This document shows, in pieces, positions 1 through 36,299 of a stretch of DNA of 36,299 bases. The stretch comes from Roseibacillus sp. Its GTDB lineage: Bacteria; Verrucomicrobiota; Verrucomicrobiia; Verrucomicrobiales; Akkermansiaceae. The DNA lies in assembly GCA_002715825.1 (NCBI GenBank), contig PBAI01000024.1, positions 1 to 36,299 of the forward strand, in the 5' to 3' direction. Under the pieces are notes generated by a model, which searched no databases, was not told where the DNA came from, and was given only the letters and a program-made list of their open reading frames with translations. Numbering within the stretch: the first letter of the stretch is position 1; the number at the start of each line of letters is the position of its first letter. A program made the translations under genes and the position numbers.

Positions 1-2
1 GT

Positions 3-857
3 GCCCCTCTTCCCGCGGACCGGGATGGCATTGTTATGATTGGGCGGTCGGGATCGTGGCGACCCGGTTACCCGGAAATGGAACCCGGAGGGCAGCTTCT
101 GAATATTGACACGGGAAAGATTATCCGCATTCCCTTCGCTGGTGGATCCTGTATTCCAGGATGCTTCACGGACCAACGAACCAAGGTGGTGGTGAGTGCG
201 AACGCAAAGGATGGCTCGGGAGTAGAATTGTTTCTGGTAGATCTATTGCAGGGAACACAGATGTCCCTTGGGGGTGATGCCCTTTCAGGAGGGCTATGTC
301 GAAGCCCGGCGCTGTCCCCGGACGGAGAGACACTGGCACTGGTCTATTCAATGGAACCTGGAAGAGATCAGGTCTATCTTCTGTCCTCGAACGAAGCGGA
401 TCCTCAGCCCCTCGGAGGAGTCTTGGATATCCGGAACCTCTCGTGGCTGGGTGATGGAACGGGTCTTGTTCTTCTGGTTAGTGAAGCTGGTCAGAGAAGA
501 GACAAAAGCGCTGGGATGCGAATCGTGCGGCTGGGGCTGGCAGGGGAAATGTCCGGGATTCGAAGCGATACCGGCGCGTTTGCGACGGTGGCAGGGAAAA
601 ATGCCCAGCGTATCCTTTTTCTGGGGAGCGACCAGCTCTGGTATACTTGCAGTGCCGATGGAAAGAGTGTGTCGAGAGTGGGAAACGGCCTGAAAGACCT
701 TGTTGATCCAGCGGTCAACCCCGAGGGAACTCACGCCGTCATGATTAAACGAGATGCAGAGGGACGGACTTGGCCGATCATAGTGGATCTGGTGAGTGGG
801 AAAAGATTTCCGATCAAGGTAGAGCCGGGGCGCTGGCTTAATCCGGTATGGAGGTAA
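3..857 (+). CDS. PD40/TolB-like beta-propeller protein, 5'-truncated by the window edge
   Basis: Frame stays open upstream of the listed ATG at 36 to the window edge (..PLPADRDGIVMIGR..). Repeated blade-like motifs such as 'SPALSPDGETLALVYSMEPGRDQVYLL' and 'VDPAVNPEGTHAVMI'. Stop TAA at 855-857. Confidence 0.6.
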   Translation, partial: APLPADRDGIVMIGRSGSWRPGYPEMEPGGQLLNIDTGKIIRIPFAGGSCIPGCFTDQRTKVVVSANAKDGSGVELFLVDLLQGTQMSLGGDALSGGLCRSPALSPDGETLALVYSMEPGRDQVYLLSSNEADPQPLGGVLDIRNLSWLGDGTGLVLLVSEAGQRRDKSAGMRIVRLGLAGEMSGIRSDTGAFATVAGKNAQRILFLGSDQLWYTCSADGKSVSRVGNGLKDLVDPAVNPEGTHAVMIKRDAEGRTWPIIVDLVSGKRFPIKVEPGRWLNPVWR

Positions 858-858
858 A

Positions 859-2208
859 TCAGGAAATCACATCCCAGACCGGTCTACCACTTGAGATCGG
901 AACGGGGCGATCCTGAAGGTCGTGGATCATCGTGTCAGGAGCAATCCCGAGTAATTGGTAGATGGTTGCAGTCAGGTCTTCTGGAGTAACAGGATTCTCT
1001 TCCGGAGCACTGGCGGTTTTGTCGGATTTTCCGTAGACGAACCCTTTTTTTACTCCCCCGCCGGCAAGAAGGACGGAGTAGCATTGAGGCCAGTGATCAC
1101 GACTCACGTTCTTATTGATCTTAGGCGTCCGTCCGAACTCGCCCATCCAAACCACAAGCGTCTCATCGAGCATCCCCCTTTGATCCAGGTCTTCCAGAAG
1201 GGTAGGGAGAGTCTGGTCAGTAATCGGGAGGTGGTATCCTTCGACAATGGGATACATACGAGTGTTATCGAAGCCATGGGTATCCCATCCACCATCGTTG
1301 ATCCTGCGACCTCCAATACTGCTTGCGAAATAGACGGTGGTAAACTTGACCCCGCTTTCGGCAAGACGTCGAGCAAGGAGGCAGCCTTGACCGTAGGTGG
1401 TGCGTCCGTAGCGGTCACGAAGCCACTCTGGTTCCTTGCTCAGGTCGAACGCATTGCGGGCGCGCTCTGAGTTAAGCATACGCAGGGCCCGGTCGTAGTA
1501 CTGATCCATTCCACGTGCTTCAGCGGAGCGATCCATCAGGCGCGATTGCCGGTCAATGAGTTTCTGGAGTCCGCGACGGTGATGAAGGCGGTCAATGTCG
1601 AGACCGTGTGGAAGGCTGAGCTCCGGGAGGCGAAAGTCCTTGGAGTTCGGATCCCGGGGAATAAAGAGGGGGTCATGTTTCTTTCCGAGGAAACTGGCAT
1701 GTTGACCCGGAGTCCGGGATCCATCCGCTACCACGTGAGGGTAGCTTACAAAGGTGGGCAGTTCGGCTACTGTTCCCGGAGCAAGGCGGTCCACAACTGA
1801 TCCGTAGGCTGGATAAAGGTCCGGCAGGTCCCGCAGGCGCTGGTCATCACTCGGCGGGCGCTGCCCTGTCAGAGCATAATAGCCGGCTGAGTTATGATTT
1901 TTCATGGTGTGATGAAGCGTGCGAATTACTGTGCAACGGTCCATCCATTTTGAGAGTCTGGGGAGATGTTCGCAGATTTCGATGTCAGGATTGCTGGTGC
2001 GGATCTGTTTGTGCGGACTGCGATATTCCTTCGGCGCATCCGGCTTCATATCAAGAATATCGATCTGACTTGGTCCACCCCACTGGAAAAGAAAGATGAC
2101 TGACTTTGCCTTTGGCGCGATCGGTATCTCGAGTGGTTCTTTCTCAGCCCCCTGGAGAATTCTCGGCATGGTGAGTCCAAGAAGCCCCATGCCGCCTGCC
2201 TTGATCAT
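859..2208 (-). CDS. DUF1501 family protein (sulfatase-like fold, Tat-exported type); true N-terminus may lie upstream of 2208
   Basis: 'KAGGMGLLGLTMPRILQ', 'FLFQWGGPSQIDILDMKPDAP', 'EHLPRLSKWMDRCTVIRTLHHTMKNHNSAGYYALTG', 'WDTHGFDN', 'LVVWMGEFGRTPKIN...GRDHWPQCYSVLLAGGGVKKGFVYGKSD'-type DUF1501 signatures. Directly downstream of the DUF1549/1553 gene. Confidence 0.93.
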   Translation of the reverse strand: MIKAGGMGLLGLTMPRILQGAEKEPLEIPIAPKAKSVIFLFQWGGPSQIDILDMKPDAPKEYRSPHKQIRTSNPDIEICEHLPRLSKWMDRCTVIRTLHHTMKNHNSAGYYALTGQRPPSDDQRLRDLPDLYPAYGSVVDRLAPGTVAELPTFVSYPHVVADGSRTPGQHASFLGKKHDPLFIPRDPNSKDFRLPELSLPHGLDIDRLHHRRGLQKLIDRQSRLMDRSAEARGMDQYYDRALRMLNSERARNAFDLSKEPEWLRDRYGRTTYGQGCLLARRLAESGVKFTTVYFASSIGGRRINDGGWDTHGFDNTRMYPIVEGYHLPITDQTLPTLLEDLDQRGMLDETLVVWMGEFGRTPKINKNVSRDHWPQCYSVLLAGGGVKKGFVYGKSDKTASAPEENPVTPEDLTATIYQLLGIAPDTMIHDLQDRPVPISSGRPVWDVIS

Positions 2209-2310
2209 AGTGCGGCGGGAAGGCTCGGGCGAGAGAGCGCGGAAACTGGAGCAGGAGGGATTGATAGTTCGGGAGGGTTCGAGGTGTTATTGTCGGACAG
2301 TAAAGATCGA

Positions 2311-4533
2311 TCAGTGTCTGAAGAGGAACTCTTTGGAGTTGAGAAGAGCCCATGAGATGTCTTCAAGTGCCCCCCGCCTGCCCGGGCCGGGACGATCCGC
2401 GATGTGTTGAAGAAGTCTTTCCTGTTCCTCGGTGGTCGGGGGCCTGTTGATAGCCGTCCAATAGAGCTCAGCCAGAATTTCCTCATCGCTCAATTTTCCG
2501 GACAGGAGTTGATCAATGAGGTTGCCTTCCGCCTGAATAAGATGAGAGAGAGTTTCTCCACTGGTCATTTCGAAGGCTTGAGCAAGTGAGATTTCATTCA
2601 GGCGCTCGGCGTCAGAGTTCAGCAGTCGCGGGGGTTTGCCAAACAAGTGTAGAAAGCGATCATCATGATGAGGGTTCTTCTCAAGGAATGCTCCCTTGAC
2701 TCCTGGAAGGGCAATCGCCCGTTTAATGTTCTTGTATTGCTTGAATTTTCCGGGTTGTCCGAGTGTCGAGTGGGCGGCATCGAGGAGGACCTCGGCAGGT
2801 AGTCTTGTCATGGATGCCCGGGCATAGTTTTCGGAATCTCTTACGTTGGTGCTGTTGGTCTCGGTAGAGAGTTGATAGGAGCGAGAGCTTGTGATTCGGA
2901 GAATGATATGTCGCAGGTCGTAGCCGTGATCAGAGAAATCTCTTGCGAGTGCTCTCAGTAACCTTGGGTGGCTGGCCGGGTTGGTGGGCCGGAAATCATC
3001 AACCGGGTTTACCAGACCACGCCCCATCAAGTTGTACCAGATCCGATTTACCTGAACCATGGCAAAGAGGGTATTGCCGGGGTCGGTAATCCAATCAGCT
3101 AGTTGCTCGAAACGGTCTTGCTCCGCATTCAAGGCAACTGCTTCAGATCCCAGAAGTCCCGGCTCAGGTGGTTTTTTACTTCTTGGATCCTTGAACTTCC
3201 GCTCAGAGACGAGTTGGACTTCCTGCTCTCCAACGAAGGTATTCTTGTCGAACTTATCGCGGCGCTTGTTCTCAATAACCTTGTAATCAATGCCATCAAA
3301 GAGAGCTGCGAACTTGTAGTATTCGTCTTGTGTCCATCGGTCGAAGGGGTGGTTGTGGCATTTGGCACAACGCAGGCGGGCACCGAGAAAGAGTTGGGCT
3401 GTAGCTTCGGAGCGATCGGTCGGATTGCGGAGTGCCCGGTAGTAGTTAGCTGGAGGGTTGTTATAAGTGCTTCCCCGAGCGGTAAGAAGTTCGCGCACGA
3501 ACTGGTCGATTCCCTTGCCCTTATCAAAGCTTTCGCGCATCCAGCCGTGGAAGGCCTCAACCCCGGTGTTGTCCAGGACCTTCTCCTCGTTGCGCAGGAG
3601 ATCGGACCACTTGAGAGCCCAGAACTGAGAATACTCCGATCTTTGGAGAAGTTGCTTGATTAGTGTTTGCCTCTTGTCTTTCGCGGCGTTGGCAACGAAG
3701 GAACGAGCTTCTGCAGCCGTAGGCAAGGTCCCGATGATATCAAGGAAGGCACGTCTGACAAAGGTGGCGTCGTCACACAACCCCGATGGGTTCATGCGGA
3801 GACGACGCAGCTTAGTGAAAATGTGCTCGTCGATGTAATTGACAGGAACGGGATCATTCCACGTGAACTCAGGCCGTTCAGGTAGAAGGGTAATGCGAGT
3901 TGAAACGTGCTTGTTCAAATAACGGGTGAGAACTGTTGTCTCTCCCGGTTTGAGGAAGGTGACTTTCCCCTTTGGATCTATTTCGGCCAGCAGGTTGGAG
4001 AGGCTGTAGGTCGCCCAGTAAGTTACGTCGCGTTGCTCTCCATCGTCGAAGGTCGCCCAAACCCTGAGCTGAAGACTGCGTTGCGGTTCGCTGAAAATGG
4101 CAGAATCGGGGGTAACCTTCAGCGAGATCAAGTTGGCTGCTTCGCCGCTATCATCTTCCGCGCCCTGTGCGATCCAGCGGAGCAAAAGGGAGTATTCCTG
4201 CGAATCGACGGCGAAGCGCTCGTTGCCCTTGTGCTCCATTTGGACAGTTGGCTTGCGAAGAATCCAGCTGGCTGCGGGACTGCTCTTTTTCACCCTTCTT
4301 GCGCCTTCCAAAAGAGCCTTATGGTCTTCTGCGGGCTTTTCGCCCCAGAGCGACAGTTTAAGTTCGCCTTTTCCATCCCGATGGCCGTGACAGCCTCCGG
4401 TATTGCAGCCGCCCCGTGAAAGGATGGGCATGATGTCGTTCCGAAAAGAGACGCGCGTTTCTTGCGCAGAGGTGAGATCAATCGGAGACAGGAGAATTCC
4501 AAGACACAAATAGACCCGGAAGTGACTCACCAT
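2311..4533 (-). CDS. Planctomycete-type cytochrome-domain protein with Big2-like region, DUF1549 (PSCyt2) and DUF1553 (PSD1)
   Basis: ORF 2311..4632. Internal Met at 4533 gives a signal peptide (MVSHFRVYLCLGILLSPIDLTSAQ). 'GGCNTGGCHG' heme-like CxxxxCH, 'YIDEHIFTKLRRLRMNPSGLCDDATFVRRAFLDIIGTLPT', 'LFLGARLRCAKCHNHPFDRWTQDEYYKFAALFDGI', 'FAMVQVNRIWYNLMGRGLVNPVDDFRPTNPASHPRLLRALARDF'. Confidence 0.93.
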   Translation of the reverse strand: MVSHFRVYLCLGILLSPIDLTSAQETRVSFRNDIMPILSRGGCNTGGCHGHRDGKGELKLSLWGEKPAEDHKALLEGARRVKKSSPAASWILRKPTVQMEHKGNERFAVDSQEYSLLLRWIAQGAEDDSGEAANLISLKVTPDSAIFSEPQRSLQLRVWATFDDGEQRDVTYWATYSLSNLLAEIDPKGKVTFLKPGETTVLTRYLNKHVSTRITLLPERPEFTWNDPVPVNYIDEHIFTKLRRLRMNPSGLCDDATFVRRAFLDIIGTLPTAAEARSFVANAAKDKRQTLIKQLLQRSEYSQFWALKWSDLLRNEEKVLDNTGVEAFHGWMRESFDKGKGIDQFVRELLTARGSTYNNPPANYYRALRNPTDRSEATAQLFLGARLRCAKCHNHPFDRWTQDEYYKFAALFDGIDYKVIENKRRDKFDKNTFVGEQEVQLVSERKFKDPRSKKPPEPGLLGSEAVALNAEQDRFEQLADWITDPGNTLFAMVQVNRIWYNLMGRGLVNPVDDFRPTNPASHPRLLRALARDFSDHGYDLRHIILRITSSRSYQLSTETNSTNVRDSENYARASMTRLPAEVLLDAAHSTLGQPGKFKQYKNIKRAIALPGVKGAFLEKNPHHDDRFLHLFGKPPRLLNSDAERLNEISLAQAFEMTSGETLSHLIQAEGNLIDQLLSGKLSDEEILAELYWTAINRPPTTEEQERLLQHIADRPGPGRRGALEDISWALLNSKEFLFRH

Positions 4534-4714
4534 GCCCCCAAAAGATCGTCTCTGGCAGGCTCGGTTCCAAGTGTAAAGTTTGTGGATGAACCAGTCGTGG
4601 TGTGAAACGTGCACGCGGGAGGTGGAACGCAAAGGGACTTAAAATAAAGACCGATTGCAAAGTTCTGATTGAAACATTTCATCTGATGGATTCGTATGAA
4701 GGCAACCTATCGCC

Positions 4715-5761
4715 ATGCTTTTAACCTTCTCTTTCAGAATAACTTTGGTCGCTGCCTGTGTGGCAGGAAACTCTTTCGGGCAGCTCTGGACTGATGCGGC
4801 GGATAAAACGCTTCCCCCGGACTTCCGGGTGCAGGGCGAATACGCGGGGCAGGAAATGGGAGCGCAGGTAATCGCGCTGGGAAAAGGAAGGTTTCATGCG
4901 GTGGTTTATCCCGGTGGATTACCGGGTGCCGGGTGGGACGGTAAGAATAAATCTCTTTTGGATGGGAAGCTGGACGGAGATCAGGCGTTATTTACCGCGG
5001 CCGAAGGCTCAAGAAGTTATATGGCACGTGAGGCAGGTAAGTTCAGCGCTACCCGCGACTTTCCTCCGCGGGGCCATAAACCTTACAGCGGATCGATTTC
5101 GAATGGAGTGTTTTCGGGGACTTCGGCCAAGGGGGCTAAATTCTCTCTGAAGCGGATCGTTAGAAAGTCTCCCTCTCTCGGGGCAAAGCCCCCCCGCAAT
5201 GCCATCGTCCTCTTCGACGGGAGTAGAGAGAGCATGAGGAACTGGCAGGGAGGTCGTTTCGATGAAAAGACAGGATTACTCAATACGGATGGACAAGATA
5301 TTCGAACTAAGAAAAAGTTTCTGAATTACATCATGCATGTGGAATTCATGCTTCCATTCAAGCCCGATGCCCGGAGTCAGGGGCGCGGAAACAGCGGGTT
5401 CTATCAGGTGGATTTGTATGAGATGCAAATCCTCGATTCCTTCGGCCTCATGGGTCTTAACAACGAGTGCGGAGGAATTTATCAGAAGGCTGACTCAAAG
5501 GTGAACATGTGCCTTCCTCCCCTTCAATGGCAGGCTTATGATGTCGATTTTAATTCCGCGGTCATGAAGGATAACAAGAAGGTGACTAATGCGATTCTTA
5601 CCGCCCGTCTCAACGGGGTAACTATTCACGAAAAGCTTCAGATCAACGGTAAAACGGGTGGTGCCCGTGGAGAGCCTGAAGGGACTCCCGGAGTGATAAA
5701 ACTACAGGGACACGGAAATCCTCTGCAATTTCGCAACGTGTGGCTTCTGCCGAAAGAATAG
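4715..5761 (+). CDS. DUF1080 (3-keto-disaccharide hydrolase-type, LamG-like) protein, paralogue A
   Basis: 'NAIVLFDGSRESMRNW', 'DARSQGRGNSGFYQVDLYEMQILDSFGL...NECGGIYQKADSKVNMCLPPLQWQAYDVDF', 'LNGVTIHEKLQI', 'IKLQGHGNPLQFRNVWLLPKE'. Signal-peptide-like N-terminus. Confidence 0.92.
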   Translation: MLLTFSFRITLVAACVAGNSFGQLWTDAADKTLPPDFRVQGEYAGQEMGAQVIALGKGRFHAVVYPGGLPGAGWDGKNKSLLDGKLDGDQALFTAAEGSRSYMAREAGKFSATRDFPPRGHKPYSGSISNGVFSGTSAKGAKFSLKRIVRKSPSLGAKPPRNAIVLFDGSRESMRNWQGGRFDEKTGLLNTDGQDIRTKKKFLNYIMHVEFMLPFKPDARSQGRGNSGFYQVDLYEMQILDSFGLMGLNNECGGIYQKADSKVNMCLPPLQWQAYDVDFNSAVMKDNKKVTNAILTARLNGVTIHEKLQINGKTGGARGEPEGTPGVIKLQGHGNPLQFRNVWLLPKE

Positions 5762-5812
5762 GAAAGAATTCACTTTCGATCAGCCCTTTCAAGATCGCGA
5801 CAATCCCGGGGT

Positions 5813-5828
5813 GAATTAATGTTAATTC
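5813..5828. promoter_or_regulatory. Perfect palindromic site GAATTAA-TG-TTAATTC upstream of the sulfatase gene
   Basis: 7-bp arms, 2-bp spacer, read directly; ends 27 bp before the ATG at 5856. Regulatory role is an inference. Confidence 0.35.
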
Positions 5829-5855
5829 GTCGCCGTGGTTTCATCACCTCACATC

Positions 5856-7247
5856 ATGACTCGCAAAAAACAAAGGGCACCGGGTAGATTCGGAATATTG
5901 ACGGCAGTGTTTCTCGCGGTGCTGACTTTGGAATGCCCTGCTGCAGCGAAGCCCAATATCCTTTTCATTCTGATCGATGATATGGGGTGGATGGATCTTG
6001 GGTGTCAGGGGAATTCTCACGTAAAGACCCCCCATATCGACCGGTTTGCAACAGAGGGAGTGCGGTTTACGGATGCTTACGCACCGGCCCCGGTCTGTTC
6101 CCCGACAAGGGCAGCCCTCATGACTGGTCATTCTCCGGCGCGGCTGCACCTCACGAATCATCTGCCTCATCAAGACCGGTTTACTCCGCCGGATTCAAAG
6201 CTCTTGCCAGCGGAAATGAGAGATCATCTCCCTCTTGAGTATACCACGATCGCAGAGCGTCTCCGTGATGAAGCAGGATACGCCACCGCCTTCATTGGGA
6301 AATGGCATCTCTACAAGGGCCGGGAGGAAAAGTTCGCGGCTCAGTTTCAGGGTTTCGATATTAACATCGGGGGTTGCTCCTACGGGGGGCCGCCCACTTT
6401 TTTCGATCCCTACCGGATCCCGTTTCTCACAGATCGCAAGGAGGGGGAATATCTTCCGGATCGGCTGGCAGACGAAACAATCAGCTTCATGCGGAAGCAG
6501 GTGCAGGCAAAGAAACCATTCTATGTCGCCCTATGGAATTATACCGTACACTGGCCGATGGAGGCTCCTGCGGAGTTTGTCGCAAAGTGGGCTGACAAGC
6601 CAAAGGTGGGCTACAATCACAAGATTTACCCGGCAATGTTGGAAACGATGGACCTTGCCATCGCGCGTGTTCTCGGAGAGCTCGAGCGGTTGAAAATCGA
6701 GGAGGAAACGTTCGTTGTCTTCACCTCGGACAATGGGCCCTTCGGGGGGGTGGGTGATGCGCGTCCGCTGCGGGCAGATAAAGGGCATCTTTACGAGGGA
6801 GGGATCCGGGTGCCACTGATTGTGCGGTGGCCGGGAAAGGTGGCGGCGGGGAAGGTCCGTGAGGACCCCGTCATTCTCACGGATTTTTATCCGACCCTTC
6901 TTGAGGTGGCTGGTCTGAAGACGAGGAAGCACTACCCCGGGGATGGCGAAAGCCTCCTGCCCCTCCTGACGGACAAGGGGGATCTGGAGCGGGATGCCAT
7001 CTTCTGGCATTATCCTAATTTTGCCTTTCACCGTGACAACCGGCTGGGAAGTGCCATTCGGATGGGAGACTACAAGCTCATTGAGTTTTTCGACCGCAAC
7101 GAGGTGGAACTCTATAATCTCAGGGAAGATCTCGGGGAAAAAAAGAACCTTGCAGCGGTTGAAGCAGGTCGCGTGCAGGAGATGCGAAAGCGCCTGAGCC
7201 GCTGGAGAGAGAAGAGTGGTGCTCGCATGCCTCGTCCGAGGGAGTGA
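5856..7247 (+). CDS. Formylglycine-dependent sulfatase (type I, arylsulfatase A-like), exported
   Basis: 'KPNILFILIDDMGWMDLGCQGN', 'CSPTRAALMTGHSPAR' (CxPxR modification motif), 'GKWHL', 'VVFTSDNGPFGGVGDARPLRADKGHLYEGGIRVPLIVRWPG'. ORF starts at GTG 5835; ATG 5856 precedes the signal peptide. Confidence 0.95.
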   Translation: MTRKKQRAPGRFGILTAVFLAVLTLECPAAAKPNILFILIDDMGWMDLGCQGNSHVKTPHIDRFATEGVRFTDAYAPAPVCSPTRAALMTGHSPARLHLTNHLPHQDRFTPPDSKLLPAEMRDHLPLEYTTIAERLRDEAGYATAFIGKWHLYKGREEKFAAQFQGFDINIGGCSYGGPPTFFDPYRIPFLTDRKEGEYLPDRLADETISFMRKQVQAKKPFYVALWNYTVHWPMEAPAEFVAKWADKPKVGYNHKIYPAMLETMDLAIARVLGELERLKIEEETFVVFTSDNGPFGGVGDARPLRADKGHLYEGGIRVPLIVRWPGKVAAGKVREDPVILTDFYPTLLEVAGLKTRKHYPGDGESLLPLLTDKGDLERDAIFWHYPNFAFHRDNRLGSAIRMGDYKLIEFFDRNEVELYNLREDLGEKKNLAAVEAGRVQEMRKRLSRWREKSGARMPRPRE

Positions 7248-7316
7248 GTCAGCGTCTTCAAGTCCGAAGGGGCAGTTAATCCGATCGGGATGCCTTTACT
7301 TGGAGCTCTTGATGAG

Positions 7317-8978
7317 TCAAGCCCCGGGAGAGGCTGGGGGAACCGGAGGGGGCAATTTGGAGGGGTGTAGCTTCCTGCCATTCAGCATCACTCCGATGAG
7401 GGTATAGCGCACAAGGTATCTGTAGGTAAGAAGCAGGAAGGCAAAGGTGACCACACAGAGCAGGGTAAGCTTGAGAGAGCTGGGAAGATTCCAGCGTGAG
7501 ATCAGGGCCTGGAGCATCATCACAAGAGGGAGGTGGGCGAGATACATCCAGTAGGAGGCATCCGAGACGAAACGCACGCCCTTGTTCTCGCGCGAGAACA
7601 AGCTCCGAAACAGGCCGATGAAGGCGAGGATCATCACCCATGCGAAGAGGGCTGCGCAGAGGCTGTAGACGACACGCTGCTCTCCCACGGGAACCTGCTG
7701 AAAAAGATGAATCCCATAGACCCCCAGTGGAACAGCAGCTACCAGCAGGAACGGCCACCAGCGTCCTGCCTGATCCTCGAATTCGTGGCGGCCGAAGCAG
7801 ACTGCGCCGTAGCCAAAGAAGATGGCATAATAAAGCAGCTTTGGAGGCCACGGAAGAATCCCCATGGCGGTATCGGGACCAAAGGACTGGGTCATGAAAT
7901 ACTGCGCGCAGGCCGTTAAGGGGACTAAAGCAAGGAGCGCGACTGGAGGCCGGAGGAGCCAAGCTGGAAGTGAGGGAGTTCCGAGGGCCTTGAGGGTCAG
8001 GATGGCTAAGGCGAATCCCGCAACCAGCATGAGAAGATAGTAGAGAAACCAAAGGTGGGCAGTGAGGGGTAACATGGTGAGAATCATGTAGAAGTCCTTA
8101 AGTTCATTTAGCGTGGCGGTGGATTCTTTGCCCGTGGCGCCGCTTGCGATCAGGATTGGTTCAAGCTGTTCTCTTCCGGCCAGCACTTCCCTGCGGTCGA
8201 CGGTGACATTGAGCATCCCGGAGATGATTTCGACTGTATTCCAGCTCTCCCGCAAGCTGTCGAGGGGGGTCTTCTTCTCCCAGGAGCGGGCATTCACCTG
8301 TGCGCCCTTGTCGAGGAGGAGTTTGGCAATTTCGGTTCGGCCAAGAAAGGCAGCGCCATGCAGCGCGGTATGGCCCCCCTCGTCGGTTTGATCCGGGGTG
8401 GCGCCAAATTCAAGGAGGGTCTTGGCGCACTCACTCTGGTTATACCAGACAGCGACCATCAGGGCGCTCTGGTCTGCCCGATCGGTCTGATTAGGGTCTG
8501 CACCCTGTTCCAGCTCTTGAGTCAGTTGTGTAATATTTCCCTCGTGCAGAGCGGTCCAGAAGGTGGTCTCTCCGGCAGTTCTCTTAGGCCCGACTTGAAA
8601 GTTTTTGCCCAGAGAGTCCGCGACCCACACCAAAGGGATGATAATGATTCCGCCCACAACGAGTGGGAGGAGAATGCGTTTGACGCGATGGAGAAGAAGG
8701 GCGCCAAGACCTTTCCGCCTCCACAGCATGGTGGTGAAGTATCCGCTGATGAGGAAAAAGAGGGGCATCCTGAACCCGTGGATGGCCTGATTGGCAAATT
8801 CATACGCCTCATGCTGTTGCAGGTCCTGAGCAGGCCAGTAAGGATTGGCGAAAAAGGAGAGGAGACCGTGCATCACGATCCCGAGCAACATCGCGGTGGC
8901 TCTGAGGGCATCGAGGTGGTGGTAACGCGGTGACCCGATCACGGCGGTATCCTTCCCCGGGATGAGGTGAGGGGACAA
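7317..8978 (-). CDS. Acyltransferase-3 family membrane protein with an inserted ankyrin-repeat domain
   Basis: Acyltransferase-3: 'YHHLDALRATAMLLGIVMHG', 'HGFRMPLFFLISGYFTTMLWRRKG', 'RVKRILLPLVVGG', 'TAHLWFLYYLLML', 'SDASYWMYLAHLPLVM'. Ankyrin repeats at about residues 136-282: 'TTFWTALHEGNITQLTQELEQGADPNQTDRADQSALMVAVWYNQSECAKTLLEFGATPDQTDEGGHTALHGAAFLGRTEIAKLLLDKGAQVNARSWEKKTPLD'. Confidence 0.92.
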   Translation of the reverse strand: MSPHLIPGKDTAVIGSPRYHHLDALRATAMLLGIVMHGLLSFFANPYWPAQDLQQHEAYEFANQAIHGFRMPLFFLISGYFTTMLWRRKGLGALLLHRVKRILLPLVVGGIIIIPLVWVADSLGKNFQVGPKRTAGETTFWTALHEGNITQLTQELEQGADPNQTDRADQSALMVAVWYNQSECAKTLLEFGATPDQTDEGGHTALHGAAFLGRTEIAKLLLDKGAQVNARSWEKKTPLDSLRESWNTVEIISGMLNVTVDRREVLAGREQLEPILIASGATGKESTATLNELKDFYMILTMLPLTAHLWFLYYLLMLVAGFALAILTLKALGTPSLPAWLLRPPVALLALVPLTACAQYFMTQSFGPDTAMGILPWPPKLLYYAIFFGYGAVCFGRHEFEDQAGRWWPFLLVAAVPLGVYGIHLFQQVPVGEQRVVYSLCAALFAWVMILAFIGLFRSLFSRENKGVRFVSDASYWMYLAHLPLVMMLQALISRWNLPSSLKLTLLCVVTFAFLLLTYRYLVRYTLIGVMLNGRKLHPSKLPPPVPPASPGA

Positions 8979-9046
8979 GGAGGGAGTAGAGAATCTTCCT
9001 CAGATACCTCGTTGCGGGAGCCCTAGCGGTAAGATAGGAGATTCAA

Positions 9047-9868
9047 ATGCTACGATGCTTACTGATGTTGGCGGTGGGATTCTCAGCGGGCCCCTTCCGG
9101 GTGGGAGCGGAAGTTGCGGAGGATGGATACATTCGTGAGAACAATATCCCTTATCGCAACAAGAATTCTCCCGGATGGGATCAGTATATGCAGGAACGCT
9201 GTGTTCTGGATCTTTACAGGCCGGCGGGAAAAAAAGGTTTTTCCACGGTGGTATGGTTTCACGGGGGCGGGTTGCGCGGAGGCAGTAAGGCGGTGCCGTG
9301 GCAGCTCAAGAACAAGGGTATCGCGGTGGTGGCGGTGAATTACCGGCTGTTTCCGAAGGTAGAGTGCCCAGCCTATATCGAGGATGCGGCTGCCGCGGTT
9401 GCGTGGACCTTCAAGAATATTCAGCGCTATGGAGGAGACCTCGGAGCCATTCATGTTTCCGGCCACTCGGCTGGGGGCTACCTGACGAGCATGATAGGAC
9501 TGGACAAGAGCTACTTGGCGGAACACGGAATTGACGCCGACCACATCGCTTCTCTCGTGCCCTTCAGTGGTCACACCATTACCCACTTCACGCCCCGGGA
9601 GGAAAGGGGTATCAGCGACAAACAGGCGATTGTGGACAGGTTCGCGCCCCTGTTCCATGTCCGGAAGGATTCACCGCCGCTGGTGCTCATCACCGGGGAC
9701 CGCGAGCTGGAGCTGCTCGGTCGTTACGAGGAAAACGCGTATCTCTGGCGAATGATGCAGGTGACGGGGCACAAGCAGACCCAACTCCACGAGTTGGGAG
9801 GATTCGATCATGGCGGGATGGCCGCGCCCGCCTTTGGGATTCTTCTGAAAGTCCTGCGCGGGAGGTAA
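9047..9868 (+). CDS. Alpha/beta hydrolase (carboxylesterase / HSL-like), exported
   Basis: 'VVWFHGGGLRGGSK' oxyanion-hole HGGG, 'VAVNYRLFP', 'YGGDLGAIHVSGHSAGGYLTSMIGLD' nucleophile elbow GHSAG, C-terminal 'ELGGFDHGGM'. Signal peptide at N-terminus. Confidence 0.93.
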   Translation: MLRCLLMLAVGFSAGPFRVGAEVAEDGYIRENNIPYRNKNSPGWDQYMQERCVLDLYRPAGKKGFSTVVWFHGGGLRGGSKAVPWQLKNKGIAVVAVNYRLFPKVECPAYIEDAAAAVAWTFKNIQRYGGDLGAIHVSGHSAGGYLTSMIGLDKSYLAEHGIDADHIASLVPFSGHTITHFTPREERGISDKQAIVDRFAPLFHVRKDSPPLVLITGDRELELLGRYEENAYLWRMMQVTGHKQTQLHELGGFDHGGMAAPAFGILLKVLRGR

Positions 9869-9968
9869 AGGGGTGGAGCGGCACTGCAGGATCCTGAAAA
9901 TCCATGGGCGGGCTTTTATCTGGAGGCTATTCCTTGTCGCCGGTGGTTCAGGTGCTTAGTTTTCACCT

Positions 9969-12900
9969 GTGAAAGTTGTGAGTCACGTGGGGGTCATTAT
10001 GACCTGGATGTCCTTGTTGCTTCCGGCAGGAGCCGCCGGGGTGCTTGAGCTTCGGAAGGGCGATGTCGTTGCCTTCGTTGGAGGAACCGATCTTATTAAT
10101 ATCCAGAAGGAGGGGCGGCTCGAGTCGGCTCTGACAATGAAGTGGAAAGAGCATGCTCCACTCTTCCGTGATTTTGCCTGGGACGGTGACACTGTTTACC
10201 ACCAGAGTGCAGAGCGGGAGAGGTGGCGCGAGGATGCCTTTGGTGATTGGGATGATCAATTGAAGAGGGCTGGAGCGACGGTGGTGATTGCCCAGTTTGG
10301 TAAGATGGAGTCGTTTGACGGCGAGGAAAGAATCGATGACTTCGTCGAGGCTTACGGCGATTTCCTCGACCACGTAGGGAAAGGAAGAAGGATCATACTT
10401 CTGGAACCTGCTTCAATGCAGTGGAAGGAAGCTGTAGAGCGTGCCGCTCTGCCTGCCTATGTTGCCGCTATTGCCGATCTGGCTGCGGAGCGGAAGGTTC
10501 CCTTCGTGTCTGCCGACAGAAAAGATATGGTGGCCTCGTTCATCGAGCAGCTTTCCGGAAAGCCCGAGCCAACCGGTGACGCGTACGAGTTGATGTGCGT
10601 GACGGTTGCTGAAAAGCACCGGCTCTGGTGTGAATACTGGCGGCCCGCGAACTGGAAGTGCATCTTTGGGGATGACAGCAGGAGAATTTTTGCCAAGGCC
10701 GCGCACGGGTTGCCATCGATTCAGGAGGAATGGGCGAGATATCCGGCACTGATTGCGGAAGTTGAGAACGCGATTTTTTCGGGGAAACCCTGGACCGCTC
10801 CGGTAGCGCCGGAATTGACGGGTTCTGCGGAGGCTGGGATTGAAAAGGAATTGGATAGCTTTGAGGTTCTCGAGGGTTTCGAAGTCAACCTCTTTGCCGA
10901 CGAGTCCCTCGGTGTTAGGAATCCTCTTTCGGTTCGCTGGGATGCCAGTGGCCGAATGTATGTGGCTTGCTCGGACGTCTATCCTCAGATTGAAGCCGGG
11001 GTGAAAGGGTATGATCGAGTGATCGCTCTGCGTGACACTGACCACGACGGCAAGGCGGATGAGTCAGTGGTGTTTGCAGAGGATTTGCTGATTCCCACCG
11101 GAATGGAGGTAGGGCCTGACCGCATCTATATCGGGCAGGGTACCGATTTGCTGACCTTGAGAGATACCGACGGGGACGGTATTGCGGACGAACGCGTTAC
11201 CCTCCTGACCGGATTTGGAAATGGGGATTCTCATCAGACCAGCAATTCCTTTGTCTGGAGTCCTGGAGGAGAACTCTGGTGGTGTCAGGGAGATGGGATT
11301 GAGTCCCGGGTAGAGACTCCGTTTGGAGTATCGTCCCTGTTTCAGGCTGGAGCCTACCGAATGCGACCGCGGGAGTTGCGGCTCGATCCGCTACTGGACG
11401 ATTTCATGGGACCTGGGAATCCATGGGGAATTGCTTTCGACGACTTCGGACAGTCCTTTATTATCGATGGCGCTGGAGGGGTGTCGTTCCTTACTCCGGC
11501 ATCGATCCCTGCAAAACGCCGTCTGCGACTTCCCAGGATCGGGAATCCCGGTGGATATTGCGGGATCGAGTGTCTTGGGGCTGGGAACCTGCCCAGCGAC
11601 ATGCAAGGGCAGTTTGTCATCGGGGATTACAAGAAGAATCAGGTAAGCCGTTTTGAAACCAAGGAGGATGGTGCCGGGTTCAAACTGGAATGGAAGAGTC
11701 CGTTATTACGATCGAAGCATCGAAACTTCCGGCCCATCGATGTCAAGATGGGTCCCGATGGAGCGATTTACATTGTAGACTGGTACAATCCGATCACCTG
11801 TCATCAGGACGATTTCTATCGTCATCCCGAACGGGATAAGACTCATGGGCGAATCTGGCGGGTGACACCCAGCAAGGGCCCTTTGAAACCACCGACGCTG
11901 GTGGGTTCCAGTCTCGCCCATTTACTCGAGGCTCTCAAGGCCCCGGAGCGCTGGACTCGACTGAAGGCCAAGCAGGTGCTGGCAACCCGGAAGCCGGAGG
12001 AAGTTCAGGAAGCGGTCCGCGAATGGAGTCGTTCACCAGACCTTGAGGGTCGGGATTTGCTCGAGGCGGTGAGTCTACTGGAGTGGATCGGGCGGCCGGA
12101 TGCTGCCGTCCTTCGCCTTCTTCTGGCATCCCCGGACTACCGCGCGCGGGCTTACGGCGTCAGGATTCTTGGCCGCTGGGGTCAGAAGCTTGGAGATTTC
12201 CACGAGACGCTCGTGAAGACAGCAAGGGACTCGCACCCGTTGGTGCGAATGGAGGCTGTAATTGCGGCAGGACAATCTTCCCGTGCTGAGTCGGTCCTCG
12301 TTTCAGCGGCGGTAGCGGAGTCAGAGCGTGATCGTTGGATTGAGTATGCCTTTTCCCAGGCGGTTCATCACAGCAAGCGGTTCTGGTTGCCAGCTTTACG
12401 AGCTGGGCGACTCAATTTTACTGAAGTCCGGGGGGGATTGGCGGCGGTTCTCGGGGCGTCTGATTCTCGGAGTGTTCTTGAGGAAATCCGCAAGATGCTG
12501 AGCGGTGATAAGATGGAAGAAGAAGCGTGGGATGGTCTTGCTTTGACTCTGGCCGCTCTGGGCGAGGAGGAGGACCTGAGAGTAATCCTGAATTCAGATC
12601 GAATCAGCTTGTCCCTTCTGCGAGCGATGATGGAACGCGAGCGTCCTGGGTTTGACGTCATACCGCCGCTTGGGCGGGCCTTGTATCATGCTGACTCGAC
12701 AAGGCGGATTGAGGCGGTGAAGCTGGCGGCTCATTGGAAGGTTAGGGAATTGTATGAGCCTGTGTTGAAATTGGCCAGGGACAGGGGTGTTGATTCGGAT
12801 TTAAGAGATGCGGCATTAAGGTCGCTCGGTAGTCTTGGTGGAAGAGACACAGTAAGGTTTCTCAAATCCGAGGTGGGCTCCGCCAGTGAAGTTCAACCTG

Positions 12901-13655
12901 CCGCACTGTTCTCGATTCTCCAACTCGCTCCAGAGGAGGGAACGCGAATTGCGGTAGAGCTGCTGCAAGAACTGGCAAACGGCGACACGATAGGGACAAT
13001 TTTCAAGGATTTTGCCAGTCGAGAGGGTGCGCCTGCGTTGCTGGCAAGAGAATTGGAAGCGGCTGCTATCAAGAGCCCACAGGCAAAGCGGCTCCGTGAA
13101 GTCTGGGTTTCCACCGGGTTGGTTGCGAAAGATTTAGAGGGAGTTCTTAATGATCTGGCGGGAACAGGAACTGTGCAGGAATATAACGAGGATATCATCA
13201 ACCGCATAGTTGCCAGAGCGAAGAAAGGAAGCATTGAGCAAGGGAGAGAGATCTTTCACTCCTCGCAGGCAAGTTGCTCTGCGTGCCACAAGGCTGACCG
13301 AGGAGGAGAATCGTTGATCGGGCCGAATCTCAGTGCCGTGGGAAGTGGCCTTCTGCCGGATCGCATTGTCACCGAGGTTCTCTGGCCGCGCCGCCAGGTC
13401 AAGGAGGGCTATGCCTTGAGCCGGATCATTACCCGGGACGGGAATGTTCAGCAGGGCTACATTCAGGCGAACCGTAATGAGGATTTATTGCTTCTCCGAG
13501 ATTTTGCGACCAATTCGCTGTTCGAGATACCGCGGGAAACCATTCTAAAAGAGGAGCAGGTTGGGAGCTTGATGCCCCCTACTGCCGCCGGTTTGAAGGA
13601 GGAAGAGCTGGCAGATCTTTTCGCCTATCTTTTTTCACTCGATGGAGAGAAGTAG
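9969..13655 (+). CDS. Large multidomain protein: degenerate SGNH/GDSL-like N-terminus + PVC-type heme-binding-domain protein (beta-propeller dehydrogenase-like) + HEAT repeats + C-terminal cytochrome c domain
   Basis: 'RKGDVVAFVGGTDLINIQKEGRLESAL' SGNH-like start. 'FEVLEGFEVNLFADESLGVRNPLSVRWDASGRMYVACSDVYPQ', 'ALRDTDHDGKADESVVFAEDLLIPTGMEV', 'RPIDVKMGPDGAIYIVDWYNPITCH'. Repeated HEAT-like helices. 'GREIFHSSQASCSACHKADRGGESLIGPNLSAVG' (CxxCH), 'LKEEELADLFAYLFSL'. Confidence 0.92.
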   Translation: MKVVSHVGVIMTWMSLLLPAGAAGVLELRKGDVVAFVGGTDLINIQKEGRLESALTMKWKEHAPLFRDFAWDGDTVYHQSAERERWREDAFGDWDDQLKRAGATVVIAQFGKMESFDGEERIDDFVEAYGDFLDHVGKGRRIILLEPASMQWKEAVERAALPAYVAAIADLAAERKVPFVSADRKDMVASFIEQLSGKPEPTGDAYELMCVTVAEKHRLWCEYWRPANWKCIFGDDSRRIFAKAAHGLPSIQEEWARYPALIAEVENAIFSGKPWTAPVAPELTGSAEAGIEKELDSFEVLEGFEVNLFADESLGVRNPLSVRWDASGRMYVACSDVYPQIEAGVKGYDRVIALRDTDHDGKADESVVFAEDLLIPTGMEVGPDRIYIGQGTDLLTLRDTDGDGIADERVTLLTGFGNGDSHQTSNSFVWSPGGELWWCQGDGIESRVETPFGVSSLFQAGAYRMRPRELRLDPLLDDFMGPGNPWGIAFDDFGQSFIIDGAGGVSFLTPASIPAKRRLRLPRIGNPGGYCGIECLGAGNLPSDMQGQFVIGDYKKNQVSRFETKEDGAGFKLEWKSPLLRSKHRNFRPIDVKMGPDGAIYIVDWYNPITCHQDDFYRHPERDKTHGRIWRVTPSKGPLKPPTLVGSSLAHLLEALKAPERWTRLKAKQVLATRKPEEVQEAVREWSRSPDLEGRDLLEAVSLLEWIGRPDAAVLRLLLASPDYRARAYGVRILGRWGQKLGDFHETLVKTARDSHPLVRMEAVIAAGQSSRAESVLVSAAVAESERDRWIEYAFSQAVHHSKRFWLPALRAGRLNFTEVRGGLAAVLGASDSRSVLEEIRKMLSGDKMEEEAWDGLALTLAALGEEEDLRVILNSDRISLSLLRAMMERERPGFDVIPPLGRALYHADSTRRIEAVKLAAHWKVRELYEPVLKLARDRGVDSDLRDAALRSLGSLGGRDTVRFLKSEVGSASEVQPAALFSILQLAPEEGTRIAVELLQELANGDTIGTIFKDFASREGAPALLARELEAAAIKSPQAKRLREVWVSTGLVAKDLEGVLNDLAGTGTVQEYNEDIINRIVARAKKGSIEQGREIFHSSQASCSACHKADRGGESLIGPNLSAVGSGLLPDRIVTEVLWPRRQVKEGYALSRIITRDGNVQQGYIQANRNEDLLLLRDFATNSLFEIPRETILKEEQVGSLMPPTAAGLKEEELADLFAYLFSLDGEK

Positions 13656-13750
13656 CGCACAGGGAGAGATTTGGAGAAAATATATCCGGGGTTTGCTGGA
13701 TGTGGGCGTTTACGGAGTAAGGGAGGCAGAGCTCCTAAAGGCCTAATAAT

Positions 13751-13791
13751 CGGGAGATTTGGAGTTCATGCTTGTCATGCTCCAACTCCCG
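13751..13791 (+). repeat. Imperfect hairpin in the intergenic region upstream of the thioredoxin-like gene
   Basis: cgggagatttggagttcatg-cttgt-catgctccaactcccg: arms GGGAG/TTGGAG/CATG pair with small bulges. No T-run follows, so not called a terminator. Confidence 0.45.
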
Positions 13792-13882
13792 GCATACCGC
13801 CGAAGACGCACTTGGCGGAATTTAAAAGAACAAATTACCCGTTCAGCCCGTCATATCTGATAGCAACAAAGATACAGAGAAC

Positions 13883-14572
13883 ATGAAGCCACTAAGAAGA
13901 ATGATGATGGGGATAGCCGCGGGCGCCCTGATGATAAACGCGCAAGCAGCTGACAAGGTCGAAATTGACGGTGCCTCAGTTGGAGTGTGGACCATGGATT
14001 TTGATGCCGCGGTAAAGCTGGCAGGAGAAAAGAAACTGCCTCTTATCTTGAATTTTACGGGTTCGGATTGGTGCGGATGGTGCAAATTGATGGATAAGAA
14101 CGTTTTCGCGGAAGAGGCATGGAAAACCTACGCTAAGGAGCATGTGCTCTTGGTTACCCTCGATTTTCCACAGGATAAGTCAGTTGTTCCTGAAAAATAT
14201 GTGGCCCGGAATAAGGCGCTGCAGGAAAAGTTTGGCGTAAGAGGTTATCCTACCTACGTCGTGCTCGATAACGACGGTGATACCAAGCTCGGCCAGCTTG
14301 GAGCGGGCCGGGACAAGACGCCTTCCTCGTTTATTGAGGAATTCAAGGGCGTTGTCCGTATGAGTGCAGGGGCGATCGAAGCTTACGCCAAGGCTAATCC
14401 CGACAAAGCAGATGCTTACAAAGCAGCGATCGCGGATTTTCAGAATGCAAAAAAAGAACTTATGGACTGGATTGAGACGAAACCGAAGAGGACGGAAGAG
14501 AACACGAAGTTGTTTGAAGGTTTCAACAAGCGCATTTCGGAGGCCGAAGCTGCTCTCAAGGCCTTTAATTGA
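13883..14572 (+). CDS. Thioredoxin-family protein (DsbD-gamma/thioredoxin_7-like), exported
   Basis: Signal peptide (MMMGIAAGALMINAQAA), 'LPLILNFTGSDWCGWCKLMDKNVFAEEAWKTYAKEHVLLVTLDFP', 'LQEKFGVRGYPTYVVLDNDG' with cis-Pro. Confidence 0.93.
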   Translation: MKPLRRMMMGIAAGALMINAQAADKVEIDGASVGVWTMDFDAAVKLAGEKKLPLILNFTGSDWCGWCKLMDKNVFAEEAWKTYAKEHVLLVTLDFPQDKSVVPEKYVARNKALQEKFGVRGYPTYVVLDNDGDTKLGQLGAGRDKTPSSFIEEFKGVVRMSAGAIEAYAKANPDKADAYKAAIADFQNAKKELMDWIETKPKRTEENTKLFEGFNKRISEAEAALKAFN

Positions 14573-14598
14573 TCTCTTTCGAGTAGAGATATTCACAG

Positions 14599-14649
14599 CG
14601 GGGAAGGCTCTTTCGGAGGAATCCGGGATTCGAGTCCTTCCCCGTTTTT
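14599..14649 (+). terminator. Rho-independent terminator after the thioredoxin-like gene
   Basis: CGGGGAAGG (14599-14607) pairs perfectly with CCTTCCCCG (14636-14644), followed by TTTTT (14645-14649). Loop is long (28 nt). Confidence 0.7.
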
Positions 14650-14811
14650 GTGTCGATTGCAGGGGGAAAGGGACCTGCCTGCCCGCTCCCGTGTCTCTCG
14701 CAAGAAGCACCATGTCGCATGGAGGGGTGATCTCATGGTGGGGAAGTGCGAAATAAGGGCTTTCCGACGGTGGTCAGATACGGCTTGATCTCGTTTAGCC
14801 AACAGACACAC

Positions 14812-15879
14812 ATGAAAAAGACCGTCTTATTCCTGCCTACCATTGTTACCTCGATCGCCCTGCTATTTCCGGTAGCCACGCACGCGGCGGACAATAATAA
14901 AGTTTGGACTGATCCTGCAACGGCTGCGGATGAGGACCCGGATTTCCGTATCCAGGGAGAATATGCCGATACGGGGGCCGGTGCTCAGGTCATCGCTCTG
15001 GGGAATGGTCACTTTCAGGCTGTTCTTTATCCGGGGGGTCTCCCGGGTGCAGGTTGGGATGGGAAAGGCAAGAGCCTGCTGGACGGAAAAATTGAGGGAG
15101 GAAAGGCTGTCTTCGTCGCGGCCTCCGGGAAGAAGCGCTACATGGCTGGCGGCGGAACGGAGTTTAGTGCCACGCGCAAATTCCCGCCAGAGGGACACAA
15201 GGAGTATGGGGGCTCGATTGCTGACGGGGCTTTTCATCTCACCGCCAAGAGTGGTGAAAAGATGGTGCTGAAAAAGGTCGAACGCAAAAGTCCCACCCTT
15301 GGGGCAAAGGCCCCCAAAGGGGCTGTAGTGCTCTTTGATGGAAGTAATGTGGACCACTGGAAAAATGGAAAAATTACCGGTGGTCTTCTGGGGGCGACGA
15401 ACGCGATCAGCACAAAGCTGTTCAGGGACTGCACAATCCACGTTGAATTCCGGACGCCTTACCGCCCGCATTCACGGTCGCAGGGCCGGGGCAACAGTGG
15501 AGTTTACTATCAGGGTCGCTGGGAGACTCAGGTGCTCGATTCCTTCGGGCTCGAGGGTCTGATGAATGAGTGCGGTGGAATTTATTCCATAGCTGCCTCA
15601 AAGCTTAACATGTGTCTGCCGCCCCTGGCGTGGCAGACCTATGACGTCGAGTATACCCACGCTAAGTTCGACAAGGACGGCAAGCGGACCGCGTGGCCGC
15701 GGATGACAGTGAAGCTGAACGGAGTGACGGTTCATGATGATCAGGAGATGGGAAAAACCCACACAACTGCAGCTCCGGTAAGTGGTCCACTCAAGCCTGA
15801 GCTTGGTGGTCCAATATTCCTGCAGAATCACGGTAATCCGGTGTTTTACCGGAACATCTGGGTTCTTCCAAAGGAGTAG
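14812..15879 (+). CDS. DUF1080 (3-keto-disaccharide hydrolase-type) protein, paralogue B
   Basis: 'DFRIQGEYADTGAGAQVIALGNGHFQAVLYPGGLPGAGWDGKGKSLLDGKIEG', 'GAVVLFDGSNVDHWKNGK', 'RSQGRGNSGVYYQGRWETQVLDSFGLEGLMNECGGIYSIAASKLNMCLPPLAWQTYDVEY', 'NPVFYRNIWVLPKE'. ATG 14812 starts the signal peptide (ORF from 14746). Confidence 0.92.
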   Translation: MKKTVLFLPTIVTSIALLFPVATHAADNNKVWTDPATAADEDPDFRIQGEYADTGAGAQVIALGNGHFQAVLYPGGLPGAGWDGKGKSLLDGKIEGGKAVFVAASGKKRYMAGGGTEFSATRKFPPEGHKEYGGSIADGAFHLTAKSGEKMVLKKVERKSPTLGAKAPKGAVVLFDGSNVDHWKNGKITGGLLGATNAISTKLFRDCTIHVEFRTPYRPHSRSQGRGNSGVYYQGRWETQVLDSFGLEGLMNECGGIYSIAASKLNMCLPPLAWQTYDVEYTHAKFDKDGKRTAWPRMTVKLNGVTVHDDQEMGKTHTTAAPVSGPLKPELGGPIFLQNHGNPVFYRNIWVLPKE

Positions 15880-15918
15880 GATCGCAGTTGGACACAGGTT
15901 CCGGTCGCACCGAGGTGG

Positions 15919-16512
15919 CTAGCGCTCGAGAAGGATTTGACAGCCAACAGCCTCGGTCACCGTGGTGGTGGGCGTGCGTCCTGCCAGTGCAGCACGCAGG
16001 GCGTCTCTAAGTTCATGGCTGGTGGCTTCCGGTCTACGTTTGCCGTAGGTCGCGTAGGTATTGTCGATTCGTCCCCGGTAGATCTTGCTTCCGTCAGGCA
16101 GGTAGACGTGAGCCTCAGGCGTCACTTTGGCATTGTGCTTCTCTGCGAGATCCTGCTTTGCGTCGAGAATCACCGGGCTTATCACATCATAATCCTTTGC
16201 GTGAGTTCTGAGGGCGCCTTTGTCGCCGTCAGGATCTGGATGGATCTGGTAGAATCGGATCCCCTTTGGTTCATAGGTCCTCGCCAGACGTCTCAGCATG
16301 GGTTGATAAAAGTTGGCGATTGGGCACGTGATATCAACGTAGACGAATACCACAGCAACAGTCTCCCGCGACTTCGTGGGCTCGTGAACAGTGCCTTGGA
16401 TGTCAATGATCTTCCCTACGCAGGCATCCTGTCCAGATTGAGCTCCGGCTAGATGAACTGATAGCAGGAGAGAGGATAGAACGATCGGCAAAACTCCTCG
16501 TTGTTTTCGCAT
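15919..16512 (-). CDS. Redoxin / AhpC-TSA-like thioredoxin-fold protein, exported
   Basis: Signal peptide 'MRKQRGVLPIVLSSLLLSVHLAGA', 'TVAVVFVYVDITCPIANFYQPMLRRLARTYEPKGIRFYQIHPDPD', 'DLAEKHNAKVTPEAHVYLPDGSKIYRGRIDNTYATYGKRR'. 11 nt downstream of the heme/monooxygenase-like gene. Confidence 0.85.
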   Translation of the reverse strand: MRKQRGVLPIVLSSLLLSVHLAGAQSGQDACVGKIIDIQGTVHEPTKSRETVAVVFVYVDITCPIANFYQPMLRRLARTYEPKGIRFYQIHPDPDGDKGALRTHAKDYDVISPVILDAKQDLAEKHNAKVTPEAHVYLPDGSKIYRGRIDNTYATYGKRRPEATSHELRDALRAALAGRTPTTTVTEAVGCQILLER

Positions 16513-16523
16513 AGGAGATGATT

Positions 16524-18071
16524 CTAGCGCCTGCGGAAGCCCCTGAGCATGGAGTCGAGATACTTCTGAACCTCGGGTTGTTCGACCTGATCCAGCGTTT
16601 TGTTGCCATCCTTGTCAAAGCGGCCGAAGATCCGGGAGCGCATCCGCCCCGGGACCTCGTCATACTGGATCAGACCGTCTCCATTCTCATCGTAGTTTTT
16701 TACATTGAGAAAAGAGCTCGAGGCCTTCTGGATTGCTTCTGCAGCGCTGGTGATAAGCTGAGCCCTCTGGGCGTCCTTGATTGCCTGAATCTTATCATTA
16801 TTCTCGGGAACGACGATAAGGGTCACACTGCCCATTTCATCGTCAGATTCCTGGCCCCACGTGATGCGCCGGGGAGGGCTATTGGGGTTTTCAGGGTTAC
16901 TGGCTGAGTTGTCGTAGACCAGGCGTGTCTTCAGGACTGTGCCCGCAGGCAGGTCGAGAGGCTTCTCAAACTGGTAGCGATCCTGCCAGTCAAGATCCCA
17001 GTCATCAATGCTCATCAGAGTGATCATCTTGCCGTCGGGCAGCGTTGCGGTCATGCTCATCGACTTGCAAATGTAGTGGGCATGGCCGCCTACCGAGACT
17101 GCTTTCACAGGGACGGGCAGGGTGATGCTATCCTCAACGGTATAACGTTCTTCGCCGGCCGGGATGTTGATGCCCTTGGTCGCCCCGAAGAATGGCGGGA
17201 TTTGTATAGGGACAAGATTTACCTCCGGGGACTTCTCAGCAAAGTAGAGGGCGAGCTCCGCCTCCTCGACTTCTTTCTTACCCGAGGGATGAAAGTGCGT
17301 CTGCATCACGACATCCGAACCGCGGGGCAGGAACATGGCGAGGTCGCCCGGGAGTTTTGCTGGCGTAGCGCCAGGAACGTGACCACCAAGCCCTCCGTTT
17401 CCACCCCCAAAGGCTGCGGCGGGGTCGGTGATGCCTCCTCCCTGCCGGAGAAATCCCATTCCGCTGATTCCAGCCTTGCCGTCCCGACCGTCCATCTTTC
17501 GCGCCGCTCCATTGGAATCGATGAAGAAAAGAGCATGGTGGACAGCTGACTTCGCCTTGGGCCGGAGTTCTACCGCCTTGACCCATTTGTCCTCCGGAAG
17601 CTGGAGGGGAAACACAAAAGAGCGGTAGATGTCCCTGCCTTCAGCAGGAACCTCGAATTTGCCCTTCATCTTGATGACCAGATCGGGCTTTCCGAGATAC
17701 CAACCACTGGGGTACTCCGGGACTTCCGGCTTTTTCGACGATTCTCCCTCTGGCATTCCAGCCTCCACCCAGCTGCCGAAAAGTTCAATCTGTTCGTCAC
17801 TCAGACGTCGGTCGTTGGCGTAATGCATCTCCTTATTGATTGGCTTCCATGGAGGCATGTAGCGATCAATGATCACGTCGTTGATCGTCAATGCTCGTTT
17901 CTTGACATCCCGGTAGCTGATAAGATGAAAGGGACCGTTTTGCCCGGGGCGGTGGCAACCGGTGCAATTCTGATGGATCAGAGGCGCGATGTGCTCATTA
18001 AAAGTGACTTTGGCCGAACAGGGCAGCACAGGGCCGAAGAGCAACAGGAAGAGAAAAAGGAATCTGGTCAT
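16524..18071 (-). CDS. Cytochrome c-type heme-motif protein with copper type II ascorbate-dependent monooxygenase-like (PHM/DBH) domain and C-terminal EF-hands
   Basis: 'HQNCTGCHRPGQNGPFHLISYRDVKKRA...IIDRYMPPWKP' CxxCH. Copper-ligand-like His: 'SAVHHALFF', 'VMQTHFHPSGKKEVEEAELALYF', 'SVGGHAHYICKSMSMTATLPDG'. EF-hands 'YDENGDGLIQYDEV' and 'FDKDGNKTLDQVEQ'. Confidence 0.88.
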   Translation of the reverse strand: MTRFLFLFLLLFGPVLPCSAKVTFNEHIAPLIHQNCTGCHRPGQNGPFHLISYRDVKKRALTINDVIIDRYMPPWKPINKEMHYANDRRLSDEQIELFGSWVEAGMPEGESSKKPEVPEYPSGWYLGKPDLVIKMKGKFEVPAEGRDIYRSFVFPLQLPEDKWVKAVELRPKAKSAVHHALFFIDSNGAARKMDGRDGKAGISGMGFLRQGGGITDPAAAFGGGNGGLGGHVPGATPAKLPGDLAMFLPRGSDVVMQTHFHPSGKKEVEEAELALYFAEKSPEVNLVPIQIPPFFGATKGINIPAGEERYTVEDSITLPVPVKAVSVGGHAHYICKSMSMTATLPDGKMITLMSIDDWDLDWQDRYQFEKPLDLPAGTVLKTRLVYDNSASNPENPNSPPRRITWGQESDDEMGSVTLIVVPENNDKIQAIKDAQRAQLITSAAEAIQKASSSFLNVKNYDENGDGLIQYDEVPGRMRSRIFGRFDKDGNKTLDQVEQPEVQKYLDSMLRGFRRR

Positions 18072-18301
18072 GGATGGGTTGGGGACTAACTACCACAGAT
18101 TCAACGGCACAGGAACCGAGTTTTGTTGAACTTCCCTGTCATTTTTACGTTGGAGGGGCTTGGTGAGGGAGACTTCTGGTAGCGGGAAGAGCGCCAGAAT
18201 TGCCGATCCGTAAAAAACTCCAGTGCCGTTTTCTGGATTGAGCATTGAACGGGAGAGGAAATATAGGACAATAACGCCTCACCCTTACCCCTGCATCCTT
18301 G

Positions 18302-21300
18302 ATGAGACGATGTGCGCTGGCAGCAATCGTGCTGCTCTCTATGCCCCTATTTGGCGCGGAAGGCCTTCTGGGCTATTATCGACAACCCGCGATACACGAA
18401 GAAACAATTGTCTTTTACGCCGAAAGCGATCTTTGGAGGGTGTCCGCGGAGGGGGGAGCCGCGCGGCGCCTCACAACTCATCTTGAGCGTGAGCGCTTCC
18501 CGTGCATCAGCCCTGATGGGAAAACTGTAGCTTTCACGGCATCCTACGATGGGACTCATGAGATTTATGTCATGCCTCTGGAGGGAGGGCGACCGACGCG
18601 TGTTACTCACGAGGGCGTAAGTGGGCGTCGAGGTCCACGGCCAGTATCGTGGAAGTCCGAGACCGAACTGGTCTACGCGACCTGGTATTTCGCGACTCGT
18701 GACACTCACCAGCTCGCCGTATTGAATGTGGATAGCGGGAAGAAGAAAGTTATTCCTCTGGAGCAGGCCAGTGATGGCGAGTTTTCTAATGACAAGGAAA
18801 CCCTGTTTTTTACTCGTCTGCCTCGGCAGAACAGTTTCGCAAAAAGGTACCGGGGTGGCCTGATCGAAAACCTGTGGCGCTTCCGGGAGGGAGATGACGA
18901 AGCCGTTCCGCTGACTGCGGATTACAGCGGGACAAGCCGGGAACCCATGGTGTGGAAGGATCGCCTTTATTTCAGCAGTGACCGTGATGGCACAATGAAT
19001 CTATGGTCGATGACGCTCGAGGGCAAAGATGTGGTCCAGCATACGTCCTTTGCAGGATGGGATCTTCTTTCTCCTTCTCTTCATAATGGGAGGATTGTCT
19101 TCGTCCATCGAGCGGATATCTGGATTTACGAGATAGCGCAGAACGAGTTACGCAAATTAGATGTTGTGCTGGCCTCTGACTTTGACCAGAAGCGGGAACG
19201 GTGGATCAGTAATCCGATCTCTTACCTCAATTCCTGGTTTCTTTCCCATGACGGTAAGCAGGTTGGCCTCACAATTCGGGGACGTGGTTACGTATTGCCA
19301 GTCAAGTCCGGTCGGATAGTAAGTCTCAGACAAACCAGTGAGAGCCGGACCAGAGATCTTCGTTTCCTGCCCGGCACGAAGGATGTGATCTATCTCTCTG
19401 ATCGCGGTGGAGAGATGGAATTCTGGCGCGAGCCTGCAAACGGGCTGGGAGAGCCATCACCGATTACCGCCGGAGGAACGACCCTCAGGCATGACGGGAT
19501 TCCATCACCAGATGGGAAACTGCTGGCGCACACGGATCGGAACCAAGTCCTCTGGATGCGAAACCTCTCCAGTGGTGATGAATGGGAGGTTGCACGTTCG
19601 AAAGAGGGTAATGAATGGGACTACATCGATCTGACCTGGTCACCCGATAGTCGGTGGATCGCCTACGCGGACACCATGGAGAATCAGGCCAAGAGAATCT
19701 ATCTCTATGACGCCCAGAAAAAAAATGCACCCGTGGCGGTCACCACTGCACGCCTCGACAGCTATAGTCCTGTCTTCGGTGCAGAAGGCAAATGGCTGTA
19801 TTTTCTCTCGGATCGGACTTTCCGTTCGGTTCAGGGATCTCCCTGGGGTGCGCGCCAACCTGAGCCTCTTCTCGACAAGACGGCTGGAATTTATGCTCTC
19901 GATTTGGTTGGCGGACAGCGCTCTCCCTTTGCAGCCTCGAATGAAGGTGAGCTTCCTCCAATTATGGAAGGACAGGAGAACAAGGAAGGAGTTGATCTGG
20001 AGCAGCTCGATGGCCGCCTTTTTGTATTGCCGGTAGAGCCCAGTAACTACCGGTATCTTGCAAGAGCTGGTGGAAACCTCTACTGTCTCTATTCTTCTCT
20101 TTCGCTGAACAGGAAATCATCACTGGTCTCGTTCCCAATCACGGCTGATTCATCCCGGCATAAATGGACCACGGTTATGACAGAGGTGCGTGGATATGAG
20201 ATCTCAGGGGATGGTACAACGTGCCTGGTGCGCAAGGGGGACAGTTTTTATGTGTTTCCAGCTACGGGAAAAGCGCCCAGTAGCTCCACTCAGGCAAAGC
20301 TGAGCCTAAGTGGGCTCTCTCTCAGTGTGAGCCCTGCTCAGGAGTGGGGGCAAATGTTTCGTGACGCGTGGCGTATGCATCGGGATTACTTCTACGATCC
20401 GAAGATGCACCGTGTGGACTGGGATGAGATGGGGCGCAGGCATGAGGCCCTACTCCCAAGGCTTACTACGCGGTGGGAACTTGATCATCTGATCTCTCAG
20501 ATGGTCGGGGAACTTTCTGCGATGCATACGGATATCTATGCCGGAGACATTCGTGATGCAACAGACGGGGCAAGCCTTGGACACCTTGGCGCGCAGCTCT
20601 CAAAAGTAGAGGAGGGATTTCGGATTGAACGACTGTATGAAACAGATCCTGATTATCCTGCAGAGGTTGGACCCTTGCTCCGGGCTGGTGTAGAGATGGA
20701 GGTCGGAGATGTCATCGTCTCAGTTGATGGTGAACCTGCCACTCGAGCTCCTGAGATTGGGGCACTGTTGAAGAACAAAGCCGGTAGAAAAGTTCTCCTC
20801 GAGTCCCGAAGGATAGGGATAGGTGGAACCAGAAAGTCGATAGTGACTCCGCTGAGTTCGAGTGGGTTCCGCAACCTGAAAACGAGTCATTGGGAATATA
20901 CCCGACGACTTGAAGCTGAAACGAAGGGTAACGGCGAGATTGGATACTTCCATATGAGGGGAATGTCGGCATCCAACTACGCGGAGTTCGTTAAGGGCTA
21001 CTATCCGGTGTTTAATCGAAAGGGGCTCATTATTGATATGCGGCAGAATTATGGCGGAAACATAGATAGCTGGATTCTCAGCCGTTTGAGCAGGAAGCCC
21101 TGGATGTACTGGAAAACCCGGACAGGCCGCCCTTTTGCGAACATGCAGTTTGCCTTTGATGGACATATGGTCGTGCTGGTAGACGCTTATACTATCTCGG
21201 ATGGAGAGGCTTTTTCGGAGGGATTCCGACGCCTTGGGCTGGGGCCGCTGATTGGGACAAAGACATGGGGAGGAGGGATCTGGTTGCGTGGCGCAACGCG

Positions 21301-21556
21301 GCTGATGGATGGTGGTATGGCTCGAAGCCCGGAGACGGGAGTCTACGCACCAGATCGAACCTGGATTATCGAGGGGACAGGGGTGATGCCAGACATGGTT
21401 GTAGACAACCTTCCCCATGAAACCTTCGGTGGGCGTGACGCACAGCTTGAGGCCGCGCTTAGCTATCTGCAAAAGAGAATCAAGGAAGATCCTCCGTCGA
21501 GACCTGAGCCTCCCGACCGTCCAGACAAGTCGTTTCGCTATCCCGTTGGTCCTTGA
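18302..21556 (+). CDS. Tricorn protease homologue (PD40 beta-propellers, PDZ, S41 C-terminal-processing peptidase core), exported
   Basis: 'YYRQPAIHEETIVFYAESDLWRVSAEGGAARRLTTHLERERFPCISPDGKTVAFTASYDGTHEIYVMPLEGGRPTRVTHEG', PDZ 'LLRAGVEMEVGDVIVSVDGEPATR', S41 'RKGLIIDMRQNYGGNIDSWILSRL', 'VVLVDAYTISDGEAFSEGFRRLGLGPLIGTKTWGG'. Signal peptide present. ORF begins at TTG 18299, ATG 18302. Confidence 0.95.
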   Translation: MRRCALAAIVLLSMPLFGAEGLLGYYRQPAIHEETIVFYAESDLWRVSAEGGAARRLTTHLERERFPCISPDGKTVAFTASYDGTHEIYVMPLEGGRPTRVTHEGVSGRRGPRPVSWKSETELVYATWYFATRDTHQLAVLNVDSGKKKVIPLEQASDGEFSNDKETLFFTRLPRQNSFAKRYRGGLIENLWRFREGDDEAVPLTADYSGTSREPMVWKDRLYFSSDRDGTMNLWSMTLEGKDVVQHTSFAGWDLLSPSLHNGRIVFVHRADIWIYEIAQNELRKLDVVLASDFDQKRERWISNPISYLNSWFLSHDGKQVGLTIRGRGYVLPVKSGRIVSLRQTSESRTRDLRFLPGTKDVIYLSDRGGEMEFWREPANGLGEPSPITAGGTTLRHDGIPSPDGKLLAHTDRNQVLWMRNLSSGDEWEVARSKEGNEWDYIDLTWSPDSRWIAYADTMENQAKRIYLYDAQKKNAPVAVTTARLDSYSPVFGAEGKWLYFLSDRTFRSVQGSPWGARQPEPLLDKTAGIYALDLVGGQRSPFAASNEGELPPIMEGQENKEGVDLEQLDGRLFVLPVEPSNYRYLARAGGNLYCLYSSLSLNRKSSLVSFPITADSSRHKWTTVMTEVRGYEISGDGTTCLVRKGDSFYVFPATGKAPSSSTQAKLSLSGLSLSVSPAQEWGQMFRDAWRMHRDYFYDPKMHRVDWDEMGRRHEALLPRLTTRWELDHLISQMVGELSAMHTDIYAGDIRDATDGASLGHLGAQLSKVEEGFRIERLYETDPDYPAEVGPLLRAGVEMEVGDVIVSVDGEPATRAPEIGALLKNKAGRKVLLESRRIGIGGTRKSIVTPLSSSGFRNLKTSHWEYTRRLEAETKGNGEIGYFHMRGMSASNYAEFVKGYYPVFNRKGLIIDMRQNYGGNIDSWILSRLSRKPWMYWKTRTGRPFANMQFAFDGHMVVLVDAYTISDGEAFSEGFRRLGLGPLIGTKTWGGGIWLRGATRLMDGGMARSPETGVYAPDRTWIIEGTGVMPDMVVDNLPHETFGGRDAQLEAALSYLQKRIKEDPPSRPEPPDRPDKSFRYPVGP

Positions 21557-21625
21557 CCGGCGCTAAACTGCAAGAGTCAAGAGTATGGTTCAGAATCAGG
21601 GCGGTTCACCCGGACGGATAATGGC

Positions 21626-22456
21626 TTAGAGCCGATAGACTTTCTCGCAGTTCTTGTGCAGGATGGCATTCTGCTCGTCCACAGTGAGGTCAGCAACGTA
21701 GCCGCGCACGGAATTCGCCCAGTCGACATAGGAATCAATCCTGAGCAGACAGACAGGCCAGTCTGTTCCAAAGCAGAGGCGTTCGGGGCCGAATATTTCG
21801 AGAGACTCTGCGAAGTAGTTCCTCAGGGTGGCCTCGTCGATCTGGTCGTTAGTCACCTCAGTTACCATTCCACTGATCTTAACTGCCCTGACGTTGTCAC
21901 GCTCTGCGAGCGAGGTCATGCCGTTTCGCCATTCATCTTCAATCCGCCCGTTATGGATAACGGGCTTTGCAATATGGTCGATGACAAAGGATTGTCCAGG
22001 GTGCTGATCAACGAACTTAATAGTTTGGGGAAGATGCTTTTGGAATATGAGGATATCGTAGACGAGATCGTAATCCTTGAGCTTGTTAATGCCACGATTG
22101 AATTCAGTGCCGAGTATGAAGTTGTCATCGGGTTCGTCCTGAATCACATGGCGCACAGCCTTGAACTTGCGATGTTGAGTAAGTCGGTCGAGGTGACCTG
22201 CGACATCGGCATCAGCGAGAGGAACCCAGCCCACTACCCCTTGAATAAGGTCGCATTGATTGGCAAGTTCAAGAAGCCAGTCGGACTCCTCAAGAGTCTG
22301 ACGCGCTTGAACGGCAATGGTTCCAGTGACACCTGCAGTCGTGGTGTTCTCGGAAAGTTCCGAAAGGAGGAAGTCCTGCGCTAGGACGGAGTCTTCTTCT
22401 ATCCATGAATACTGAGAAGCGTTGTATTTCCACAGGTGGTGGTGGGCGTCGATCAT
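21626..22456 (-). CDS. Amidohydrolase-2 family protein (L-fuconolactonase / L-rhamnonolactonase / L-galactonolactonase-like)
   Basis: 'MIDAHHHLW', 'GVTGTIAVQARQTLEESDWLLELA', 'IQGVVGWVPLADADVAGHLDRL', 'FKAVRHVIQDEPDDNFILG', 'FVIDHIAKPVI', 'CFGTDWPVCLL'. Confidence 0.9.
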   Translation of the reverse strand: MIDAHHHLWKYNASQYSWIEEDSVLAQDFLLSELSENTTTAGVTGTIAVQARQTLEESDWLLELANQCDLIQGVVGWVPLADADVAGHLDRLTQHRKFKAVRHVIQDEPDDNFILGTEFNRGINKLKDYDLVYDILIFQKHLPQTIKFVDQHPGQSFVIDHIAKPVIHNGRIEDEWRNGMTSLAERDNVRAVKISGMVTEVTNDQIDEATLRNYFAESLEIFGPERLCFGTDWPVCLLRIDSYVDWANSVRGYVADLTVDEQNAILHKNCEKVYRL

Positions 22457-22579
22457 GCCGTGGGGAGCTGGGAGATATTCGAGATTAAGGAGGAGAATAT
22501 TCTGTCTAACCGGGAACTTCGTCTTCCCCGGGTCTGCCGGAGAACCAGATGTCGGTCCCCATCAAGGGAACGGAATCCT

Positions 22580-23830
22580 TTACTTTCTGAAGAGGGGCAC
22601 CATGTGACGCTCGTAGATATTCTCGCAGACGTTTTTGCCGATAATTTCAGAATTGGCCTTGAGGGCATCAAGGTAGGTATCCCCAAGTTGGGCAGCCACC
22701 TTGAAACCCACATGGAGAAGTTGACGGAAATGCTGGTTATAGTCTGGATTGAGCTGATCGTGGCGGAGGGCGCCAGTATACTGTTCGCTGGTCCAGCCAT
22801 TGACTTCCCCGGAGCTTGGAAGCTTTGCGTGATCCACGTCGATGACGGTGGCGTACGGTTCACAAAGGGCTTCTTTTTTCTCAAGGGCGGTAGCATAGAT
22901 CTGTTTGGCGAGAGAAAGGGCATCCCCACCTGCTTCAGCAAGACCAATGAGCTCTTCCAGCCAGGTGGTGCCAGCAGTTTTGATGTGGAGACCGGCTCCG
23001 GTGCGGGCAAGGGCACGTCTAATGGGTTCGTAGATCGAAAACTTGTCTGATCCGGAGTGGACGCTCAGCTTGAGCGTTTCCGGTAACCCGTAGGCATTCA
23101 CTGCGTGGGCAATGACGGCGAGGTCATCGTTGAACTCCTGCTCGAACTGGGCGATATCGCCAACGTAATCAACACCCTTGTTGAAGCGGCCGGTAAATTT
23201 CGGGGCGATCGTCTGGATGGGGAAATCCTGATCTGCAATCGCGGCCAGAATGACAAGCATTTCTGGAGGAGTCTGGGGGTCGTCGGTTTCATCCATGGAT
23301 ACCTCGGCGATAAAATCCTCGCTACCCTTTTCCGTTGCGATGTAGCGGTAGATCCGGCCGGCCAGTTCGCAGGCCTTCAGGAATTGTCGTGCAGTTTTCT
23401 CGACCATGTCGCGGGTGATCTCCAGCGGAGCGGCGATACCCTCGATCGAAATCGTCCCGATTAGTTCCGGATGGCGATTAACGAAGGCTTCAATTTCTTC
23501 CGGCAGAGCAGGAGTTCCGATATCGTCAGCGACGTCGATAGTGTAGAAGTCGCAGTGAGGCAGGTATCGGTCGACAGTTTCAAGATTGATATGGTCGGCA
23601 TCGAGCAGGAAGTCTTCCTGCCAGTCGAGCTGGGCAACAGCGTTTTCAGCAGCAGCCCGAGTCCCAGATGGATCCGATCCCACAATAAGATGTTCCCGAT
23701 TGGACTTGTTCCATACCGGGGTCACAGCGACTCCCTCGGCCGCCAGCATTTGGAAAGACTGCAGCTGGGCCGCGGCCTGGTGTGCGAAGCGATCGCCGAC
23801 CCCGAAGGTGAATTTATCGATTTTTTTCAT
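22580..23830 (-). CDS. uxaE: Tagaturonate epimerase (UxaE)-like protein
   Basis: 'FTFGVGDRFAHQAAAQLQSFQ', 'IQTIAPKFTGRFNKGVDYVGDIAQFEQEFNDDLAVIAHAV', 'LKLSVHSGSDKFSIYEPIRRAL', 'GLHIKTAGTTWLEELIGLA', 'HFRQLLHVGFKVAAQLG' match my recollection of the UxaE family. Not searched. Confidence 0.65.
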   Translation of the reverse strand: MKKIDKFTFGVGDRFAHQAAAQLQSFQMLAAEGVAVTPVWNKSNREHLIVGSDPSGTRAAAENAVAQLDWQEDFLLDADHINLETVDRYLPHCDFYTIDVADDIGTPALPEEIEAFVNRHPELIGTISIEGIAAPLEITRDMVEKTARQFLKACELAGRIYRYIATEKGSEDFIAEVSMDETDDPQTPPEMLVILAAIADQDFPIQTIAPKFTGRFNKGVDYVGDIAQFEQEFNDDLAVIAHAVNAYGLPETLKLSVHSGSDKFSIYEPIRRALARTGAGLHIKTAGTTWLEELIGLAEAGGDALSLAKQIYATALEKKEALCEPYATVIDVDHAKLPSSGEVNGWTSEQYTGALRHDQLNPDYNQHFRQLLHVGFKVAAQLGDTYLDALKANSEIIGKNVCENIYERHMVPLFRK

Positions 23831-23890
23831 TGGTAGAGCTATTCAGTTTTCTTGGGTGCCATGTCTTGCAATTAGACCAGGTTTCCGTTG

Positions 23891-24829
23891 TCAGTTGTTC
23901 TCGGGTAGTCCCTCGACATGCCCGATGTTTTTCACCGGCGCGAAGATTTGCAGCACTGATTCGAGCAGGTCTTGAGGGAGAGGTTTTGCCAGCCATTCAG
24001 CCCATTTGCGAATATTTTCAGGGTTTGCTGATCCCGCTACGCAAGTAGCAATCTCTTCATGTGCGCAAGAAAACTGCAGGGCCAGTTGAGCGATATCAAT
24101 ACCCTCTTGCTCGCAAAGGTGGGCAGCTCTGCGGGCGGCTTCCTTGACTTCCTCGGGCTCCTTGAGCCAATCGGGAAGCGGTGCGTTGGTGAGCAGACGG
24201 GCGGAGAAAGGTCCGGCGTTCATCACTCCCAGTTTCTTTTCACGAAGTCGCGGTAGAAGGTCATCTGTCAGGGAAGTATTCTGAAGGGTATACTGATTGT
24301 AGGAGAGGATGCAGTCGAGTTGCTCTTCAGCATGGTTGAGTACTTCATGAAAGGTTTTCATGGGGTAGCATGAAAACCCAACGGCCCGGACCAGCCCCTT
24401 TTTTTTCAAGGCGAGTGCTGCAGGAATTGTCTCTTCCCAGATTTGAGGTAATTGCACGAATTCAACATCGTGAAGAAGCAGCACATCAAGGTAGTCCGTT
24501 CCCAGGCGGTGCAGAGAAACATGAACGCTCTCCTCGACCCGGGAGGCTGAAAAATCGAAGTGAGTTAGGGAGTAGCGGCCCAGTTTGGATCCCAGCAGGT
24601 AGGATTCTCTAGGAACTCCTCGCAGTGCGATCCCGAGAAGCACCTCCGACATGCCTCTGCCGTAGAAGGGGGAGGTATCCATAAAGTTGATGCCATGGTC
24701 CAGAGCGACCCGGACAGATGACAGGGCTTCCTCAACAGGAACAGGTCGAAACTCCTGCCCGAGCGAGGATGCGCCAAAACTCAGGATTGGAAGGTCGAGG
24801 CCTGTATTTCCAAGGGGACGTGATTGCAT
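23891..24829 (-). CDS. Aldo/keto reductase, L-galactose / L-fucose (D-threo-aldose) dehydrogenase-like
   Basis: 'RPLGNTGLDLPILSFGASSLGQEFRPVPVEEALSSVRVALDHGINFMDTSPFYGRGMSEVLLGIAL', 'YLLGSKLGRYSLTHFDFSASRVEESVHVSLHRLGTDYLDVLLLHDVEF', 'CILSYNQYTLQNTSLTDDLLPRLREKKLGVMNAGPFSARLLT' resembles plant L-galactose dehydrogenase and bacterial L-fucose dehydrogenase sequences. Confidence 0.88.
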   Translation of the reverse strand: MQSRPLGNTGLDLPILSFGASSLGQEFRPVPVEEALSSVRVALDHGINFMDTSPFYGRGMSEVLLGIALRGVPRESYLLGSKLGRYSLTHFDFSASRVEESVHVSLHRLGTDYLDVLLLHDVEFVQLPQIWEETIPAALALKKKGLVRAVGFSCYPMKTFHEVLNHAEEQLDCILSYNQYTLQNTSLTDDLLPRLREKKLGVMNAGPFSARLLTNAPLPDWLKEPEEVKEAARRAAHLCEQEGIDIAQLALQFSCAHEEIATCVAGSANPENIRKWAEWLAKPLPQDLLESVLQIFAPVKNIGHVEGLPENN

Positions 24830-24868
24830 TACTCAGCAGAGGATCGTGTGTTGGAGGAAGATAGAGAC

Positions 24869-25684
24869 TCAGCTGGTGAGGGCCCGGAAAGATTTGATGG
24901 TTTGCTCTGCGGCGGCCTCAGGACTTGGGAGAGGAAAGATCTCTGCAGACAGGTAGCCGTCGTATTCAATCTCTTCGAGGGCGGAAAGGATGGATGTCAT
25001 CTCTGTGTGTCCGAATCCGACAGCCTGGCGGTTGGAGTCGGCAAAGTGAACATGCCCGACTCGTGATCCTGCATCACGGATTGCCTGCCCCGCATTGGCT
25101 TCTTCTATGTTCATATGGAACAGATCGGCCAGAAGGACGGTGTGATTCAGGGCATGTTCATCGAGGTATGCTGCCGCAGTAGACAGGTGATTGAATTGAT
25201 TAGTCTCGTAGCGATTAAGGGGTTCGTAGATAAACTCTACGCCGTTTTCAGCGGCTCGAGCGTCGGTGGCTTGAAGCGCTTCCGTAAGCCAGGCGCGAGA
25301 CTGTTCCTGCGAGAGATCTCCTCCCCACTTTCCCTGCATGGAACCCAGAATCGCTGGAGCACCGACCTTCCCCCCAAAGTCGATCATGGAGATTACGAAC
25401 TCAAGGGCTCGAGAGCGCTTGTCGGGGTCAGCGTCAGTGAGCGAGAGGCCATGCTTGACCATGCCCGCTCCCGTGCCGACCGCAGCGATTGAAAGTTCGT
25501 GATCTGAAGCCATGGAATTCACAATCTCGGGATCAATGAAGTCGGGTCCCGGCAGGAAAAGCTCGACAGCATCAAAACCCAAATCTGCTGCTTTTGAGAA
25601 ACTTTCAGGCAGGGGCTGATGAAATACGAAGGGGCCGGCCTTGGCTTCTGCTACCTGAGCGAGGGTTATAGCTGATTTCATCAT
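24869..25684 (-). CDS. Sugar phosphate isomerase/epimerase (TIM barrel, hydroxypyruvate isomerase / tagatose 3-epimerase-like)
   Basis: 'ADLGFDAVELFLPGPDFIDPEIVNSMASDHELSIAAVGTGAG', 'AAENGVEFIYEPLNRYETNQFNHLSTAAAYLDEH', 'VLLADLFHMNIEEANAGQAIRDAGSRVGHVHFADSNRQAVGFGHTEMTSILSALEEIEYDGYLSAEIFP'. ORF extends to 25900, but Met at 25684 fits the family start. Confidence 0.9.
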   Translation of the reverse strand: MMKSAITLAQVAEAKAGPFVFHQPLPESFSKAADLGFDAVELFLPGPDFIDPEIVNSMASDHELSIAAVGTGAGMVKHGLSLTDADPDKRSRALEFVISMIDFGGKVGAPAILGSMQGKWGGDLSQEQSRAWLTEALQATDARAAENGVEFIYEPLNRYETNQFNHLSTAAAYLDEHALNHTVLLADLFHMNIEEANAGQAIRDAGSRVGHVHFADSNRQAVGFGHTEMTSILSALEEIEYDGYLSAEIFPLPSPEAAAEQTIKSFRALTS

Positions 25685-25838
25685 AATTTGGGGGGAATGG
25701 GTGGGCGCTGGGTGCATGGGAGTCAAGGGATTTCCGGGGAATACAATCGTTCTCGACGAAGCGGAGTCTTGGAGTAGAAAGAACAGTGAAAAATGATTGC
25801 TACTTTTGCACCATTCCCGGCGTAGTGAAGCAAGGCAT

Positions 25839-28187
25839 ATGAGGTCATCAGGTCTTACATTGGCAGCTCTTCTGGCGATAGCTGTGCCAGCATCCGGCAA
25901 AGTCGGCGTGGAGTTCAGGGAAAAGATAGAGCCTTTCCTTCAGGACTACTGCTACGATTGCCATGGTGATGGAGCCAAGAAGGGAGATATCGCATTGGAC
26001 GATTTCAAGGATCTCTCAAGTCATCTTGAGAACCACGAACTATGGTTGCGAATCTGGAGGAACGTCAGAACGCATCTCATGCCTCCGATAGAGGGCGATT
26101 TTCAACCTTCTCCCGAAGAGCGTGCAGAGCTCATGGCCTGGATAGAGAGTAACGTCCTGAAGCTTGATCCGGAAAATCCGGACCCAGGCAGGGTGACGAT
26201 CCGGCGTCTCAATCGCGAAGAGTATCGAAATACCATACAGGATCTGGTTGGAGTCGATTATAACGTAGATGACAACTTCCCTCCTGATGATACCGGATTT
26301 GGGTTTGATACCATTGGTGACGTTCTGACAATCTCACCTCTCCTTCTCGAAAAATACCTGATGGCAGCCGAGACCGTTGCTGACCTCGCTCTTCCCTCCA
26401 CGGTGGTACGCAGGAGACCAATCACTATTGATGCCGGAAATTTTCGTGAGCGAGGAAATAATCAGCAAAGCGCCCGCTTTATGGAGGCCGACAAGAAGCA
26501 TACAGTTGGCGCGGAGAGAAGATTCAGCAGAGCAGGAGTCTATAACCTGCAGGTTAATTATCGGATAGAGAACGAACGTGGCCGTCCCGAGGGGCAGACT
26601 GCCATCTGGCGTATCATGGTTGATGGGAAGGAAATCGAGTCCGTAAAGGTCGATGGAGGGAGGCGCTCGAGTGGTGAGTTCAGAACCGAGATTGCGTTAA
26701 GCGAGGGAAACCACCGTTTTGAGTTCTCGATGCTTCCTGGAGCTCCGGGAGAGGGGAAGGGGACCTGGGGAGTCAGGGTGGAGGATTGCAAACTGGTCCG
26801 CCAGGCAGGCAGCGAATGGGCGCTCTATCCGGAAAGCTACCGGAGAATATTTTTCAAGGGGCTGCCACCCGAGGAGAAGTCGGCTCGTGATGCCTATCTG
26901 CGCGAAATCGTCAGGGAGTTCGCGTCCAAGGCGTTCAGGCGTCCGGCGGAGGATCGCTTTGTTGATGCGTTAACTGCCCTCGCTCTCGATCGCAACCAGG
27001 ATGACGGTGCGAAGTTCGTGGACGGAGTTAAGCTTGCCGTTACCGCAACCCTTACGTCACCTCGATTTCTTTTTCGAAGAGAGGTTCAGGCAGAGCCTGA
27101 TAATCCCGGGAGAGTCGTTCCAGTTGATCAGTTTGCGCTGGCCTCACGTCTTTCCTATTTCCTCTGGAGCTCGACCCCCGATGAGGAGTTGCTCCGTCTG
27201 GCATCGAAGGGCCAGCTACGGGCAGAGCTTCGCTCACAAGTGGATCGGATGCTAGCTGACGAGAAGGCGAATCGCATGGTAAGGAATTTCGTGGGACAAT
27301 GGCTCCAGGCAAGGGACCTTGGAAGTTTGGACATCGATGTCCGTCATATTCTTGGAGAGAGTAACAAAAGGAGTGCCGAACGAATTTTTGACCATGAGAT
27401 GCGAAAGGACATGGGGGAAGAGACTGAGCTTTTCTTCCAGCATATTCTCAAGGAGAATCGCCCGATACTTGAGCTGCTCAACGCGAGATACTCTTTTCTT
27501 AACGAGAGTCTTGCCAAATTTTACGGGGTATCAGGAGTGAAAGGAGATACCTACCGCCGGGTTGAGTTCGGTGAGGAACAGCAGGCCCGAGGTGGAATCT
27601 TGACACAGGGGACTTTTCTCATTGTGACCTCTCAGCCGACCAGAACCTCTCCGGTGAAGCGGGGACTCTTTGTGCTGGAGAATATTTTGGGAACTCCTGC
27701 CCCGCCAGCGCCACCTGATGTGCCGGAGCTGGAGGATTCCGAAAAAGAGTCTGCCAAGGGGACAATGAGAGAACTCATGGTCGCACATCGCGAAAAGGCT
27801 TTGTGCAAGTCCTGCCATCAGCGCATGGACCCCATCGGTCTCGCCTTGGAGAATTTTAATGCCATCGGGCAATGGAGAGACGAGGATGCTGGTCAACCAA
27901 TCGACAGTGCCGGGCAACTTGTGACTGGTGAGAAATTTTCCAACGTCATGGAGCTAAAAGAGATTCTAATCAGTTCCAGGAAGGAGGATTTCTACCGGTG
28001 TCTGACCGAAAAGATGCTGACCTATGCGCTAGGCCGGGGGGTAGAGTATTACGATGCACCAGCAGTCGACCGGATTGTGAAGCGTTTACTCAATCAGGAA
28101 GGTAAAATGGCAGAGCTGATTTATGGAGTCGTAGAGAGCACGCCCTTCCAGAAGCGACGGGGGGATGGAAACAGGCTTCAAAATTAG
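25839..28187 (+). CDS. Planctomycete-type cytochrome c + DUF1587/DUF1592/DUF1588/DUF1585 protein
   Basis: 'VEFREKIEPFLQDYCYDCHGDGAKKGDIALDDF' heme motif, 'RLNREEYRNTIQDLVGVDYNVDDNFPPDDTGFGFDTIGDVLTISPLLLEKYL', 'FALASRLSYFLWSSTPDEELLRLASKG', 'RGGILTQGTFLIVTSQPTRTSPVKRGLFVLENILGTPAPPAPPDVPEL', 'CKSCHQRMDPIGLALENFNAIGQWR'. ATG 25839 starts the signal peptide. Confidence 0.95.
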   Translation: MRSSGLTLAALLAIAVPASGKVGVEFREKIEPFLQDYCYDCHGDGAKKGDIALDDFKDLSSHLENHELWLRIWRNVRTHLMPPIEGDFQPSPEERAELMAWIESNVLKLDPENPDPGRVTIRRLNREEYRNTIQDLVGVDYNVDDNFPPDDTGFGFDTIGDVLTISPLLLEKYLMAAETVADLALPSTVVRRRPITIDAGNFRERGNNQQSARFMEADKKHTVGAERRFSRAGVYNLQVNYRIENERGRPEGQTAIWRIMVDGKEIESVKVDGGRRSSGEFRTEIALSEGNHRFEFSMLPGAPGEGKGTWGVRVEDCKLVRQAGSEWALYPESYRRIFFKGLPPEEKSARDAYLREIVREFASKAFRRPAEDRFVDALTALALDRNQDDGAKFVDGVKLAVTATLTSPRFLFRREVQAEPDNPGRVVPVDQFALASRLSYFLWSSTPDEELLRLASKGQLRAELRSQVDRMLADEKANRMVRNFVGQWLQARDLGSLDIDVRHILGESNKRSAERIFDHEMRKDMGEETELFFQHILKENRPILELLNARYSFLNESLAKFYGVSGVKGDTYRRVEFGEEQQARGGILTQGTFLIVTSQPTRTSPVKRGLFVLENILGTPAPPAPPDVPELEDSEKESAKGTMRELMVAHREKALCKSCHQRMDPIGLALENFNAIGQWRDEDAGQPIDSAGQLVTGEKFSNVMELKEILISSRKEDFYRCLTEKMLTYALGRGVEYYDAPAVDRIVKRLLNQEGKMAELIYGVVESTPFQKRRGDGNRLQN

Positions 28188-28260
28188 GGGTTGGCTGCAT
28201 GCGAAAATCAGTCAAAAATTCTGTGCGAATCACCGTAATATTTGCGTATACTGATTACAA

Positions 28261-29622
28261 ATGAGGGAAATGAAGTCACTTCCGGGCCGAAGAGCCTTCC
28301 TTAGAGGGTTGGGAGCCACTGTTGCCCTTCCGGGATTTAGCTCTCTGGGGCTGGCAAAACCACTTGCAGGAGCTCGAGGGGTAACCGCCACCGGGGCTCC
28401 CTTGCGGATGGCATACCTGTGTCTTCCGAATGGTGTGATCATGGATAAGTGGAGACCGGAGGGAATTGGAGAAAACTTCGTTCTTAACGATTCCATGAAG
28501 TCGTTGGAGAATTCGCGTCAGGATCTGCAGATTCTGAAAGGGCTGGAGCAAGCCAGTGGCTGGGGCGGGAGAGATGGTGCTGGAGATCATGCGCGAGGAA
28601 ATGCCACTTTTCTCACGGGAGCCCGTCCGCGCAAAACATCGGGATCTGATATCCGGCTGGGAATTTCTGTCGATCAAATGGCGGCCAACTATCTGGCGCA
28701 AGAAACCAGACTACCATCCCTCGAACTTTCCTGTGATGGAGTGCGGAAGTCAGGTAGCTGTGACTCGGGTTACTCGTGTGCCTACCAGTATAACATCTCG
28801 TGGCGCTCTGCGACACAGCCAATGACGCCGGAGTCTAACCCGCGGTTGGTTTTTGAGCGGTTGTTTGGGAGTGGGACCAAGTCCGAGCGGAGCGAAAGTC
28901 AGGCAAGGCGAAGGGCGGAGAAGCGATCAATTCTTGATTTTGTTCTCGAGGACGCGAAGGCAATGGAGAAAAGCCTGGGGAGAAACGACCAGCAGAAGCT
29001 CGATGAATACATGACTGGCGTGCGGGAAATCGAGCGCCAGATCGAGAAGGCTGAGAGCATAGGTCCTCCGCCTGATCCGGGTGTGGAAGCGCCAGCCAAC
29101 GGGGTTCCCAGAGAATATCACGAGCATATCCGAATCATGTTTGAGATGATGATTCTTGCGTTTCAGACGGACCAGACGCGGATCGCCTCCTTCCTGCTTG
29201 CTTATGATGGCAGCAATCGCAATTTTCCCACGCACGGTGTCCGAGAGGGGCATCATGGACTTTCGCACCATGGAGGCAACAGGTCGAAGATCGAGAAGAT
29301 TGCGAGGATCGATACCTTTTATCTTGAGCAGCTGGCCTACTTCCTTGAGCGAATGCGAAATACCAAAGATGTCGACGGTAAGCCGCTGCTGTATAATTCC
29401 ATGATTGTCTGGGGCGGTGGACTATCTGATGGAGATCGTCATACCCACAACGATCTCCCAATTGTCCTCGCCGGCCATGCGGGGGGTAAATTCCGAGCTG
29501 GAAGGCACGTTGACCTCAAAGGAGACGTCCCCATGAATAACCTCTACCTGCGAATGCTTGAAGAAATTGGTGCCCCAGCCGGAAGGCTCGGAGATTCCAC
29601 CGGCATCCTTAGTCAGGTATAG
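28261..29622 (+). CDS. DUF1552 family protein
   Basis: 'PGRRAFLRGLGATVALP' Tat-like leader, 'PLRMAYLCLPNGVIMDKWRPEG', 'GDHARGNATFLTGARPRKTSGSDIRLGISVDQMAA', 'SLELSCDGVRKSGSCDSGYSCAYQYNISWRSATQPMTPESNPRLVFERLFG', 'MIVWGGGLSDGDRHTHNDLPIVLAG'. Downstream of the DUF1592-type gene on the same strand. Confidence 0.95.
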   Translation: MREMKSLPGRRAFLRGLGATVALPGFSSLGLAKPLAGARGVTATGAPLRMAYLCLPNGVIMDKWRPEGIGENFVLNDSMKSLENSRQDLQILKGLEQASGWGGRDGAGDHARGNATFLTGARPRKTSGSDIRLGISVDQMAANYLAQETRLPSLELSCDGVRKSGSCDSGYSCAYQYNISWRSATQPMTPESNPRLVFERLFGSGTKSERSESQARRRAEKRSILDFVLEDAKAMEKSLGRNDQQKLDEYMTGVREIERQIEKAESIGPPPDPGVEAPANGVPREYHEHIRIMFEMMILAFQTDQTRIASFLLAYDGSNRNFPTHGVREGHHGLSHHGGNRSKIEKIARIDTFYLEQLAYFLERMRNTKDVDGKPLLYNSMIVWGGGLSDGDRHTHNDLPIVLAGHAGGKFRAGRHVDLKGDVPMNNLYLRMLEEIGAPAGRLGDSTGILSQV

Positions 29623-29644
29623 CCCGGGGAGATGCCGGGTCTCG

Positions 29645-29656
29645 GGCTCGCGAGCC
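29645..29656. terminator. Possible weak terminator / palindrome GGCTCGCGAGCC after the DUF1552 gene
   Basis: 12-bp perfect palindrome followed by TTGTTTG; no clean T-tract. Confidence 0.25.
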
Positions 29657-29705
29657 TTGTTTGCAGGGATTTCTTTCTGTGGGAATTCCAGTTTCACATT
29701 GATCA

Positions 29706-32700
29706 ATGAGGCTCTCCACCAAGCTCCTTCTCACGATCTGCGTCCCGCCAGCGCTCATATGGCTTGTGGGAATGTACGTTGTAAAGATTTCACAGGATCA
29801 AATCAGGGAATCTATCCGGACGTCGGCAGAAGCAGAGGTTCAATCAGCTCAGGAACAGATCGACCGTGTGCTGCAGGACCGAACTGAGACCTGGGGGGAA
29901 TTCGTCGAGCAACGAAAAGTTATCGATGCGGTGACGAGATCCAATCGGCATATCCAGGGGCAAGAGGGTTTAATTGATCAAATCTCAGAAACTTGGAAAG
30001 ACCGCGAAAAGAGAAGCTCTCTGCCGGAGGGCATTTTAGATGAATCCTTGATGGCTGAACTTGGAGCCACAGTTGCCAGTATGTCCCAATTTGGTGGAGG
30101 GACTTGGATTTTCCGGGAAGTCCTTCTTACAAACGCTTATGGAGGTATCGTGGCGGAGAGTGGTCAGGGTGGAGACTACTTCCATGGCTCGGCTGCTTGG
30201 TGGAAAAAAGCCAAGGGCGAGGGGCAATACCTGGGGGCTGTGCGCGTGGAGCGGGACCAAAAAGGAGAAGAGGTTGTAATCATTGACTTCTGTCAGAGGA
30301 TCGAGGATTCATCAGGCCGGTTTATCGGTGTCCTGAAGGTTGATATCAACCTCGAGGAAGTGCTGCAGATTGTTGACTCTCATGCCACGAGAGGTGGGCG
30401 AAACCGGGGAATGGTGCTTCTGAATCAAGAGGAAGAGTTGATTCGGATTGGAGGAAGAGGAGAAACACGGACCCTATCGGACGGAAGCCGCTACCTCCAA
30501 GGAGTGAGTGGGGAGGTTTTCACATATTCGAAAACATCCGAGGGGGGACTGATGCACAGCTTGGGGTGGATCGCCGTTCATACCGCAGAGGCGGATGCCT
30601 TACTTGCACCGGTCAGGCAGCTTCGCAACAGCGTGATCCTCGCTGCAGCGGTTGGGACTTTTCTCGGCGTGGCGATCATGCTCTGGGTTGTCCTGCCGGT
30701 ATCTTGGAGAATGGGGCGGTTGGTAGAGGCAACGAAGCAGTTCGGAAAAGGGTCAAAAGGCATCCCGATTCCAGTCGTAGGCCACGATGAAATCTCTGAA
30801 CTCAGTCATGAGTTCAACCAGATGAGGACTCGTCTCGGAGAGACCCAGGAGAATCTGCGGGAAGCTATGGAGCAGGCAAAAGAGGCCAGTAAAGCCAAGG
30901 GTGATTTTCTTGCGAACATGAGCCACGAAATCCGTACTCCAATGAATGCCATCATGGGGATTACAGAACTCACCCTCGGCACGGAGCTGACCGAAGAGCA
31001 GCTCCATTATCAGGTTCTCGTGGAGCAGTCAGCGCACTCCCTCCTTATGCTTCTGAACGACATTCTCGACTACTCGAAGATAGAAGCAGGTAAGCTGGAG
31101 CTGGAGGATCGCGACTTTGATATCCGGGATTCTGTAGGGGATATTCTTCATACGATGTCACCGAGGGCGGTCGAAAAGAATCTTGAGCTGGTCCTGAAGG
31201 TTGGTCGGTCTGTACCCAGAATCTTGACCGGAGACCTCACCCGGTTGCGGCAGGTGATAGTAAATCTTGTGGGCAACGCCCTCAAGTTCACGGATTCCGG
31301 AGAGGTCGTTCTCGTGGTCGAGCGGGTAAAGGAGGTCGACGGACGTGTGGAGGTTCTCTTTGAGGTAAGAGATACGGGTATTGGTGTGAGAGCGGACCGA
31401 TTAGAGACAATCTTCGAGGTTTTCGCTCAGGCGGATAGTTCAACAACGCGGGAATTTGGCGGGTCCGGGCTCGGCCTGGCCATATCGAAGCGGATCGTGA
31501 AAAAGATGGGAGGTGAGATCTGGGCCGAAAGCGTTATCGGGGAAGGAAGTGTATTTCGTTTCACGGCACTTCTGGGAGCAGGTTCAGGAGGGGTGGATAA
31601 GGAAAGAGATTGCCTCGAGCCGCTCGAGGATCTTGAGGTTCTGGTGGTGGAGGACAATGCGACTCAGCGTGAAACCCTTGGAGAAATGCTGAGATTCTGG
31701 GGTTTGAAACCCAGTTTATGCTCAGATGCAACCCAAGCTGTCAGCGTCCTCGAACAAAAAGAGGCAATGGGCGAGGACTTGAAACTTATGATCGTCGACC
31801 GGGTCTTGGGTGATGAGGACGGCATAGAGCTCGCCACACGAATACACGCTAGGTCGCGCTGGAGTGAACTGCCGATGATCCTGCTTACCTCGGTGAGCGA
31901 CGGATCGCCGGGGAAGGAAGTTAATCAGGTGGGAATCAGCAAGGTCGTCAATAAGCCCATCAAGCAGTCACCACTGCTGGACGCCATAATGCTGGCGACG
32001 GGATTGGGAACAAGGAAACCCAAAAAAGGCAGAAGGGTGGCACGCGGACAGGAAAGATCCGTCGAGAGTATGAGCATCCTTCTCGCTGAGGATGGAAAGG
32101 TGAATCAGCTGGTCGCTGTTCGGCTCCTCGAGCGCAGAGGACACCGGGTGACAGTTGTGGAAAATGGGAAGGAGGCTGTGGATCAATCCATCAAGCAACA
32201 ATTCGATGTCATTCTCATGGATATACAGATGCCGGTAATGAGTGGGTATGAGGCCTGCCGGGAAATCAGGAAGATTGAAAAGAAGACCCAAGATCGTATT
32301 GCCATCGTGGCGATGACAGCGCACGCAATGCCAGGAGATCGGGAAGAGTGCCTGCAGGTTGGAATGGACGATTATATTTCCAAGCCGATCGAGTCTGAAG
32401 AGTTTTATGAGATAATTGAGAAATATGGCTCTCCTGTCAGTCGAGGAAGAGAGACTTTGAACGCCTCGCGAGAGGCCCTCGATGAAAAAAATGACCAGCA
32501 GAATGGTGAGAAAGAATTAGACGAGACCATCTTTGATGCAGAAGCGTTCAGTCAGCGGATAGGGGACGAGGCTCTGATGCGTGAGCTGATTCTGATCTTT
32601 GAGGAAGAAATGGAAGCGATGTGGATTTCTCTCCGAGAAGCTGAAAAGCGTCAGGATATGAAAACTATTCATGAGTCCGCCCATCGTTTGAAGGGCTTGG

Positions 32701-32885
32701 TCGGGAACTTTTGTGCTCGTCGTGCCTGGAAGTGTGCAACCGAGTTAAATGATCGGGCAAAGAAAGACTACCACGGTGATGAAGTAACTGAGGCCGTAAG
32801 TCGATTTGAACAAGAGCTGAGACTATTGGAATCATCCTTGTGTGATTTTCGGGAGGAGCTTGAGAATAAGGTGAACTGCCCGTGA
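29706..32885 (+). CDS. Hybrid sensor histidine kinase: Cache-like periplasmic sensor, HAMP, HisKA, HATPase_c, two REC domains, C-terminal Hpt
   Basis: N-terminal TM; HAMP 'VVGHDEISELSHEFNQMRTRLGE'; 'DFLANMSHEIRTPMNAIMGITEL'; 'RLRQVIVNLVGNALKFTDSGEVVL'; 'GSGLGLAISKRIVKKMGGEIWAES'; REC1 'VLVVEDNATQRETLGEML..LMIVDRVLGDEDGIEL'; REC2 'ILLAEDGKVNQLVAVRLL..VILMDIQMPVMSGYEACREIR'; Hpt 'IHESAHRLKGLVGNFCARRAW'. Confidence 0.95.
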   Translation: MRLSTKLLLTICVPPALIWLVGMYVVKISQDQIRESIRTSAEAEVQSAQEQIDRVLQDRTETWGEFVEQRKVIDAVTRSNRHIQGQEGLIDQISETWKDREKRSSLPEGILDESLMAELGATVASMSQFGGGTWIFREVLLTNAYGGIVAESGQGGDYFHGSAAWWKKAKGEGQYLGAVRVERDQKGEEVVIIDFCQRIEDSSGRFIGVLKVDINLEEVLQIVDSHATRGGRNRGMVLLNQEEELIRIGGRGETRTLSDGSRYLQGVSGEVFTYSKTSEGGLMHSLGWIAVHTAEADALLAPVRQLRNSVILAAAVGTFLGVAIMLWVVLPVSWRMGRLVEATKQFGKGSKGIPIPVVGHDEISELSHEFNQMRTRLGETQENLREAMEQAKEASKAKGDFLANMSHEIRTPMNAIMGITELTLGTELTEEQLHYQVLVEQSAHSLLMLLNDILDYSKIEAGKLELEDRDFDIRDSVGDILHTMSPRAVEKNLELVLKVGRSVPRILTGDLTRLRQVIVNLVGNALKFTDSGEVVLVVERVKEVDGRVEVLFEVRDTGIGVRADRLETIFEVFAQADSSTTREFGGSGLGLAISKRIVKKMGGEIWAESVIGEGSVFRFTALLGAGSGGVDKERDCLEPLEDLEVLVVEDNATQRETLGEMLRFWGLKPSLCSDATQAVSVLEQKEAMGEDLKLMIVDRVLGDEDGIELATRIHARSRWSELPMILLTSVSDGSPGKEVNQVGISKVVNKPIKQSPLLDAIMLATGLGTRKPKKGRRVARGQERSVESMSILLAEDGKVNQLVAVRLLERRGHRVTVVENGKEAVDQSIKQQFDVILMDIQMPVMSGYEACREIRKIEKKTQDRIAIVAMTAHAMPGDREECLQVGMDDYISKPIESEEFYEIIEKYGSPVSRGRETLNASREALDEKNDQQNGEKELDETIFDAEAFSQRIGDEALMRELILIFEEEMEAMWISLREAEKRQDMKTIHESAHRLKGLVGNFCARRAWKCATELNDRAKKDYHGDEVTEAVSRFEQELRLLESSLCDFREELENKVNCP

Positions 32886-32981
32886 TGAGGTGACTCTGGG
32901 GGGGCCGCGGTTCTGGCAGGTCGATAGAGCAAAGAGGAGTCAGAGTTGCAAAAAGCGCTTCGTTGTTATGTCCTCGGGCAA

Positions 32982-33830
32982 ATGAAGCCTTTGGTTTGGA
33001 TGAACGGCTCAATTCAGTCCTCCGAGGAGATGCGTATTTCACCATTCGATCACGGATTTACGGTGGGTAACGGGGTCTTTGAGACTATGATTTCCTATGA
33101 GGGATATCCGTTCGCCTTCACGAGGCATTATCAACGCCTCGAGCGTTCCGCAGCGGTGATGGGACTGTCGCTTCGCCCGCAGAATGAGCTTCTCGAAGCA
33201 AGTCTTCAGGTTCTTGGCGTTAACGATTTGAGCGGAAGGCGGGCTCGCCTGCGGATAACGGTTACCGGGGGACCTGCTCCACTGGGGAGCGAGCGAGGAA
33301 ATTCCGGAGAGACCACGCTGGTCGCTGCCGGGCCAGCGATGGAATGGAGTGATATGGAGGACGTGATCGTGGTGTGTCACTCACGCAATGAGAATGGTGC
33401 TCTTGCCGGAGTGAAATCCACGTCTTATGGAGAGAATGTGGTGGCTCTCGAGGAAGCGAGGGCTATCGGCGCTGGGGAAGCGATTTTTCCCAATACGAGA
33501 GGGGAGTTGTGTGAGGGGACGGGTTCCAACGTGTTTCTCGTTAGCGACGGAACGCTTCTGACTCCTCCGCTGAGTGGAGGCTGTCTGGCAGGCGTCACCA
33601 GAGCTTTGGTAATCGAGTTGGCGGCACGAGAAGGGATAGAGATCATGGAGAAAGCTGTTCCCGTGGCGCTGCTGGAGAGGGCGGAGGAAGCGTTCCTTAC
33701 TTCTACAACGAGGGAAGTGCATGCCATCAGGAGGGTGAATGGGCATATTCTGAGTCGCGAGCCGGGCCCAATTACGAGGACACTTGGAAGGGCCTTTCGG
33801 GCAATAGCAGCAACAGAGATAGATCCTTGA
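32982..33830 (+). CDS. Class IV PLP aminotransferase (BCAT / D-amino-acid aminotransferase / aminodeoxychorismate lyase-like)
   Basis: 'LVWMNGSIQSSEEMRISPFDHGFTVGNGVFETMISYEGYPFAFTRHYQRLERSA', 'GVKSTSYGENVVALEEARAIGAGEAIFPNTRGELCEGTGSNVFLVSDGTLLTPPLSGGCLAGVTRALVIELA', 'EEAFLTSTTREVHAIRRVNG'. Confidence 0.95.
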   Translation: MKPLVWMNGSIQSSEEMRISPFDHGFTVGNGVFETMISYEGYPFAFTRHYQRLERSAAVMGLSLRPQNELLEASLQVLGVNDLSGRRARLRITVTGGPAPLGSERGNSGETTLVAAGPAMEWSDMEDVIVVCHSRNENGALAGVKSTSYGENVVALEEARAIGAGEAIFPNTRGELCEGTGSNVFLVSDGTLLTPPLSGGCLAGVTRALVIELAAREGIEIMEKAVPVALLERAEEAFLTSTTREVHAIRRVNGHILSREPGPITRTLGRAFRAIAATEIDP

Positions 33831-33841
33831 GCACACTCAGA

Positions 33842-34228
33842 TCACCAGACCCGCTTGACTCCGTAGGAGTCAAATATCTCATTCGGACTAACAAGAGAAG
33901 CGCTCTGCTCCAGAGCTTCTGCGATAAGAAGTCGATCGAATGGGTCCCGATGGTGGCGTGGTAGTCGCGAAGTTCTGGCAAGAGCCGCTGAACTCAACGG
34001 TAGGATTTCTAGTCCAATGGACTCGATGGTGCTGTTAAATTCTTCTCCAAGGCCGTATGGGATTCTTAAACGGCCTAGTCCGGTTTTAACTGCAAGTTCC
34101 CAGGATGTGACGGAACTGACGAGCGATCTGGACTCCCCTTTCTCAATCAGGGCTGCTGCGGTTTCGGACAGTTCAGGAGCGCCCTCGAGAAACCAGACGA
34201 CCGTATTGGAATCGAGTAGAAGGTTCAT
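33842..34228 (-). CDS. PIN-domain ribonuclease toxin (VapC-like) of a type II toxin-antitoxin pair
   Basis: 'MNLLLDSNTVVWFLEG', 'VSSVTSWELAVKTGLGRLRIP', 'LPRHHRDPFDRLLIAEALEQSASLVSPNEIFDSYGVKRVW': conserved PIN acidic residues in the PhdVapC subgroup pattern. Confidence 0.92.
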   Translation of the reverse strand: MNLLLDSNTVVWFLEGAPELSETAAALIEKGESRSLVSSVTSWELAVKTGLGRLRIPYGLGEEFNSTIESIGLEILPLSSAALARTSRLPRHHRDPFDRLLIAEALEQSASLVSPNEIFDSYGVKRVW

Positions 34229-34260
34229 GAGTGCAGATGGGTTGGTTTATCGGTAGCCGT

Positions 34261-34350
34261 TTGCGACCTCGACACCAGACCCCGGGACAAGTCCCGGGGT
34301 CCGGCAAGGCAGGGGGTTTCAGGGCAGCAGTAAAGTAAGAACAGTCGCAA
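34261..34350. repeat. Small palindromic element (REP/MITE-like candidate) between antitoxin and toxin genes
   Basis: 7-bp terminal inverted repeat TTGCGAC (34261-34267) / GTCGCAA (34344-34350) enclosing a perfect 11-bp-arm palindrome GACCCCGGGAC-AA-GTCCCGGGGTC (34278-34301). Confidence 0.45.
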
Positions 34351-34487
34351 GGACTTTGCAGATCGTGGTAATTCAATCTGAGGATGAAAAATCCAGATAT
34401 CGAAGGGTGAATTTCGGGAGGCTTTGGGTGTGTCGGACTCGTAGGATGAAGCTGGATGAAAGGGGCTGAGCTGAAGGGCTATTCTCT

Positions 34488-34706
34488 TCAGAGGGGCTCA
34501 TCGAAGTCGTCGGCCATCCAGAACCCAGATCCGCTCGCCATGCCTCGTTTCGGCAGATTCGTTTGCGGGCTGGGTGGACGAAGTTCGGCGACCGTTCGAC
34601 CATGTTTCGTGATCTGGAACACTTCGCCATCGGTCATAATCTCCGCCACGATAGAGCTCAGCTTGGTCTTGGCTTCAAAGATTCCAATTCGTCTCACGGA
34701 AAACAA
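34488..34706 (-). CDS. Phd/YefM-family antitoxin
   Basis: 'IGIFEAKTKLSSIVAEIMTDGEVFQITKHGRTVAELRPP' typical Phd_YefM N-terminus. Start is TTG at 34706, or possibly GTG 3 codons downstream. Same strand and upstream of the PIN gene. Confidence 0.85.
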   Translation of the reverse strand: MFSVRRIGIFEAKTKLSSIVAEIMTDGEVFQITKHGRTVAELRPPSPQTNLPKRGMASGSGFWMADDFDEPL

Positions 34707-34723
34707 ACTAGTCTAACTAGTTT
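34705..34723. promoter_or_regulatory. Probable antitoxin operator: AAACTAG-TCTAA-CTAGTTT
   Basis: Perfect 7-bp inverted repeat with 5-bp spacer, also readable as two ACTAGT hexamers, at the antitoxin start in an AT-rich stretch. Confidence 0.5.
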
Positions 34724-34862
34724 AAATAGAAAAGGAAAAACTCAGGAGGCTCAAATTTACCTCAAAATACTAACAATGCGTTAGTTATGAAAAACAAGGA
34801 CCGCCTAGAGATCCGCAAAGGACTATCGAGTGTGGCGCCGAGATCGGCTCGATTCCCTCGGT

Positions 34863-36239
34863 TCAGGGCTTAAGCAATTTTCTCAAGCGGTCCAGCTGAT
34901 TTCTGTAAGGCGGCTTAACCGCGAACGGGTCGTGGGTCAGCCAGCGGCGGGTAAAAGAGCGTTCGTGGCTGAATTGCTCGAATCCTGACCGGCCGCGATA
35001 GCGTCCCAGTCCACTTTTACCAAGGCCCCCGATGGGGAGCAGGTGATTTGTCCCTGTCTTCATGACGTCGTTGAAGCAGACCGAACCTGATGGGAGAGCC
35101 TTCGCAATGCGCTCACTTTCTTCCCGACTGTCAGAGAAGATGTAAAGAGCGAGAGGAGAGGCCATGCCTTTCAGAGCATTGAGAGCCTGTGCAAGATCTG
35201 CACAGGGTAGCAACGGTAGCAGTGGGCCGAATATCTCTTCCTGCATAACGGGAGCGTCCCATTGTGTGTTTGGCAGAAGGCGGGGTGCGAGAGAGAGCTC
35301 CTCAGGGACATCCGGTCCAATTGAGATTGCATCAGAGGGAATAAGGTTTTGCAGCCTCTGGTAGTGCCTCTGATTCACGATTTTCGCTAAATCCCGATCA
35401 GAAGTCATCCCGTATAACCTCTTTATCTCCTCTTCACAGAGCTGGAGGAAGTCATCGTGGAGCTCGGAGGGAAGAACTACAAAGTCTGGCGCGATGCATG
35501 TTTGTCCTGCATTAAAGAATTTCCCTGCGATGATACGTTGTGCAGCTTTTTCGAGGTCCACGTCATGGTCGATCAGGCAGGGACATTTTCCACCTAGTTC
35601 CAGAAGAACAGGCGAGAGATGTCTCGCTGCGGCATCCGCATAAAGGCGACCCACACTTTCGCCACCGGTATAGCAAAAGAATTCGAAAGGGAGATCAAGC
35701 AGAGCTTCGCCGGTGGCGGCGCCACCTTGGATCACGGTTACGTGACCGGGATCAAATATGGATGCGATCAGATCGCTAAGAAAGGCGCTGGTTGCTGGTG
35801 CACACTCAGACGGTTTGAGAATCACGCAGTTTCCAGAAGCAATAGCACAGATAAGGGGACTCAATGAGAGTTGCAGAGGATAATTCCAAGGAGAAGTGAT
35901 CAGCACTCGCCCGAAGGCTTGTCTTCGGATTTCACTGCGTGCCGGGAAGAAATAAAACGGATTTGCCACACGTCGGGGCTTCTGCCAGCGTTTCAGGTTC
36001 TTCAGGCAGTGTCGGAGCTCGCACCTTAAAAAGTGGATCTCTGCGAGCCAGGCCTCAAGCGCAGGTTTGCCCAGGTCGGCGTGCAGAGCCTCAAGCGCTG
36101 CATCAGTATGCTTTTGCAGTTCTTCGGAAAGTCGGGCCAAGCACTCGCGGCGGAGGGTCAGGTCCTGAGATTCGCCGGTCTCAAAGAACTCCCTCTGCTT
36201 GTCAAATATCGCTTGAAAATCTTGGGTATACTCGGCCAT
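34863..36239 (-). CDS. Aldehyde dehydrogenase family protein (class 3 / coniferyl-aldehyde dehydrogenase-like)
   Basis: 'GRVLITSPWNYPLQLSLSPLICAIASGNCVILKPSECAPATSAFL', 'FFCYTGGESVGRLYADAAARHLSPVLLELGGKCPCLID', 'GKFFNAGQTCIAPDFVVLP', 'NDVMKTGTNHLLPIGGLGKSGLGRYRGRSGFEQFSHERSF'. Confidence 0.96.
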   Translation of the reverse strand: MAEYTQDFQAIFDKQREFFETGESQDLTLRRECLARLSEELQKHTDAALEALHADLGKPALEAWLAEIHFLRCELRHCLKNLKRWQKPRRVANPFYFFPARSEIRRQAFGRVLITSPWNYPLQLSLSPLICAIASGNCVILKPSECAPATSAFLSDLIASIFDPGHVTVIQGGAATGEALLDLPFEFFCYTGGESVGRLYADAAARHLSPVLLELGGKCPCLIDHDVDLEKAAQRIIAGKFFNAGQTCIAPDFVVLPSELHDDFLQLCEEEIKRLYGMTSDRDLAKIVNQRHYQRLQNLIPSDAISIGPDVPEELSLAPRLLPNTQWDAPVMQEEIFGPLLPLLPCADLAQALNALKGMASPLALYIFSDSREESERIAKALPSGSVCFNDVMKTGTNHLLPIGGLGKSGLGRYRGRSGFEQFSHERSFTRRWLTHDPFAVKPPYRNQLDRLRKLLKP

Positions 36240-36299
36240 GTCCCGCTTTGCCTGCCCAGTGTGGCTGAGAATGAGGATGTGCTCAACCTTTGTAGGCCT

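Follow-up and report, generated by a model that had tools for sequence, protein, structure and literature searches.

The window, that is, the whole stretch of DNA that was analysed (36,299 nucleotides of contig PBAI01000024.1 from Roseibacillus sp.), encodes on its minus strand an acyltransferase-3 (AT3) membrane protein that carries ankyrin repeats. The open reading frame runs from position 8978 to position 7317 and comprises 553 codons in a single frame, uninterrupted by stops. The TTG start is the choice of the ORF caller, and a GTG located 12 codons downstream is equally possible. This protein is the only PF01757 member found in the source genome, which is 88% complete. The neighbouring genes (window positions 859-15879) include a DUF1501 protein, PSCyt2/PSD1, two 3-keto-disaccharide hydrolases, a sulfatase, a BD-FAE-type esterase, a DUF7133/HEAT protein and a thioredoxin-like protein, a gene set that is typical of marine PVC bacteria. 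The features of the AT3-ankyrin gene, with helices taken from an AlphaFold2 (AF2) model, are the following:

7317-8978, minus strand (8978 to 7317): AT3-ankyrin open reading frame, 553 amino acids, TTG start, stop included
8862-8921, minus strand: TM1, residues 20-39, AF2 helix with the DxxR-x10-H motif (D23, R26, H37)
8712-8810, minus strand: TM2, residues 57-89, AF2 helix including H67 and R70, both invariant
8601-8708, minus strand: RxxR motif (R98 and R101, both invariant) and TM3, residues 91-126, AF2 helix
8565-8600, minus strand: flexible linker between TM3 and the ankyrin stack, residues 127-138, variable in sequence and length, with low pLDDT at 134-136
8214-8564, minus strand: ankyrin stack of four helix pairs, residues 139-255 (Pfam Ank/Ank_2, AF2, Foldseek)
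8145-8195, minus strand: helix that caps the ankyrin stack, residues 262-278, in which G268-R269 are conserved (AF2)
8073-8117, minus strand: helix before TM4, residues 288-302 (AF2)
7983-8060, minus strand: TM4, residues 307-332, AF2 helix with the HLWFL motif, in which W310, F311 and L312 are invariant and H308 and L309 nearly so
7410-7964, minus strand: TM5 to TM10, residues 339-523, with an invariant SDASYWMY..H signature at 472-482

The Pfam model Acyl_transf_3 (PF01757) matched the protein in two pieces (4.5e-34, 118.4 bits against a gathering cut-off of 31), and Ank/Ank_2 matched between both pieces, at residues 145-232 (2e-15 and 4e-15). With 56.3 bits against a Pfam cut-off of 21.1 for Ank, and with 33-residue helix-loop-helix repeats in a stacking fold, the inserted part has the features that define ankyrin repeats. 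One intact reading frame therefore contains an ankyrin module between AT3 transmembrane segments, as the original prediction had proposed, and the interval that it had assigned to the insert, 8133-8573 (residues 136-282), fits the modelled ankyrin stack and capping helix (139-278). The AF2 model is confident (mean pLDDT 90.4, pTM 0.83), presents the AT3 and ankyrin parts as separate, and resolves the stack into the helix pairs 139-146/149-157, 172-178/182-190, 205-211/215-223 and 238-242/246-255. In a Foldseek search with the full model, the inserted part resembled DARPins (designed ankyrin proteins), with a TM-score of up to 0.88 by target length, and the best 50 matches were ankyrin structures and a few unrelated entries.

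All 54 aligned relatives match PF01757, and D23, R26 and H37 (an R-X10-H motif with Asp, in TM1) as well as R98 and R101 (RxxR) are invariant across the 54 homologues. Since the AT3 motifs are invariant, enzyme activity is expected, and the protein is probably an active acyltransferase. Among NCBIfam models, the one nearest to the AT3 part is that of MdoC/OpgC (PRK03854, 5e-39), which are stand-alone OPG succinyltransferases and likewise consist of a single AT3 polypeptide without SGNH domain; however, MdoC is described as AT3-only, without ankyrin repeats. Assignment as an MdoC/OpgC equivalog was rejected (134.5 bits against an NCBIfam cut-off of 338).

Ten transmembrane helices and cytoplasmic N- and C-termini are predicted from the AF2 helices, hydropathy and charge bias, and the AF2 model and hydropathy place the ankyrin stack within the loop between TM3 and TM4. 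In 41 proteins, the mean net charge was +6.2 for the 2-3 loop, +1.9 for the 4-5 loop, +3.0 for the 8-9 loop and +3.9 for the C-terminus, against -11.5 for the ankyrin loop. Given these positive inner loops and the strongly negative ankyrin loop, the ankyrin domain should be extracytoplasmic, a placement supported by both the charge bias and the topology published for relatives. In OafB and Oac, the 3-4 loop is a long outer loop or a re-entrant loop; in models of OafB, it closes off the acyl-CoA pore, which opens when the loop moves, and the catalytic histidine lies at the periplasmic, or outer, face (PMC9833829). By this analogy, the insertion site corresponds to the loop described as the pore gate in OafB modelling, and the helix at residues 288-302 is a possible remnant of an OafB-type loop helix. 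The original prediction had located the ankyrin module in a loop between transmembrane segments; the AT3 loop position stands, and it can now be narrowed to the TM3-TM4 loop and, from charge bias and OafB topology, to the extracytoplasmic face. It follows from such a location that a partner or acceptor, if there is one, would be found in the periplasm or outside the cell, and not in the cytosol.

A contig scan of genomes yielded 75 loci, counts from which are not prevalences because some of the queries were ankyrin-region peptides. More than 50 homologues carry the insert at the identical site, in Verrucomicrobiota, Planctomycetota, Actinomycetota, Chloroflexota and Armatimonadota. Measured from the RIxLPL motif of TM3 to the HLWFL motif of TM4, loop length is sharply bimodal, with 43-90 residues in relatives without the insert and 165-323 in those with it, in agreement with the earlier claim that the usual loop is short. 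At least one ankyrin repeat was present in 41 of 41 full-length insert-bearing homologues and in 0 of 27 insert-less ones. The number of repeats is not constant: a single unit can be recognised in L017 and L057, and the array is duplicated in L042, a Pirellulaceae relative whose 323-residue loop (L042:3364-5307) apparently holds a doubled ankyrin-plus-cap unit. In the order of the source genome, the long form was found at E below 1e-80 in about 29 of 190 sampled genomes, with a patchy distribution, and 4 of these genomes belong to the family of the source genome; further insert-bearing members were found in other Verrucomicrobiota orders by reading the sequences directly. When only TM4-TM10 was used as query across the phylum, insert-bearing proteins still came out on top, and insert-less proteins appeared at lower scores only. 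A search of plasmids returned separate AT3 or ankyrin pieces and none spanning the whole protein.

The AT3 protein with ankyrin repeats in the TM3-TM4 loop is thus a genuine architecture, conserved across five phyla. An artefact, either an open reading frame fused by a frameshift or by assembly, or low-complexity similarity annotated as a domain, is so improbable as to be negligible: the source genome has 7% contamination, yet the locus shares synteny with Roseibacillus-type loci, the Pfam and structural matches are highly significant, and an assembly chimera was rejected because the same architecture recurs in more than 50 independent assemblies, comprising metagenome-assembled genomes and a complete chromosome (L017, CP036272).

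In a tree of 68 proteins built after removal of the insert columns, a single branch (95/91, 953 of 1000 bootstraps) separates the 41 insert-bearing proteins, which come from all five phyla, from the others, and the trait needs a single gain. A wider quick tree with 26 additional proteins, in which the placement of long branches is unsure, requires two changes, which could be a gain and a loss. The candidate loss concerns a Chloroflexota-rich group in which loops are sometimes long (79-90 residues) and ankyrin repeats are absent. Such ankyrin-free TM3-TM4 loops of 79-90 residues occur in L045, L047, L048 and L052 (Chloroflexota/Acidobacteria) and could be either intermediates that preceded the gain or remnants that followed a loss. 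Two specific alternatives to a single origin were compared in AU tests and were not firmly rejected (p values of 0.31 and 0.06); a strict single insertion event is therefore favoured but not proven.

Estimates of dN/dS were roughly 0.1-0.5 for the ankyrin part against 0.02-0.26 for the transmembrane parts and indicate that purifying selection acts on the former; the ankyrin repeats and cap evolve faster than the transmembrane core. Furthermore, the cap motif G268-R269, with a weighted conservation of 80% for G268 and 64% for R269, is found again in different phyla, as are several aromatic residues that do not belong to the repeat scaffold (W141, F/W211 and W246). F/W211 presumably lies on the surface through which DARPins bind.

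A second AT3-ankyrin architecture was found in a genome of the same class as the source genome (G387), which encodes one protein with the loop insert (L081) together with three other AT3-ankyrin proteins (L091, L092 and L093). According to Pfam and transmembrane analysis, the latter have a short 3-4 loop, a probable 11th transmembrane helix and then C-terminal ankyrin repeats, and they fall away from the insert clade in the wider quick tree. Their layout is the same as that of AT3-SGNH proteins such as OafB, with ankyrin repeats in place of the SGNH domain, and their C-terminal ankyrin domain is a second route to the extracytoplasmic side. As three paralogues from a single genome, they represent one extra lineage and not a broad pattern.

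Taken together, these data are best explained, in our view with reasonable though far from complete confidence, by a stand-alone AT3 enzyme that acquired an ankyrin domain once in its TM3-TM4 loop, where the domain would provide a docking site above the pore, outside the cytoplasm. In the AT3 part, acyl-CoA would enter the membrane pore from the cytoplasm and the acyl group would be passed to an acceptor at the outer face. Insertion of the ankyrin domain into the extracytoplasmic TM3-TM4 loop would have happened once, in an ancestor of the subfamily, and purifying selection would have kept the domain in place. Positioned above the pore mouth, it could bind either the glycan carrier that acts as acceptor or a periplasmic partner protein, and a docked acceptor would thereby be presented to the catalytic His37. 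The ankyrin domain may also influence the opening of the TM3-TM4 loop, an idea that comes from structural models.

Two other roles of the domain have to be weighed against docking. The original prediction had suggested that the insert could make acylation responsive to a partner, and the explanation nearest to this idea is a regulatory one, in which a periplasmic signal protein binds the domain and thereby opens or closes the gate between TM3 and TM4, so that acylation is conditional. The insert does sit in the loop that is described as controlling the OafB pore (PMC9833829), and ankyrin domains usually bind proteins. One of these, Bd3460 of Bdellovibrio, is a periplasmic ankyrin protein that binds partner enzymes and changes conformation upon target binding (PMC4686830). 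However, the linkers that flank the insert are variable and partly flexible, and conservation of the gene neighbours stops at close relatives, of Roseibacillus type or in the Acidimicrobiia, which leaves no candidate partner. We regard regulation of this kind as rather unlikely. Somewhat less probable still is a purely structural role, in which the domain serves the structure or folding of the enzyme, as a lid, dimer contact or stabiliser, and has no ligand of its own. Since ankyrin repeats and cap evolve faster, the domain could be structural or adapted to particular lineages, and the variable repeat number would also suit such a role, but the retention of the domain in five phyla with common non-scaffold aromatics and its second, C-terminal attachment to AT3 in another lineage speak against it.

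Docking is preferred over these roles because of the purifying selection and the non-scaffold residues kept across phyla, and by analogy with SGNH domains: most likely, the ankyrin domain would dock its acceptor or partner above the pore on the extracytoplasmic side, in a role like that of the SGNH domain fused to AT3 in OafB. Indeed, the AT3-SGNH proteins OafB, OafA and OatA share the AT3 core with its RX10H and RxxR motifs and likewise have an extra soluble extracytoplasmic domain beside the active site. In these enzymes the extra domain is a catalytic SGNH hydrolase, located C-terminally after TM11, whereas here it is an ankyrin domain in the TM3-TM4 loop; the AT3-ankyrin protein has no SGNH match in Pfam and its C-terminus ends after TM10 in the AF2 model. 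HGSNAT, of the TmAT superfamily, also has an extracytosolic accessory domain adjoining the TmAT pore. This luminal domain is N-terminal and, unlike the AT3 insert, is not ankyrin. A Foldseek comparison of the insert-less L045 model with HGSNAT gave a probability of 0.96-0.98, but with a non-significant E of about 0.1 and a TM-score of 0.40. Bd3460 likewise has ankyrin repeats that are periplasmic and act by binding enzymes, but it is a soluble exported protein, whereas the AT3 ankyrin domain is part of a membrane enzyme. A broader and more speculative idea, to which we attach little probability, is that of a class of ligand- or partner-controlled AT3 enzymes with ankyrin repeats in the pore-gate loop, in which extracytoplasmic binding would license acyl-CoA translocation and transfer; two lineages would have come independently to the combination of AT3 with an external ankyrin domain.

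AT3 and ankyrin are both well-known families. Reviews and structure papers on AT3 describe stand-alone proteins and fusions with SGNH or alanine racemase, and ankyrin goes unmentioned in them (PMC9558356, PMC9833829, PMC12423673). A literature text search for AT3 and ankyrin, whose coverage excludes most subscription journals, gave nothing relevant, and the AT3-ankyrin architecture is widespread in public genomes yet apparently undescribed. How stand-alone AT3 enzymes recognise their extracytoplasmic acceptors is a stated open question (PMC9558356), and a separable soluble domain in the gate loop offers a handle on it: alone, it could be used as bait for the acceptor or partner, and its exchange or deletion would make gating testable. 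The family is, moreover, a further conserved example of ankyrin repeats whose predicted place of action in free-living bacteria is outside the cytoplasm.

Finally, when the source gene was compared with its nearest relatives, L005 and L001, synonymous divergence was lower in the ankyrin region (8133-8564; about 0.08-0.14) than in the transmembrane regions (0.22-0.54), which could reflect either recent recombination or chance.
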